A stretch of 64,000 nt of DNA from Acidobacteriota bacterium (lineage in GTDB: Bacteria > Acidobacteriota > Blastocatellia > HR10), in NCBI GenBank assembly GCA_030550025.1, contig JAUQQC010000001.1, positions 62,001 to 126,000 of the forward strand, given 5' to 3'. The position numbers and the translations under genes were made by a program. Shown here one piece after another: positions 1 through 64,000 of this stretch. Each line of letters opens with the position of its first letter. Position 1 is the first letter of the stretch. The notes below the pieces were generated by a model. That model ran no database searches and was not told where the DNA came from. It was given only the letters and a program-made list of their open reading frames with translations.

Positions 1-2
1 TG

Positions 3-1754
3 ATGCTTGGGATCGGGGCGATTCCTTCACGACCGATGGCCCTCGTGCGCTTCCCCGGCGATGTCGAGAGTGGCGGGGTCGTACTTCGCGTTAGCGCACC
101 GCGCATCCTTTCGATTCAAGATGGGAGTCGGCTTTTCGTCGGCGGAGGAGCCGAAGACCCCAACGGGTACGGGCGGCCAGGAGCGAGCGGATTCATCCTC
201 ATCTCGGGGATTGGCTTGGCCGGTGCGACCGAGATCGAGTTCGAAGGGAGTGGAGTGCGAGGGGAAGTCGTGAGCGCGGGGGCGCCGGAGGAGTTGAACC
301 CTTCTGTCCTGGTGCGTGTCACGATCGAGCCGACGGCCGAGCCAGGGCCGCGCGCGTTCACCCTTCTGACCCCACGAGGTCCGGTGCGCAGCGAGGAAGT
401 GGCGTTCATCGTCGCGCCGTCTCGGATCCTCGCTATTCTGGATGAAGAAGGCGCGCCGGGATCGAGCGGGCGGGTCGAGATCTTCGGTATTGGTCTCGAT
501 CAAGCGCGTGCGGTCGAGTTCGAGGGGGCGGGCGTCTGGGGGACGGTCGTGCCCTCTGAGGCGGGATTCGAGTTCTTGAACCCCATTGTGGCGGTTGACC
601 TTCACATCGCTGAGGACGCGCCCTTGGGTGAGCGCGCGTTCGTCGTGGAGACGGCGCACGCGCGTGTGAGGAGCGACCCGGTTCGATTCCAGGTCGTCAC
701 ACCGCGCGTTGACGGGATTTGGGAGGGGCATAATTTTCGCCCTGATCAAGGCCCTCGCCTGAGCGGGGAGGGGGCTCGAGATTCCTTCGGTGACGTTCTC
801 ATCTTCGGCGTGGGGCTTGGTGGTGCCACCAAGGTGACTTTCTCCGGCGCGGGGATTGAGGCCTGGCTGAGGCCGGGGTTCCCCGAGCAGCAGCGAGAGC
901 TGAATCCGGTTCTCACGGTTCATGTCCGAATCGCCCCGGAGGCGCCCTTAGGGGAGCGGACGATCCAGGTGGCGATCCCTCGTGCTCCCGGGCGAGTGGA
1001 GAGTCGCGATACGGGGGTCACTTTTGCCGTCGTCGAGCCGCGCATTGATGGCATTGCCGATTGGCGCGGCTTCAATGAAGCGATTGTCGGCGCTTGCGGC
1101 GAAGTGGAGGTGCGGGGCGTGGGATTGCGCGAAGCAGCCGAGATCATCTTCTCCGAGCCTGGGGGGATTCGCGGGGTCGTCAAACCGGAGGCATCGAGTG
1201 CTCCGCTCTTGAACGAACCGCTCCGGGTGTGGATGGCGATTGAGGCCGATGCGACGATCGGCCCTCGCGCGTTCTCTCTGCGAACGCGGCGCGGGACGAT
1301 CACCAGCGGGACTGTCGTCTTCGTCGTCTCCACGCCACGGATCGTCGGCCTCAGTGTGGAGGAGACGATTCCTCTCTTCGGCGCATCGCGGATGTCGCTC
1401 GCCATCCTGGAGCGCTTTCGCTCTCCTTCTGCCTGGGGGGAACGGGGGAGCCTTCGTCAGTGGCTTCGATCCCGGCGTGTGGCTTCGCTGAAGGCGCAGA
1501 CCGTCGCCCGTAGTTTCTCTCTCGGGAACGAAGTCGCTCCGGCTTCAGCGGGCGATGCGCTCATTTTCGGCGTCGGGCTCATTGGGGCCCGCGCCGTTCG
1601 CTTCTTGGGAACAGGCGTGACGGCGACGATCCGTTCGATCCCGGTCGAGGACCTCAATCCCGCTGTCCCCATTCACCTTGAGATTCAGAGAACGGCTCCG
1701 CTTGGCGAGCAGACGTTCGTGCTCGAACTCCTCCCTTCCGGGTCGTGCCTATGA
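3..1754 (+). CDS. Partial repeat protein with tandem IPT/TIG-like domains
   Basis: The 583 visible residues are about five degenerate copies of a unit of roughly 100 residues. Each has a core like [17 protein letters not shown], then an LNP tripeptide, a segment like APLGER, and a final strand running to PRI (APRI, TPRI, EPRI). This resembles IPT/TIG or related Ig-like beta-sandwich repeats of extracellular proteins. The first 30 residues already match the tail of a unit with the same spacing as later copies, and no stop is visible before the ATG at 3. The gene therefore probably enters from upstream and this Met is internal. The last unit ends after [10 protein letters not shown] without its closing strand. 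No catalytic motif is seen. The function is unknown and an envelope or secreted structural role is an inference. Confidence 0.7.
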
Positions 1755-1875
1755 GCGATGGGGGAGCGAGTGGTTGCAAATTCTCCGGGGCCGGGACAAA
1801 ATTAAATTTTCCGTCGGGGGGGTGGAAGAGGCGCTGAGCGCCTCATCAAGTTTCGCGCAAGGGGAGCGAGCGGCC

Positions 1876-3024
1876 TTGGAGAACAAGCGGGATTATTACG
1901 AGGTCTTGGGCGTCAGCCGCACGGCGAGCGAGCAGGAGATCAAATCGGCCTATCGGAAGCTCGCGTTGAAGTATCACCCGGATCGGAATCCGGGCGACAA
2001 AGAGGCGGAGGAGAAGTTCAAGGAGATCGTCGAGGCGTACAGCGTCCTCTCGGATCCGGAGAAGCGCGCTCTTTACGACCGCTACGGGCATGCCGGGGTC
2101 AGCTCCTCGGCCGCGGCCGCCGGCTACGGTGCGGGTTTCGATCCCTTCGCCACATTCGAGGACCTGCTGGACGAGTTCTTCGGGTTCAGTGATCTCTTTG
2201 GGACGACGACGCGGCGGCGGTCGCGAGCGCGGCGCGGTGCTGATCTTCGGTACGATGTGGAGATCACGTTGGAAGAGGCCGCCCGCGGGGTTGAGAAGCA
2301 GATTCGCATTCCTCGCTTAGAAGTGTGTCCCCTTTGTCGGGGCGCGGGGACGGCTCCGGGCACATCGCCCGTGCGCTGTCCGACCTGCGGGGGGAGCGGT
2401 CAGGTTCGGTATCAGCAGGGATTTTTCACGATCTCGCGCACATGTGCCCATTGTCAGGGGGCGGGGACGATCATTCGGCATCCGTGCGAGGAATGTCGTG
2501 GCCGAGGGCGCGTCGAGCGCGAGCGCATTCTGGAGGTGCGCATCCCGCCGGGCGTGGAGGAAGGGACGCGATTGCGTTTGGCTGGAGAAGGTGAGGGGGG
2601 GATCGCCGGCGGCGCGCCCGGAGATCTTTACGTCATCGTTCACGTTCGCCCACATGAGTTCTTCGCGCGTCAGGGTGATGACCTTTACTGCACGGTGCCC
2701 ATCACCTTCGCTCAAGCGGCGCTCGGCGCGGAGCTGAAAATCCCGACGCTTTTAGATGGCGAGGAATCTGTGGAGATTCCGCCGGGGACGCAGTCGGGAG
2801 AGACCTTTCGGTTACGCGGGCGCGGGATGCCGCGCGTAGATCGGCCCGGTCGTGGAGATCTCATCGTCGAGGTTCGCGTCATCACGCCGACGCGATTGAG
2901 CCGCGAGATGCGGCGCCTCTTTGAGGAGCTGGCGCGCTTGGAGGCGAAGGAAGCGGGCGACAAGAGCCTCTTGGAGCGCTTCAAGGACCTGCTCGGCGGC
3001 AAAGAGGGGCGCGCGCGCTCATGA
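1876..3024 (+). CDS. dnaJ: Chaperone protein DnaJ
   Basis: This is the Hsp40 co-chaperone that stimulates DnaK ATPase and delivers unfolded clients. In order it shows a J domain starting DYYEVLGVS with the HPD signature (YHPDRNPGD), a Gly/Phe-rich stretch ([20 protein letters not shown]), four CxxCxGxG zinc-finger repeats ([32 protein letters not shown]), and the C-terminal substrate-binding barrels. At 382 residues it has full family length. I chose the TTG at 1876 because the residues before it do not resemble DnaJ and AGGGGAG lies a few bases upstream. The open frame itself extends to 1678 and overlaps the preceding gene. No dnaK, grpE or hrcA is in the window. Confidence 0.95.
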
Positions 3025-3052
3025 CGCGGAGAGACCCTCTGGGGAGATACTG

Positions 3053-3685
3053 ATGGCGAAATGTGCGAAATGCATGAAGCAACCCGCCCGGCGCGAGTGT
3101 GCCGCATTAGGGGAGCGAATCTGCCCGCTCTGCTGCGCGCACTTGCGGATGCTCGTTCTGGCGTGCCCGGAGCACTGCCCATACCTTCAAGATGCCCGCC
3201 GCACGACGGGAGAGCGGCGCATGGGGCAGTTGCTCGCGCATCTGTCCGCGATGGGGAAGGAATCGTTGGTGGAAGTTCTCGCGCACATGAGTCCGCTGTT
3301 GGCATTTCTGGAGAGGGCGATCGTCGAGGTGCAGCGCCAACGCTTTCGCGACCTCACGGACGATGAGGTCTTGGCTGGAGTGGAGAACGCCATCCGAACG
3401 TACGAGACGCTCGAACGAGGGATCATTTACGAACATCGCTCGGAATCCCCGCGCGTTCATGCCGTGACGGAGTCGCTCTTGAAGGCTTTGGAGCGCGTGG
3501 AGAAGGACCTTGTCGAGCGCGGAGTGCGCATTCGAACGAGCGAGGCGCTGGCGTGCCTGCGCGTGCTGGCCGAATCCGTTCGCGCGATAAAGGACGAGCG
3601 GGAGGCGCAGGCGTATCTTCGCGTCGCCGCCCTCTTTCAGCCCTACCCCAGGTCGGAATCGCGCCTCATCGTCGTGCCGGAGTGA
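3053..3685 (+). CDS. Small cysteine-rich (putative zinc-binding) protein
   Basis: The 210-residue protein starts MAKCAKC and has eight cysteines in its first 45 residues (CAKC, C, CPLCC, CPEHC), which suggests one or two structural zinc sites. The rest is predicted to be helical, charged and without membrane segments. The start at 3053 follows GGGGAG by 7 bases, and the gene begins 28 bp after dnaJ, so the two are probably co-transcribed. I do not recognise a named family. A role linked to protein quality control would rest only on the dnaJ neighbour and is unproven. Confidence 0.75.
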   Translation: MAKCAKCMKQPARRECAALGERICPLCCAHLRMLVLACPEHCPYLQDARRTTGERRMGQLLAHLSAMGKESLVEVLAHMSPLLAFLERAIVEVQRQRFRDLTDDEVLAGVENAIRTYETLERGIIYEHRSESPRVHAVTESLLKALERVEKDLVERGVRIRTSEALACLRVLAESVRAIKDEREAQAYLRVAALFQPYPRSESRLIVVPE

Positions 3686-3721
3686 ACGAGCGCTCCGGCA
3701 GCGAAGACCGGGCGAGAAGCC

Positions 3722-4801
3722 ATGAGTCGGGCGAAGGCCATCGAGCGAATCCTGATTCGCGGGGTGAACTGGGTTGGCGACTCGGTCATGACGATCCCGG
3801 CGTTACGCCAGTTGCGACGCGCCTTCCCTCATGCGCATCTGACGCTACTTGTGCGGCCGCCGCTGGCCGGCCTCTTTCGCGGGGCGGAGTTTGTGGATGA
3901 AGTGGTTCCATTGGAGCTGCGCTCAGCGCGCGAGTATTGGCGGGCGATAGCCATGTTGCGCGCTCGGCGATACGATATGGCCGTCCTCTTGCCAAATGCC
4001 TTTGGCGCGGCGCTTCTGACCTTCGCGGCTGGCATTCCGATTCGCGTCGGTTATCCGACCGATGGACGCGCGTGGCTACTCACACATCGCATCCCGCTGA
4101 GGCCTCACTGGCGACGAGAGCATCAGGTCTATTTCTACCTCCATCTGATCGCCGAACTCGAACACCGCCTTGGTGGGGCCGAGCGCGTATCGTTCGCTGA
4201 TCCGATTCCTCGATTGACCGTCTCCGAAGAGCGGAAGCGGGGGGCGTTGGCCTTCTTGGCCGAGCGGGGCGTGGACGTGGGGCGGAAGATCGTGGTCGTG
4301 AATCCGGGGGCGGTGAACAGTCGCGCGAAGCAGTGGCTGCCCGAACGCTTCGCGGCTGTCGGCGATGCCTTGCTGGAGCGCGGCGATACGTCGGTCGTCC
4401 TCATCGGCACGCCGGCGGAGCGAGCGATCTCCGAAGCGGTGCGTCGGCACATGCGTTACGCGCCCGTCGTCGTAACTGGCGAGACGAGTGTGGAATTGAT
4501 GGTGGCCATCTTGAGCTGCGCGCGACTGGTCATCTCCAACGATACGGGGGCGGCGCATGTGGCCCCCGCTGTTGGCACGCCGGTGATCGTGCTCTTCGGT
4601 CCGACGGAAGATCTTGCCACGCGCCCTTTTTCGGATCGGGCCCTTGTGATCCGCAAGCCTGTGGCGTGCGCCCCGTGCATGCGGCGCGAGTGCCCGATTG
4701 ACCACCGCTGCATGACCGGCATCGCGGTCGAGGACGTCGTGCGTCCGGCTTTCCGCCTGTTGGACGAAGGGGGATGGGCGCGCGCCTTCGTCGCGTCTTA
4801 G
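3722..4801 (+). CDS. waaF: Lipopolysaccharide heptosyltransferase II (GT9)
   Basis: This enzyme adds the second L-glycero-D-manno-heptose to the inner core of LPS on the cytoplasmic face of the inner membrane, using ADP-heptose. The N-terminus carries the WaaF-type signature RGVNWVGDSVMTIPAL. The second Rossmann half has SNDTGAAHVAPAVGTPVIVLFGPT (split here as SNDTGAAHVA and FGPT), the sugar-nucleotide site of GT9 enzymes. The C-terminal CAPCMRRECPIDHRC cluster is typical of WaaF rather than WaaC. At 359 residues it has family length. It opens the heptose operon: gmhB begins 4 bp after its stop. Confidence 0.93.
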   Translation: MSRAKAIERILIRGVNWVGDSVMTIPALRQLRRAFPHAHLTLLVRPPLAGLFRGAEFVDEVVPLELRSAREYWRAIAMLRARRYDMAVLLPNAFGAALLTFAAGIPIRVGYPTDGRAWLLTHRIPLRPHWRREHQVYFYLHLIAELEHRLGGAERVSFADPIPRLTVSEERKRGALAFLAERGVDVGRKIVVVNPGAVNSRAKQWLPERFAAVGDALLERGDTSVVLIGTPAERAISEAVRRHMRYAPVVVTGETSVELMVAILSCARLVISNDTGAAHVAPAVGTPVIVLFGPTEDLATRPFSDRALVIRKPVACAPCMRRECPIDHRCMTGIAVEDVVRPAFRLLDEGGWARAFVAS

Positions 4802-4805
4802 AGCG

Positions 4806-5489
4806 ATGGTAAGACCGTCGGACATCGACGAGTTGGGGGAAGGCATGCTGGATCTCGACTGGCGGCGCCACCGAAGAACGTCCGAGCCGGGACGCGCGCG
4901 CGCCGTCTTCCTCGATCGCGATGGCACGCTCAGTGAAGACGTCGGGTATGCGTGCGAGGTCGCGCAGTATCGGCTCTTCCCGTGGACGGTTCCGGCACTG
5001 CGCGCTCTTCGACAGGCCGGATATCGCGTGATCGTCCTCACGAACCAATCGGGCGTCGCACGAGGATATTTCCCCGAGACCATGGTGCAGGAGGTACATC
5101 GCCGGTTCGAGCGGGAGTTGCGGGAGCATGGGGCCCAGTGGGATGCCATCTACTATTGTCCCCATCATCCCGAGGGGATTGTGCCTGCTTATCGCCGGAT
5201 GTGCGCGTGTCGGAAGCCGGCGACCGGGCTTGTCGAGCGCGCAGCGCGAGAGTTCGCGCTTGATCTCCCGCGGTGCGTCTTCATCGGCGACAAGTACACC
5301 GACATTATGCTCGCACATCGGGTCGGCGCGCGCGGCGTCTTAGTGTTGACCGGACATGGGCGAGAGGAATGGGCGCGTTCCCGAAAGGAAGGGTGGCGCC
5401 CTCCCGATCATGTGGCCGGGAATTTGTGGGAGGCCGTTCAGTGGGTGTTGAGTCATGAAGGCGGGGCCGAGTGCGACGCGACTCCTTGA
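4806..5489 (+). CDS. gmhB: D-glycero-D-manno-heptose 1,7-bisphosphate 7-phosphatase
   Basis: This HAD phosphatase removes the C7 phosphate in ADP-heptose synthesis. The nucleophile motif is VFLDRDGTL (residues ~37-45), followed by TNQSG, a zinc-binding loop with YYCPHHPEG and CACRKP, and the acidic motif IGDKYTDIMLA. The core matches the family, but the 227-residue product has about 35 extra residues at the N-terminus. The ATG at 4845 (MLDLDW) is preceded by GGGGGAAGG and could be the true start. The gene overlaps rfaE1 by 35 bp. GmhB-like proteins can also act on other sugar bisphosphates, but this context favours heptose. Confidence 0.92.
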   Translation: MVRPSDIDELGEGMLDLDWRRHRRTSEPGRARAVFLDRDGTLSEDVGYACEVAQYRLFPWTVPALRALRQAGYRVIVLTNQSGVARGYFPETMVQEVHRRFERELREHGAQWDAIYYCPHHPEGIVPAYRRMCACRKPATGLVERAAREFALDLPRCVFIGDKYTDIMLAHRVGARGVLVLTGHGREEWARSRKEGWRPPDHVAGNLWEAVQWVLSHEGGAECDATP

Positions 5490-6498
5490 CGTGATCGCGC
5501 GATTCCGCAGCCGTCGGATCGTCGTCGTGGGCGATCTCATCGCCGATGAATTCGTCTACGGGGAGATCTCGCGTATCTCACGGGAAGCGCCGGTGATGAT
5601 CCTTCGGTTCGAACACAAGGAGATGCAGCCCGGAGGATGCGGCAATGCGGCGGCGAATCTCGCGGCGCTGGGGGCTGAGGTGGCTGTCGTCGGCATCGTC
5701 GGGCGGGATGCCGAAGGACGCGCCATCGTGCGTGCCCTCCGGCAGCGCGGCGTGGATGTCTCGGCGGTGAGCGTCGTGCCTGGATATCGCACTCCCACGA
5801 AGACGCGCATCCTCGCCGGATCTGTTCATTCGACGCGCCAGCAGGTGATCCGCATCGATCGAGAGCCCGAGTCTCCTCCGCCTGAAGTCGCTCTTCGCGC
5901 GCTCGTTCCTCGCGTGCGCGAGCTGGCCACCTCGGCCGATGGGGTCATCCTCTCCGACTATCACTATGGCCTTGTTCATCCCCTCCTGGTGGAAGCCGTT
6001 CGGCGCCTGGCGCAACGCGGTCTGCTCGTCACCGTGGATTCCCGGCATCGGCTATTGGAGCTGGGCGGATTCACGTCGGCGACGCCGAATCAATCGGAGG
6101 TCGAGGAGGTCTATGGGCGACATCTCGACGATCTCTCCGCGCTGGAGAGAGCCGGGCGCCAGTTGCGTCGCCGCTTGCAACTGGCTGCCCTTTTGATCAC
6201 GCGTGGGAAGGAGGGGATGTCTCTGTTCCAGGATGGACATCCGGTCGTTCATCTGCCCGTCGTGGGCAGCCGCGAGCCGGTGGATGTGACCGGAGCGGGG
6301 GATACGGTGATCGCCACGTACACACTCGCGCTCGCAGCGGGAGCGAGTTTTCTGGAAGCTGCACATCTGGCTAATCACGCCGGCGGGATCGTCGTCATGA
6401 AGCGCGGCACGGCGACGGTCAGCGGAGCCGAGCTTCGCGCTTCCATTCTCTCTTGGGATGTTCGCGATGAGCAGGGCGAAGATTCGTTCTCTCGATGA
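5455..6498 (+). CDS. rfaE1: D-glycero-beta-D-manno-heptose-7-phosphate kinase
   Basis: This PfkB/ribokinase-fold kinase makes heptose 1,7-bisphosphate, the GmhB substrate. The start [17 protein letters not shown] leads into [14 protein letters not shown]. The PfkB signature [16 protein letters not shown] and the C-terminal anion-hole motif [17 protein letters not shown] (catalytic Asp in GAGD) are intact. At 347 residues it corresponds to the first half of E. coli HldE. The adenylyltransferase half is a separate overlapping gene, so this organism uses the split arrangement. It overlaps gmhB upstream and rfaE2 downstream, implying translational coupling. Confidence 0.95.
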
Positions 6499-6949
6499 GC
6501 TTCGACGCGACGTCGCGGCTGCGCGAGCGCGCGGTCAACGCATCGTGCTCGCCAATGGGTGCTTCGATCTCCTCCACGTCGGACACGTTCGATACCTGCA
6601 GGCGGCGCGACGACTGGGCGATCTCCTCATCGTCGGCGTGAATTCCGATGCCGCCGTTCGCGCGTTGAAGGGGGAGGGGCGTCCCATCCTGCCGGCCGAA
6701 GAGCGTGCGGAGATCGTCGCCGCTTTCGCGTGTGTGGATTATGTCGTCATCTTCGACGACGTGACGGTCGCGCCGCTGCTGGAGGCCTTGCGTCCCGACG
6801 TGCACGCCAAGGGGACAGATTATACGCCGGAGACAGTCCCGGAGCGAGAGATCGTTCGAGGCTATGGGGGACGAGTCGCTATCGTCGGCGATGAGAAGTG
6901 CCATTCGAGCCGCGATGTGATTGCGAGAATTCGCCAAGCGAACGCGTGA
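6467..6949 (+). CDS. rfaE2: D-glycero-beta-D-manno-heptose 1-phosphate adenylyltransferase
   Basis: This cytidylyltransferase-like nucleotidyltransferase activates heptose 1-phosphate with ATP to ADP-heptose. The family fingerprint is [15 protein letters not shown] near residue 29, with the HxGH catalytic element, followed by [16 protein letters not shown] and [12 protein letters not shown]. It is 160 residues from ATG 6467 ([12 protein letters not shown]). A second ATG lies 9 bp upstream at 6458. It overlaps the end of rfaE1, and its TGA shares a base with the waaC start (TGATG). The epimerase HldD and isomerase GmhA needed to complete the pathway are not in the window. Confidence 0.94.
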
Positions 6950-8028
6950 TGAACGTCCTCATCGTCAAGCTGAGCGCCATCGGCGACGTCATCCATACGC
7001 TTCCAGCCCTCGCTCGACTTCGGCGCGCCTTCCCGCAAGCGCGAATCAGTTGGATCGTCGAGCGCGCGGTGGCTGAGTTGCTGCGGGATCACCCGATGCT
7101 CGACGCGGTGATCGAGGTGGACACGCGACGCTGGCGAAAGCGCTGGCTCGCTCGCGCGACGTGGGAGGAGGTCCAAGATGCCCTCGCGCTTCTGCGGCAC
7201 CACCGTTATGATCTCGGCTTCGATTTTCAGGGATTGATGAAATCGGCTGTGGTGCTCTGGCTCTCCGGAGCCGAGCGGCGTATCGGGTTCGAGACGGCAG
7301 CGCTCAAGGAGAAAGCGAGTCGGCTGTTTCTGACGGAGCAAGTCCCCGTTCCCGCTGATGCGCATGTGATCGAGCGAAATCTCGCGCTCGTGCGGCATGT
7401 GGTTGGGGGAAGTGAAGATCGAGGCCCGTACGAATTCCCCCTCTCGATCTCGGGGGAGGATCGCCGCGCGGTGGAGGAGCGCCTGGAGGTATTGGGCATT
7501 CAGGACTTCGCGCTCCTCAATCCGGGAGGGGGATGGGCGGCCAAGCGCTGGCCGCCGGAGCGGTACGGGGCGGTCGCGGATTTCCTCTGGGAGCGCTACG
7601 GATGGATCTCGCTGGTACCCTTCGGCCCGTCCGAAGAGGTGTTGGCGCAGATGGTCGCGCGCGCCTCGCGGTGGAAGAAAGCCGTGCCGTTTCCCTGTAC
7701 GCTCAAGCAACTGGCAGCGCTCGCCGATCGCGCGCGCGTATTCCTTGGTGGAGATACGGGACCGTTGCATTTGGCGGCCGCGCGCGGGACACCCATTGTC
7801 GCCCTCTATGGGCCGACCTCAGCGCAGCGCAACGGTCCGTTTCATCCGGAGGATCAAGTCATCGAGCGACCGCCGGCTTCCGGCTATCGCTACTACAGCC
7901 GGCGACAGCGCGATGCCGGATTTCTGGATATCCCCGTCTACGAAGTCATCGCGGCAATCGAGCGGCGCGTCGCTCTGGCGGAGAAATCCTCTGCGCTGGC
8001 CCGAAAGGGGGGTCCTCCCGATTCTTGA
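6949..8028 (+). CDS. waaC: Lipopolysaccharide heptosyltransferase I (GT9)
   Basis: This enzyme transfers the first heptose from ADP-heptose to Kdo of the LPS inner core. The N-terminus [21 protein letters not shown] is the WaaC-type signature (shown in two parts: IVKLSAIGD and VIHTLPAL). The donor site reads [20 protein letters not shown] followed by ALYGPTSAQRNGPF. The CxxC-rich tail seen in the WaaF product upstream is absent. The product has 359 residues from the ATG at 6949, which overlaps the rfaE2 stop. Having both transferases flank the synthesis genes gives a compact inner-core heptose operon. Confidence 0.92.
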   Translation: MNVLIVKLSAIGDVIHTLPALARLRRAFPQARISWIVERAVAELLRDHPMLDAVIEVDTRRWRKRWLARATWEEVQDALALLRHHRYDLGFDFQGLMKSAVVLWLSGAERRIGFETAALKEKASRLFLTEQVPVPADAHVIERNLALVRHVVGGSEDRGPYEFPLSISGEDRRAVEERLEVLGIQDFALLNPGGGWAAKRWPPERYGAVADFLWERYGWISLVPFGPSEEVLAQMVARASRWKKAVPFPCTLKQLAALADRARVFLGGDTGPLHLAAARGTPIVALYGPTSAQRNGPFHPEDQVIERPPASGYRYYSRRQRDAGFLDIPVYEVIAAIERRVALAEKSSALARKGGPPDS

Positions 8029-8035
8029 GCAAACC

Positions 8036-8614
8036 ATGATTCGCTCGAAATGGAGGCAATGGTTGCGGGCGCATCTTGGGTTGCTGCGAGCCCTGCGTCG
8101 CGCGCGCGTTCCCGCGAGCGTGGGACTGTTGATCGTCTTCTTGATCGAGGCGGAGCCAACGATCGCGTCGGTCCTCGGTGGAGCGGCACTTGCCCTCCCC
8201 GGATTAGGCCTTCGCGCGTGGGCCTCTCGCCACCTTCGGAAAGACCGTGCGCTCGCGACGACAGGCCCTTACGCGTATACGCGCAATCCGCTCTATCTCG
8301 GCTCTTTCCTTCTCGGGCTGGCGCTCGCGCTCGCTTGTCGAAGCAAGTGGCTTTTGGTATGTTTCTTCATCTTTTTCGCGAGCGTGTACGTACCGACAAT
8401 GATCGTGGAGGCGGAGCATCTGCGAGCGCTATTCGGCGCGGCGTTTGAGACCTACGAACGGCAAGTCCCTCTCTTCTTCCCGAGGCCTTGGCGGCGTTTT
8501 GGCGCTTCGGGGAACGCTGAGGGGGATTGGACGCTCTACATCGAGAATCGGGAATATCGCGTACTGCTTGGCTATGGGTTGGTCCTGGCGGTTCTATTGG
8601 CCAAGGCCGTGTGA
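8036..8614 (+). CDS. Isoprenylcysteine carboxyl methyltransferase (ICMT)-like membrane methyltransferase
   Basis: This 192-residue integral membrane protein belongs to the ICMT/PEMT-like family of SAM-dependent methyltransferases. Hydrophobic segments fill residues ~25-55, ~80-105 and the C-terminus. The conserved region TTGPYAYTRNPLYLGSFLLG is followed by the family element EAEHLRALFGAAFETYERQV and a PLFFP turn. The ATG at 8036 lies 7 bp after the waaC stop. The substrate cannot be told from sequence. In bacteria these proteins are often of unknown target and may modify a lipid or small molecule. Its place in the LPS operon hints at an envelope substrate, but this is an inference. Confidence 0.82.
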   Translation: MIRSKWRQWLRAHLGLLRALRRARVPASVGLLIVFLIEAEPTIASVLGGAALALPGLGLRAWASRHLRKDRALATTGPYAYTRNPLYLGSFLLGLALALACRSKWLLVCFFIFFASVYVPTMIVEAEHLRALFGAAFETYERQVPLFFPRPWRRFGASGNAEGDWTLYIENREYRVLLGYGLVLAVLLAKAV

Positions 8615-9503
8615 TCGGTGCGCGTCTCTTAAGCGAGCCTGGAGCGCGCTCTTGATCGGCGGGCTCCTGTTCGCTTTGATCCCAACGCGCGCAGGCGGAA
8701 ATGGCCACGCGGTCTTAGCGCCCGTGCAAGAGGCCGCGTCGGCTCTCCCGCTTCCTTTCGCCGAGGGGGAGCGGCTCGTGTATCAAGCGCGCTATTCCAA
8801 GCTCCTTCTCTCGGCCATCGTGGGGCGCCTCACCTTCACCTTCGGACGCTCGCAGGAGCGTCCCCTGTTGAACGCCTACCATCTGCGAGTGGAAGCCGTC
8901 TCCGAAGGGGTACTCATGGCGCTTCTGGGGATTCGCGTGGAGGATCTCTTCGAGTCCTTCGTGGATCCGCAGGATTTCGGTGTGCTGCGGACGCGGAAGC
9001 AGCTCGTCGAGGGGTCGAAGCGGAGCTTTCACCTCGCCCTCTTCGATCGGGAGCGCGCATCGGTCACCTATATCGTGCGCGATCTCGCGCGGCCGGTCGA
9101 GCCGCCGAAGGTGAAGGAGAACGCCACACGCCCTTGGGTGCAGGACATCCTCTCCGGCATCTATTACGTCCGCACGCAACCGCTCATGCCGGGAAGCGTG
9201 CTCCGCTTCCCCGTGAGCGATGAGGGGGAGACCTACGATGTGGAGGTCCGCGTGCACGAGATCGAGGAGGTGGAGACGCCGCGCGGCCGCGTCTCGGCCA
9301 TCAAGATCGAGCCGTTGGTGTTTGGTCCGGGTCGCTTGATTCGCAAGGAGGGGGAGATGTTCATCTGGCTGAGTGCGGACGGACGCCGCGTGCCGCTTCT
9401 TGCGCGGGTGCGCGGTGGATTCGGAGTGGTGCAGGTGCAGTTGATCGAGGAGGAGCCGGGGGCTTCCGCGCAGCCGGGGGACGACGCTCGCCCGATACGG
9501 TGA
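8574..9503 (+). CDS. DUF3108-type exported protein
   Basis: The body of this ~309-residue protein (PFAEGERLVYQARYSKLLLS, DVEVRVHEIEEVETPRGRVS, LSADGRRVPLLARVRGGFG) matches the pattern of DUF3108 proteins, periplasmic beta-rich proteins of unknown function in Gram-negative bacteria. A hydrophobic stretch (ALLIGGLLFALIPTRA) makes a plausible signal peptide. The start is uncertain. ATG 8574 puts the signal core at residues ~23-38 and overlaps the previous gene by 41 bp. A TTG near 8652 would remove the overlap. It lies in the run from the LPS operon into the FHA-protease gene, consistent with an envelope role. Confidence 0.75.
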   Translation: MGWSWRFYWPRPCDRCASLKRAWSALLIGGLLFALIPTRAGGNGHAVLAPVQEAASALPLPFAEGERLVYQARYSKLLLSAIVGRLTFTFGRSQERPLLNAYHLRVEAVSEGVLMALLGIRVEDLFESFVDPQDFGVLRTRKQLVEGSKRSFHLALFDRERASVTYIVRDLARPVEPPKVKENATRPWVQDILSGIYYVRTQPLMPGSVLRFPVSDEGETYDVEVRVHEIEEVETPRGRVSAIKIEPLVFGPGRLIRKEGEMFIWLSADGRRVPLLARVRGGFGVVQVQLIEEEPGASAQPGDDARPIR

Positions 9504-9507
9504 CCGG

Positions 9508-10764
9508 ATGGAGATTCGCCTCACGCACATCGGTGGGGGATACGCCGGGCGGCGGGAAGTCCTATCGAAGGATCGCATCACGTTTGGGCGCGCCGCCGAC
9601 AACGATGTGCGGTTGAGTCCGCAGGACGTGCGGGCCTCGGCGCATCATGCTGTCCTGTTCGTCTCGGACGAAGGCGTGGTGGTCGAGGACCTGAATAGCA
9701 CCAACGGCACCTATGTGAATGGCGTGCGCGTCCATCGGGCGCGCATCCGAAATGGAGATGTCCTGCAATTCGGTCGGCGAGGACCAAGCGTGAGGATCGA
9801 GATCGTCGCTTCGACTGAGGAGGCCGAGTCGGTGACTCCGGAGGCGCCGACCGCTCCCACGCTCGTCGAGTCGGTGGCGTCTTCGACGGCGTGGCGCGTC
9901 GGGCGCACGACCGTGCAGTTGATGATTGACCAAGCCGTGCGGCGTTCCGCGCGCCTCTGGCGGCGATGGGTCGTGGGAGTCGCCCTTGGGATACTCGTCG
10001 CCATTGGGATCGCCCTCGGAATCCTCTGGCGCGGCGAGCGCGAGCGGTCTGCGTCTGTGGAGGAAGCGAATCCGCTTGTGCGCGTCGCGGTACGTAATCA
10101 AGCGGCCGTCGTCTTGATCCAGCACCACTTTCGGATTCTCGACGCCCGAGGGCGAGAGGTGAACACGGCCTTGAGCGAAGGATCGGGATTCGCCATAGAC
10201 CCTCAAGGAGTGATCGCCACCAATTATCATCTGGTGCGTCCGTGGGAGTTCGACGCACGCTTCGCCGGTCAAGCGATCACGCCAGTCTCGCAATCGCTCA
10301 AGGTGATCTTCGCTGATCGTGCGCCCGATGAGGCTCTGGAAGCGCGCCTGGTGCGCGGTTCGCCGGAGATGGATATCGCGCTCTTGAAGGTGGATGCGCC
10401 GACCCCACTTCCCGTCGTCGAGGGCTTTGAACCGGATCCCGCGCGCGTGCGACAGGGGGACGAAGTCGCGATCATCGGATTTCCGCTCGGTTCGGCCCTG
10501 CTGCAGACGACCGGTCAGGAGCGCGCGACGACGACGCTTACCCGAAGCACGATCAGCAAGGTGAGTCCGACGCTGCTGCAGTTGGATGCACCGGTCATTC
10601 AAGGTTATAGCGGTAGTCCCATCTTCAATCGCGAGGGGAAAGTCATCGGCATCCTAACGGCGCGGTTGGGCGAGCGCGGGGAGCCCATTGATCCGAGCGC
10701 GCGCGCGATCGGGCTCGGGACGCCGATCCGCTTTCTCCTGCAACTCCTCAAGGAGGTGCCATGA
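9508..10764 (+). CDS. FHA domain - transmembrane - trypsin-like serine protease fusion
   Basis: Residues ~1-95 form a forkhead-associated domain with the phosphothreonine-binding landmarks [19 protein letters not shown] and [12 protein letters not shown] single membrane segment follows ([20 protein letters not shown], ~150-170). The rest is an HtrA/DegP-like trypsin-fold protease with His in IATNYHLV, Asp in MDIALLK and Ser in QGYSGSPIF. There is no PDZ domain in the 418 residues. The layout suggests a cytoplasmic FHA sensor and an extracytoplasmic protease. The gene starts 4 bp after the DUF3108 gene and overlaps the aminotransferase start. Its substrates and partner kinase are unknown. Confidence 0.88.
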
Positions 10765-11927
10765 CGATCCCTGAGTTTCATCCTCCTCACCGTCTGTTGC
10801 TCGGCCCTGGCCCCAGTCCCGTCGAGGATCGAGTCTTGCGCGCCATGAGTGCTCCGGTGCTCGGGCACCTCGATCCGGTCTTCCTCTCGTGCATGACCGA
10901 TGTGCAGCATCTGCTGCGCTACGTCTTTGAGACGCAGAATCGCGTCACGTTCCCGGTCTCCGGGACCGGCAGCGCGGGAATGGAGGCGGCGCTGGCGAAT
11001 CTTCTGGAGCCGGATGAGGAGGTCATCATCGGCATTCATGGATTTTTTGGCGAGCGCATGTATGAGATGGCCACGCGCTTGGGGGCGCGCCCAATCCGTG
11101 TGGAAGCGGAGTGGGGGCGTCCGCTCGAAGACCGGGAGATTCGGACAGCACTCGAGCGTTCGCGGGCGCGCATCGTTTGCGTGGTGCATGCGGAGACCTC
11201 GACCGGCGTACGGCAGCCGCTGGAGCCCATCGCTCAGCTAGTCGCCGAGCGCGAGGGAATCCTCGTCGTGGATGCAGTGACCAGCCTGGGGGGACATCCC
11301 GTGGGTGTGGATCGCTTGGGCATCGGCGTATGTTACTCGGGATCGCAGAAAGCGCTCAGTTGCCCACCGGGACTGGCGCCGATCACGTTCTCCGAAGCCG
11401 CCTTGGAGAAAGTGCGTCGGCGCAAGAGGGCGGTGCCCAGTTGGTATCTCGACGTCTCGCTCATCGAGCGCTACTGGGGGAGCGAGCGGAGTTATCACCA
11501 CACGGCGCCCATCAGCTTGAACTATGCCTTGCGCGAGGCGTTGCGTATGGTCGCCGAAGAGGGATTGGAAGCTCGTTGGCGGAGACACGAGCGGAACGCC
11601 CAAGCGCTGTGGGCAGGACTGGAGGCGATGGGCCTGCAACTCTTCGTCCCACGCGAATATCGGCTGTGGACGCTCACGACGATTCGCGTCCCCGAGGGCG
11701 TGGACGATGCGCGGGTGCGTGCCCGGTTGCTCGAGGAGTTCAACATCGAGATCGGGGGCGGATTGGGACCGTTGCGCGGGAAGATCTGGCGCGTGGGGTT
11801 GATGGGCGCGGGCAGCACGCGCCACAATGTCTTGCTCTTCCTAAGCGCTTTGGAGAGCGCGTTGCGTCGCGAGGGGGTCCGATGCGAATCGGGCATCTCC
11901 GCAGCGCTGGAGGCGTATGAGGAGTGA
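10761..11927 (+). CDS. Class V aminotransferase (alanine-glyoxylate / serine-pyruvate type)
   Basis: This PLP enzyme of fold type I resembles alanine:glyoxylate and serine:pyruvate aminotransferases. It has [17 protein letters not shown] at the N-terminus, [17 protein letters not shown] for the PLP phosphate site, VDAVTSLGG with the PLP-contacting Asp, and the Schiff-base lysine in [16 protein letters not shown]. At 388 residues it has family length. The ATG at 10761 overlaps the stop of the FHA-protease gene, so it probably closes the long plus-strand operon. The exact amino donor and acceptor cannot be assigned. Photorespiratory-like glyoxylate or serine metabolism are options. Confidence 0.88.
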
Positions 11928-11939
11928 GTCGGAAAGAGA

Positions 11940-13382
11940 TCATCCGCTGCTTTTCACTTCCACCGCTCCCAGGGGGGTCAACGCCTCCACGAGGCCTTGC
12001 GTGCGTCCGACGACGACGATGAGGAGATCATTCGGAGAGAGATACTTCTCGGCCACGCGCATGACCTCCTCGCGCGTCACGCGCTGCACGCGGGCGGGGA
12101 ATCGCGGCACGTAGTCTCGTCCCAACCCGTGGAGCTCAACGAAGTGTAGCGCCTCGACCAATTGCCGAGGCGCAAGCGCATTCGGGGTAAAGCGCTCCTC
12201 CCATCGCCGTTGCGCCTCGGCGAGTTCCTCGGCCGTCGGACCTTCGGCGCGCATCGCCCTCAGAATCCCCAGGGCGCGTTCGATCGCCGAGACGACCTGT
12301 TCGTTCGGGACCGCGAATGAGAGCAGAAATGGGCCGCGATGCGTGCGCAGGTCGAATCGGCAGCGCACGTCTGCCAAAGGAACGCCTCCTTTTGACGCCT
12401 CCCTCTCAAGCCGGAGGCGAATCACCTCAGCGAGCATGAGCGTCGGGACATAGTCCTCGGAGAAGCGCTCTAGGCCAAAGGAGCCGATGCGGATGTGGGC
12501 GAGTGGGGCGTCCGGGAGATCGCGCAGGAGGATGCGCACACCTTGAGCCGGCGCCGGGGCGACGAACGTGGGAGGGACGATCTTCCCTTTGAGCATGGCG
12601 CCGAAATTCGGGCGGATGAGGGGCATCAACGTGGCCGGAGAGAAAGGACTGAGGACGATGAGCGTCGCGTTATTGGCGATGAAGAAACGGGCGTGATGGC
12701 GCGCAATGTCCACCGGCGTGATCGCCGCGATCTCTTCCGGCACGCCTTCGGCCGGGCGGGCGTAGGGGTGCGGATGATAGAGGGCGCGGTACCATTCTTC
12801 ATCCGCGATCTGGGAGGGATCGCGCCGCTTGGCTCTCACTTCATCGAGGAAGCGCGCTTTTAAAGCCATCAACGCCTCGGCCTCGAACGTCGGTCGGGAG
12901 ACGACGCGCGCCATGAGCCGAATGAGCTCCGGCAGACCGCGCGCCGGGGCCTCTACGGTGATCGTCGTCGCATCCCAGGTGACCTCCGTCCGAAGGGTCG
13001 CTTCAAGCGCTGCGAGACGTTGCCGCAGGGTCGCTTCGCTCAAGTCCTCGGCACCCAACCAGATCGCGCGCGCCGTCAGCGCGGCCGTGCCCGACTTCCC
13101 CGCGCGGTCGAAGGCCGCGCCGCTTTTGATCATGAGGCTCAGCACAGCTTCAGAGGCCTCGGGGCGCTCCAGGAGAATGATCTGCAGGCCATTGAGGAGA
13201 TAGTCATAGTAGGCGTTCGGAAACAGCGCATCTACCGGTTGCTGCCTAGGCGGTGGTGTTCCTACAGCGCAGCTTGAGCTCGACGAGAGCCCACGGACGA
13301 TCTCCGTATGTCCTTCACCGAGGACGCCCATGCCTATTGCCATTCCGAGGATCATCCGTCCGATCCGCCACCATCGGCTCAT
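11940..13382 (-). CDS. M16-family (insulinase-like) protein lacking the zinc motif
   Basis: The fold is that of M16 peptidase subunits. A first domain (LNGLQIILLERPEASEAVLS, SGAAFDRAGKSGTAALTARA) is followed by a domain with VDIARHHARFFIANNATLIV typical of the M16 C-terminal module. Where active members have HxxEH after GxxH, this protein reads GTAALTARAIWLGAEDLS, so the zinc ligands and catalytic Glu are missing. It has 480 residues from ATG 13382, placed 6 bases after AGGAGG, with a probable signal peptide (MSRWWRIGRMILGMAIGMGV). It is likely the non-catalytic subunit of a two-gene M16 pair, but no active partner is adjacent. Confidence 0.85.
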   Translation of the reverse strand: MSRWWRIGRMILGMAIGMGVLGEGHTEIVRGLSSSSSCAVGTPPPRQQPVDALFPNAYYDYLLNGLQIILLERPEASEAVLSLMIKSGAAFDRAGKSGTAALTARAIWLGAEDLSEATLRQRLAALEATLRTEVTWDATTITVEAPARGLPELIRLMARVVSRPTFEAEALMALKARFLDEVRAKRRDPSQIADEEWYRALYHPHPYARPAEGVPEEIAAITPVDIARHHARFFIANNATLIVLSPFSPATLMPLIRPNFGAMLKGKIVPPTFVAPAPAQGVRILLRDLPDAPLAHIRIGSFGLERFSEDYVPTLMLAEVIRLRLEREASKGGVPLADVRCRFDLRTHRGPFLLSFAVPNEQVVSAIERALGILRAMRAEGPTAEELAEAQRRWEERFTPNALAPRQLVEALHFVELHGLGRDYVPRFPARVQRVTREEVMRVAEKYLSPNDLLIVVVGRTQGLVEALTPLGAVEVKSSG

Positions 13383-13432
13383 GTCATGCCTCCTCATGCG
13401 CCTTAAGATTGTGATGAGGCTCACCGGATTGT

Positions 13433-13729
13433 TCAAGGGGCGTTCGCCGGCATTCGCGCGACGCCGCGCTCGCGTTCTCCTCGCCTTCGCGAGGACGAAC
13501 GAGTCGAAGCGAGCGTCCATTTCAATTGAAACTCCAGCTCCTCCTCTGTCCGTCCTCGCTCGTGCTCAATGCTGATCGTAGCGTGGGCCGGGACGCGCAC
13601 GTGCTCTCCTGCCACGCGGATGCGAAACGCTTTGCCTTGTTCCAGGGCGTCCGCCAGACGACGCAGCTTCGCGATGAAGAGCCTCTTCGGATATTCCTTC
13701 TCGACGTCTCGTCGGCGCTTCTTCGGCAT
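13433..13729 (-). CDS. Amphi-Trp domain protein
   Basis: This 98-residue, highly charged protein shows the amphi-Trp layout: a helix LFIAKLRRLADALEQGKAFR, two short strands, then ISIEHERG and the closing ELEFQLKWTL with the hallmark Trp. The family is small, widespread in bacteria and archaea, and of unknown function. The C-terminal 25 residues are Arg/Ser-rich and not part of the domain. It stands just upstream of the M16-like gene on the same strand, with 50 bp between. On the minus strand, GTGACG and TATCAT 17 bp apart upstream (13809-13837) could serve as its promoter. Confidence 0.75.
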   Translation of the reverse strand: MPKKRRRDVEKEYPKRLFIAKLRRLADALEQGKAFRIRVAGEHVRVPAHATISIEHERGRTEEELEFQLKWTLASTRSSSRRRGERERGVARMPANAP

Positions 13730-13845
13730 CTGAGCCCCCTAGGACCTCATGGAGCGGGCCGTGCGCTGGTATTTCGGACGCTGAGTCCCGCTCTCGCTCA
13801 GCCAACTATGATAGCGTGAGATCGCGGGCGCGTCACGGCATGCGA

Positions 13846-13875
13846 TTGCTCAAGTCTTGCGCTCCTTGGTAGAAT
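13846..13875 (+). promoter_or_regulatory. Candidate sigma-70 promoter of the LOG-like gene
   Basis: TTGCTC at 13846-13851 and TAGAAT at 13870-13875 are separated by 18 bp. The expected transcription start falls around 13882, only 0-16 bases before the possible start codons at 13883 (TTG), 13889 (GTG) and 13898 (ATG). A very short or absent leader is therefore likely. Confidence 0.5.
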
Positions 13876-13897
13876 TGGGACTTTGCATGTGGCGACG

Positions 13898-14395
13898 ATG
13901 TTCGCGCGTCGGATGATCATCGGCGTCATGGGGAGTTCGCAGTGCGATTCGGCCATTTATGAGCAAGCGCGTGCGGTGGGACGACTCATCGCCGAGCGCG
14001 GAGCTGTCCTGCTGTGTGGGGGATTGGGAGGCGTGATGGAAGCGGCGGCGCGCGGTGCCTGTGAAGCCGGAGGACTCACCGTCGGTATCCTCCCGGGCGG
14101 GAGCGAGCGCGAATCGCCTCCGAATCCATACATTCAGATCGCGATCTTCACGGGCCTCTCCGAGGCCCGAAACGTCATCAACGTCCGTTCGGCAGATGCC
14201 ATCATCGCGATCGCCGGGGGATATGGCACGCTCTCGGAGATCGCCCTTGCTCTGAAGGTGGGGAAGCCCGTCGTCCTCCTGCATTCGTGGCGATTCCAGT
14301 CTCCATTTGGAGAAGCCGAAGGCGTCGTGCGCGCGGCTGAGACGCCGGAGGAAGCCGTGGCGCTCGCTTTCGAGTTGCTCTCTCGGATGCGCTGA
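13898..14395 (+). CDS. LOG-like / TIGR00725 family nucleotide-binding protein
   Basis: This Rossmann-fold protein of about 165 residues resembles the lysine decarboxylase-like/LOG superfamily, whose members cleave ribose phosphate from nucleotides. It has IGVMGSSQCDSAIYEQARAV at the N-terminus, CGGLGGVMEAAARGA, and AGGYGTLSEIALAL in place of the classical PGGxGTxxE motif, with Gly-Gly-Tyr where LOG enzymes have Pro-Gly-Gly. It is the subgroup often called TIGR00725. No substrate is known for this subgroup. The open frame extends to TTG 13883, and GTG 13889 is also possible. The HAD gene follows after 22 bp. Confidence 0.8.
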   Translation: MFARRMIIGVMGSSQCDSAIYEQARAVGRLIAERGAVLLCGGLGGVMEAAARGACEAGGLTVGILPGGSERESPPNPYIQIAIFTGLSEARNVINVRSADAIIAIAGGYGTLSEIALALKVGKPVVLLHSWRFQSPFGEAEGVVRAAETPEEAVALAFELLSRMR

Positions 14396-14417
14396 AGATG
14401 ATGCTCTTGGACCCGAG

Positions 14418-15161
14418 ATGAAGACCTATCGAGCCGTCCTCTTCGATTTGTTCGATACGATCGTGGACTTTCATCGCGATCGGTTGCCTCAAGTCCGCTT
14501 TGGCGAACAAACGCTCTTCTCAACGAGTGGCGTCGTCTACGAGGTCCTTCGTGGGTACGCGCCGCAGCTCGAGTTCGAGACGTTTTACGAAGCCTTTCGC
14601 GAGTCCTGGCGTCAGGTGGAGGAGCGTCGGAAAGCGGAGTTGCGGGAATATCCCTCTCACGTTCGCTTTCGACGGCTCCTCGAGCTGCTCCACTTGGAGA
14701 CGCTCTCGGACGACGTCGTCGAGCGCCTCGTGCGCGCGCACATGGAGACGTGGTCGCGCGGTGCTGAGCTGCCGGAAGCGAATCGTCAGCTCCTTCTCCG
14801 CGCGCGGGAGCGCTTTCCTCTCGGGCTCGTCTCGAACTTCGATCATCCGCCGACAGCGCATCGGATCTTACGCGACTTCGGCATCTCCGAGCTTTTCACC
14901 GTGATCGTCATCTCGGCGGAGGTCTCCTGGCGCAAGCCCCATCGGGAGATCTTCCTTCGGGCGCTCACCCGATTGGAGGTCTCTCCGCGCGACGCGCTCT
15001 TTGTCGGCGACACTTTTGAGGCGGATGTCCTCGGTGCCAAGAGTATCGGCATGGACGTCGCGTGGCTGAATCGGCGCGGCGAGGACATCCCCGAGGATGT
15101 CGTAGACCCCGATTACGTCCTCGCACGCCTTGAGGATCTCGCCCCCGTGCTCGGCCTTTAG
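14418..15161 (+). CDS. HAD-superfamily hydrolase
   Basis: This 247-residue protein has all four HAD motifs: AVLFDLFDTIVDF (nucleophile Asp), VSNFDH (motif II), the Lys in EVSWRKPHREIF (motif III), and FVGDTFEADVLGA (motif IV). A helical cap of about 100 residues sits between motifs I and II, as in subclass I phosphatases and haloacid dehalogenase-like proteins. A substrate such as a phosphorylated sugar, nucleotide or glycolate cannot be chosen from sequence. ATG 14418 is the natural start because the residues encoded before it are shadow sequence over the previous gene. Confidence 0.85.
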   Translation: MKTYRAVLFDLFDTIVDFHRDRLPQVRFGEQTLFSTSGVVYEVLRGYAPQLEFETFYEAFRESWRQVEERRKAELREYPSHVRFRRLLELLHLETLSDDVVERLVRAHMETWSRGAELPEANRQLLLRARERFPLGLVSNFDHPPTAHRILRDFGISELFTVIVISAEVSWRKPHREIFLRALTRLEVSPRDALFVGDTFEADVLGAKSIGMDVAWLNRRGEDIPEDVVDPDYVLARLEDLAPVLGL

Positions 15162-15173
15162 TCTCTGCTGGCG

Positions 15174-15656
15174 CTAAGCGCCTCCACCCTTTGTCGGGAG
15201 GGCGCCCATCGAGCGGAGGCGTTCGCGGGCATGTTCGGCGAACTCATGCGTGGGGAATTCTTCGATCACTCGGGAGTAGAGTTCGATGGCGAGATCGCGT
15301 CGGCCCGTATGGCGATAGACTTCTCCAAGCAGGAAGTAGACCTCTGCGATGCGAGAGAAGGCCGGATGCTCGCGCACGATCGCCTGCAGGCGACCTTCGG
15401 CAGCCTTCCACTTCTTCCGCTTGATATAGAAGCGTGCGACTTCCAGATCATGCCGTGCGGTGCGTTCCAATTCCGGGCTGCGCGGATCCAATAGCGGGCC
15501 TCGCGAGACGTTCCCCTGCAGCGCCGCGAGCGTCATTCCGGAGGACCCAACAAACCCCGCGCACAAAAGGGACACCATTCGGATGAGAAGGCGCTTCCGG
15601 CGCTCCGGCGAACGTCGTTCGTCCTGATGTCGGTCTCGCCGTGCTCGGCCTCCCAT
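15174..15656 (-). CDS. BamD-like / TPR exported protein
   Basis: The 160-residue product has a basic N-terminus and a hydrophobic segment (LLIRMVSLLCAGFVGSSG) as a signal or anchor. Two TPR-like helical hairpins follow (ARFYIKRKKWKAAEGRLQAI and EVYRHTGRRDLAIELYSRVI) with the end pattern EFPTHEFAEHARERL. These resemble the outer-membrane assembly lipoprotein BamD and the tol-pal YbgF family, but the protein is much shorter than BamD (~240 residues) and I see no clear lipobox cysteine. It starts 8 bp after the mtnP stop and ends the minus-strand operon. A role in envelope assembly is plausible but unproven. Confidence 0.7.
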   Translation of the reverse strand: MGGRARRDRHQDERRSPERRKRLLIRMVSLLCAGFVGSSGMTLAALQGNVSRGPLLDPRSPELERTARHDLEVARFYIKRKKWKAAEGRLQAIVREHPAFSRIAEVYFLLGEVYRHTGRRDLAIELYSRVIEEFPTHEFAEHARERLRSMGALPTKGGGA

Positions 15657-15664
15657 AGAACGGT

Positions 15665-16543
15665 TCACTCCTCGATGGGGAAGTATTTGCTCAGGATCGC
15701 CGAGAGCCGCCGGACGGTCTCCATCGGGATCGCAGCGCGGTCGGTTTGAATGGCATGCCGCAGGGCGGATTGGCACCGGCAGGCGCCGGTCGCCTCTTTG
15801 AGCAGTCCGACGGCGGCTCGGACGATGCGTTTGGCGTTGGCCGTATTGCGGTTGAGATAATCGAGCACCATCTCGACGGTGACCGAATCGTGAGCGGGAT
15901 GCCAACAATCGTAATCGGTCACCAATGCCAGTGTCGCGTAACAGATCTCGGCCTCGCGCGCGAGCTTGGCTTCTTGCAAGTTCGTCATCCCGATGACGTC
16001 CATCCCCCAGGCGCGATAGACGTGCGATTCGGCTCGAGTCGAGAAGGCTGGCCCCTCGATGCAGACATACGTCCCTCCGCGATGCACGCGCAGGCCTTCG
16101 ATCTGCCGGGCGGCGCGTTCGAGGGCATCGCTCACAACCGGGCAGACGGGATCGGCGAACGAGATATGCGCGACGATCCCATCGCCGAAGAACGTGGATG
16201 GGCGTTGGCGCGTCCGATCGAAGAACTGGTCGGGAATGACGATATCGAGCGGGGCATATTTCTCCTGCAGGGAGCCGACGGCGCTCACCGAAATGATGCG
16301 TTCGACGCCGAGCAGCTTCAGGGCATAGATATTCGCGCGAAAGGGTAACTCAGTCGGCAACAGGCGATGCCCGCGTCCGTGCCGCGCGAGGAACGCAACG
16401 CGCACGCCTTCGAGCGTGCCCAGGAGAAACGCCTCCGAGGGTTTGCCGAAAGGGGTATCTACGATGATCTCCTCGACGTCGCTCAGTCCCTCCATTTCGT
16501 AAAACCCACTGCCGCCGATGATTCCGATTTTCGCTTCCGCCAT
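15665..16543 (-). CDS. mtnP: S-methyl-5'-thioadenosine phosphorylase
   Basis: MTAP cleaves 5'-methylthioadenosine with phosphate to adenine and methylthioribose 1-phosphate, in polyamine by-product and methionine salvage. The sequence shows IGIIGGSGFYEMEGL, the phosphate and base site region RHGRGHRLLPTELPFRANIY, CIEGPAFSTRAESHVYRAWG, the MTAP-type IGMTNLQEAKLAREAEICYA, and VTDYDCW. It has 292 residues from ATG 16543, preceded by GGAGGATGAG. Its start lies 1 bp after the stop of the upstream MBL gene. No mtnA-mtnD genes of the full salvage pathway are in the window. Confidence 0.93.
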   Translation of the reverse strand: MAEAKIGIIGGSGFYEMEGLSDVEEIIVDTPFGKPSEAFLLGTLEGVRVAFLARHGRGHRLLPTELPFRANIYALKLLGVERIISVSAVGSLQEKYAPLDIVIPDQFFDRTRQRPSTFFGDGIVAHISFADPVCPVVSDALERAARQIEGLRVHRGGTYVCIEGPAFSTRAESHVYRAWGMDVIGMTNLQEAKLAREAEICYATLALVTDYDCWHPAHDSVTVEMVLDYLNRNTANAKRIVRAAVGLLKEATGACRCQSALRHAIQTDRAAIPMETVRRLSAILSKYFPIEE

Positions 16544-16544
16544 C

Positions 16545-17396
16545 TCATCCTCCCTCAATGGGAATGACGTGAAATCGCCCTTCGGCTTCGATGATGCGCC
16601 CGATGGGGATTTGCGGATCGTGATAAAAGACGCAGAGCCATCCTTCGCGGACGGCCTGAGGGAGCAATCGGTTCTTTTGCTCGAGCGTCTCCAGCGGGTA
16701 ATGGTCCAATGCGGCGATCCACGGCTTCTGGACATGTGGCGTCATTGGGATGAGATCGCTCCAGAAGACCGCCGTGCGATCCTCCGAATGGAGGAAGACG
16801 ATCTGAAGGTCGCGATTGTGACCGCGCACGCGCACCAGGCGAACACCCGGGACGATCTCCCGGTCGCCTTCGATCAATTCGAGTTGTCCACTTTCTCGCA
16901 GGGGCTCCCACGTGATGGGACGGTAGCTGGCGCGATCCCGCTCGTTTGGGGCGTTCGCATGCTCATATTCGCCGCGCTGGACGATGTAGCGAGCGCGCGG
17001 GAACGTGGGCACGAGTCGCTCCTGGTGGCGTCGCGTGTTATTCCCGGCATGATCAAAATGCAGGTGCGTGTTGATGACGATGTCGATGTCTTCGGGGCTG
17101 AGGCCACGATCGGCGAGTTGCTGAAGGAGGGGGCGCGGCCGATTCGGGGCGTAAATCTGATGAAACTTCTCATCCCACACGTCGCCCAAGCCCGTGTCCA
17201 CGAGGATGTTGTATCGGCCCGTGCGCACGAGCAAGCAGTTCAGGCCCATGAGGATGCGATTCTTCTGGTCAGCCGGAGCCACCCGCTCCCAAAGCACCTT
17301 GGGGACGATGCCGAACATCATCCCCCCATCCAGTCGCCAAGTCCCGTCGCTCACCACCTCGAGCGTCATCTTCCCTAGCGAGATCGGACCGGTCAC
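16545..17396 (-). CDS. MBL-fold metallo-hydrolase
   Basis: This 283-residue metallo-beta-lactamase-fold protein has the first metal motif THLHFDHAGNN (HxHxDH), further His ligands in VRGHNRD and FYHD, and the Asp in FWSDLIPM. It resembles the quorum-quenching lactonase-like and N-acyl lactonase subgroup in layout, but no substrate is assignable. The start is a GTG at 17396 with AGGAGG about 9 bases upstream on the minus strand. The gene lies between the PPIase and mtnP with almost no spacing, so a metabolic role tied to methylthioadenosine or lactone turnover is conceivable but unsupported. Confidence 0.85.
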   Translation of the reverse strand: MTGPISLGKMTLEVVSDGTWRLDGGMMFGIVPKVLWERVAPADQKNRILMGLNCLLVRTGRYNILVDTGLGDVWDEKFHQIYAPNRPRPLLQQLADRGLSPEDIDIVINTHLHFDHAGNNTRRHQERLVPTFPRARYIVQRGEYEHANAPNERDRASYRPITWEPLRESGQLELIEGDREIVPGVRLVRVRGHNRDLQIVFLHSEDRTAVFWSDLIPMTPHVQKPWIAALDHYPLETLEQKNRLLPQAVREGWLCVFYHDPQIPIGRIIEAEGRFHVIPIEGG

Positions 17397-17411
17397 CGAT
17401 CGTGGCCTCCT

Positions 17412-18521
17412 TCAAGAATGGGATGGCGCTCCCTCGACCGTGATGGGGTAGCGCTTGAGGATTTGGGTGATCCGCTCCTGAATCTTCTTCTGCCGAAGCG
17501 TTTGCTCGATCTGCAAGCGCGTCTCCTCATCCAAAGGGGCGATGCGCCGCGCTTCGACCTTGATGATGTGAAATCCGTAGCTCGTCTCCACGAGGTCGCT
17601 GATCTGTCCTGGCTGCAAGGCGAATGCGGCTTCCTCGAACTCCCGCACCATGCGGCCCCGGCCAAAGAAGTCGAGATCGCCACCTCTGTCCTTCGAGCCA
17701 GGATCATCGGAGAACTCGCGCGCTAAGGCTGCGAAATCTTCCCCCGCGCGAGCCCGACGCAAAACCTCTTGGGCCTTTCGACGCACGGTCTCCTTCTCTG
17801 GCGGAGGATTCCCATCTCGCGCGATCGGGCGCGTGCTGAAGAGGATGTGCCGGGCTCGGACTTGCTCGAACTCGGTCCGATGTTCTTCGTAGTAGCGACG
17901 GATCTCCTCGTCGCTCACGGATGTGCGCTGTTGCAATTCGCGCAGCAGATAGCTCTGCAAGATGAATTCGGGGAAGATGCGGAGCTGAAGCGCGATGCGT
18001 GGATCTCGATCCAATCCTTCTTTGCGCGCGCGTTCGGCCAGGAGAACCAACTCGCCATATTGCCGTCGCACCTGCTCGTTGAGGGCGCTGCGAGAGAGCT
18101 GAGGGTTGGCGGCGAACACCTGATCGAGTGCCATCGGATTCGTTCGGAAGAAGCGCTCGATCTCCTGGTCCGAGATCTCCGCTTCGGGATGGCGATCGCG
18201 ATAAGCCGAAGCCAGGATGGAGATCTTCTGAAGCTCCAGTTGAGCGGCGACTTCGGTTCGGCCCAGCAGCCCAAGCCGTCGGGCCTCTTGCGCCATGGCG
18301 AGCGCCTGCCGGAGTTGATCGGCGAGTTGCCGCCGGCCCTCCGGGGTGGAGAAGAAGGCGCGCCGCGATTCCGGCATCCCTTCGAGCAAGGTCTCCAGAT
18401 CGGCTGCGGAGAGATGCGTCAGTGGAGGACGATCGGCGAGGCGGCGTTGAACCAAGAGAGCCGCGGCGCCGAGCCCTAGGACGAGGGCAATGAGCCACCA
18501 GGTTCGCGATGGGCGTTTCAC
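17412..18521 (-). CDS. Periplasmic peptidyl-prolyl isomerase (parvulin/SurA-PrsA type)
   Basis: The 369-residue protein begins with a signal anchor (TWWLIALVLGLGAAALLV). It has a long helical SurA/PrsA-like chaperone N-domain and then a parvulin rotamase domain: VRARHILFSTRPI, GEDFAALAREFSDDPGSKDR, GGDLDFFGRGRMVREFE, QPGQISDLVETSYGFHIIKV. It probably assists folding of exported proteins in the periplasm. The start is a GTG at 18521 that overlaps the mce stop (GTGA). A role together with the BamD-like protein of the same operon in envelope biogenesis is an inference. Confidence 0.9.
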   Translation of the reverse strand: MKRPSRTWWLIALVLGLGAAALLVQRRLADRPPLTHLSAADLETLLEGMPESRRAFFSTPEGRRQLADQLRQALAMAQEARRLGLLGRTEVAAQLELQKISILASAYRDRHPEAEISDQEIERFFRTNPMALDQVFAANPQLSRSALNEQVRRQYGELVLLAERARKEGLDRDPRIALQLRIFPEFILQSYLLRELQQRTSVSDEEIRRYYEEHRTEFEQVRARHILFSTRPIARDGNPPPEKETVRRKAQEVLRRARAGEDFAALAREFSDDPGSKDRGGDLDFFGRGRMVREFEEAAFALQPGQISDLVETSYGFHIIKVEARRIAPLDEETRLQIEQTLRQKKIQERITQILKRYPITVEGAPSHS

Positions 18522-18931
18522 GTCCGGTTCCCCTCCTTCGGGACTTCGACCAACTCGATGAGTACGCCATGGGCGCTCGCCGGGTGCAGGAAGGCGATCT
18601 TCCGACCTTCCGCCCCACAGCGCGGCTCTTGGTCAATGAGACGCACGCCCTGTGCGCGCAGGCGCGCGAGCGTCCCTTCGAGGTCTGCCACTTGGAAGCA
18701 GATGTGATGCAATCCCTCGCCGCGCCGCATCAAGAAGCGACCAACGGGCGAGTCCTCACGGAGTGGTTCGAGCAGCTCAAGACGACCTTCCCCGATGGGG
18801 AGCATGGCTAGGTGGACGCCCTGCTCGGTGACCGTCTCTCGCCCGACACAGGTCAGGCCGAGCACATCCGTGTAAAACGAGAGCGCATCCTCGAGATCGC
18901 GCACGGCGATGGCGATATGATCAAGCTTCAT
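18518..18931 (-). CDS. mce: Methylmalonyl-CoA epimerase
   Basis: This vicinal-oxygen-chelate enzyme interconverts (R)- and (S)-methylmalonyl-CoA. The 137-residue sequence starts MKLDHIAIAVRDLEDALSFY with the first metal His, has LLEPLREDSPVGRFL and GEGLHHICFQV carrying the second metal site, and ends HPASAHGVLIELVEV with the Glu ligand. Length and motif order match the family closely. It starts 13 bp after the meaB stop, the usual partner in propionyl-CoA and branched-chain catabolism. The mutase itself and propionyl-CoA carboxylase are not in this window. Confidence 0.93.
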   Translation of the reverse strand: MKLDHIAIAVRDLEDALSFYTDVLGLTCVGRETVTEQGVHLAMLPIGEGRLELLEPLREDSPVGRFLMRRGEGLHHICFQVADLEGTLARLRAQGVRLIDQEPRCGAEGRKIAFLHPASAHGVLIELVEVPKEGNRT

Positions 18932-18944
18932 CGTTCCGCCTCCT

Positions 18945-19910
18945 TCAAGACCGCCGATGGCCCTCCCAGCGCGTCAGGATCTCCTCCACGATGGAATACG
19001 GATCGCGCTCGCGACGGGCGATCGCCACAGCCCACTGGCGGAGTTCTTCCTTCGTCGTGAGCGTGTGAAGAGCGACCTCGAAGAGCCGCTCTTTGAGGAG
19101 CGCGCGAAGTCGTTGTTCGGCCATCTCCTGGCGTCGCTCATCGGCTTGAGGGCTTTGCCGGCGAAAGTCCAGGAAACGCGCGATGGCGTGGCCGAGATCC
19201 TCGATCCCTTGGCCTTCGGTGGCAATGGTTTTAATGATCGGTGGGTGCCATCCGTCCCAGCGTTCGGCGATCGCGAGCATGGCATTCAATTCGCTCTCGA
19301 TGCGCGAGACGCCTTCGCGGTCCGCTTTATTGATGACGAAGATATCGCCGATTTCCATCAGGCCTGCCTTGATCGTCTGAACATCGTCGCCAAGGCCCGG
19401 CATGAGGACGACAAGAGTCACTTCGGCCATCTTCACGATGTCCACCTCATCCTGGCCAACGCCGACGGTCTCGACGATCACTGTGTCATAACCCGCGGCA
19501 TCGAGGATGAGGACGGCATCACCGGTCGCGCGCGCCAGGCCGCCCAAATTCCCGCGCGTGGCCATCGAGCGAATGAAGACACCGGGATCGGTGCCGAGGG
19601 TTTGCATCCGAATGCGATCGCCAAGGATCGCTCCGCCGGTGAACGGGCTGGAGGGGTCCACGGCGATGATCCCCACGGTCTCCCCGCGAGCGCGATAATA
19701 CTGCGCCAGACGATCCACGAGTGTGCTCTTGCCAACGCCCGGCGACCCCGTCACGCCCAAGACGCGGGCACGCCCCGTGTAGGGGAAAAGCCGTTGCAGA
19801 AGCGTCAAGGCGTGAGCCCCGTCGTTCTCCACCAGCGAGATCGCCCGCGCGATGGCCCGCGCGTCTTGCGCGCGGATTCGTTCGATGAGCAGAGCCAGCG
19901 CCTCTGACAT
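18945..19910 (-). CDS. meaB: Methylmalonyl-CoA mutase-associated GTPase
   Basis: MeaB is a G3E-family P-loop GTPase that protects methylmalonyl-CoA mutase and gates delivery of adenosylcobalamin. The sequence shows Walker A GSPGVGKSTLVDRL, IAVDPSSPFTGGAILGDRIR, VIVETVGVGQDEVDI (Walker B region) and the guanine motif INKADREG. At 321 residues it has the family's usual length. It is the first gene of the minus-strand operon followed by mce. A TTGACG/TAACGT promoter candidate with a perfect palindrome lies just upstream. Confidence 0.94.
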   Translation of the reverse strand: MSEALALLIERIRAQDARAIARAISLVENDGAHALTLLQRLFPYTGRARVLGVTGSPGVGKSTLVDRLAQYYRARGETVGIIAVDPSSPFTGGAILGDRIRMQTLGTDPGVFIRSMATRGNLGGLARATGDAVLILDAAGYDTVIVETVGVGQDEVDIVKMAEVTLVVLMPGLGDDVQTIKAGLMEIGDIFVINKADREGVSRIESELNAMLAIAERWDGWHPPIIKTIATEGQGIEDLGHAIARFLDFRRQSPQADERRQEMAEQRLRALLKERLFEVALHTLTTKEELRQWAVAIARRERDPYSIVEEILTRWEGHRRS

Positions 19911-19926
19911 GGCCTTCGGCAGACAC

Positions 19927-19959
19927 TTAACGTTAAACGGTCTCCGGAGTCGGCGTCAA
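19927..19959 (-). promoter_or_regulatory. Candidate meaB operon promoter with overlapping palindrome
   Basis: On the minus strand TTGACG (19959-19954) is followed after 18 bp by TAACGT (19935-19930), about 20 bp before the meaB ATG. The -10 region is embedded in the perfect 10-bp palindrome TTAACGTTAA (19927-19936), a possible operator half-overlapping the promoter. The -10 match is only moderate. Confidence 0.4.
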
Positions 19960-19993
19960 GGTGGATTCCGGTCAAGCGCAGCGGAACATCGCT

Positions 19994-20022
19994 TTGGGTT
20001 TGGGATTGTCCTGTGGTATAAA
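19994..20022 (+). promoter_or_regulatory. Candidate promoter of the zinc-ribbon membrane protein gene
   Basis: TTGGGT (19994-19999) and TATAAA (20017-20022) are spaced by 17 bp, about 30 bp before the start codon at 20052. A purine-rich GGGAGGGGAATGAG follows as the ribosome site. Confidence 0.5.
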
Positions 20023-20051
20023 TTCGGCCAGAGGGCCGGGAGGGGAATGAG

Positions 20052-20963
20052 ATGGAGATGAAGCTTCAGGCGGAGGTGATGAGCCATCGGTTCGGATTGG
20101 ACTCGGCCGAATGCGATGTGAAGCTCGTGTTACCGGGGACTGTCGAACGTCTGCGGCCGCTCCTGGCAATGGCGCTTGAAAAAATGGGGTATCACGTAGT
20201 GAGTGAAGATCCCCTGCAGGCTCGACGCGGCGGTGTTAATTTTTCCCTGAACGTCCTCAAGTACTCGTTGTCTCTTCACCTCGGATTCAAGTCGGTGGGG
20301 GAACAAGCGACGCAGGTGACGTTCAGTTATTCGCTCAAGCATTCGGGGATGGGGTGGGTCACCAAAGGGGACTTACCTGTCCTCGCGCGGGAGGCAGAGG
20401 CGATCGCGGCGATCGCACTGCAAGGCGCACGAGCGCCCATCTGCGGAAGGTGCGGCTCGGAGAACCCCGCCGGTTCGCGATTTTGCCGACGATGTGGTGC
20501 GCTGTTGGCGGTTTTAGAGCCGGCCGAGCTGGATGTCTTGCGCTTGGTGGCGGGGAATCGTGCGGCTTATCAGGCGATCCTCATGGGGATCGTGTGCCTC
20601 GCGGTCATGACCTGTTGTCTGGCCGTTCTGCTCTCCGACCTCCCGGTGAAGCTCGAAAGGTTCTTGATCATTCTTGGGCTTCTCGCTGGAGCGATCGGAT
20701 GGGGGCCCCTGCTTTGGGGGATTTACGGATTGCGACGGAGTGTGAGCCTGCCGGGGAAAGACAGGCCGCTCAAGCAGCACGTGCGCGAAGCGCTTTCGGT
20801 GCCCTCCATTCCCTCCGATGGGGTCGCATTCTCTACGACCGAAGTGACGACGCAGCTTTTGGAGGAAGCTTTACCCCCGATGTCTGTGACGGAGGGAACG
20901 ACGCAGCTCTTAGAGAACGCCCCCTCTCCTCCTTCGCGAACCCAGGAGCGAGAGGTCTCATGA
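20052..20963 (+). CDS. Zinc-ribbon two-TM protein with duplicated TTQLLE peptide
   Basis: Residues ~1-125 form a soluble alpha/beta domain of unknown type. A zinc ribbon follows (CGRCGSENPAGSRFCRRCGA), then two hydrophobic helices (AILMGIVCLAVMTCCLAVLL and FLIILGLLAGAIGWGPLLWG). The C-terminal tail is flexible and carries the same peptide twice, TTEVTTQLLEE and TEGTTQLLEN, about 18 residues apart. I do not recognise a named family. The duplicated Thr-Thr motif could be a phosphorylation or docking site. The next gene, encoding a small coiled-coil membrane protein, follows after 83 bp. Confidence 0.75.
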   Translation: MEMKLQAEVMSHRFGLDSAECDVKLVLPGTVERLRPLLAMALEKMGYHVVSEDPLQARRGGVNFSLNVLKYSLSLHLGFKSVGEQATQVTFSYSLKHSGMGWVTKGDLPVLAREAEAIAAIALQGARAPICGRCGSENPAGSRFCRRCGALLAVLEPAELDVLRLVAGNRAAYQAILMGIVCLAVMTCCLAVLLSDLPVKLERFLIILGLLAGAIGWGPLLWGIYGLRRSVSLPGKDRPLKQHVREALSVPSIPSDGVAFSTTEVTTQLLEEALPPMSVTEGTTQLLENAPSPPSRTQEREVS

Positions 20964-21046
20964 TCGCTCGTGGGGAGGGGAACCGATGGGCGTCTTGACG
21001 CGGGGGAGAACGCCCATCTAGCGACGGCAGAGGTGCGGATGGAATT

Positions 21047-21367
21047 ATGGAACTTGTGGGATTGGCAGGAGTGATGGCGTCGGCTTTGGGGTTGGCGCTG
21101 ACGCTCTACGGGGTGTTTTATAATGGGCGAGCCACGCGCGCGCTCATCGAGTCCATTCGTCAAGATATTCAAGCAGTGCATGAGACGACGCGAGCAGTGC
21201 AGGGGATGACGCAAGCGATCCAAGAGACGATGCGGGCGATCCAGGAGACGATGCGGGCTATTCACGAGGATGGCCAACGACGGCAGGAGGAGCTGCTCAC
21301 CTATCTTCGCGAGATGGATCGCCGTCATACCGAGTTGATGGCGGCCATCGCCCAGCGCCGCTTCTGA
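21047..21367 (+). CDS. Small membrane protein with heptad-repeat coiled coil
   Basis: The 106-residue product has one N-terminal membrane segment ([20 protein letters not shown]) and then a charged helix built of heptads: [21 protein letters not shown]. The DNA here is a 21-bp tandem repeat. A coiled-coil homo-oligomer anchored in the inner membrane is the natural reading. No family is recognised. The start ATG 21047 directly follows GCGGATGGAATT without a strong ribosome site, so the start is moderately certain. Confidence 0.65.
21206..21268 (+). repeat. Three tandem 21-bp units coding heptad repeats
   Basis: Units at 21206-21226, 21227-21247 and 21248-21268 encode [14 protein letters not shown] and TMRAIHE. 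The second and third units share most bases, pointing to recent in-frame duplication inside the coiled-coil gene. Confidence 0.8.
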
Positions 21368-21465
21368 GTCTTGGCGCTCCCGACTCGCTGAGAGGACGAC
21401 TTCACCCCCTTTCGCCTGGGGCGACGTGGTGGCGACTCTCGTTCCTTCAGTCTCGCGGTTGAGAT

Positions 21466-21495
21466 TTGACGCTGTGCGGGGGGAAGGCCTAGAAT
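21466..21495 (+). promoter_or_regulatory. Promoter of accD-folC-LD-carboxypeptidase
   Basis: TTGACG (21466-21471) and TAGAAT (21490-21495) are separated by 18 bp. The accD ATG at 21507 is only 11 bases past the -10 box, so the mRNA would be nearly leaderless, and no ribosome site is visible before the ATG. Confidence 0.6.
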
Positions 21496-21506
21496 TTGGC
21501 ATACTC

Positions 21507-22409
21507 ATGCCGTTGTTTCGTCGAAAACGAGGGGGGTTGGAACCACCGTCCGAACGCGCGGGGGTGGTGAAGACCGAAGGCGTCTTCCTCAAGTGCGAGG
21601 GGTGTCGGGAAGTCCTCTATCGCAAGGATGTAGAGGAGAACCTGATGGTCTGTCCCCGCTGCGGGTATCACTTCAAGATCTCGGCTCGTCAACGGCTGGC
21701 GTTGCTTTTCGATGACGGGGTGTACACGGAGCTGGATGCGCACTTGGTCTCGGCCGATCCGCTGAACTTCTATGACCTGCGGAGTTATAAGGATCGTCTG
21801 ACATCGGCGCAGAAGGCGACGGGGGTGCTCGAAGCGATCCTCACCGGGGAGGGGACGATCGGTGGATATCCGGCGATCATTCAGGCGATGGAATATGCCT
21901 TCATCGGGGGGAGCATGGGTTCGGTCGTGGGGGAGAAGGTCACGCGGGCGATCGAGCGGGCTTTGCAAACGCGTGCGGCGCTCATCATCGTCTCTGCTTC
22001 GGGAGGGGCGCGCATGATGGAGGGCGTATTGAGCCTCATGCAGATGGCGAAGATCTCGGCGGCGCTCGCGCGTCTGGATGAGGCGGGCGTGCCCTACATC
22101 TCCGTGATGACCGATCCCACGACCGGAGGGGTGACAGCGAGTTTCGCCATGTTGGGGGATTTGAATATCGCCGAGCCGGGAGCGCTCATCGGATTCGCCG
22201 GACCGCGCGTGATCGAGCAGACGATCCGGCAGAAGCTGCCCGAGGGGTTTCAGCGCTCGGAGTTCCTCTTGGAACATGGGATGCTCGATGCGGTCGTGGA
22301 CCGACGGCAGTTGCGGGATTTCTTGATCAAGACGCTCGCCTTCATGATGCCTGATCAGCAGCGACCTCCGGCGAGCGGGAGGCGGGAGGCGCGAGAGAAG
22401 CCACGGTGA
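21507..22409 (+). CDS. accD: Acetyl-CoA carboxylase carboxyltransferase subunit beta
   Basis: This subunit of the biotin-dependent carboxyltransferase makes malonyl-CoA for fatty acid synthesis. The N-terminal zinc ribbon is present ([20 protein letters not shown] in part, then [11 protein letters not shown]). The crotonase-fold core shows [36 protein letters not shown] and [20 protein letters not shown]. It has 300 residues from ATG 21507 ([10 protein letters not shown]). The stop overlaps the folC GTG start (GTGA). The accD-folC pairing is common in many bacteria. accA is not in the window. Confidence 0.95.
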
Positions 22410-23767
22410 ACTACTGGGAGACGCTGGCCTACCTGGAGTGGCTCGGGCACGAGACGCTGCGGGCCCGATTTGGGTTGGAGAAGATTCGTCGCCTCTTAGC
22501 CGAGCTTGGGGATCCACAGACCGCCTATCCCTCGATCCTCATCGCGGGGACGAATGGGAAAGGTTCCACGGCGGCGATGGTGGAGGCTATCCTGCGGCGG
22601 GCTGGGTTGCGGACGGGGCTCTACACGTCTCCTCATCTGGTGCGCGTCGAGGAGCGAATTCGTGTCCTCGGGTGCGAGATCGCCCCCGAGGAATTCGCGG
22701 CGCTCGCCACGCGCGTGCGCGCTGTGTCGGAGGTGCTTCTCGAGCGCGGGGAGATCGAGGCGCACCCGACATACTTCGAGTTCCTCACGGCCGTCGGCTT
22801 TGAGTACTTCCGCGAGAAGGCGATTGAGGTCGCCGTCCTCGAAGTCGGGCTCGGGGGACGGCTGGATGCGACCAACGTCGTCCCCCCATTTCTCTCCTTA
22901 GTCACGAGCATTGACATTGACCACGAGCAATATTTGGGCTCGACGATCGCTTCCATCGCGCGGGAGAAGGCGATGATCATCAAGCCGGGCGCGCGCGCGG
23001 TCCTCGCGCGGCAGCCCCCGGAGGCGCGGGCCGTTCTGCTCGCGCGATGTCGGGAGTGTGGGGTCTCTCCGATATGGGCGGATGAGGCGGTGGAAATCCT
23101 CGGCAGCGAGCCCGACGGACGATTCGCGTTCGCTTATCGCGCGGCTTCGGGCCAGCACCGGAGTGTTCATCTCGCCCTGCGCGGGCGACATCAGATCGAG
23201 AACGCGCTCGTGGCTATTCGCGCGGTGGAGGTCCTACGCGAGTTGGGATATTCGATTCTCGACGAGGCCATTGGCCATGGGCTCGAATCGGTCGAATGGC
23301 CGGGACGGTTGGAGATCATTGGGCTGTCGGGTCCATTGCTGTTGCTCGATGGAGCGCACAATACGGCCGGAGCGCGCGCGGTGCGCGCGTATCTGGAGGA
23401 ATTTGCGCGCCGGCCGCTCACGCTCGTCTTTGGAACGATGCGCGACAAGCGGATCGCCGAGATGGCCGCCGAGCTGTTCCCCTTGGCCGATGTCCTCATC
23501 CTGACGCGCGTCTCAGACGAGCGGGCGGCGCCGCTTGCGCAACTTCTGGAGCAGACGGCCGATCTGCGACGTCGGCTCGGCCGACCGACCGAGGCCGTGG
23601 AGCCTGCGGAGCTGGCGTTCGACCTGGCTTGGGAGCGGACGCCTCCGGATGGAATGATTTGCGTGACCGGTTCGCTCTATCTCGTCGGCGAGGCGAAGAA
23701 GTGGTTGGCTCGAGCCCACGGCGAAGGGGGCGCATGTATCCTCGGGCGAGAGGAAGCAGGTGATTAA
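22406..23767 (+). CDS. folC: Bifunctional folylpolyglutamate/dihydrofolate synthase
   Basis: This Mur-ligase-family enzyme adds glutamate to dihydropteroate and to folates. The P-loop is [17 protein letters not shown]. Further motifs are [18 protein letters not shown], the region [14 protein letters not shown] with catalytic residues, [13 protein letters not shown], and a C-terminal [15 protein letters not shown]. At 453 residues it has family length. The start is the GTG at 22406, overlapping the accD stop. Its end overlaps the next gene by 8 bp, so translation of the three genes is probably coupled. Confidence 0.95.
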
Positions 23768-24686
23768 ACCACCAGCTGTGCGTCCGGGAGACGTGATCGG
23801 CATCGTCGCTCCGGCCAGCGACATCAAACCGGAGCGGTTGGCGGCCGGCGCGCGCGAGCTGGAACGCCTTGGGTTTCGCGTCAAGTTCTCGCCTTCGATC
23901 TTCGCGCGGGAGATGTATCTGGCCGGTTCCGATCGGCGACGCGCCGAGGAGTTGATGGCGATGTTCGGCGATCCTGAGGTGAAAGCGGTCTTCGCCGCGC
24001 GTGGAGGATACGGCTCGGTCCGCCTCTTACCATACCTCGATGAGGAAGCGCTGCGCGCGCATCCGAAGATCTTCATGGGCTATAGCGACATCACGACGCT
24101 GCTGGTCTACTTCCAACAGCGATTCCAGTGGGTCGTCTTTCATGGGCCAATGGTCACGCGGGAGTTCGCCGACGGACCGGAGCACTACGACGAAGAATTG
24201 CTGCGGCGCACGCTCATGCGGGCGGAACCGATCGGAGAGATTGATACCGCGGGCGTTGCCGTGCTCTCACCCGGAATCGCGACGGGCCGACTGACGGGCG
24301 GATGTCTGCCGCTTCTGGTGAGCACGCTCGGCACGCCCTACGAATTCGATGCCACCGACGCGATCCTCTTCCTCGAGGACTACGCCTCAAAACCCTATCA
24401 GGTCGATCGCATGCTCACGCAACTCCGGGATGCCGGGAAATTCCGCGCTGTGCGTGGCCTCGTCTTCGGCGAGATGACCGAGTGCCTACAGCATCCGAAT
24501 CAGGATTACACCATTGTGGACGTCATCCAAGACCGCCTCGCCGATCTGAACGTCCCGATCCTCTTCGGAGTGCGTTCCGGTCACAGCGATTACCGGAATC
24601 AGGTTCTGCCCTTCGGCGTTCGCGCGACGCTCGACGGATATCGGGCGAAGCTCATCATCGAGGAAGCGGCAACGAGCAAGCCTTGA
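23760..24686 (+). CDS. LD-carboxypeptidase (S66 family)
   Basis: This S66 serine peptidase is related to LdcA, which removes the terminal D-Ala from murein tetrapeptides in the cytoplasm during peptidoglycan recycling. The 308-residue sequence shows VRPGDVIGIVAPASDIKPER, AARGGYGSVRLLPYLD, the nucleophile region MGYSDITTLL, FLEDYASKPYQVDRML with the Glu, and FGVRSGHSDYRNQVLPFG with the His. No signal peptide is present, as expected. The start is the GTG at 23760, within the end of folC. Confidence 0.9.
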   Translation: MIKPPAVRPGDVIGIVAPASDIKPERLAAGARELERLGFRVKFSPSIFAREMYLAGSDRRRAEELMAMFGDPEVKAVFAARGGYGSVRLLPYLDEEALRAHPKIFMGYSDITTLLVYFQQRFQWVVFHGPMVTREFADGPEHYDEELLRRTLMRAEPIGEIDTAGVAVLSPGIATGRLTGGCLPLLVSTLGTPYEFDATDAILFLEDYASKPYQVDRMLTQLRDAGKFRAVRGLVFGEMTECLQHPNQDYTIVDVIQDRLADLNVPILFGVRSGHSDYRNQVLPFGVRATLDGYRAKLIIEEAATSKP

Positions 24687-24695
24687 GGAAGGCGC

Positions 24696-26099
24696 TCATG
24701 TATACGCGAGCGCGATTTCGGCCGGAGCATAGTAATGGGCGAGGATCTCTCGATGCGTCCGTCCCTGCTGCGCCATAATGGCTGCGCCGATTTGGCAGAG
24801 GCCGACGCCATGGCCCCATCCAGCGCCACGCAGCCGAAAGCGTCGAGGCGTGCCCCTGCGCACGTCCTCGGGGAAGACGACGAAGGCGGAGCTATAGAGA
24901 CACGTCCACGAGAGCACGCGCCGAATCTCCAACTCCTTGCCGACGATCACGCTCCCTCGTTCTCCGACGATGCGGAGTCGCACCAGACGGCTTGAAGCTC
25001 CGCGCTCGAGCGGCTCCAACTGCCGGATCGCGCCAAGATCCAGTCCGAGTCGCGCCTGCACAAGCGCTTGAAGTTCCTCTTGTTCGAGCGTTCGCTCCCA
25101 TCGGAAGAAGTCACGCGTCGGACGATCCACCTCCGGGAGGAGGTCGTCGAGCCTGCGAGAATTCGTCATGTGACAATAGGCCGGAGGAGAACCCATGATC
25201 CACGTGATGGCATGAGCTTCGATGGTGAGCGGGCGCGGGAAGTTCGCGGGCCATTCCGCCCCATCAAATCGCCCTCCTTGCAAATAGGGGACATCGCGAT
25301 CCTCCCACGCGCTGCGATACGCTTCGGTCGCCCCACCGCAGCATTTGGAGAAGCGGGCATCGCAGACTTGTCCGTCGAAGGTCAGGACTTGCCCACGCGT
25401 CTCTGTGACGGCGGCTATGGCGGCGTCGCTCGTCACAGGGGCGAGGCCGTAATACCGCTGGCAATGGTCATCGGCGCAGACATCGAACTCGCGATGCGCC
25501 GTTCGGTTCGTCCATCGTCGAATCTCCAACTCCGGCGTCTCGGAGGTTTCGCGCTCGGGGAGAAGCGGTGAGGGTTCCTCTTCGTTCGCACGACGCGCGA
25601 GATTCGCCAGAAGCCAGCTTCGGGAGATGATGGCATGCGCTTTGAGGAATTCCACGGGAGCGCGCGCGCTCATCTCCGAAGAGATGACGCTCTTCAAGTA
25701 GGTCTCAGCGGGGATCTCATTGATGACGGTCAGTCGCCGTGAGGTCTCCGAGAGTGAGGATGAGACGCGAATCGTCAACGTTCCCGCATAGCGCTGCGCC
25801 TCTTTCCGCTCCCAATGGAAGCCTTTTCCGATCGGAACCTCCTCGAGCGCGAAGATCGCCATCGCGGGGTTCATCGGACGGAGGAGGAACGTTGCGCCGG
25901 TCCCCACGAGGCGTTCTTGAGCATCGCGGATTTCGATGCCAGCCGGATGCGGAGTTGCTCGGTACCGACCGGGAGGAACGATCCTCCCATCGGGTGTTCG
26001 GAATTCCCCCATGAGCGTGAAACGGATCTGCTCGGCATCGGCCAGAAGGCCGATCGAGACCACCGGTTCGGAGGGGAAGATTGGCGCTCGCATCACCAT
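24696..26099 (-). CDS. SpoIID/LytB-domain protein
   Basis: The protein carries the SpoIID/LytB domain, related to lytic transglycosylases that cut denuded glycan. It shows VINEIPAETYLKSVISSEMS, the AHAIISRSWLL helix, TRGQVLTFDGQVCDARFSKC with CCGG, and the closing GAGWGHGVGLCQIGAAIMAQ. In non-sporulating bacteria these are cell-wall enzymes. The open frame reaches a GTG at 26171, but the extra 24 residues cross a strong hairpin, so ATG 26099 (or 26093) is preferred, giving 467 residues. No signal peptide is visible, which is odd for a wall enzyme. Confidence 0.85.
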   Translation of the reverse strand: MVMRAPIFPSEPVVSIGLLADAEQIRFTLMGEFRTPDGRIVPPGRYRATPHPAGIEIRDAQERLVGTGATFLLRPMNPAMAIFALEEVPIGKGFHWERKEAQRYAGTLTIRVSSSLSETSRRLTVINEIPAETYLKSVISSEMSARAPVEFLKAHAIISRSWLLANLARRANEEEPSPLLPERETSETPELEIRRWTNRTAHREFDVCADDHCQRYYGLAPVTSDAAIAAVTETRGQVLTFDGQVCDARFSKCCGGATEAYRSAWEDRDVPYLQGGRFDGAEWPANFPRPLTIEAHAITWIMGSPPAYCHMTNSRRLDDLLPEVDRPTRDFFRWERTLEQEELQALVQARLGLDLGAIRQLEPLERGASSRLVRLRIVGERGSVIVGKELEIRRVLSWTCLYSSAFVVFPEDVRRGTPRRFRLRGAGWGHGVGLCQIGAAIMAQQGRTHREILAHYYAPAEIALAYT

Positions 26100-26129
26100 C
26101 AAAGACGCGGTGGCGCATTCACCGGGGGA

Positions 26130-26168
26130 GGCGAAGCCCGAAGGCTGCTGCGGCGATCGGGCTTCGCC
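26130..26168 (-). terminator. Hairpin between tpx and the SpoIID gene
   Basis: GGCGAAGCCCGA (26130-26141) and TCGGGCTTCGCC (26157-26168) are a perfect 12-bp inverted repeat with a 15-base loop, lying 12 bp past the tpx stop on the minus strand. There is no T-run after it, so it may be an attenuator or mRNA 3'-end stabiliser and not a classical intrinsic terminator. Confidence 0.5.
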
Positions 26169-26179
26169 CACAAAGTCGC

Positions 26180-26701
26180 TCAGCTCCCGATGAGCTTTCG
26201 CACCGTCTCCAGGGCAGCCTCGTAGTTGGGGTGGTCGGCGATCTCCGGAACGTACTCAACATAGCGTACCGTATCGTCGGCATCCACGACGAAAACGGCG
26301 CGCGTATCCAAGCGCAGCTCTTTGATCAACGTCCCGTAAGCGAGGCCGAACGAAGCGTCACGATGATCGGAATAGCACGCGACGCGATCAATACCGGCGG
26401 CGCCGCACCATCGCTTCTGCGCGAACGGCAGATCCATGCTGATGGTGAGGATCTCGACGCCCGGGAGCCGAGCCGCTTCTTCGTTGAAGCGGCGCGTCTG
26501 TGCATCGCAGACAGGGGTATCGAGCGAGGGCACCGAGCTGATGATCCGCACCTTCCCTCGCGTCGAACTGAACTGAAACGGTGTGAGATCCGTCGTGAGG
26601 ACCGTGAAGTCGGGCGCTTTATCCCCAACTTTGATCTCCGGTCCCACGAGCGTGAGCGGATTCCCTCGCAATGTGACAGCACCAGGTCGTTCGATCGTCA
26701 T
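26180..26701 (-). CDS. tpx: Thiol peroxidase (Tpx-type peroxiredoxin)
   Basis: This atypical 2-Cys peroxiredoxin reduces hydroperoxides using thioredoxin. The 173 residues show VGDKAPDFTVLTTDLTPFQF, the peroxidatic cysteine in VPSLDTPVCDAQTRRFNEEA, the resolving cysteine in FAQKRWCGAAGI, and the end pattern VRYVEYVPEIADHPNYEAAL. Both cysteines are encoded as Cys, not UGA. ATG 26701 follows AGGAGG on the minus strand. A TAAAAT -10 box lies at 26745-26740. The gene is divergent from the large beta-helix gene. Confidence 0.95.
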   Translation of the reverse strand: MTIERPGAVTLRGNPLTLVGPEIKVGDKAPDFTVLTTDLTPFQFSSTRGKVRIISSVPSLDTPVCDAQTRRFNEEAARLPGVEILTISMDLPFAQKRWCGAAGIDRVACYSDHRDASFGLAYGTLIKELRLDTRAVFVVDADDTVRYVEYVPEIADHPNYEAALETVRKLIGS

Positions 26702-27002
26702 CGCTCATCCTCCTTCATGTCGGATTGTCGAAAGGGGCAATTTTACCAGCTCCCGGATGAGACCGAAAGCCGCGCACTGCCGGATCGGGCGGCATCGAAA
26801 GACGTGCGCGCGCGCAGAGGCATTTGCCGTTGACAGAGCTGGGCCTCGGATATACTATAGCACGCGTCGTGCGAAGAGCACTCGCCGCACGGCCCAGAGC
26901 ATGGAGGAACACGCGGCGTGGTCGAGATGCTGCAGCGATTTCAGCGGGTCGGCGTCCCACGCGATCTTCAGGATTACGTGGAGACTGCAGAGAGGAGGAG
27001 CT
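26702..27002. promoter_or_regulatory. Divergent intergenic region tpx / beta-helix gene
   Basis: This 301-bp gap holds promoters in both directions. For the plus-strand gene, TTGACA (26830-26835) and TACTAT (26853-26858, 17 bp apart; TATACT at 26851 is the alternative) give a leader of about 140 bases ending in AGAGGAGGAGCT before ATG 27003. For tpx, TAAAAT on the minus strand (26745-26740) lies about 40 bp before its ATG. I see no gene in the region. Confidence 0.55.
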
Positions 27003-30000
27003 ATGAGGCGTTCGTGGCTTGTCGCTACTGGAGCGTTGGTCGTCGGGGCAGCCGTAGTGTTCGCCTCGCGGGGAGGTCTGGGGGGATCGGAGGCGGTTTC
27101 GTCGGCGAGTTCATCAAGTCGATCGCTGATGCGGCTTGATCCTCGCGCTCGGCCTCGAGTGAATTTTCGCACGCTTGGAGAGGATGTTCTCTTCGCCCCG
27201 GGCATGGAGTGCTTCGCGGAGACGCGACTTCTCGACACTGCCGCTTGGGCTGATGGGGAGCGTCGCGCTTGGCCGCAGAAGCTGGCGTTCGGGGATTTCA
27301 ACGGGGACGGCTTGGCCGATCTTCTGCTCTTCGGGAACTGGAAGGGGCGCGCCTTGCTGACGGTGAAAATCCGGCGGGCAGATGATCGCTTTTGCCCGGG
27401 CTTCACCTTCCATCTCGGGACGGGGGAGATCACCGAGGGCGTCATGGCAGACATCACGCAGGATGGGCATGCGGATGTCCTCGTTGCGTTCGCCGAGGCA
27501 CCGCTCTTAGAGCTTCTGATCGGAGATGGGCGAGGGGGGATCGCGGATCGGCGGGAGGTCGTACTGGAGGAACCGGCACGGGCTGTCGCTATTGGGGATG
27601 TCACCGGCGACGGGTATGTGGACATCGCCCTCGCCTTCGGCGCGCCAACGCGAGTGGTTCTTCTGGTCGGGCGCGGCGAGGGACGTTTTGAACGGGCGAG
27701 CCTCCTCTCACTCTGGGACGCGGCGGATCCAATCGTCCTTCGGATAGCTGATCTCGATCGCGATGGGCATGGGGATCTCATCCTCGCTCATGGGGGCGGA
27801 ATCGTGTGGGCTCGCGGGACAACGGCGGGGTTCCTCGAGCCGATGTTCCTCCCGGTAGATTCCGAGCCGACGGGCCTCGTCGTCGAGGATTTCGATCTGG
27901 ATGGACAGGCGGATGTGGGGTTGAGCGATGCAGCTGGGAACGTGCAGCTCTTCCTTGGGACGGCAGGCGGGGGATTCGTCAGACGAGGGACGTGGTTCGT
28001 GGGGGAGGCCACGTCGGCGCTCGCGGTCGGTCATTTCGATGTCGATGGATATCCGGACGTCGCCGTCGCGCTTGCTGATCGGAATCAGCTCCTCCTGCTC
28101 ATGGGAGATGGGAAGGGAGGATTCGAGGAGGTGTTCGGTATGGAGGTGGGCGATCCGGTAGCGGCGATTTTGGCGGCGCGAGTGAATCGCGATGCTCTGG
28201 ATGATCTGCTCCTCGGCGAACGGCGTCCGGGGGGATGGCTCATCGCCGTGACCGACGCTGCGCGCATCGTCGTGACGACGACGGCCGATACGATTCGCGA
28301 AGACGGTCGCGTCTCACTGCGAGAAGCCATTCTCGCGGCCAATGGCGTGCCGCCCAATCGCGACGTCGTGGGGCAACCGAGAGCGCCCGAGGTGATCGCG
28401 TTCGATATTCCGGAATCGGAGCGCCGAGATGGCGTCTTCACGATCGAAGTGGATGGTGCGTTGGGACCTCTGCCTCGATTGGTGGATGGAGGGACAACCA
28501 TTGATGGGACGACGCAACCAGGGTGGAGCGGTTCGCCGATCATCGTGCTCAGCGGTCGGCGAGCCGGCCTGGCCGATGGGCTCGTGATCACCTCTTCGCT
28601 CAACGTCATCGCCGGATTGGTGATCCATGGGTTCGAGGGGAGCGGCGTGAAGATCATCGTGGATCCGCCGGAATCCGGCACGGCGACGGGAAACATCGTG
28701 CGCGGGTGTTATATCGGGACGGATCCGACCGGGCGACAGAGCATCGGGAACGGGCTCTACGGCGTTCTGATCACGCGGAATCGCACGCAGGCGAACCTCA
28801 TCGGAGGGACGGCCCCGACCGATCGGAACGTCATCTCGGGGAATCGCAGCAATGGGATCGAGCTGGATTTTCCCACCTTCGGGAATCTCATTTTGGGGAA
28901 CTACATTGGGACGACGGCCGATGGGATGGGCGCGTTGCCCAACGGCGGAGCGGGCGTCTTCATCAGCGGAGCGCGAGATAACGTGATCGGCGGACGCGAA
29001 CCCGGAGCTGGGAACCTGATCTCAGGGAATTCCGGCAGCGGCGTTCAGATCGTCGGCGTCTTCGGGAATCAAGTGCAAGGGAATTGGATCGGCGTAGATG
29101 CGACGGGAAGGCGTGCTCTGCCCAATGGCGGCGATGGGGTGACGCTCATCGGCGGGGCGCATAGTAACCTCATCGGGGGGAGCACCGAAGCCGCGCGCAA
29201 CGTGATCTCCGGCAATGCCCAAAATGGCGTGCGCGTGGCTGACGCGTTCTCGAATCAGATTGCGGGGAATATCATTGGCCTCGATCCGACGATGACGCGC
29301 GCCGTGCCCAACGGCGCGAGCGGGATCCTGGTGACCGCGGGCGCGCGGGAGAACCTCATCGGGGGGCTCGAGCCCTCAAGCGGCAACGTCATTGCGGGAA
29401 ACTCAGGCGATGGGATCACACTCGCGCGCGGAGCGAGCAACACGCAGATCATCGCCAACCTCATCGGCACGACGGATCGCGAGGGCCTGTCTCGACTGCC
29501 GAATGGCGGGAACGGGATCGCCATCTTCGGCGTGCAGGGCACGGCTATCGGAGGAGCGACGCTCGCCGCAGCGAACACCATTGCGTATAATGCGCGCGCG
29601 GGGGTTCTGATCGCCGATGGCGAAGAGGTGCCGAGTCGCGGGAATCGGATTTGGTGCAATGCTTTCTTCGCTAATGGCGGCTTGGGCATTGATCTGGGCG
29701 GTGACGGGGTGACGCCCAACGACGTGGGCGATGCCGATGCGGGGCCGAACGCGCTCATGAATTTCCCCGTCGTGCGAGAGTTGAAGGAGGTGCCGGGGGG
29801 CGTCTTGCTCCGAGGGCGAGTAGATACGGTCAATCCGATGGCGGCGCACGTAGACGTTTACGTGGCGGACCCCGATCCGACGGGATTCGGGGAAGGGCGG
29901 CGGTGTGTCGCTCACGGGATCAGGCCAGGTCCGGACGGGACGTTTGAGGTCCTGCTCGCCGGACTCTCGATTCGGGACTCCGTGACGCTGACGGCGACGG

Positions 30001-31016
30001 ATGAAGCGGGAAATACATCGGAATTCTCCCGCCTCGCCCCTCCGGTGGACGTGACGCCGCCGAGCGTGCGCGTGATCAGTCCCAATGGCGGCGAATTCGT
30101 TCTGGCGGGGACTTTGTTGCCGATCGTGTGGGACTCCTCGGACGACGCGGGAATTCTGCTTCATGAGGTCGCGCTCTCGCTCGACAGCGGGCGCACGTGT
30201 TCGATCCTGCTCGGGCGCGTGAGCGGCGATAAACGTTCGTTCGTGTGGGAGGTCCCGGAAGGCATGCTCTCCTCCACAGCGCGGATTTGCGTCACCGCGC
30301 GGGATTTCTTCGATAATGTGGCGACCGACGTCAGCGACGGAGATTTCCAAATCGGGCGCAGCGATCGCGAGCAACCGGTCGTGCGCGTCCTCCGACCGAA
30401 CGGGGGCGAGGTCGCCCGAGCGGGCGAGCCGTTCGAGATCACGTGGGAGGCGACCGATAACGTCGCTCTGGCCTCATGCGATCTGTTGGTCTCCACTGAT
30501 GGCGGAGCGAACTTCACGCCTTTGGCCGCGCGAATCCCGGCGGATGTGCGTGCGTTCACGTGGACCGTCCCCGAAGGTCTTTCCACGACGCGCGGGCGCG
30601 TGCTCGTGCGCTGCCGCGACCTGGTGGGGAACGTCGGAGAAGACCGCAGCGATGGTGATTTCGCCATAGACGGGGCGCCGCCGACGGTGGGCGCCGTCGT
30701 GGTCTTCGACGTGAACGGCCCCGGGCGCTTCTTTGTCGCGCGGCGCCCGTTGACGATCGCCTGGGAAGCCTCCGATGACGTAGGGATCGTGCGTCATCGG
30801 ATCGAGTTCTCGCGCGATGACGGACGCACGTTCGAGCCCTTGCGCGATGCTCAAGGGAATATCGTCGGAGACGATATCCCAGGCGATGCTCGGCAGTTCA
30901 CATGGGTCGTGCCGGGAACGGTCTTCACGCGCACCGGGCGATTTCGCGTCACGGCGATTGATCGCGCCGGGCGGACGAGTTCGGCCTTGAGCGAGCGCAT
31001 TTCGATCGTCAATTGA
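27003..31016 (+). CDS. Large secreted FG-GAP / CSLREA / beta-helix / Ig-like protein
   Basis: The 1337-residue product starts with a signal peptide (RRSWLVATGALVVGAAVVFA). Residues ~90-410 are about seven FG-GAP/VCBS-like Ca-binding repeats (FGDFNGDGLADLLLFG, IGDVTGDGYVDIALAFG, VGHFDVDGYPDVAVAL). Near residue 430 is a CSLREA-like element (DTIREDGRVSLREAILAANG), where Val replaces the Cys. Residues ~480-910 are a right-handed beta-helix with recurring NVISGN, GNYIGT and NLIGG turns. Three Ig-like repeats close the protein (ISPNGGEFVLAG, LRPNGGEVARAG, and a third). It is probably a surface or released adhesin- or polysaccharide-binding protein. No catalytic residues are clear. Confidence 0.88.
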   Translation: MRRSWLVATGALVVGAAVVFASRGGLGGSEAVSSASSSSRSLMRLDPRARPRVNFRTLGEDVLFAPGMECFAETRLLDTAAWADGERRAWPQKLAFGDFNGDGLADLLLFGNWKGRALLTVKIRRADDRFCPGFTFHLGTGEITEGVMADITQDGHADVLVAFAEAPLLELLIGDGRGGIADRREVVLEEPARAVAIGDVTGDGYVDIALAFGAPTRVVLLVGRGEGRFERASLLSLWDAADPIVLRIADLDRDGHGDLILAHGGGIVWARGTTAGFLEPMFLPVDSEPTGLVVEDFDLDGQADVGLSDAAGNVQLFLGTAGGGFVRRGTWFVGEATSALAVGHFDVDGYPDVAVALADRNQLLLLMGDGKGGFEEVFGMEVGDPVAAILAARVNRDALDDLLLGERRPGGWLIAVTDAARIVVTTTADTIREDGRVSLREAILAANGVPPNRDVVGQPRAPEVIAFDIPESERRDGVFTIEVDGALGPLPRLVDGGTTIDGTTQPGWSGSPIIVLSGRRAGLADGLVITSSLNVIAGLVIHGFEGSGVKIIVDPPESGTATGNIVRGCYIGTDPTGRQSIGNGLYGVLITRNRTQANLIGGTAPTDRNVISGNRSNGIELDFPTFGNLILGNYIGTTADGMGALPNGGAGVFISGARDNVIGGREPGAGNLISGNSGSGVQIVGVFGNQVQGNWIGVDATGRRALPNGGDGVTLIGGAHSNLIGGSTEAARNVISGNAQNGVRVADAFSNQIAGNIIGLDPTMTRAVPNGASGILVTAGARENLIGGLEPSSGNVIAGNSGDGITLARGASNTQIIANLIGTTDREGLSRLPNGGNGIAIFGVQGTAIGGATLAAANTIAYNARAGVLIADGEEVPSRGNRIWCNAFFANGGLGIDLGGDGVTPNDVGDADAGPNALMNFPVVRELKEVPGGVLLRGRVDTVNPMAAHVDVYVADPDPTGFGEGRRCVAHGIRPGPDGTFEVLLAGLSIRDSVTLTATDEAGNTSEFSRLAPPVDVTPPSVRVISPNGGEFVLAGTLLPIVWDSSDDAGILLHEVALSLDSGRTCSILLGRVSGDKRSFVWEVPEGMLSSTARICVTARDFFDNVATDVSDGDFQIGRSDREQPVVRVLRPNGGEVARAGEPFEITWEATDNVALASCDLLVSTDGGANFTPLAARIPADVRAFTWTVPEGLSTTRGRVLVRCRDLVGNVGEDRSDGDFAIDGAPPTVGAVVVFDVNGPGRFFVARRPLTIAWEASDDVGIVRHRIEFSRDDGRTFEPLRDAQGNIVGDDIPGDARQFTWVVPGTVFTRTGRFRVTAIDRAGRTSSALSERISIVN

Positions 31017-31196
31017 ACGGAGCGAATTCGGAGAGGGAGTGTTCCTTGAGCGCGGCGTCGCCGCTTCGGCGAGATCGTTGGGGAGAGGTGGGTCAGGGGA
31101 AGGTCTCTTCTTACTTCTTCTCGCTGGCTCCCTCCTGTCTCGATCGGGGAAGGTCTCGAAGGAGACGATCGAGACGCTGAGGGGTCGGCCGGAGAT

Positions 31197-34899
<3,703 letters not shown>

Positions 34900-34982
34900 G
34901 CGGCCAAGATCCCGGATCAATCGAGGTTGTTCAACGGGGGATGCTCGTCTCCCTCCTCAGACGGGATGGAAGGGGGGCATTG

Positions 34983-35651
34983 ATGGACGAATCTTCGTCC
35001 GCTATTTGCGTTCTCACGAGCGGGGGATTGGATAGCGCCGTCCTCACCGCTGAGGTGCTGCCGCAGTACGCGCGTGTCTTTCCGGTCTATATCCGAAGCG
35101 GACTTCGGTGGGAGGAAGTCGAGCTGTATTGGCTTCGGCGCTTCCTGGATCGGTTGGGCGAAGGGCGCCTTCAGCCGCTCACTGTGATGCAGCTTCCCAC
35201 AGATGACGTCTATGAGGCGCATTGGAGCGTGACCGGAGAGGGGGTCCCCGAACGCGAGGCCGCGTGGGATTCGGTCTATCTGCCCGGGCGTAACATCATC
35301 TTACTGGCGAAGGCAGCCATCTTCTGCGCCCTGCGCGGAGTCTCCACGATCGCGCTTGGTCTGCTCGAAGGGAATCCCTTCCCGGATGCGACGCCTGCCT
35401 TCCTGTCTCTCATGGAGCAAGCGTTAAGCCAAGGGTTGGCGCATCGGATCACGATCTTGGCGCCGTATCGCGGGCTCTCGAAGCCGGAGATCATCCGACG
35501 CGGTCGCCATCTACCGCTGGAGTTGACGTTCTCTTGCATCGCGCCCGTAGGTCGGCGACATTGCGGCCGCTGCAGCAAATGCGCCGAGCGCCAAGAGGCC
35601 TTCGCTCAAGCCGGCATCGCCGACCCCACCATTTACGCCTATTCCTCGTAA
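34983..35651 (+). CDS. queC: 7-cyano-7-deazaguanine synthase
   Basis: QueC converts 7-carboxy-7-deazaguanine to preQ0 with ATP and ammonia, in queuosine synthesis. The 222 residues show the PP-loop [51 protein letters not shown] and the C-terminal zinc site [21 protein letters not shown] chose ATG 34983 after GGAAGGGGGGCATTG. The open frame runs back to a TTG at 34896 inside gyrB. In QueC the first loop is often G(G)xDS with longer C-terminal contacts, so distant PP-loop homologues remain possible. No queD, queE or folE is close. Confidence 0.87.
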
Positions 35652-35779
35652 CCTCGAGAAGAAAGGGCTCTCGCCAAATGGAGGCCGATTGCGCGCGCTT
35701 GAGGTTCACCGGAGGGGCCGTGTCCCAGCACGAACGTGCCGAAAGCGGGTGCGGTCTCTGGGGGCGAGGGGGGCATGCG

Positions 35780-35809
35780 TTGACAGAGGGAGAAGTGACT
35801 TGGTAGAGT
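35780..35809 (+). promoter_or_regulatory. Promoter of pta
   Basis: TTGACA (35780-35785) and TAGAGT (35804-35809) are 18 bp apart, 23 bp before the pta ATG at 35833. Confidence 0.55.
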
Positions 35810-35832
35810 GGCTTCTCTTGAAAAGTGGGGAT

Positions 35833-36831
35833 ATGAAGGTACTTGAGCGATTGCGAGAACGGGCCAGGGCCGATCGCCGACACATCGTGCTCCCCGAAGC
35901 GGAAGATGAGCGGGTCTTGTGCGCGGCCGAGCGTGCGGTGCGCGAGGGGATCGCGCGCGTGACGCTCGTGGGGCGTGAGGAAGCCGTGCGAGAGCGGGCG
36001 CGCGCGCTTGGGGTGCACCTTGAAGCCATTCCCATTGTAGACCCGCAGCGGTCGCCGGACCGCGAGCGCTACGCGCACATCTACTATGAGCTGCGGCGCG
36101 CGCGGGGCCTCACGCCGGAGGAGGCGCGTCGGCAGGTCGAGGATCCGCTCTACTTCGCCGATCTGATGGTGCGCGAAGGAAAGGCCGACGGCTGCGTGGC
36201 TGGCGCCACGCGCACGACGGCGGAGACCGTGCGCGCGGCGCTTCAGGTCATCGGATTGAAGGAGGGGTTTCGCATCGTCTCCAGTTTCTTCATCATCGTC
36301 GTGCCCGGTTGTCGGTACGGGGCGGAGGGCGCGTTCCTCTATGCCGATTGTGGGGTCGTCCCGCAGCCGACGGCGTCCGAGCTGGCGGACATCGCCATCG
36401 CGTCGGCTGAGAGCGCCCGCCTTCTGCTGGAAGTCGAGCCACGGGTCGCCCTGCTCTCGTTCTCGACGAAGGGGAGCGCTGAGCATCCGATGGTGGAGAA
36501 AGTGCGAGAGGCGCTGCGGACGATTCGCGCGCGGGCGCCCCATCTGCTCGTGGATGGAGAATTGCAAGCGGATGCCGCGTTAGTCCCTGAAGTCGCGGAG
36601 AAGAAAGCGCCGGGATCTCCCGTGGCCGGGCGCGCCAATGTGCTCATCTTCCCTGATCTGAATGCCGGCAACATCGCCTACAAACTCACCGAACGGTTGG
36701 CCGGAGCGGCGGCCATCGGTCCCATCCTGCAGGGCCTTCGGAAACCGGCCAACGACCTCTCACGCGGATGTAAGGCGGAGGACATCGTAGACGCTCTTGC
36801 GATCACGGCCGTTCAAGCGCAAGCGAATTGA
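35833..36831 (+). CDS. pta: Phosphate acetyltransferase
   Basis: The enzyme interconverts acetyl-CoA and acetyl phosphate. The 332 residues match the short single-domain Pta: [100 protein letters not shown], and the active-site region [20 protein letters not shown]. Phosphate butyryltransferase is a close relative and cannot be fully excluded, but the motif wording fits Pta better. No acetate kinase is adjacent. It has its own promoter and is followed by about 200 bp before rtcA. Confidence 0.92.
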
Positions 36832-36915
36832 TCCGACGGCGCGCGTCGTGTCGAGAGCGGACTGCCATTTCTCCTCAGTGAGGGGCACGGCTTTTGATAT
36901 CTTCCGCTTGGGCCA

Positions 36916-36945
36916 TTGGAGACTCTCCCGCGCGCCCGCTAAAAT
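36916..36945 (+). promoter_or_regulatory. Weak candidate promoter of rtcA
   Basis: TTGGAG (36916-36921) and TAAAAT (36940-36945) lie 18 bp apart in an otherwise GC-rich gap, about 85 bp before the rtcA ATG. Confidence 0.35.
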
Positions 36946-37029
36946 AGATGATGATCGGCGCCCGTGGAGAAGCAAGTGACGAGGGCGGAGCGTCCCGTCC
37001 TTGTCGCGCTCTTTTCGAGGGGGCAGGCC

Positions 37030-38109
37030 ATGGTCGTGCGCATAGACGGATCAGTCGGCGAGGGGGGCGGTCAAATCCTGCGGACGAGTTTGGCGCTCGC
37101 AGCCTTGCTCGCGCGCGAGGTGGAGATCGTCAACATTCGTCGAGGGCGCAAAGTTCCGGGGCTGCAGCCGCAGCATCTGACGGCTGTGCGCGCGATCCGA
37201 GACATCACGCGGGGACGTGTGCTCGGGGACGAATTGGGCTCGGAGTTGCTCATCTTCATGCCGGGGAAGTGCGAAGGTGGCGTCTACGAATTCGACGTGA
37301 GCAAGATCCGGGCGAGCGCCGGATCGGTGAGCTTGATCTTTCAAGCCGTCCTGCCCGCCCTGCTCTTCGCGCCGCGCCCCACACACTTGGTCCTCAAAGG
37401 CGGCACGCATGTGCCCTTCAGTCCGCCCACGACCTATGTGGAGAAGGTCTTCCTTCGGATCTTGCAACGGATGGGCGTGCGCGCGAGCATGAAGACGATT
37501 CGTTGGGGGTGGTATCCCCAAGGTGGAGGGGTCGTCGAAGCGGACATCGAGCCTGTGGAGCAGTTATCGGCCCTTGAATTGACCGAACGCGAAGAGCTGG
37601 TCCGAATCGAAGGCCTAGCCGTCGTCTCTAATCTTCCGCTCTCGATCGCCGAACGTCTCTGTCGGCGATTGCTTCAGCGATTGGCCCGATATGAGCTCGT
37701 GGCCGAGATCGAGCTGGTGCAGGCGCCGGCTCCGGGAAGGGGGACGGGCCTCTTCGTCTTCGCGCAGTATGGAGATGTTGTTGCGGGATTCGGCGCGCTG
37801 GGCGAAATCGGGAAGCGCGCCGAGGCGGTCGCCGACGAAGTGTATCGTGCGTTGATGGCCCATCATCGCTCTGGGAAAGTAGCCGATCGGCATCTGGCCG
37901 ATCAGCTCCTCCTCTACATGGCCTTAGCCGATGGGCGCTCGACGATCACCGTCTCCGAGATCACTACTCACCTGCTGACCAACGTATGGGTCATCGAGCA
38001 ATTCTTGCCGGTGAAGTTCGAGGTCCAGGGAGAAGTGGGGAAGCCAGGGACAGTCTCTGTCGAAGGCGTGGGCTTCCGTCCTCGGGCGACGTTGCCGGGC
38101 GCATCGTGA
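37030..38109 (+). CDS. rtcA: RNA 3'-terminal phosphate cyclase
   Basis: RtcA converts RNA 3'-phosphates to 2',3'-cyclic phosphates using ATP through a covalent His-AMP. The 359 residues begin MVVRIDGSVGEGGGQILRTS and include GLQPQHLTAVRAIRDI, GSVSLIFQAVLPALLFA, MKTIRWGWYPQGGGVVEADI and the adenylated His in DRHLADQLLLYMALADG. ATG 37030 is preferred because upstream residues (from 36964) are not family-like. RtcA is often paired with the ligase RtcB and regulator RtcR, but neither is in the window. A universal stress protein gene follows after about 80 bp. Confidence 0.93.
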   Translation: MVVRIDGSVGEGGGQILRTSLALAALLAREVEIVNIRRGRKVPGLQPQHLTAVRAIRDITRGRVLGDELGSELLIFMPGKCEGGVYEFDVSKIRASAGSVSLIFQAVLPALLFAPRPTHLVLKGGTHVPFSPPTTYVEKVFLRILQRMGVRASMKTIRWGWYPQGGGVVEADIEPVEQLSALELTEREELVRIEGLAVVSNLPLSIAERLCRRLLQRLARYELVAEIELVQAPAPGRGTGLFVFAQYGDVVAGFGALGEIGKRAEAVADEVYRALMAHHRSGKVADRHLADQLLLYMALADGRSTITVSEITTHLLTNVWVIEQFLPVKFEVQGEVGKPGTVSVEGVGFRPRATLPGAS

Positions 38110-38188
38110 GGAAGCGCCGGGCGCTGGACGTTTGTGCCTTACACGATCGGCTGCGGATCGTGTGGGAGATCTCCTCATGGAGGAACAC

Positions 38189-38635
38189 ATGTTGCAACTC
38201 AGACGCATCTTGTGTCCGACGGATTTCAGCGAAGCAGCTCGACGGGCGTTCGATCTGGCCATCCCTTTGGCCGAGGCGTTCAACGCCGAACTGTATGTGG
38301 TTCATGTCGTTCCCGCGATCCCGTATCTGGAGCCGCGACCGACGTATCACTTCGACGTGCCGGAATACGAGCGGTTACTGCGCGAAGATGCCGAACGAGC
38401 GATGGCCGCGCTCGTGAACGGTCTGCAGACGCGCGTCGCCGTTCATCCGATCATCGCGCATGGCGATGTGGCCGAGCAGATCCTGCGGACGGCGGAGGAG
38501 AAAGATGTGGATCTGATCGTCATTGCGACGCACGGGCGCACGGGATGGCAGCATTTGGTCTTCGGCTCCATCGCCGAGAAGATCGTGCGCCTGGCGCGCT
38601 GTCCGGTTCTGACGGTGCGGCAGCCGCTGGCGTGA
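38189..38635 (+). CDS. Universal stress protein (ATP-binding type)
   Basis: This 148-residue UspA-fold protein starts MLQLRRILCPTDFSEAARRA. Its ATP-binding loop is GRTGWQHLVFGSIAEKIV (GxxG-x9-GS) after the DLIVIATH strand, and it ends CPVLTVRQPL. Such proteins dimerise and respond to stress or low energy. GGAGGAACAC supports ATG 38189. An in-frame ATG at 38177 is the alternative. It probably shares a transcript with rtcA. Its stop is 7 bp from the stop of the convergent trans-sulfuration gene. A related Usp domain is fused to the PGK-like protein 5 kb away. Confidence 0.9.
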   Translation: MLQLRRILCPTDFSEAARRAFDLAIPLAEAFNAELYVVHVVPAIPYLEPRPTYHFDVPEYERLLREDAERAMAALVNGLQTRVAVHPIIAHGDVAEQILRTAEEKDVDLIVIATHGRTGWQHLVFGSIAEKIVRLARCPVLTVRQPLA

Positions 38636-38642
38636 GCATGCT

Positions 38643-39821
38643 TCAGGCGAGGCGCGCCAACGCCTGTTTCAGATCGGCGATCAAATCCTCCACGTCCTCG
38701 ATCCCGACCGAGAGGCGGATGAGGCCTTCGGTGATGCCCGTCGCCAGACGCTCTTCCTCTGGGATGGGCCCGTGAGACATCGAGGCCGGATGTTGGATGA
38801 GCGAGGTGACGCCGCCGAGGCTGACGGCGAGCGTGATCACGCGCACGGATTCGACCAATCGCCGTCCGGCCTCCCGTCCACCTTTCACCTCGAAGGCAAT
38901 CATGCCCCCGAAGCCGCGCATCTGTCGTCGAGCCAGATCGTGCTGTGGGTGCGAGGGCAATCCCGGATAGAAGACGCGCTCGACCTGCGGATGCGCCTCC
39001 AGGAACTCCGCGATCCGCTGTGCCGTGGCGTTTTGTCGCTCCAGGCGCAGGCCGAAGGTCTTCATCCCGCGAATGAGTAGCCAGGCCTCGAAGGGACTGA
39101 GCGTCGGTCCGAAGAGCTTGGCGTACTGCCAGCAGCGTTCGATGAACGCCGCGGAGCCGACGATCGCACCCGCCGTCAGATCGTGATGGCCGCCGAGGTA
39201 CTTCGTCGCGCTGTGGACGACAGCGTCGATGCCCCGTTGCAGCGGGCGTTGATTGTAGGGCGTCGCGAACGTATTGTCAGCGATGGTGAAAATCCCGCGT
39301 TCGCGCGCCAGATGGGCGACGGCGTTGAGATCCGTCAAATCCAAGCGGGGGTTCGAGGGCGTCTCCACGTAGATGAGCTTCGTGTTCGGGCGAATGGCGC
39401 GGCGGAAGTTCTCCGGATCGGTCGGGGTGACGAACGTGATCTCGATGCCCAGCCGCGGGAGCGTGTCTCGGAAGAACTCCATCGTCGCGGCGTAGAGCGA
39501 GCGTCCGGCCACGATGTGCTCGCCGCTTTTGACGCATGCGAGCACGGCGACCGTGATGGCCGCCATCCCGGAGGAAAGGACGAGCGCACGCTCACCCCCC
39601 TCTAAAGCGGCGATGACGGCTTCGGCCTGTCGCGTCGTGGGATTCCCCCAACGCGTATAGTACTCCGTCGGCGCGATCTCCTGCGCGAATCGGGCACCGG
39701 CGGCCGCATCCTCTAGCTCGAAGACGGCCGTTTGAAAGATCGGCGGGGCGACCGCGCGCGTGGGATTCACCTCACGGCCCGCGTGAACGGCGATCGTGTT
39801 GATTCCCCATTCTCGTGACAT
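38643..39821 (-). CDS. Trans-sulfuration PLP enzyme (cystathionine synthase/lyase family)
   Basis: This 392-residue Cys/Met-metabolism PLP enzyme starts SREWGINTIAVHAGREVNPT. It has YYTRWGNPTTRQAEAVIAAL, ALVLSSGMAAITVAVLAC, YVETPSNPRLDLTDLNAVAH, ADNTFATPYNQRPLQRGID, and the PLP lysine in VVHSATKYLGGHHDLTAG. The last part (TSLIQHPASMSHGPIPEEER) matches cystathionine gamma-lyase, gamma-synthase, methionine gamma-lyase and O-acetylhomoserine sulfhydrylase alike. I cannot choose among these. It is a monocistronic minus-strand gene divergent from eno. Confidence 0.9.
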   Translation of the reverse strand: MSREWGINTIAVHAGREVNPTRAVAPPIFQTAVFELEDAAAGARFAQEIAPTEYYTRWGNPTTRQAEAVIAALEGGERALVLSSGMAAITVAVLACVKSGEHIVAGRSLYAATMEFFRDTLPRLGIEITFVTPTDPENFRRAIRPNTKLIYVETPSNPRLDLTDLNAVAHLARERGIFTIADNTFATPYNQRPLQRGIDAVVHSATKYLGGHHDLTAGAIVGSAAFIERCWQYAKLFGPTLSPFEAWLLIRGMKTFGLRLERQNATAQRIAEFLEAHPQVERVFYPGLPSHPQHDLARRQMRGFGGMIAFEVKGGREAGRRLVESVRVITLAVSLGGVTSLIQHPASMSHGPIPEEERLATGITEGLIRLSVGIEDVEDLIADLKQALARLA

Positions 39822-39954
39822 CGTCCTCTCCTTCGCGAGAGCTCGTCATGAGAACGAGAGTGTATGTCGGCTTCACGTTCAGAAGCAATGGCGAGGGCGC
39901 CCATGCTTGCGCGCCCGGTGGGGATCGGTCAAAATTGTCCGCGTGCGTTCGTGA

Positions 39955-41845
<1,891 letters not shown>

Positions 41846-41865
41846 GACGGGAAAGAGCTGGGCGA

Positions 41866-41894
41866 TTGACAGGCGCCGGAGGGGTTCCTATACT
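41866..41894 (+). promoter_or_regulatory. Strong promoter of rpsT
   Basis: TTGACA (41866-41871), 17 bp, TATACT (41889-41894), about 60 bp before the rpsT ATG. This is one of the best sigma-70 matches in the window. Confidence 0.75.
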
Positions 41895-41901
41895 TGACTT
41901 C

Positions 41902-41932
41902 CTCTCGGAGGGGGTAGAGCCTCCGTCGAGAG
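41902..41932 (+). promoter_or_regulatory. Leader hairpin before rpsT
   Basis: CTCTCGGAGG (41902-41911) can pair with CCTCC (41920-41924) and GAGAG (41928-41932) with a 3-base bulge. It begins at the predicted transcription start and ends about 13 bp before the ribosome site. S20 controls its own synthesis in E. coli at the leader, so a similar role is possible. Confidence 0.35.
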
Positions 41933-41954
41933 CATCATGGGAGAAGAGGGAGCT

Positions 41955-42233
41955 ATGCCGCGCACGAAATCCGCGATGAAACAGTTACGCAAGAGTCTGA
42001 AGCGGCGCGAGATCAATCGGCGGAATCTCTCGCGCCTGCGCACGTACATCAAGAAATTGCGTCGCGCCATTGAGGCGGGCGATGCACAATTGGCGCGGGA
42101 GCTGCTGCCACAGACGATCTCGATCATTGACAAGTCCATCCAAAAAGGCGTCATTCATCGGAACGCGGCCGCTCGGTATAAATCCCGCCTGACGATCCTG
42201 GTCAATCGGTTGGCGGCTGCGGCTCAAGCGTGA
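41955..42233 (+). CDS. rpsT: 30S ribosomal protein S20
   Basis: S20 binds 16S rRNA at the foot of the small subunit. The 92-residue, very basic helical protein shows MPRTKSAMKQLRKSLKRREI at the start and the family end pattern KGVIHRNAAARYKSRLTILV. ATG 41955 follows GAAGAGGGAGCT, and the ATG at 41937 is too early. A strong promoter and hairpin lie directly upstream. The PGK-like fusion gene follows after 39 bp and probably shares the transcript. Confidence 0.95.
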   Translation: MPRTKSAMKQLRKSLKRREINRRNLSRLRTYIKKLRRAIEAGDAQLARELLPQTISIIDKSIQKGVIHRNAAARYKSRLTILVNRLAAAAQA

Positions 42234-42272
42234 GGCCGACCGGGAGGCGATGAGGGATCGGGAGGGGCGCTT

Positions 42273-44036
42273 ATGGAGAAATTGACGATCGGTCACCTTC
42301 GCGAGACGCTCTCGGGGCGACGAGTCTTCGTGCGCATCGATGGCGATGTGCCTCGGCGGGAAGAGACCGGGGAGATCGCCGATGAGTTCAAGCTCCGGCA
42401 GGTGGTGCCGACGCTTCAGTTCCTGATTCAGGCGGGGGCGCGCGTGGTGATCGGCACGCATTGGGGGCAGCCGGAGGGCAAGGTGGTCGCTTCCTGGCGT
42501 GTGGATCCGATCGCCGAACGCTTGAGTCGTCTCTTGGGACGACCCGTTCGTAAGGTGAACGATTGCGTGGGGCGAGAGGTCGAACGTCTTGTGGATGAGT
42601 TAAAGCCGGGTGAGGTCCTGATGGTGGAGAACCTTCGCTTCTATGCGGAGGAAGATTTGGATGATGCCGCCTTCGCCCGTCAGTTGGCCGATCTGGCCGA
42701 TGTGTATTGCAACGATGCCTTTGGGCTGGCTCATCGCGGGCAAGCCTCGACCGTCGGGATCACGCGCTATGTGACGCCGGCGGCAGCCGGCTTGCTTATG
42801 GAGCGCGAACTGCTCATGCTGGAGGCCGTCTTGAAGAACCCGCAGAAGCCGTTCTTGGCGGTCGTCGCCGGCTCGCGCCTGGAGGAGAAGTTGCCCGTCT
42901 TAGAGAATCTCTTGCCTCGCGTGGATCGACTCTTCCTCGGAGGAGCGCTCTGTTTCACCTTCCTCAAGGCGCAGGGATATGAGGTCGGGCGGTCTCCGGT
43001 GAACGCGGCTTTCCTTAAGCTCGCCGAAGATTTTCTCAAGCGGGCGGAGTATGTGCTTGGGAGCCGAGGAGAGATCTATCCGACGGGGCTCGTCTTTCCC
43101 TCGGATTTCGTCGTCGTCGAGGCGGAGGCGTTGGAGCGCGCGCACGGCGATCCGGAGAAGATCGCCGCTCTCCCGCGTCAGGTCGTCGTGGCCTCGGAGA
43201 TCCCGGCCTATGCGGTGGCTGTGGACATCGGGCCGATGACGATCAGCCATCTCGTGGAACTTTTCGATTGGGCGCGCACGATCTTCTGGAATGGACCGCT
43301 TGGGCGATGGGAATGGGCGCCCTTCGCTGAAGGGACGCGCGCGGTGGCCGAGTATGTGACCGAGCGCGTTCCGGCCGAGCGGAAGGACATCCTCATTTGC
43401 GGGGATAGCTTGACGCAAGCCATTCGGCACTTTGGCCTTCCGGTCGAGCGAATTCGTCACTTGAGCACCGGGGGGGAATCGGCGTTGAAATATTTGGCGG
43501 GGATGCCGCTGCCGGCGGTCGTGGCCTTGAACGAACGAGAGCAACCCTCACGCGCGCTCTCGCCGCGGCGCATCCTCGTCCCTGTGGATGGATCACCGAA
43601 TGCGCGATTGGCGGTCCAACGGGTGAGTCAATTGCTCGACGCCGCGCGGGCGGAGATTACGCTTCTCTATGTCGCTCCACTCTCTCGGATCGAACGCAGC
43701 ACGTATGTCAGCCCGGAGCGGGAAGCCGAGTGGCGGGCGGCGCATCAGTTGGAAGCTGAACGAATCTTCGCCGAGGCCAATGCCGAGTTGGCGCGACAGG
43801 GATTGACCTCCCATCGGCAACTGATGGTGCTGGGTGATCCCGCCGAGGAGATCCTCAAGCTCGCCGATCAAATTCCCGCTGATTTGATCGTCATGGGCGC
43901 GCGCGGACGGACGGGGATCTTTCGATTCCTCATGGGGAGCGTCAGCCGCAAGGTCCTGGATCATGCGAAGTGCCCTGTCTTGCTCGTGCGCGTGCCCGAT
44001 GAGGAATTGGTGAAGGCGGGATTGATGGAAGCGTGA
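42273..44036 (+). CDS. Diverged phosphoglycerate kinase fused to a universal stress domain
   Basis: Residues ~1-420 follow the PGK fold: MVENLRF, CNDAFGLAHRGQAS, FLGGALCFTFLKAQGYEVG, VDIGPMTISH, IFWNGPLGRWEWAPFAEGT and HLSTGGESALKYLAG. Several key positions differ from canonical PGK. RVDxNVP reads RIDGDVP, HLGRP reads HWGQP, GGAKVxDK reads AGSRLEEK (Lys to Arg), and GGGDT reads CGDSL. Residues ~431-580 are a complete universal stress domain (RRILVPVDGSPNARLAV, GARGRTGIFRFLMGSVSRKV, CPVLLVRVP). The 587-residue fusion may be a stress- or ATP-regulated PGK, or a non-catalytic paralogue. It follows rpsT. Confidence 0.85.
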   Translation: MEKLTIGHLRETLSGRRVFVRIDGDVPRREETGEIADEFKLRQVVPTLQFLIQAGARVVIGTHWGQPEGKVVASWRVDPIAERLSRLLGRPVRKVNDCVGREVERLVDELKPGEVLMVENLRFYAEEDLDDAAFARQLADLADVYCNDAFGLAHRGQASTVGITRYVTPAAAGLLMERELLMLEAVLKNPQKPFLAVVAGSRLEEKLPVLENLLPRVDRLFLGGALCFTFLKAQGYEVGRSPVNAAFLKLAEDFLKRAEYVLGSRGEIYPTGLVFPSDFVVVEAEALERAHGDPEKIAALPRQVVVASEIPAYAVAVDIGPMTISHLVELFDWARTIFWNGPLGRWEWAPFAEGTRAVAEYVTERVPAERKDILICGDSLTQAIRHFGLPVERIRHLSTGGESALKYLAGMPLPAVVALNEREQPSRALSPRRILVPVDGSPNARLAVQRVSQLLDAARAEITLLYVAPLSRIERSTYVSPEREAEWRAAHQLEAERIFAEANAELARQGLTSHRQLMVLGDPAEEILKLADQIPADLIVMGARGRTGIFRFLMGSVSRKVLDHAKCPVLLVRVPDEELVKAGLMEA

Positions 44037-44037
44037 C

Positions 44038-45087
44038 TCACGGGAGGATGCGGATGCGCCCGGCTGCTCCGGCGGTGATCTCTCCGATGACAGCGGCCTG
44101 CGTGTGACTCTCCTCGAGCGCCCCGCAGAGTGCGTCCACTTTCCCCGGAGGGACGGCAATCAAAAGGCCCCCGGATGTCTGCGCATCGCAGAGGATGAGC
44201 TGCGCTTCTTCGGAGATCCTCGGATCCCACTCCACGAATTGGGTGAGGTACGCATGATTGGCGAGCGTGCCGCCGGGGACGATGCGCTCAGCGACCAGCT
44301 CCCACGCGGCCGCGAGCACGGGGACGCGTGAGAGCCGGAGCGTCGCGCTCACGCCACTGGCCAGGAGCATGTTGCGGAGGTGGCCGAGCAATCCGTATCC
44401 GGTGACGTCAGTGGCGGCGCGCACGCCGATCCGACGCATGGCGTGCGCCGCTGCGCGATTGAGCGTCGTCATGACGCGGATGGCTTCGGCTTCGATCTCG
44501 GGCGAGACTCGCTGGCGTTTAATGCCCGTCGTGATGATCCCCAAGCCGAGTGGTTTCGTCAGGACCAACCGATCGCCCGGACGCGCGCTCGAATTCGGAA
44601 TGATCTCCTCCGGGCGCGCGATGCCGATCACGGCCAGACCATATTTGGGTTCGAGATCATCCACGGTATGTCCGCCGAGGATCACGACGCCGGCCTCGCG
44701 CGCCTTGTCCGCGCCGCCGCGCAGGATCTCGTTCAGCAGATGGAGCGGGAGTTTCTTGGCCGGGAATCCGACGAGATTGAGCGCCAGAAGCGGGTCAATG
44801 CCTTTGGCGTAGAGATCACTGAGCGCATTGGCGACGGCGATCTGTCCGAAGGCGTACGGATCGTCCACGACAGGGGTGAAGAAATCCGTCGTGAAGGCGA
44901 GAGCCGTTTGCTCATCGAGTAAGTAAACGCCCACATCGTCGGCGTCCTTGGCGCCGATGAGCACGCGCGGATCTTCCACCGGAGCCCATGCGCTGAGGAC
45001 CTCGACCAGGTCCTTCTGACTCAGCTTACACGCTCAACCGGCCCCGTGGCTGAACTGTGTCAGCCGAATGCGTTCGGTCTCGGCCAT
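44038..45087 (-). CDS. selD: Selenide, water dikinase - selenoprotein with in-frame UGA
   Basis: SelD makes selenophosphate from selenide and ATP, the Se donor for selenocysteine synthesis. The frame from 44979 to 44038 codes the typical body (TTDFFTPVVDDPYAFGQIAV, GGHTVDDLEPKYGLAVIGIA) but lacks the N-terminus. Upstream on the minus strand the same frame reads M-AETERIRLTQFSHGAG, then TGA at 45036-45034, then ACKLSQKDLVEVL, and joins the body. This aligns exactly with E. coli SelD (RLTQYSHGAG-C-GCKISPK): the UGA is at catalytic Cys17. Full length is 349 residues from ATG 45087, preceded by AGGAGAAG. A SECIS-like hairpin follows the UGA. Confidence 0.93.
44992..45036 (-). other. SECIS-like element just after the selD UGA
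   Basis: Minus strand, beginning at the UGA (45036). An outer helix pairs 45025-45021 (GCTGA) with 44996-44992 (TCAGC). An inner helix pairs 45013-45008 (GGACCT) with 45002-44997 (AGGTCC). The apical loop is GGTCG (45007-45003) and a 7-base bulge sits on the 5' side. The GGU in the loop and its distance of about 26 bases from the UGA fit bacterial SECIS elements such as that of fdhF. Confidence 0.75.
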
Positions 45088-45142
45088 CTCGTTCTTCTCC
45101 TGATGGAGCACGGTCCATACTACGGCACATCAGGAGATCTCG

Positions 45143-45958
45143 TCAACATGGGGGGGATGAACGAAAAGGCGCTTCTGACGCCTTCTGGGTTGTCGCCCCT
45201 TCGACATCGAGGGACGCATATCGTCCCAGCCACTCGTTCATCCGGATACGAAGCAGATCCAGCACCATGCGCCAGGCATCGCGTACCATTCGGACCTTCG
45301 TTCCTTCGGCGTGGGCCCAGAGCACGGGCGTCTCCTGAAGGCGTAAGCCGCGTTTTCGCGCCAGGTAGAGGATCTCGACATCGAACCCGAACCCATGGAT
45401 CCGTTGGACCTGAAAGATGGGGTTCAGGGACGCGCGCCGATAGGCTTTGAAGCCACACTGCGTGTCCTTGAAGGGGAGTCCGGTGAGCACGCGCACGAAG
45501 AGGTTGAAGAGTCGTCCGGCCCACTGTCGCAGGCGCGATTGTGGCCTCAGGATGAATCGGCGGTCGAGGCCGCGCGAACCGAAGGCGACGTCCACCCCCT
45601 CGTTCTCGAGGAGCTGGAGCAGGCGTTCGGCTTCTGCGATGGGCGTCGAGAGATCGGCGTCGGTGAAGAGGACGATCTCTCCGCGCGCGTTCAAGAAGCC
45701 CCGGCGGACGCTGTAGCCTTTCCCGAAGTTTCGCGCGTTGCGCAACAGGCATACGCTCACGCGCTCGCTCCGCCAAGCGGCGACGAAGGCGCGGACGATC
45801 GCGGCCGTGGCATCGCGCGATCCGTCGTCTACGACGATGACCTCGCTCGAAAACGGTCGTTGCTCCAGATACCGCACGATCTCGCGCAGCGAGCGCTCGA
45901 TCCGATGGGCCTCATCGAAGGCCGGGACGACGACGGAGAGATATGGCCGCTGTTCCAT
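45143..45958 (-). CDS. Family 2 glycosyltransferase (dolichyl-phosphate glucosyltransferase-like)
   Basis: This 271-residue GT-A enzyme shows LSVVVPAFDEAHRIERSLRE, EVIVVDDGSRDATAAIVRAF, RNFGKGYSVRRGFLNARGEI, the DxD-type FTDADLSTPIAEAERLL, and the conserved TQCGFKAYRRASLNPIF. It resembles bacterial homologues of dolichyl-phosphate beta-glucosyltransferase, which glycosylate undecaprenyl phosphate. It lacks the C-terminal membrane helices of some relatives. Upstream, TTGATC (45998-45993) and CATACT (45974-45969) could form its promoter, with ATG only 10 bases past the -10 box. It is 55 bp before selD on the same strand. Confidence 0.88.
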   Translation of the reverse strand: MEQRPYLSVVVPAFDEAHRIERSLREIVRYLEQRPFSSEVIVVDDGSRDATAAIVRAFVAAWRSERVSVCLLRNARNFGKGYSVRRGFLNARGEIVLFTDADLSTPIAEAERLLQLLENEGVDVAFGSRGLDRRFILRPQSRLRQWAGRLFNLFVRVLTGLPFKDTQCGFKAYRRASLNPIFQVQRIHGFGFDVEILYLARKRGLRLQETPVLWAHAEGTKVRMVRDAWRMVLDLLRIRMNEWLGRYASLDVEGATTQKASEAPFRSSPPC

Positions 45959-46013
45959 GCGCTGAAAGAGTATGGCGCGCGCGCGCTTTGGCGATCAAGG
46001 AGCGCGTGGCTTC

Positions 46014-46042
46014 TTGTCAGCGCGAGGGGTATTCGTTATGAT
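46014..46042 (+). promoter_or_regulatory. Promoter of the plsY-gpsA-smpB-pepA operon
   Basis: TTGTCA (46014-46019), 17 bp, TATGAT (46037-46042), 25 bp before the plsY ATG at 46068, with GGAAGGGGGAAG as ribosome site. Confidence 0.65.
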
Positions 46043-46067
46043 TTTCCTTTCACGGAAGGGGGAAGCG

Positions 46068-46703
46068 ATGCTCATACGTTCCATGCTCGGCATGATCGGC
46101 GCGTATCTTCTCGGCTCGATCCCGTTCGGCTACCTGCTGGTCAAGTACGTCTTCACGGATCGCATAGATGTGCGGACGATCGGAAGTCGAAGCATTGGGG
46201 CGACGAACGTGAGTCGGATCGCGGGGGCGAAAGGGGGGATCCTCACGGGACTGTTGGACATCGGGAAGGGGATGGCAGCTGTCGTGTTCGCAGGGAAGCT
46301 GACGGCGAACGATCCCTGGTGGATGGGGATGGCGGTGGTGTTGGCGGTCGCCGGACATATCTTTCCGGTGTGGATCGGGTTCCGAGGGGGGAAGGGCGTA
46401 GCGACAGGGGCAGGGGGGTATCTGCTCCTCTCCCCATTGGCCGTGCTTTCGGGTCTGGTGCTCTGGGCGGTGATCGTATATGCGAAGCGGTATGTCTCGC
46501 TCGGCTCCATCTTCGCGACGGCCTCCATCCCCTTTTGGATTTGGTTCTGGGGGGAGAGGGTCTTCCGCCATTCACAGCAGGAGGTTCAACCCCTTGTCGT
46601 GACCGCCGCCGTGACCGGAGGCTTGATCATCTTCCGGCATCGGGAGAATATCCGGCGGCTGTTGGCCGGGACAGAGCGCAAGCTTGGGGCCCGCATGTCA
46701 TGA
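46068..46703 (+). CDS. plsY: Acyl-phosphate glycerol-3-phosphate acyltransferase
   Basis: PlsY moves an acyl chain from acyl phosphate to glycerol 3-phosphate in phospholipid synthesis at the inner membrane. The 211 residues show several hydrophobic segments and the three PlsY motifs: GSIPFGYLLVKYV, RSIGATNVSRIAG and WIGFRGGKGVATGAGGYLLL, with LDIGKGMAAV between. ATG 46068 agrees with the family start. The earlier frame from 45972 crosses the promoter. Its stop overlaps the gpsA start (ATGA), linking the enzyme to the maker of its substrate. Confidence 0.93.
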   Translation: MLIRSMLGMIGAYLLGSIPFGYLLVKYVFTDRIDVRTIGSRSIGATNVSRIAGAKGGILTGLLDIGKGMAAVVFAGKLTANDPWWMGMAVVLAVAGHIFPVWIGFRGGKGVATGAGGYLLLSPLAVLSGLVLWAVIVYAKRYVSLGSIFATASIPFWIWFWGERVFRHSQQEVQPLVVTAAVTGGLIIFRHRENIRRLLAGTERKLGARMS

Positions 46704-47713
46704 GCGAAGGCATTCACCGCATAGCGATCATCGGCGCCGGAAGTTGGGGGACGGCCCTCTCGGTCTTAGCGGCGAAGCGGGGTCACGTCGTCACGCTCTG
46801 GAGCCATGAGCCGGAAGTCGCCGAGGCGATCCGCAAGCAGCGGGAGAATTCGGTGTATCTGCCGGGAGTGCTCCTCCCTTCGAACGTGCGGGCGACGACG
46901 TCGCTCGAGGAGGCGTTGGACGGTGCGGATGTGGTGATCACAGCCGTTCCCTCGCACGTTTGTCGTCCGATGTACGAGCGCATGCGTCCGTGGTTGCATC
47001 CTCGGCTCATCTTCGTGAGTGCGACCAAAGGCCTCGAGGTGGAGACGCAAATGCGGATGTCGGAAGTCTTGCGCGAGGTCCTGCGCGATCAGTTCGAGCC
47101 GCGCGTCGTCGTGCTCTCCGGTCCGAGCTTCGCGCAAGAGGTCGCGCGTGGGGATCCCACGGCCGTTGTCGCCGCCTCGTATCCATTGGAGTACAGCCAA
47201 TTGGTGCAGCGGTTGCTCTCCGGTCCCTCGTTTCGGATTTATACGAGCCCCGATGTCGTAGGCGTGGAGATCGGGGGAGCCGTGAAGAACATCATCGCGA
47301 TTGGCGCCGGCGTGGTCACGGGCTTGGGCTGGGGGAGCAATAGCGTCGCGGCTCTCATCACGCGGGGCTTGGCGGAGATGACGCGTTTGGTCGTCGCGCT
47401 GGGTGGGCGCGCCGAGACGATGGCCGGGCTGGCGGGCGTGGGCGATCTGGTGCTCACGTGCACGGGGCAGCTCTCGCGCAATCGGCAGGTCGGCATCGAA
47501 TTGGGGCGCGGACGGACGTTGTCGGACATCCTCGCGGGCATGCGTCAGGTGGCTGAAGGCGTGCGGACGACGCGCGCCGTCTATCGCCTCAGTCAACGGC
47601 TCGGGGTGGAGATGCCGATCACCGCGAGCATCCACGCCTTGCTCTACGAGGGGCGCGATCCGCGCGACGTCGCCGCAGCCCTCATGGAACGCCCCCTCAA
47701 GCGGGAGATCTGA
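46700..47713 (+). CDS. gpsA: Glycerol-3-phosphate dehydrogenase [NAD(P)+]
   Basis: GpsA reduces dihydroxyacetone phosphate to glycerol 3-phosphate, the PlsY acceptor. The 337 residues begin MSEGIHRIAIIGAGSWGTAL with the dinucleotide fingerprint. They continue with VVITAVPSHVCRPMYERM, LSGPSFAQEVARGDPTAVVA, the catalytic Lys region GGAVKNIIAIGAGVVTGLGW, and LAGVGDLVLTCTGQLSRNRQ. ATG 46700 overlaps the plsY stop. A much longer open frame reaches back to 45395 over the antisense of the glycosyltransferase, and that part is not coding. smpB follows after 10 bp. Confidence 0.96.
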   Translation: MSEGIHRIAIIGAGSWGTALSVLAAKRGHVVTLWSHEPEVAEAIRKQRENSVYLPGVLLPSNVRATTSLEEALDGADVVITAVPSHVCRPMYERMRPWLHPRLIFVSATKGLEVETQMRMSEVLREVLRDQFEPRVVVLSGPSFAQEVARGDPTAVVAASYPLEYSQLVQRLLSGPSFRIYTSPDVVGVEIGGAVKNIIAIGAGVVTGLGWGSNSVAALITRGLAEMTRLVVALGGRAETMAGLAGVGDLVLTCTGQLSRNRQVGIELGRGRTLSDILAGMRQVAEGVRTTRAVYRLSQRLGVEMPITASIHALLYEGRDPRDVAAALMERPLKREI

Positions 47714-47723
47714 GAGAGGGACC

Positions 47724-48182
47724 ATGACGACCGAGAGGACCATCGCCACGAATCGGCGGGCTTATCACGACTACGATCTGCTGGAGACCTACGAGTGCGG
47801 CGCGGTGCTCTCGGGGACGGAGGTGAAATCCATTCGCCAGGGGCGAATCAACTTGAAGGACGCCTATGCTCTCATTCGTAACGGCGAGGTGTGGTTGGTC
47901 AATGCGCACATCAGCCCGTATCCGCATGGCGGGCGGCTCAACCATGATCCGACGCGCACGCGCAAGCTGCTTTTGCACAAGTCGGAGATCATGCGCTTGA
48001 TGGGGAAAGTGCAAGAGAAAGGGCTCACGCTCATCCCAACCCGTTGTTATCTGAAGAACGGGCGGGTGAAGTTCGAGATCGCGCTGGCGCGCGGACGCAA
48101 GCAATACGATAAGCGCGAGGCCGCGCGTCGTAAGGCCATCGAGCGCGAGACGGAGGCCATTTTGAAAGCATTCCGGAGGTGA
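47724..48182 (+). CDS. smpB: SsrA-binding protein SmpB
   Basis: SmpB binds tmRNA and brings it to stalled ribosomes. The 152 residues show IATNRRAYHDYDLLETYECG, VLSGTEVKSIRQGRINLKDA, NAHISPYPHGGRLNHDPTRT, RKLLLHKSEIMRLMGKVQEK and the basic tail GRKQYDKREAARRKAIERET. The tmRNA gene itself is not in the window. It lies between gpsA and pepA with 10 bp and 1 bp gaps, so it is co-transcribed with plsY. Confidence 0.97.
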   Translation: MTTERTIATNRRAYHDYDLLETYECGAVLSGTEVKSIRQGRINLKDAYALIRNGEVWLVNAHISPYPHGGRLNHDPTRTRKLLLHKSEIMRLMGKVQEKGLTLIPTRCYLKNGRVKFEIALARGRKQYDKREAARRKAIERETEAILKAFRR

Positions 48183-48183
48183 T

Positions 48184-49704
48184 ATGCGCATTAAGCCGGA
48201 CTTTCGGAAGTTCCCGGAGGTGGATGCCGAGGCGTTGTGCGTCAGCCTCTTCGAGGGGGAAGGTCTCGAAGACGCGCTGCTCCGCGAGCTGGATCAGCGA
48301 TTGCGCGGCGTACTCGCCGCGGCGCTGACCTCCGGCGAAGTGAAGGGGAAATTCGGCGAAACGCTCTATGTGCCGACGATGGGCGCGTTGGCCACCTCAC
48401 GCGTCCTCTTCGTCGGCGCGGGGAAACGTTCCGAGTTCACTTTCGATACGATTCGCCAGGTGGCGGGCACGGCGGCGCGCTTCTTGCGTCAGCGGGGGAT
48501 TCGCTCCATGGCCATTCTGCATCGGTCCACGCTCGATCTGTGCAAGAGCGCGCAGGCGGCCGTCGAAGGCGTTCTGCTGGGTCTCTTCGATCCAGGCACG
48601 TACAAGACGCAGGAGAAAGAGGAGCGAACGATCGAGGAGGTGCGCCTGGTCGCCGAGGGCGAGTCGGAGGTGGAGCTGCAGCGCGGGATCGAACGCGGCA
48701 TGATCTTGGCCAAGGCGACGAATTTCGCGCGCAATCTCGTCAACGAGCCCTCGAGTGTGCTCACCCCCATGGAGATGGCACGTCGCGCGGAAGACATGGC
48801 CGCGCGATACGGATTGGACATCGAGGTGCTCGATGAAGCGCGGATGAAAGAGTTGGGCATGGGGGCGCTCTTGGGCGTCGCCCGGGGCAGCGATGAACCG
48901 GCGCGCTTGATCGTGCTGCGCTACCTCCCTGAGGGGGATGAGGTTCTCCTGAGTCGCCTGCCGACGATCGCTTTGCTCGGCAAGGGGATCACGTTCGACT
49001 CCGGGGGCATCTCGCTCAAGCCGGCCGAGGGGATGGAGCAGATGAAGTACGACATGGCTGGCGGCGCGGCTGTGCTCGGTGCGCTGCGGGCGATCGCGCA
49101 ATTGCGGCCGAGGATTAAGGTGTTGGGGCTTGTGCCCGCAACCGAGAACATGCCCAGCGGACGCGCGCAGAAGCCAGGCGACATCGTCCGTACGATGAGC
49201 GGCAAGACGGTCGAGGTGATCAACACCGATGCGGAGGGGCGACTCATCCTGGCGGACACGATCACGTACGCGCGTCAACTCGGCGCGCAGAGAATCGTTG
49301 ACGTGGCGACGCTCACGGGAGCGTGCGTCGTGGCACTCGGTTCCGTCTACGCCGCCATCTTCGGGAACGATCAGTCGCTCGTCGAACGAGTGATCGCGGC
49401 CGGACGCGAGGCGGGCGAGAAGCTCTGGCCCATGCCGCTGGATCCCGAATATCGGGAGCAGCTCAAGAGCCAGATCGCCGATCTCAAGAACGTCGGCGGG
49501 CGCAAGGCCGGAGCCATCACGGCGGCCTATTTCTTGAAGGAGTTCGCCGAGGAGACGCCATGGGCGCACTTGGATATTGCGGGAACGGCGTGGCTCGAAG
49601 AGAGCAAACCCTATCTGGCGAGCGGACCGACGGGCATGGGGGTGCGGACGCTCGCGTACTTCGTCTGCCAAGAGGCCGAGGGGGGATCGGCCGAGCGTTC
49701 CTGA
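48184..49704 (+). CDS. pepA: Leucyl (cytosol) aminopeptidase, M17
   Basis: This M17 aminopeptidase removes N-terminal residues with two metal ions in a hexamer. The 506 residues show KATNFARNLVNEPSSVLTP, the metal-binding ALLGKGITFDSGGISLKPAE, MKYDMAGGAAVLGALRAI, the family signature NTDAEGRLILADTITYARQL and GPTGMGVRTLAYF at the end. In some bacteria PepA also binds DNA in recombination and regulation, which cannot be judged here. ATG 48184 lies 1 bp after smpB with GGAGGTGAT at the junction. Confidence 0.95.
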   Translation: MRIKPDFRKFPEVDAEALCVSLFEGEGLEDALLRELDQRLRGVLAAALTSGEVKGKFGETLYVPTMGALATSRVLFVGAGKRSEFTFDTIRQVAGTAARFLRQRGIRSMAILHRSTLDLCKSAQAAVEGVLLGLFDPGTYKTQEKEERTIEEVRLVAEGESEVELQRGIERGMILAKATNFARNLVNEPSSVLTPMEMARRAEDMAARYGLDIEVLDEARMKELGMGALLGVARGSDEPARLIVLRYLPEGDEVLLSRLPTIALLGKGITFDSGGISLKPAEGMEQMKYDMAGGAAVLGALRAIAQLRPRIKVLGLVPATENMPSGRAQKPGDIVRTMSGKTVEVINTDAEGRLILADTITYARQLGAQRIVDVATLTGACVVALGSVYAAIFGNDQSLVERVIAAGREAGEKLWPMPLDPEYREQLKSQIADLKNVGGRKAGAITAAYFLKEFAEETPWAHLDIAGTAWLEESKPYLASGPTGMGVRTLAYFVCQEAEGGSAERS

Positions 49705-49757
49705 CGGGCGGGCTCCCTTTGGCGGCAACGTGAACTTTTCAAGGGAGGAGAGGAGGT

Positions 49758-50117
49758 ATGGCGACGGTGGTGAAAACGCGGCGCGAGATGAAGAAGGCGT
49801 GGATTCGGGCGAACCCGGAGAAGTATCAGGAGCAGAAGCGGCGGTGGCGAGAGCGTCGCCGCGAGCGATTGGCCAGCGGACGCTTGCTCCTCTCTCCGGA
49901 ACAACGCGAGGGGAAGGTGCTGGTCGCGCGCCTGCGCTTTCGGAATGGGCAGAATCCTCACGCTATGGTCGAGGAGTTCATGAAGCAATACGGGAAGGCG
50001 GGCATCTATTATGCCCTCGGACCGGTCACCAACAGCCAATTTCGGGCCATCCTCATCTACGCCGATCCGAAAGCGGCCGAACGGGTCAAACGGTTGAAAG
50101 CGGCGAAGAAGGGCTGA
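49758..50117 (+). CDS. Small basic protein of unknown function
   Basis: The 119-residue product has a very basic N-terminus (NPEKYQEQKRRWRERRRERL), then a compact segment (VLVARLRFRNGQNPHAMVEE, IYYALGPVTNSQFRAILIYA) and a Lys-rich tail. The charge suggests nucleic-acid or ribosome binding, but I do not recognise a family. The first segment recalls the basic helices before some HNH nucleases, but no HNH residues follow. It has a strong ribosome site (GGAGGAGAGGAGGT) and lies in the plsY-bioY gene run. Confidence 0.7.
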   Translation: MATVVKTRREMKKAWIRANPEKYQEQKRRWRERRRERLASGRLLLSPEQREGKVLVARLRFRNGQNPHAMVEEFMKQYGKAGIYYALGPVTNSQFRAILIYADPKAAERVKRLKAAKKG

Positions 50118-50170
50118 GCGTCCGAGAGAGCGACCTGGCCTGTGAGGGATGATCTGGTGAGAGCGTGTCC

Positions 50171-51181
50171 ATGCGAATCCTGGTTCTTGGCGGAACGCGC
50201 TTTTTCGGTTTGCAGCTGGTCCATCGGCTGGTGGAAGAGGGCCATCAGGTGACGGTGTTGACGCGCGGGCGCACGTCGGCCCCACTGCCGCCTTCGGTCG
50301 AGCGACTGGTGGCGGATCGGCAACAGGCCGCCGCGCTTCGAGAGGCCGTAGGGGCAAGGACGTGGGATGTCGTCATCGATAACATCGGCTTCACGGCTGA
50401 AGACAGTCGCCTCGCCGTCGAAGTCTTCGCCGGGCGAGCGGGGCGTTTCTTCTTCACGAGTACGGCGGCCGTGTATTCCTGTCTCGAGGGGGCGGTGAAC
50501 CCGTATCGGGAGGATGATACTGAGCGGCTTCCGGAGCGGGCACGAGCCCGTGAGAATCCGCAGTTGGCCTATGGCTTCGGGAAGCTGGAGGCCGAACGGG
50601 TCTTGCAGCGGGCGTATCGAGAGCGCGGTTTCCCGATCACGATTCTGCGCCTGCCGATCGTCATTGGCCCGCGCGATCATACGTTGCGGGCGTACAGCTA
50701 CTGGGTGCGCCTGAAGGATCGAGCGCCGCTCATCCTCCCCGATGGCGGGCGCGTGGATTGGCGCTTCATCTATTCCGGGGACGCCGTGCGGGCGTTCCTG
50801 CGGCTCCTGGAAGAGGAGCGGAGCATCGGGCAGGTGTATAACTTCGCCCAGGAAGAGATCGTCTCGGTGCGCGAGTTCGTCAAACTCTCGGCCGAGATTT
50901 TGGGGACCGAGGTGGAGACGGTGGACATCCCCCTTCAATGGTTGCGCGCGCAGCGGATCGAGCCGGTGTTCTCCCCCTATTCGATCCCCCGCTCATGGAT
51001 CGTAGACATCTCGAAAGCGCAACGCGAGCTGGGATGGCGGTCCACGCCTTGGCGCGAATGGATGCGCGCGAGCATCGAATGGTTCGAGCGCGAGTATCAC
51101 GGCCCGCCGCCGGAGAACTACTTCCATCGGGCCGAAGAACTGCAGCTCATCCAACGCTGGCGGCAGATGACGGCCACGTGA
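50171..51181 (+). CDS. NAD-dependent epimerase/dehydratase (atypical SDR)
   Basis: This 336-residue Rossmann protein starts MRILVLGGTRFFGLQLVHRL with the GGTxFxG dinucleotide motif of atypical SDRs. It has FFFTSTAAVYSCLEGAVNPY, a YGFGKLEAERVL active-site stretch (YxxxK), and the pattern DWRFIYSGDAVRAFLRLLEE common in sugar-nucleotide epimerases and CSP41-like proteins. It is not HldD: the ADP-heptose epimerase signatures are absent. The sugar or nucleotide substrate cannot be assigned. ATG 50171 is preferred over the GTG at 50165. Confidence 0.83.
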   Translation: MRILVLGGTRFFGLQLVHRLVEEGHQVTVLTRGRTSAPLPPSVERLVADRQQAAALREAVGARTWDVVIDNIGFTAEDSRLAVEVFAGRAGRFFFTSTAAVYSCLEGAVNPYREDDTERLPERARARENPQLAYGFGKLEAERVLQRAYRERGFPITILRLPIVIGPRDHTLRAYSYWVRLKDRAPLILPDGGRVDWRFIYSGDAVRAFLRLLEEERSIGQVYNFAQEEIVSVREFVKLSAEILGTEVETVDIPLQWLRAQRIEPVFSPYSIPRSWIVDISKAQRELGWRSTPWREWMRASIEWFEREYHGPPPENYFHRAEELQLIQRWRQMTAT

Positions 51182-51354
51182 GACGCTTTCGAGCGCCGAG
51201 GAGCGGAAAAGGCGTGAAGGGCTCATCTTCCTGAATACGGGAACGTACCCGAGAACACGAGAGCGCTCGCGGCGAGTCCGTTCCAAGGAGTCTCCTCTCG
51301 CTCGGCGGGAAGGTGAGCGCGATCCGCGCACCGGAGTTTCGCGGAGTTGAACCG

Positions 51355-52143
51355 ATGGCGGATCTCTATGAGATTTTGGGCGTCTCGCGCCAGGCGAGCG
51401 AGCGCGAGATCAAGGCCGCGTATCGCCGCTTGGCCAAGCGCTATCATCCGGACGTGAATCCATCGCCAACGGCCGCGGAAGATTTCGCGCGGATCACGGA
51501 AGCGTATAAGGTCCTGAGCAATCGGCGGTTGCGCGATCTCTACGATCGCGGATTGCTCGCCGATTACGAGGAATATCTGCGGCAGCGGGAGCGCGCGGCC
51601 GTCCTGCGCGAGCGTCTGAAAGTCATCGTCGAGGAGCTGCTGCGACGCGAGCACGAGGAGGTGGCGATTCGTCAGACGGCCGTGATGCTCGTCGTCTCGC
51701 TCTTCGCTTCGGCGTTCCTGGTGGCGCTGTTCCGTCCGCCGATCTTCGAGATGCTCGGCCCATTCGGGAAAGCGGTTTGTCTGGGTTTGTTCGGCGTCGG
51801 CATGTGGGAGTTGGTGCGCGATGTCATGCTGTGTCTGGACTACTACACCTATCCGGACGATGTGACGCCGTCCTTTTGGCGCATCGAGGAAGAGATGCAG
51901 GGGAAGCCGTTCTCGCGCACGGCCGCGCTGGCGTTCCTCGCCGGGGGGTATCTTCTGGCGCTCGTGTTCGGATCGTTGGTGCGGTACGTGCTTGTGGGGA
52001 TCAATGGACGGCTGCTGTTGAGCTACGGACTCATCAATCTGATCTTGCTTCCCCCGATCGCTGTCCTTATCATTATGCGACTACGCGCGCTCAGCGAGCG
52101 GTTGTCCGACTCGCGATGGAGCGAAGGAGGAGAATGGCGATGA
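51355..52143 (+). CDS. J-domain membrane protein
   Basis: Residues ~1-70 are a J domain ([28 protein letters not shown] with the HPD motif, [16 protein letters not shown]). A charged helix follows, then about four hydrophobic segments ([63 protein letters not shown]). The 262-residue protein probably recruits DnaK to the inner face of the membrane. It lacks the DnaJ zinc fingers and barrels. A GTG at 51313 could extend it by 14 residues. Its end overlaps the bioY start. Confidence 0.85.
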
Positions 52144-52733
52144 AGGCGCTCGTTCGAGAGCGGACGGTGTTGGATTATTTCGCGGCTGAAGGCGCTTGGC
52201 TCCGTCGGAGTCTCGTCGTCGTGAGCTTCAGTGTTCTGGTCGCGCTCTCGGCACAGTTGGCGATCCCGCTCCCGTTCACGCCGGTGCCGATCACGGCGCA
52301 GACGGCAGTCGTCTTGCTGGGGGGGATGGTGCTCGGGCGCCGTCTGGGCGCGTTGGCGATGCTCCTCTATCTGGGAGAGGGCGCTATAGGCTGGCCCGTC
52401 TTCGCTGGGGGGCGCAGCGGCCTGGCGCATCTCGCGGGACCGACGGGAGGATATCTCTTGGGATTTGTCCTCGCTGCCTATGTGACGGGCGCCTTAGCCG
52501 AACGCGGCTGGGATCGCCGATGGGGGACGGCGGTGGGGGCGATGGTGATTGGGCAGGTGGCGATTTACCTCACCGGACTTCTGGGCCTCTTGCGCTTTGT
52601 GTCGCTGGAGCGTGCCCTGAGGCTCGGCGTATGGCCCTTTCTGCCCGGCGATCTGCTGAAGATCCTGCTGGCAGCCGGGCTCCTTCCTCTCGCCTGGAGA
52701 GTCCTCGGTCACTCGGTCCGGAGAACCTTTTGA
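52134..52733 (+). CDS. bioY: Biotin transporter BioY
   Basis: BioY is the S-component of ECF-type biotin uptake and can work alone or with EcfAAT. The 199 residues have about six membrane segments, with the family region [60 protein letters not shown] and [19 protein letters not shown] near the end. GGAGGA precedes ATG 52134, which overlaps the J-protein stop. No ECF ATPase genes are near. Import of biotin would serve acetyl-CoA carboxylase among others. Confidence 0.93.
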
Positions 52734-52758
52734 CAATCCCCACGGCCTTCATTATATT
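52730..52758 (+). promoter_or_regulatory. Promoter of smc
   Basis: TTGACA (52730-52735), 17 bp, TATATT (52753-52758), about 50 bp before the smc start. The -35 box overlaps the bioY stop codon. Confidence 0.75.
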
Positions 52759-52807
52759 GTGGCTTGCGTGAAGTGGCATCGAATATCTTGTGCATGTGGC
52801 CGGAACG

Positions 52808-55800
52808 ATGTGGAGGCTTGAGCGGATCGAACTGCGCGGATTCAAGTCCTTCTGCGATCCGACGGAGCTCGTTTTCCCGGAGGCGATCACGGCGATCGTG
52901 GGGCCGAACGGGTGTGGCAAGAGTAATATCGCCGATGCCATCGCGTGGGTGCTCGGTGAGCAGAGCGCGCGGCTGCTCCGCGGGACGCGCATGGAGGACG
53001 TGATCTTTCAAGGCACGCGCACGCGCCCTCCTCTGGGGATGGCGGAAGTCCTGCTCACGCTCGTGGCGACCGAGGATATTCGGCTTCGAGGGGAGGAGGG
53101 GGAGAGTGCCCCGGAAGAGGAGGCGCCGCGAACGTCGCGTAGATCCTGGCCTGTGGAGGACATCCCGGCGGGCACGGTGGTGACGGTCGCCCGACGGTTG
53201 TATCGTTCCGGTGAGAGCGAATACTTGATTGACGGTCAACCGGTCCGTTTGCGCGATATTTACGATCTGTTTGCCGGAACGGGGTTGGGCCCCGGACATT
53301 ATGCGTTGATCGGCCAGGATCGCGTGGCGGCGCTCATTCAGGCCAAGCCCTCGGAGCGTCGAGCGGTGATCGAAGAAGCGGCGGGGATCACGCGGCTCAA
53401 GCTGCGGGAGCGTGCGGCCGAGATGCGGTTGGAATCGGCGCGACAAAACCTCGCGCGCTTAAGCGATCTCATCGCGGAGATCGAGCGTCAGGTGGGGACC
53501 CTGAAGCGACAGGCGGCGCGCGCTCGCCGGTATCGGCGGCTGCGTGAGGAGCTGCGCGCCCTCTTGCGGCAGCTCTTTCGATTGGAGGCGCAGCGCCTGG
53601 AGGCCGACCTTACGGCCGTGAGCGAGCGGATCGCGACGCTCGAGCGCGCGCGCGCAGACGTGATGGCAGAGATCGCGACGCTGGAGGCCGAGCAGCAGCA
53701 GCTCGTTCAGCAAGAGCGCGCTCGCGAGGCGCGAATCGCTTCCGCGCGCGAACACTTGGCGCAGGTCGAGCTCGAGCTGGAGCGCGTGAGAGGGCAAATG
53801 GCACAATGCGAAACGCAGCTTGAGGATCTCCGCGTGCGTGAGCGTGCTCTGGAACGTGAAGAGGAGGGAATCCGGCAGCGTCTGGACGTCGTCGTCGCCG
53901 AGATCGCTCGGCTCACTGGGGAGATGGAGAACGTCCTTCGCGAGATCGCCGCGCATGAGGAGGAGATGCGCGCCGAGCAAGCGCAGTATGAGCGCGCACT
54001 GGCGGCCGTGGCGGAACGCGAGCGGGAGATCGAGCACCTGCGCACCCACCATGTGGAAGCCATCGCAACTGTCGCGCACTGGCGCAACGCCGGACAGCAG
54101 CTTCTGGAAACCCTGCGGCGCCTTGAGGCGCAGCTTCGCCGCCTGGCGATGGAACGCGAGCGCGCTACGACGCGAGAGGGGCAGCTTCTCGCCGATCGGG
54201 ATCATCTGCTTCGCGCGCTCGAAGCACGGCGTCGTGAGGGGGAGGAGCTGCGAGCGGCATACGAGGAGGCGCAACGTTATCTGGAGCATGCTCGACAGCA
54301 CGAGGCGCAGGTGCGCGGGGCCGTGGCCGAGGCGGAAAAGGTGGCAATCGCCGTCGAGAATCGCTTGGCCTCATTGCTCGAATTGGATGGGCGCTATGCT
54401 TATGCCTCGCGCGCTGTGCAGCATCTCTTCGAATCCCAGGATGGTCGCGTGCGCCTCTTGGGAACGCTGGCCGATGTCCTTCGCGTCGCCCCGGAGAACG
54501 AGTGCATGGTCGAGGGATTTTTGGGCGAACGGCTGCAAGCGGTCCTCGTCCCCTCACTCGACGATGCCCGAGCGGCGCTCGCCGTCCTAGAATCCGCTCG
54601 GGCCGGACGAGCGCAATTTCTGGTGTTCGAGGAAGAGACTCCCGCTGATGGCCGAGGGGAGCGCGAAGAGACCCTGAACCGCGATGGGTTCTTCGAGGCC
54701 CTGGGTGCGACACCGGCTCTGGCGCGCGCGCTCGCGCGAGCTTTCCCGGAATGCGCGCGGGTCGAGATCGCGCGCGATCTCGAGACGGCCATTCGACAAT
54801 CGGCCGAGGATCCGAATCGAGTCTTTCTGACGCGAGAGGGGACGTGGGTGCGAGGGGGGACGCTCTTGGTCGGCGGAAGGGGAGGAGAGCACGCGGTCGG
54901 CATCCTCGCCCTGAAGCGGGAGATTCGCGATCTTCAGGCTCGCCGCGAAGAGCTGACGAAGCAGCTCGACGAATTCCGGCGGAAGCAGCAAGAGGCGGAG
55001 AGTGCCGTCCAGTACTGGCTTCAGGAGAGCGCGCGGCGGAAGACGGCACTCGATGAGAGCGAGCACGCTCTTCGCGAGCAAGAACAGCGCCTTTCAGAAG
55101 TGGATCGTGATCTGACGCGCGTGCGGCAACATCTGGCCGTGATCGAGTTCGAGCACGCGGAAGTCGAGCGAGAGCGAGAGCGCGTGCAGCGGGACTACGA
55201 GCAGGCGCTCGCCGAGCGAGAGCGAGCCGAAGAGCGCCTTCGCGCGCTCGAGGCGGAGCAACGCGCTCACCACGAGGCTCTGGCCGAGCAGCGTCGGAGG
55301 AGCGAGGCTTTGGCCGAACAAGTGGCGGCGCTGCGCGTTCAACTTGCGGCAAAGGGGGAGCGGCATCAGGCCGTGCACGGTCATGTGCGGCGCTTGGAAC
55401 AGGAGCGCCATCATCTGCTCCGACGCCTCGAAGACTTGCGTTTCGAGCGCGCGAGCCTTCACCAGGAACAAGAACGGTGCGCAGAACGACGGCTCGCGCT
55501 CGCGCTGCGCGAGCGCGAGCTGGAAGAAGCGCGGGAACGCGCGGGGGCCGAAGTCCGTCACGCGACGGAGCATCTGGGCGGAGCGCAGGTGGCCGTGGAC
55601 GCTCTGGCCGCGCGCCTGGCGGAGCAGCGCGAGCGGGAATCGGAGTTGCGGGATCGTCTGCAGCAGGAGGAGATCGCACGGGCTCAACTCGTGGCCGAGC
55701 GGCGCCACCTGAGCGAGAGGTGCCGAACCGAATTGGGGGAGAGCTTGGAGGAAGTGCTCTCTGCTCCTGTCGAAGGGATGCCGGCCGATGATTCGCAGAC

Positions 55801-56437
55801 CGTGCGCGCGCGCATCGAAGAGGTGCGGCGAAAGATCGAGGACCTGGGTCCGATCAACCTCATGGCCGTGGAGGAGCTGCAGCAGGCCGAGGAGCGGCTC
55901 GCCTTCCTTCGCGCACAACGCGAGGACGTTGAGCGTTCGATCGCCTCGACCGAAGAGGCGCTTCGCGAGATCCGACGGCGCGCGCGCCACCGTTTCCTCG
56001 CTGCCTTCGAAGCGATCAATGGGCAGTTCAACGAGGTCTTTCGCGAACTCTTCGGTGGGGGACATGCCGAGATGCGGCTGCTCGATTCGGAGAACGTGTT
56101 GGAGAGCGGCATTGATATCCTCGCCCAGCCTCCGGGCAAGCGCCTTCAGAACCTTCAGCTCCTCTCCGGGGGGGAGAAGGCGCTCACGGCGTTAGCGTTG
56201 CTCCTGGCGATCTTCCGCCATCGGCCGAGCCCATTCTGTGTGCTCGACGAAGTGGATGCGCCGTTGGATGATATGAACATCGCCCGCTTCGCACGCCAGA
56301 TCGTCCACATGAGCCACCGCACGCAATTCATCCTCATCACGCACAACAAAGGGACGATGGAGATCGCCGATGTCCTCTACGGCGTGACGATGGAGGAGCC
56401 CGGCGTTTCCAAGGTCGTCTCCGTTCGGTTACAATAG
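52808..56437 (+). CDS. smc: Chromosome segregation protein SMC
   Basis: SMC is the dimeric ATPase of bacterial condensin, which compacts and sorts the chromosome. The N-terminal head has RIELRGFKSFCDPTELVFPE and Walker A VGPNGCGKSNIADAIAWVLG. Long Glu/Arg/Gln coiled coils flank a hinge at residues ~520-660. The C-terminal head has the signature LLSGGEKALTALALLLAIF and Walker B PFCVLDEVDAPLDDMN. About 1209 residues from ATG 52808; GTG 52790 is possible. scpA and scpB are not in the window. The long coiled coils explain the large shadow frames on the other strand. Confidence 0.96.
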   Translation: MWRLERIELRGFKSFCDPTELVFPEAITAIVGPNGCGKSNIADAIAWVLGEQSARLLRGTRMEDVIFQGTRTRPPLGMAEVLLTLVATEDIRLRGEEGESAPEEEAPRTSRRSWPVEDIPAGTVVTVARRLYRSGESEYLIDGQPVRLRDIYDLFAGTGLGPGHYALIGQDRVAALIQAKPSERRAVIEEAAGITRLKLRERAAEMRLESARQNLARLSDLIAEIERQVGTLKRQAARARRYRRLREELRALLRQLFRLEAQRLEADLTAVSERIATLERARADVMAEIATLEAEQQQLVQQERAREARIASAREHLAQVELELERVRGQMAQCETQLEDLRVRERALEREEEGIRQRLDVVVAEIARLTGEMENVLREIAAHEEEMRAEQAQYERALAAVAEREREIEHLRTHHVEAIATVAHWRNAGQQLLETLRRLEAQLRRLAMERERATTREGQLLADRDHLLRALEARRREGEELRAAYEEAQRYLEHARQHEAQVRGAVAEAEKVAIAVENRLASLLELDGRYAYASRAVQHLFESQDGRVRLLGTLADVLRVAPENECMVEGFLGERLQAVLVPSLDDARAALAVLESARAGRAQFLVFEEETPADGRGEREETLNRDGFFEALGATPALARALARAFPECARVEIARDLETAIRQSAEDPNRVFLTREGTWVRGGTLLVGGRGGEHAVGILALKREIRDLQARREELTKQLDEFRRKQQEAESAVQYWLQESARRKTALDESEHALREQEQRLSEVDRDLTRVRQHLAVIEFEHAEVERERERVQRDYEQALAERERAEERLRALEAEQRAHHEALAEQRRRSEALAEQVAALRVQLAAKGERHQAVHGHVRRLEQERHHLLRRLEDLRFERASLHQEQERCAERRLALALRERELEEARERAGAEVRHATEHLGGAQVAVDALAARLAEQRERESELRDRLQQEEIARAQLVAERRHLSERCRTELGESLEEVLSAPVEGMPADDSQTVRARIEEVRRKIEDLGPINLMAVEELQQAEERLAFLRAQREDVERSIASTEEALREIRRRARHRFLAAFEAINGQFNEVFRELFGGGHAEMRLLDSENVLESGIDILAQPPGKRLQNLQLLSGGEKALTALALLLAIFRHRPSPFCVLDEVDAPLDDMNIARFARQIVHMSHRTQFILITHNKGTMEIADVLYGVTMEEPGVSKVVSVRLQ

Positions 56438-56480
56438 CCAACGGCTCGTCGGGGACATCGGGGAAGGGGGAGGAGCGAAG

Positions 56481-57212
56481 ATGCGATACGACCAGAAGGG
56501 GGGAGTGCGCGCGCGCTGGCTCGCGTGGATAACGTCCGGCTTGTTGGGGCTCGGCGCGGCAGCCGTTCTCGGACAGAACGTCGGATCGCCGTCGTCATGG
56601 TCCTGCACGTATACGTTCGAGCATTCACAACTTGATCCCATGCGCTTCGAGCTCCACTTCGACGATACCGGGCGCGGGACCTTCTCTTTCTGGCGAAAGG
56701 AAGCCGAGGAGCCGATCACCCTCCCTCTTCAACTTCTGGCGAGCACGGTGGAGCGGGTGAAGAGCGATTTGGACGCCTTGCGCTTTCTGGAGAGCGCGGA
56801 GGACTATCGGGCTGAGCGCGAGATGCCGTCCCTGGGGACGGTCACTCTCTGCGTCCGCCAGGGGGATCGTCAGCGCAGCGTGCGGTTCACGCTTACGCGT
56901 CATGAGAAGATGCGGGAGTTGGCGCAGCGGCTTCGGGGCATCGCCATGCAGGAGTATCGCGTCTTCTTGATCTCGCTCGCTCGGCAATATGGACCGCTCG
57001 ATCTCGACAAGCAATTGCGCGGGTTGGAATCCGAGTTGAAGAACGGATGGCTCGGAGAGCCGGAGAAACTGCTGCCGTTGCTGCGGGACTTGGGGCGAGA
57101 TGAAGAGCTGCTCCTCATGGTGCGGCATCGAGCGGAGAAGCTCGCGCGATGGATCGAACGAGCGATGCAGCGTTCGGGTGGAGGGGGTGCGCGAAGGTCA
57201 GGCGAGCTGTAA
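56481..57212 (+). CDS. Exported protein of unknown function
   Basis: The 243-residue product starts with a basic stretch and a hydrophobic segment (WLAWITSGLLGLGAAAVLGQ) suggesting a cleaved signal peptide. The mature part is mixed alpha/beta (CTYTFEHSQLDPMRFELHFD, ESAEDYRAEREMPSLGTVTL) and ends in a charged helical region rich in Leu/Arg. I recognise no family. It begins 43 bp after smc, preceded by GGGGAAGGGGGAGGAG, and the next gene, also exported, follows at once. Confidence 0.72.
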   Translation: MRYDQKGGVRARWLAWITSGLLGLGAAAVLGQNVGSPSSWSCTYTFEHSQLDPMRFELHFDDTGRGTFSFWRKEAEEPITLPLQLLASTVERVKSDLDALRFLESAEDYRAEREMPSLGTVTLCVRQGDRQRSVRFTLTRHEKMRELAQRLRGIAMQEYRVFLISLARQYGPLDLDKQLRGLESELKNGWLGEPEKLLPLLRDLGRDEELLLMVRHRAEKLARWIERAMQRSGGGGARRSGEL

Positions 57213-57219
57213 GCCGGGG

Positions 57220-57699
57220 ATGAGCGTGGGAGCGCATCGGATGGCGGGTGAGCGTCCTTGTTGGAGAACGAACGAGCGAAGGTCCGAATTGGAGCGAAGC
57301 CTTCGTTCGAGATGGCCGCGGGCGTTCGTTGCGCTCGGGCTCATGCTCGTGATTTTCCCGATCGGAGGTTGGGCACAAACGCCAATTCGGATCGGACAGA
57401 CAATCGAGGGCGCCCTCGAAGAAGGAGATCGCAAGATGGCCGATGGCTCGTACTACGATCTCTACGTCTTTCGGGGAAATCGCGGACAGCGCATCGTCGT
57501 TCACCTTCGCTCGAACGACTTTCAACCTTATCTGACCCTCCTGGACGAGAATGGCGTGGAGATCCTCAGCGATAGCGGCGAGCGCGGGCATGCGCATATT
57601 CGCTGTACGCTTGCTCACGCGGGCCGCTACTTCATTCGCGTCAACAGCGTGCGACGGGAAGGGAAGGGGCGGTATCAGTTGCAACTGCTCGAACAATGA
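57220..57699 (+). CDS. Exported protein with pre-peptidase C-terminal (PPC) domain
   Basis: The protein of about 159 residues has a signal segment ([20 protein letters not shown]) and one PPC-type beta-sandwich: [40 protein letters not shown], and [10 protein letters not shown] followed by [13 protein letters not shown] domains are normally C-terminal to secreted peptidases. Here the domain stands alone, as in other free-standing PPC proteins. The start is uncertain (57220 or 57241). Its stop overlaps the start of the glycosylase gene (ATGA). Confidence 0.8.
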
Positions 57700-58349
57700 G
57701 CGCGGATCAAGAGCCGAGGTCCTCACCGGTGGCGTTCGCGAAGGGGGCGAGCACGTGGGGTCGAAAACTGCCGCGCGCCTTTTATGATCGGCCGACGGTG
57801 GAAGTCGCGCGGGAGCTGTTGGGGAAATATCTCGTTCGCCATACCGCCGATGGGCTGATCATCGGGCGGATCGTCGAGACGGAGGCATATGTTGGTCCGG
57901 AGGATCGGGCGTCGCATGCCTGGCGTGGGCTCACTCAGCGGACGGCCATCATGTTCGGGCCGCCGGGCTACGCCTATGTCTACATGATCTACGGCGTGCA
58001 TCATTGCCTCAACATTGTGACGGAGCGGGAGGGATATCCAGCGGCCGTACTCATCCGCGCCCTGGAGCCCATTGCGCCTGGGGCAGAAAGCGCCTCGATC
58101 ATTCCCAATGGGCCGGGCAAGGTCTGTCGGTACCTGGCAGTGGACCGGGCGCTGAACGGCGCGGACTTGTGCGGATCAGTGCTCTATGTGGAGGATCGGG
58201 GAGAGGTGATCGCTCCCGAGCACATCGTCTCGACGCCGCGCATCGGTGTGGACTATGCGGGACCCTGGAGCGAGAAGCCCTGGCGCTTCTACATCCGCGG
58301 AAACCCATTCGTCTCCCGGCCGGGGCGTTCCTTTTCGAGCCGGGGGTAG
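57696..58349 (+). CDS. Alkyladenine (3-methyladenine) DNA glycosylase
   Basis: This AAG/MPG-family base-excision enzyme removes 3-methyladenine, hypoxanthine and other damaged purines. The 217 residues show [40 protein letters not shown] with the catalytic Glu, [20 protein letters not shown] with the intercalating Tyr region, and [20 protein letters not shown]. An N-terminal extension of about 25 residues precedes the domain. ATG 57696 overlaps the previous stop. Its own stop is 1 bp from the stop of the convergent molybdopterin synthase gene. Confidence 0.93.
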
Positions 58350-58350
58350 T

Positions 58351-59046
58351 TCACTCCGGTGGCAACTCTTCCGGTGACGGCCATTCCCCTTCCACCCAGA
58401 CGCTTCCATCCTCGAAATGCTCCCGCTTCCAGATCGGGACGATCTTTTTCAGCCGGTTGATGGCGTATTGGCAAGCCTCGAAGGCAGGGCGTCGGTGAGC
58501 CGAGGTCACGACGATGACGACGCTCGACTCGCCGATCTCCAGCCGTCCGAGCCGATGCACGATGCCGATGCGGTCAATGGGCCAGCGATCGCGAATCTCG
58601 CAACCGATCTGCCGCAGCATGCGCAAGGCCATCTCTTCGTAGGCTTCGTATTCGAGGTAGAGGACGCGCCGGCCTGCCGTCTGTTCACGGACGACGCCGT
58701 CGAAAGTGACGACGGCACCGGCCGCTCCTCGAAGCAGCCGTTGCACGAGCGCCCGGGCATCGATCGGTTCGCGCACCAGTTCGAAGATATCGTCCTCCTG
58801 TCCCCCGCTGACCGGTGGCAGAAGCGCAAGGACATCTCCAGCCTGGAGCGGCGTCTCGGGCGTCACATATCGTTCGTTGACGGCGATGAGGATACGTCCC
58901 TGCAGGTCGCCGAGCGCCTGGAATCGCTGATACACCTCCTCGAGCGCTTGCGCGACAGTAGCCGGGGGAGGGAGCGATAGCTCATATTCCGCGGTGCCCG
59001 CCAGCTCACGGCATTGGGCGAAGAATCGGACTTTTACGGCGATCAT
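58351..59046 (-). CDS. moaX: Fused molybdopterin synthase MoaD-MoaE
   Basis: Residues 1-82 are MoaD (ubiquitin-like; VKVRFFAQCRELAGTAEYEL, ending LLPPVSGG). Residues ~86-231 are MoaE (IFELVREPIDARALVQRLLR, GAVVTFDGVVREQTAGRRVL, RLKKIVPIWKREHFEDGSVW with the catalytic Lys residues). MoaD must carry a free C-terminal Gly-Gly to receive the thiocarboxylate, but here the pair is followed by QEDD and continues into MoaE. As in mycobacterial MoaX, cleavage after Gly-Gly (position 82) would be needed. The product serves molybdenum cofactor synthesis, fitting the hydroxylase operon nearby. Confidence 0.93.
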   Translation of the reverse strand: MIAVKVRFFAQCRELAGTAEYELSLPPPATVAQALEEVYQRFQALGDLQGRILIAVNERYVTPETPLQAGDVLALLPPVSGGQEDDIFELVREPIDARALVQRLLRGAAGAVVTFDGVVREQTAGRRVLYLEYEAYEEMALRMLRQIGCEIRDRWPIDRIGIVHRLGRLEIGESSVVIVVTSAHRRPAFEACQYAINRLKKIVPIWKREHFEDGSVWVEGEWPSPEELPPE

Positions 59047-59070
59047 CGCGACCTCCTCTCACTAGGCGAA

Positions 59071-59095
59071 GCCCGCGCTCGGAAATCGCGCGGGC
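59071..59095 (-). terminator. Hairpin between the LON-domain gene and moaX
   Basis: GCCCGCGC (59071-59078) and GCGCGGGC (59088-59095) form an 8-bp perfect stem with a 9-base loop just past the LON-gene stop on the minus strand. There is no T-run. It shares the string GGCGAAGCCCG with the hairpin after tpx. Confidence 0.4.
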
Positions 59096-59098
59096 GCT

Positions 59099-59794
59099 TC
59101 AGTGAACGTGAGAAGGGGGCTTCCTTTGTCCATTACGCTTCGCTTCTGCATGAGTGCGCGCACGATGCTCGTAATCCTGGACGAGCTTCTCCAAGCGGGC
59201 GAGCAAGAGTTCGAGCCGGGCCCGCGTGGAGACCATTTCGAGGACCTGCTGCAGCTCTTCCGGCTGCTGCAGCACGGCCGCAGCGATCGTGAACGAGAGC
59301 CGTTCGGCGTTCTCCGGGAAGGCGACTGGTCGTTCCGGCAGATCATGTAAAAGTTGCAGGGCGCGGAGGAAGCGGGAGAAGTACGCCACGGATTGCGCGA
59401 GGAGCGCTGTCACGATCTCTCGTTCTTCGCCCTCGAGGGGGGCATCCTCGAAGAATTCAACCTCCGCGAGCAAGTAAGGGTCGTGAGAGAGATACCGGCC
59501 GATCCGATAGCGATTTGTGCCGACGGTGAGGATGTTCGCGCGGCCGTCCGCAAGCGGCTGTACGTGGAGGATGCGCGCCGCACAGCCAACGCTCGCCAGG
59601 TCGGGGACGACCAATCGGCCAACCTCGGCGTCCGAATGATAGCTCAATCCGAAGAGGCGATCGCCCTCCAGGCAATGCCGGAGCATGACCCGATATCGTG
59701 GCTCGAAGATGTGTAGTGGAAGCGTCATCTCTGGGACCAGCACGACTGGGAGCGGAAAAATCGGCAGTCGCGCGCTGCCATCGGTCCTCTTCAT
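59099..59794 (-). CDS. LON-type substrate-binding (N-terminal) domain protein
   Basis: The 231-residue protein is the stand-alone LonN/PUA-like domain: RLPIFPLPVVLVPEMTLPLH, IFEPRYRVMLRHCLEGDRLF, VGCAARILHVQPLADGRANI and RYRIGRYLSHDPYLLAEVEF. A helical tail (residues ~125-215, LLAQSVAYFSRFLRALQLLH) resembles the second part of Lon N-domains. No AAA+ or protease domain is attached. Such proteins are common and of unknown role. It lies upstream of moaX on the same strand. Confidence 0.88.
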   Translation of the reverse strand: MKRTDGSARLPIFPLPVVLVPEMTLPLHIFEPRYRVMLRHCLEGDRLFGLSYHSDAEVGRLVVPDLASVGCAARILHVQPLADGRANILTVGTNRYRIGRYLSHDPYLLAEVEFFEDAPLEGEEREIVTALLAQSVAYFSRFLRALQLLHDLPERPVAFPENAERLSFTIAAAVLQQPEELQQVLEMVSTRARLELLLARLEKLVQDYEHRARTHAEAKRNGQRKPPSHVH

Positions 59795-59891
59795 CTCGTT
59801 GTCCTCCCCCTCTGCATCGCTTCGCGCGCTGAAAGTGTAGCATCGCGAAGGCGAGGGGATAAAGTCCCAGGCTTTCCGGCGCGACGAGCTA

Positions 59892-59920
59892 TTGAAACCT
59901 TTGCGAAGAGCGTGTATGAT
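59892..59920 (+). promoter_or_regulatory. Promoter of khpA
   Basis: TTGAAA (59892-59897), 17 bp, TATGAT (59915-59920), 32 bp before ATG 59953. Confidence 0.65.
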
Positions 59921-59952
59921 AAACCCGCATTATCGGGTGAGAAAATCGGCGT

Positions 59953-60204
59953 ATGGACGGTCCGGGTGGTATGAAGGAATTGGTCGAAGAGATCGTGAAA
60001 GCGATGGTGGACTATCCTGATCAAGTCCGCGTTCGGGAGGTCGCCGGAACGGGGACGATCGTCTATGAATTGCGCGTGGCGAAATCCGATCTGGGGAAGG
60101 TCATCGGCAAGGGCGGAGAGAACGCCAAAGCGATTCGGACGATCCTCAGCGCAGCGGGGATGAAGCAGAAGAAGCGGGTGGGGTTGGAGATCCTCGAGGA
60201 CTGA
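59953..60204 (+). CDS. khpA: KH-domain RNA-binding protein KhpA
   Basis: KhpA is a small single-KH RNA-binding protein that partners KhpB/Jag in many bacteria and affects cell division and small-RNA biology. The 83 residues show [40 protein letters not shown] with the GxxG loop (GKGG), and [22 protein letters not shown] 59953 adds six residues before the usual start MKELVEE at 59971. It is usually in an rpsP-khpA-rimM-trmD-rplS cluster, but here it stands alone. Confidence 0.92.
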
Positions 60205-60792
60205 GCGGGCGAGGACAAGGTCGCGTCCCGGCGAACGCGCGCCGTTCCGATTGATGGTGAGGACCCAAAATCCGGCGCGGAGATAGGATTCGTGCCGTTG
60301 GAGTGCTCCGGCTGAGAACCGGACTTAGGGTGGAGACTTTGCTTCCTTCGGTGGGCTTTCCCATCACCTTGAAGGCGTGCGATCTCCGGGATGATCCACG
60401 ATGATCGTTGTCCTCCCTTTTCGTTCACGGCGCAAGGCAGGCGGATGACCGGCTATCTCCTATGGCGTAGGCGAGTGTCTCCAAGCGGCGCGGCGGATCA
60501 CCTCCCGATTGGTCAAGGGGCATATCCTCCACTGACGACGGTGATAGCGGCGGGCTTGTTGGCGGAGGGTAAAATATTGGTCCTTTGCTTATGGTCGAGT
60601 TCTCCGAGGGAGCCTCCCTGATGGACATTCGCTTCCGGGGCAGAAGATCGCGTGGAATGCCTTGAGGCGGTCGGAAGATTGTAGCTAGTCGCACTTGGAG
60701 ATCGTGGGGTTGAATTCGGGGAGAAGTGCTTCTTGACATGGGGAGTGAGCCAGATATAATGTTCGGCGAATTTCTCGCGCAGGAGGTGAGGT
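60205..60792. other. 588-bp gene-poor gap with hairpins
   Basis: No convincing gene is seen. Small frames on both strands lack ribosome sites and family patterns. Two hairpins stand out on the plus strand: TCCGG/CCGGA (60307-60311 and 60319-60323, 7-base loop), and a longer one with outer arms CCTTC (60345-60349) and GAAGG (60371-60375) around GTGGG-CTTT-CCC. The last 60 bp hold the promoter of the hydroxylase operon. The rest could be an untranslated RNA, a decayed gene or a plain spacer. Confidence 0.4.
60733..60760 (+). promoter_or_regulatory. Consensus promoter of the molybdenum hydroxylase operon
   Basis: Both boxes match the sigma-70 consensus fully: TTGACA (60733-60738) and TATAAT (60755-60760) with a 16-bp spacer, 32 bp before the GTG start at 60793. 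AGGAGG directly precedes the start. It is the best promoter match in the window. Confidence 0.8.
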
Positions 60793-61284
60793 GTGGGGCG
60801 GACGATTGAGGTGACGATCAACGGGACGCGATATCGCCATGAAGTCGAACCCCGATTGCTGCTGGTTCATTACCTCCGAGACGTCGTCGGCTTAACGGGG
60901 ACGCATATCGGTTGTGAGACGAGCTTGTGTGGGGCGTGCACGGTCTTGCTCAATGGAGCAGCGGTGAAGTCGTGCACGCTCTTCGCCGTTCAGGCCGACG
61001 GGGCGGAGATCATGACCATTGAAGGGCTGGCCGAGGACGGGCAGTTGCACCCGATTCAGGAGGGATTTTGGCAAAAGCATGGATTGCAGTGCGGTTACTG
61101 TACGCCGGGGATGATCTTGGCGGCCTATCAATTGCTCTCGCGCTCTCCCGATCCGAGCGAGGAGGAGATTCGACGGGGGATTGAGGGGAATCTCTGTCGG
61201 TGCACGGGGTATCAGCATATCGTCGAGGCCATTCGATATGCGGCGGAGAAGCAGCGGGTGGCGCGAGGGGCTCGCTCGGAGTGA
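60793..61284 (+). CDS. Molybdenum hydroxylase [2Fe-2S] small subunit (CoxS/XdhC-like)
   Basis: The 163-residue subunit carries two [2Fe-2S] clusters that pass electrons from the molybdopterin site to FAD. The N-terminal plant-type ferredoxin site is [15 protein letters not shown] with a further Cys in KSCTLFAV. The second cluster is [16 protein letters not shown] plus [20 protein letters not shown]. The start is the GTG at 60793 after AGGAGGTGAG. The gene heads a small-large-medium operon like CO dehydrogenase, nicotine and aldehyde dehydrogenases. The real substrate is not set by this subunit. Confidence 0.93.
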
Positions 61285-61308
61285 GGGAACGAGCAATGGG
61301 AGGAGGAG

Positions 61309-63636
61309 ATGCCGAAGGGGAAGAAGTTCGTCGGTGAACCCATTCCGCGAGTGGAAGATCACCGGTTGATCACCGGGCGATCGCAGTATGTGGATGACAT
61401 CGTGCGACCGCGGATGGCCTATGCGGCGATTCTGCGCAGCATCTATGCCCATGCGCGCGTGAAGGCCGTGCACGTGGAGAACGCGCGGCGAGCGCCCGGG
61501 GTGATCGCCGTTTTCACGGGGGAAGATGTGCGGGAGGCCATCGGTCCAGTTCCCGTGGCGAGCCGACTGCCAGATTTAAAGGTCCCCAAACATCCGGTGC
61601 TGGCGGTGGAGAAGGTACATTATGTGGGGGAACCGATCGCCGTCGTCGTGGCGGAAGATCGGTATTTGGCGCGCGACGCTGTGGACTTGATCGAGGTGGA
61701 ATACGAGCCGCTCGAAGCCGTCGTGGACCCGGAGCGGGCCATTGCCGAAGGCGCACCGATCATTCACGAGGAGTTCGGGACGAATGTCGCCTTCGTGTGG
61801 CAGTTGAGCGGGGGAGATATCGAGCGGGCCTTTCGCGAAGCCGATCTGGTCGTCTCGCAGCGGATGGTGAATCAGCGGCTCATTCCTGTTGCGATGGAGC
61901 CCCGTGGGGTCGTGGCCGAATATCTCCCGGGCGAGGGACAACTCACCGTCTGGACTTCGACGCAAATCCCACACCTTTTGCGCACGCAGTTGGCGGCCAT
62001 GCTGAGGCTGGCCGAGAACCGGGTACGGGTGATCGCGCCCGAGGTGGGGGGGGGATTCGGGAGCAAGCTGAACGTTTATGCGGAGGAGGCGCTTGTGGGG
62101 TATCTGGCCATGCGGCTCGGTCGCCCGATCAAATGGATCGAGACGCGGCGCGAGAATTTCCTCTCGACGATTCACGGGCGCGGGCAGATCGCCGAAGTCG
62201 AGGCGGCCGTCAAGCGAGATGGGACAGTCCTGGGCCTGCGATACAAGATCATTCAGGACGTTGGGGCGTATCATCAATTGCTGACGCCGGCGATTCCGAC
62301 GTTGACGGGATTGATGGCGACGGGGCCGTACAAAATCCCCAATTTGCATGTTCAAGTCATCGGTGCCTTCACGAATAAAATGGCCACGGATGCCTATCGC
62401 GGGGCGGGGCGACCTGAAGCTACCTACCTGCTCGAGCGGATGATGGATCGGATCGCGGGAGAATTGGGATTGGATCCGGTCGAAGTGCGCATGCGGAACT
62501 TCCCGCAGCCCGAAGAGTTTCCGTTCCCGACGGCCAGTGGATTGGCCTATGATAGCGGCAATTATCAACAAGCGCTGCGGCGGGCACTGGAGATCGTCGG
62601 CTACGAAGGGTTACGGCAAGAGCAACAGCAACTGCGACAGCAAGGCCGATACCTCGGCATCGGGATCTCGACGTATGTCGAGATTTGTGCGCTGGGGCCT
62701 TCGCCGGCGCTTCCGGCTGGAGGATGGGAGAGCGCGACGGTGCGCGTTGAGCCGACGGGGAAGATCACCGTTTTGACCGGCGCCTCACCGCACGGGCAGG
62801 GACAGGAGACGTCGTTCGCGCAGATTGTGGCCGATGAATTGGGCGTCGAGCTGGCGGACGTGCGCGTCGTTCACGGCGACACGGCCATCGTGCAGTATGG
62901 CATCGGGACGTTCGGAAGTCGAGCGACAGCCGTTGGGGGGACGGCCGTCTATGGCGCATTGCAGAAGGTGAAGGAGAAGGCGACGCGTTTAGCCGCGCAT
63001 CTGCTGGGTGAGGAGAATGTGGCCAATGTGGCGTTTGAGGACGGATGCTTCTTCCTCAAGGACAATCCCGAACGTCGCGTGACGTTCCAGGAAGTGGCAT
63101 TGGCGGCCTATTTGGCGAAGAGCTTGCCACCAGGGATGGAACCCGGGCTTGAAGCGACATACTTCTTCGAACCGAGCAACTTCACGTTCCCCTTTGGAGC
63201 ACATATCGCCGTTGTAGAAGTGGACCCGGAGACGGGAGACGTGCAGTTCCGGCGCTATGTGGCCGTGGACGATTGTGGGCGCGTCATCAATCCCTTGTTG
63301 GTGGATGGGCAAGTGCATGGAGGGATCGTCCAGTCGCTCGGGCAAGCGTTGCTGGAAGAGGCCGTGTATGATGAGAACGGGCAGTTGGTGACGGGCGAGT
63401 TGACCGAGTATGCGATCCCGAAGGCGACGGATGTCCCGTGGCTGGAGACGGATCGCATGGAGACGCCTTCGCCCGTGAATCCGCTTGGCGTCAAAGGGGT
63501 CGGCGAGGCGGGGACGATCGCCGCGACGCCGGCGATCGTCAATGCGGTGTTGGACGCGGTGGCGCCGTTTGGCGTCCGACATTTGGATATGCCGCTGAAG
63601 CCCGAGAAGATCTGGCGGGCGATCCGTGGGGCGTGA
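61309..63636 (+). CDS. Molybdenum hydroxylase large (catalytic) subunit, AYRGAGR type
   Basis: This 775-residue molybdopterin-binding subunit belongs to the xanthine dehydrogenase/CO dehydrogenase family. It shows GRSQYVDDIVRPRMAYAAIL, VGGGFGSKLNVYAEEALVGY, the active-site loop DAYRGAGRPEATYLLERMMD, GQGQETSFAQIVADELGVEL, and the catalytic Glu in GVGEAGTIAATPAIVNAVLD. True form I CO dehydrogenase has AYxCSFR, while here the loop is AYRGAGR, as in so-called form II enzymes and many aldehyde or aromatic hydroxylases. CO as a substrate is therefore unlikely or unproven. Confidence 0.93.
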   Translation: MPKGKKFVGEPIPRVEDHRLITGRSQYVDDIVRPRMAYAAILRSIYAHARVKAVHVENARRAPGVIAVFTGEDVREAIGPVPVASRLPDLKVPKHPVLAVEKVHYVGEPIAVVVAEDRYLARDAVDLIEVEYEPLEAVVDPERAIAEGAPIIHEEFGTNVAFVWQLSGGDIERAFREADLVVSQRMVNQRLIPVAMEPRGVVAEYLPGEGQLTVWTSTQIPHLLRTQLAAMLRLAENRVRVIAPEVGGGFGSKLNVYAEEALVGYLAMRLGRPIKWIETRRENFLSTIHGRGQIAEVEAAVKRDGTVLGLRYKIIQDVGAYHQLLTPAIPTLTGLMATGPYKIPNLHVQVIGAFTNKMATDAYRGAGRPEATYLLERMMDRIAGELGLDPVEVRMRNFPQPEEFPFPTASGLAYDSGNYQQALRRALEIVGYEGLRQEQQQLRQQGRYLGIGISTYVEICALGPSPALPAGGWESATVRVEPTGKITVLTGASPHGQGQETSFAQIVADELGVELADVRVVHGDTAIVQYGIGTFGSRATAVGGTAVYGALQKVKEKATRLAAHLLGEENVANVAFEDGCFFLKDNPERRVTFQEVALAAYLAKSLPPGMEPGLEATYFFEPSNFTFPFGAHIAVVEVDPETGDVQFRRYVAVDDCGRVINPLLVDGQVHGGIVQSLGQALLEEAVYDENGQLVTGELTEYAIPKATDVPWLETDRMETPSPVNPLGVKGVGEAGTIAATPAIVNAVLDAVAPFGVRHLDMPLKPEKIWRAIRGA

Positions 63637-63651
63637 AGAGGGGGAGGGCTT

Positions 63652-64000
63652 ATGATCCCAACGGCGTTCGAGTATTTTCGACCAACGAATCTCTCGGAGG
63701 CACTCGCGCTCTTGGAACAGTACAAGGATGAGGCGAAGCTGCTAGCCGGCGGGCATAGTCTGATTCCGATGATGAAGCTTCGCCTGGCACAGCCGCAATA
63801 CCTCATTGATCTCGGTGGCGTGAAGGAGTTGTCCTACATTCGGGAATCGGGGGATCATCTGCTCATCGGCGCGATGACCCGGCACGTGGACGTCGAGACA
63901 TCGGAAGTGCTTCGGCAGCGGTGCCCACTCTTGACAGAGACGGCGCGTCGGATCGGGGATGCGCAGGTGCGGAACATGGGGACGATCGGAGGGAGTCTGG
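63652..64000 (+). CDS. Molybdenum hydroxylase FAD-binding medium subunit (cut by window end)
   Basis: The first 116 residues are visible: MIPTAFEYFRPTNLSEALAL, the FAD motif KLLAGGHSLIPMMKLRLAQP, and a second FAD stretch near the end (MGTIGGSL). This is the CoxM/FAD-binding subunit that takes electrons from the [2Fe-2S] protein. It starts 15 bp after the large subunit, with GAGGGGGAGGG before the ATG. The gene continues past the window. Confidence 0.93.
   Translation, partial: MIPTAFEYFRPTNLSEALALLEQYKDEAKLLAGGHSLIPMMKLRLAQPQYLIDLGGVKELSYIRESGDHLLIGAMTRHVDVETSEVLRQRCPLLTETARRIGDAQVRNMGTIGGSL

Follow-up and report, generated by a model that had tools for sequence, protein, structure and literature searches.

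The selD gene of this Acidobacteriota bacterium almost certainly encodes a selenophosphate synthetase with selenocysteine (Sec) as its catalytic residue, the UGA codon at this position being decoded via SelB and a downstream hairpin. At the level of sequence, the genome presents a conserved UGA at the catalytic site, a complete set of SelA, SelB and tRNA-Sec, a putative hairpin and further predicted selenoprotein genes, and from these we infer that translation does insert Sec and that the SelD enzyme is active.

The full-length selD gene (selenide, water dikinase) occupies positions 45087-44038 on the minus strand of the window, the 64,000-nucleotide stretch of DNA that was analysed, and encodes 349 residues plus a stop codon, with one in-frame UGA. 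The minus-strand reading opens with ATG GCC GAG and reaches the active site as AGC CAC GGG GCC GGT TGA GCG TGT AAG; after the SHGAG motif come the TGA at 45036-45034 (residue 18, Sec18), ACKLSQKDLVEVL and the SelD body up to the TGA stop at 44040-44038. A plain open frame begins only at GTG 44979, 36 codons 3' of the ATG at 45087 and already past the active site. Therefore, the first 36 residues, together with the active-site loop, are lost in standard gene calling, for which an open frame of 313 aa (44038-44979, minus strand) is the expected output, and the corrected gene model restores the SelD active site that standard annotation drops. The preliminary description of this DNA had predicted this loss, and its coordinates for the ATG, the TGA and the start of the plain frame proved exact. 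It had also reported a ribosome-binding site, and a Shine-Dalgarno-like AGGAG is indeed present at 45097-45101 on the minus strand, 9 nt before the ATG; this element is variable and absent in some relatives, although the start position is kept. On the plus strand, a convergent gene at 42273-44036 encodes phosphoglycerate kinase (residues 13-410) with a universal stress protein domain (residues 432-573) joined to its C terminus, and its end lies one base from the selD stop.

A full-length profile match was obtained only with readthrough of the UGA. The readthrough protein matched TIGR00476 (selD) over residues 8-314 with 367.9 bits (cut-off 125) and PRK00943 over residues 4-345 with 364.9 bits (cut-off 299). 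Its alignment with the SelD structure PDB 3u0o has no gaps across the UGA site. The catalytic Sec/Cys position and the subsequent Lys of the N-terminal loop are both present, with GUACK aligned to GCGCK, and the UGA stands opposite Cys17 of E. coli SelD (SHGAG-U-ACK here, SHGAG-C-GCK there), as had been claimed from the window alone.

The window belongs to a 3.17 Mb assembly, 98.7% complete, of the class Blastocatellia (Acidobacteriota); its named close relatives are a Blastocatellia MAG, Bacterium HR10 and Bacterium HR08. SelD with exactly one in-frame TGA was found in each of the family's six genomes, including that of the window, at 72-100% protein identity, and in 3 of 3 further genomes of the order with intact selD, giving nine of nine order genes that cover the site; the remaining order genome (G023), with selD cut by a contig end, was left out of this count. 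The residues before and directly after the UGA are kept across the order, as is the start position. Across the class, one in-frame TGA is present in 124 of the 139 matched SelD genes, and three of the other 15 begin 3' of the site. Both the sister family (f4) and Paenibacillaceae have Cys codons at this site.

All three components of the Sec machinery whose presence the preliminary description had implied were detected in the same assembly. SelA (584.3 bits against a cut-off of 268) and a full-length SelB (373.9 bits against 242) are accompanied by a tRNA-Sec gene (75.9 bits), which ARAGORN calls as tRNA-SeC with anticodon TCA (UCA). Among 162 genomes of the class, some of them incomplete, tRNA-Sec occurs in 131 of 138 with SelD versus 14 of 24 without it (Fisher p 8e-6, kinship ignored).

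Other candidate users of Sec were looked for by searching with protein families and by examining a few stretches of the genome, so that the total of three predicted selenoproteins, SelD included, is a minimum. A search with the AhpC-TSA domain returned 16 matches, two of which contain one in-frame TGA, in both cases at the active site. One is a peroxiredoxin in which UGA takes the place of the peroxidatic Cys codon (FTGGU, motif TGGU; L156/L171, G000:C2:186094-186582) and is followed by a hairpin; the other is a peroxiredoxin-like protein with the motif UPFC (L158/L183, G000:C23:7564-8016). Each of these UGAs is kept in 6/6 genomes of the family. The motifs are those of the known Sec peroxiredoxin (TXXU) and peroxiredoxin-like (UXXC) families described in PMC1088965, with no notable difference. 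The presence of two more genes with a conserved UGA at a catalytic Cys site argues that Sec decoding is in use, and SelD would therefore serve at least these two proteins besides itself. Selenouridine synthase was not found in the genome, nor was a Sec formate dehydrogenase: the FdhA-like genes lack an in-frame stop, and the best of them apparently has Cys (ARICHAPS) at what we take, by the FdhF motif, to be the Sec site. In a scan for further recoded UGAs in the window and in the selA, selB and selC neighbourhoods, selD was the sole convincing case; the filter was crude and insensitive, and it missed the peroxiredoxin-like gene in L169 and the peroxiredoxin gene in L170. Altogether, selenocysteine is predicted in SelD and two peroxiredoxin-family proteins of one Blastocatellia lineage.

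The SECIS prediction proposed in the preliminary description was pursued by folding and shuffling, and a SECIS-like hairpin was found 3' of the UGA. This putative bacterial SECIS element spans 44987-45033 on the minus strand; the two arms of its apical stem, AGGACCU and AGGUCCU, enclose the loop GGUCG, which begins 26 nt 3' of the UGA and is small with G as its first base, as expected of a bacterial SECIS. Counted from the UGA, a 51-nt segment has a folding energy of -19.5 kcal/mol (z -2.0 relative to dinucleotide shuffles), and none of 200 synonymous shuffles was as stable as the native hairpin, while a simple stem score alone did not single it out (p 0.11). When the same synonymous-shuffle test was applied to sets of genes, which hold many near relatives and thus do not give independent counts, 59 Sec genes had a mean z of -1.31, with 26 at p<=0.05, versus a mean z of -0.07 and 0/50 at p<=0.05 for Cys genes. 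The codons that follow the UGA also show unusual constraint on synonymous change. Within the family, synonymous identity is 0.81 over the 14 codons 3' of the UGA versus 0.61 in the remaining selD, a value reached in 12 of 336 scanning windows; in the corresponding scan across the order, 3 of 336 were as high as the post-UGA segment. The apical stem is nearly invariant in the family, and covariation therefore cannot be shown; an Rfam search at selD matched no SECIS family. In many other Sec-SelD genes the hairpin lies about 7 nt further 3', with a loop GUN at 33 nt, and its register appears to be shifted in the family studied here. These results support, and stop short of proving, a SECIS-type hairpin 3' of the selD UGA.

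Several other explanations for the UGA were considered. Since TGA is one base from both TGC and TGT, a sequencing or assembly error could have turned an ordinary Cys enzyme into an apparent selenoprotein, a doubt already raised in the preliminary description. However, the same TGA is found in separately assembled genomes with SelD proteins of 72-92% identity, including HRbin10, HRbin08 and H1_Bin_METABAT; its retention across the family and order excludes such an error, to which we assign a vanishingly small probability. Termination at the UGA, with translation of a shortened SelD from GTG 44979 or with a decaying gene, is very improbable as well, even though the GTG frame is what a mechanical gene caller yields. 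The shortened protein would be without the Se-binding loop, and the residues flanking the UGA and the start position would hardly be conserved across relatives. Moreover, the SelA/SelB/tRNA-Sec system present in the genome needs SelD, and the search of this genome turned up no other complete SelD, the remaining matches being distant.

Readthrough in selD could also be explained by a genome-wide reassignment of UGA as a regular amino-acid codon (code 4 or 25), but the genes for SelA, SelB and the molybdopterin oxidoreductases contain no in-frame UGA, selD itself stops at TGA one base from its convergent neighbour, and just two of the 16 AhpC-TSA matches carry UGA, both at the active site. The chance of such a code change is practically nil. 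It could further be proposed that SelD is the sole selenoprotein and that the Sec machinery maintains itself alone, in line with the failure to find a Sec-FdhA or a selenouridine synthase. The two peroxiredoxin-family genes whose UGA is conserved throughout the family refute this proposal at the sequence level; it was dropped, and its probability is as slight as that of a sequencing error.

Under the favoured explanation, Sec at the catalytic position of SelD, SelB carrying GTP and Sec-tRNA-Sec would bind the hairpin directly 3' of the selD UGA, and Sec would be inserted at position 18 rather than translation being terminated. From selenide and ATP, the full-length SelD would then produce selenophosphate for SelA to use in making Sec-tRNA-Sec, and this would supply SelD as well as at least two selenoproteins of the peroxiredoxin family. 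As a complete SelD requires Sec for its own synthesis, one could hypothesise that in this lineage its UGA senses selenium and works as a switch, with full-length enzyme made when selenium is available and hardly any or none under selenium shortage, but we regard this as unlikely.

The Sec/Cys state of the enzyme was traced on a tree built from 106 SelD proteins after masking of the Sec/Cys site; this tree requires three label changes, its bootstrap values had not settled and it contains several long branches. Read most simply, this region of the tree has Sec as its ancestral state, and Cys was acquired by f4, by Paenibacillaceae with their relatives, and by a single Bacteroidales MAG. The tree places f4 as the sister group of the order (support 95/87); f4 has a Cys SelD yet retains tRNA-Sec. 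The SelD motif in f4 (L046, L047, L049-L056) is GCAAK, the second Cys of GCGCK being missing. The Sec-to-Cys switch in this sister family provides a clean pair for testing the contribution of Sec to SelD, and if the selenium switch did exist, f4 would have escaped it via Cys while keeping the Sec system. The other sampled families of Blastocatellia (f5-f7 in the tree) have a different Sec-SelD, only about 41-49% identical to that of the window, and the class therefore holds two distinct SelD types (L057-L066 versus L024-L045).

Knowledge of Sec-containing SelD goes back two decades, and the protein occurs in many other bacteria; the gene described here therefore adds a member, not a new kind. 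Comparative surveys have described bacterial Sec-SelD (PMC1794560, PMC4561486, PMC13188914) and reported it as common (PMC1794560), bearing out the earlier statement that the class is not new; selenoproteins in Acidobacteria were also already listed (PMC1794560). The E. coli enzyme (PDB 3u0o) is homologous over its full length, shares the SHGAG-x-x-CK loop and differs in its catalytic residue, Cys17 in place of Sec18. Compared with the surveyed bacterial Sec-SelD, the single Sec position is the same, while the order has GUACK instead of GUGCK, a variant also present in Chloroflexi and Rokubacteria MAGs, and the hairpin loop of the family is closer to the UGA, by about 7 nt, than that of most relatives.
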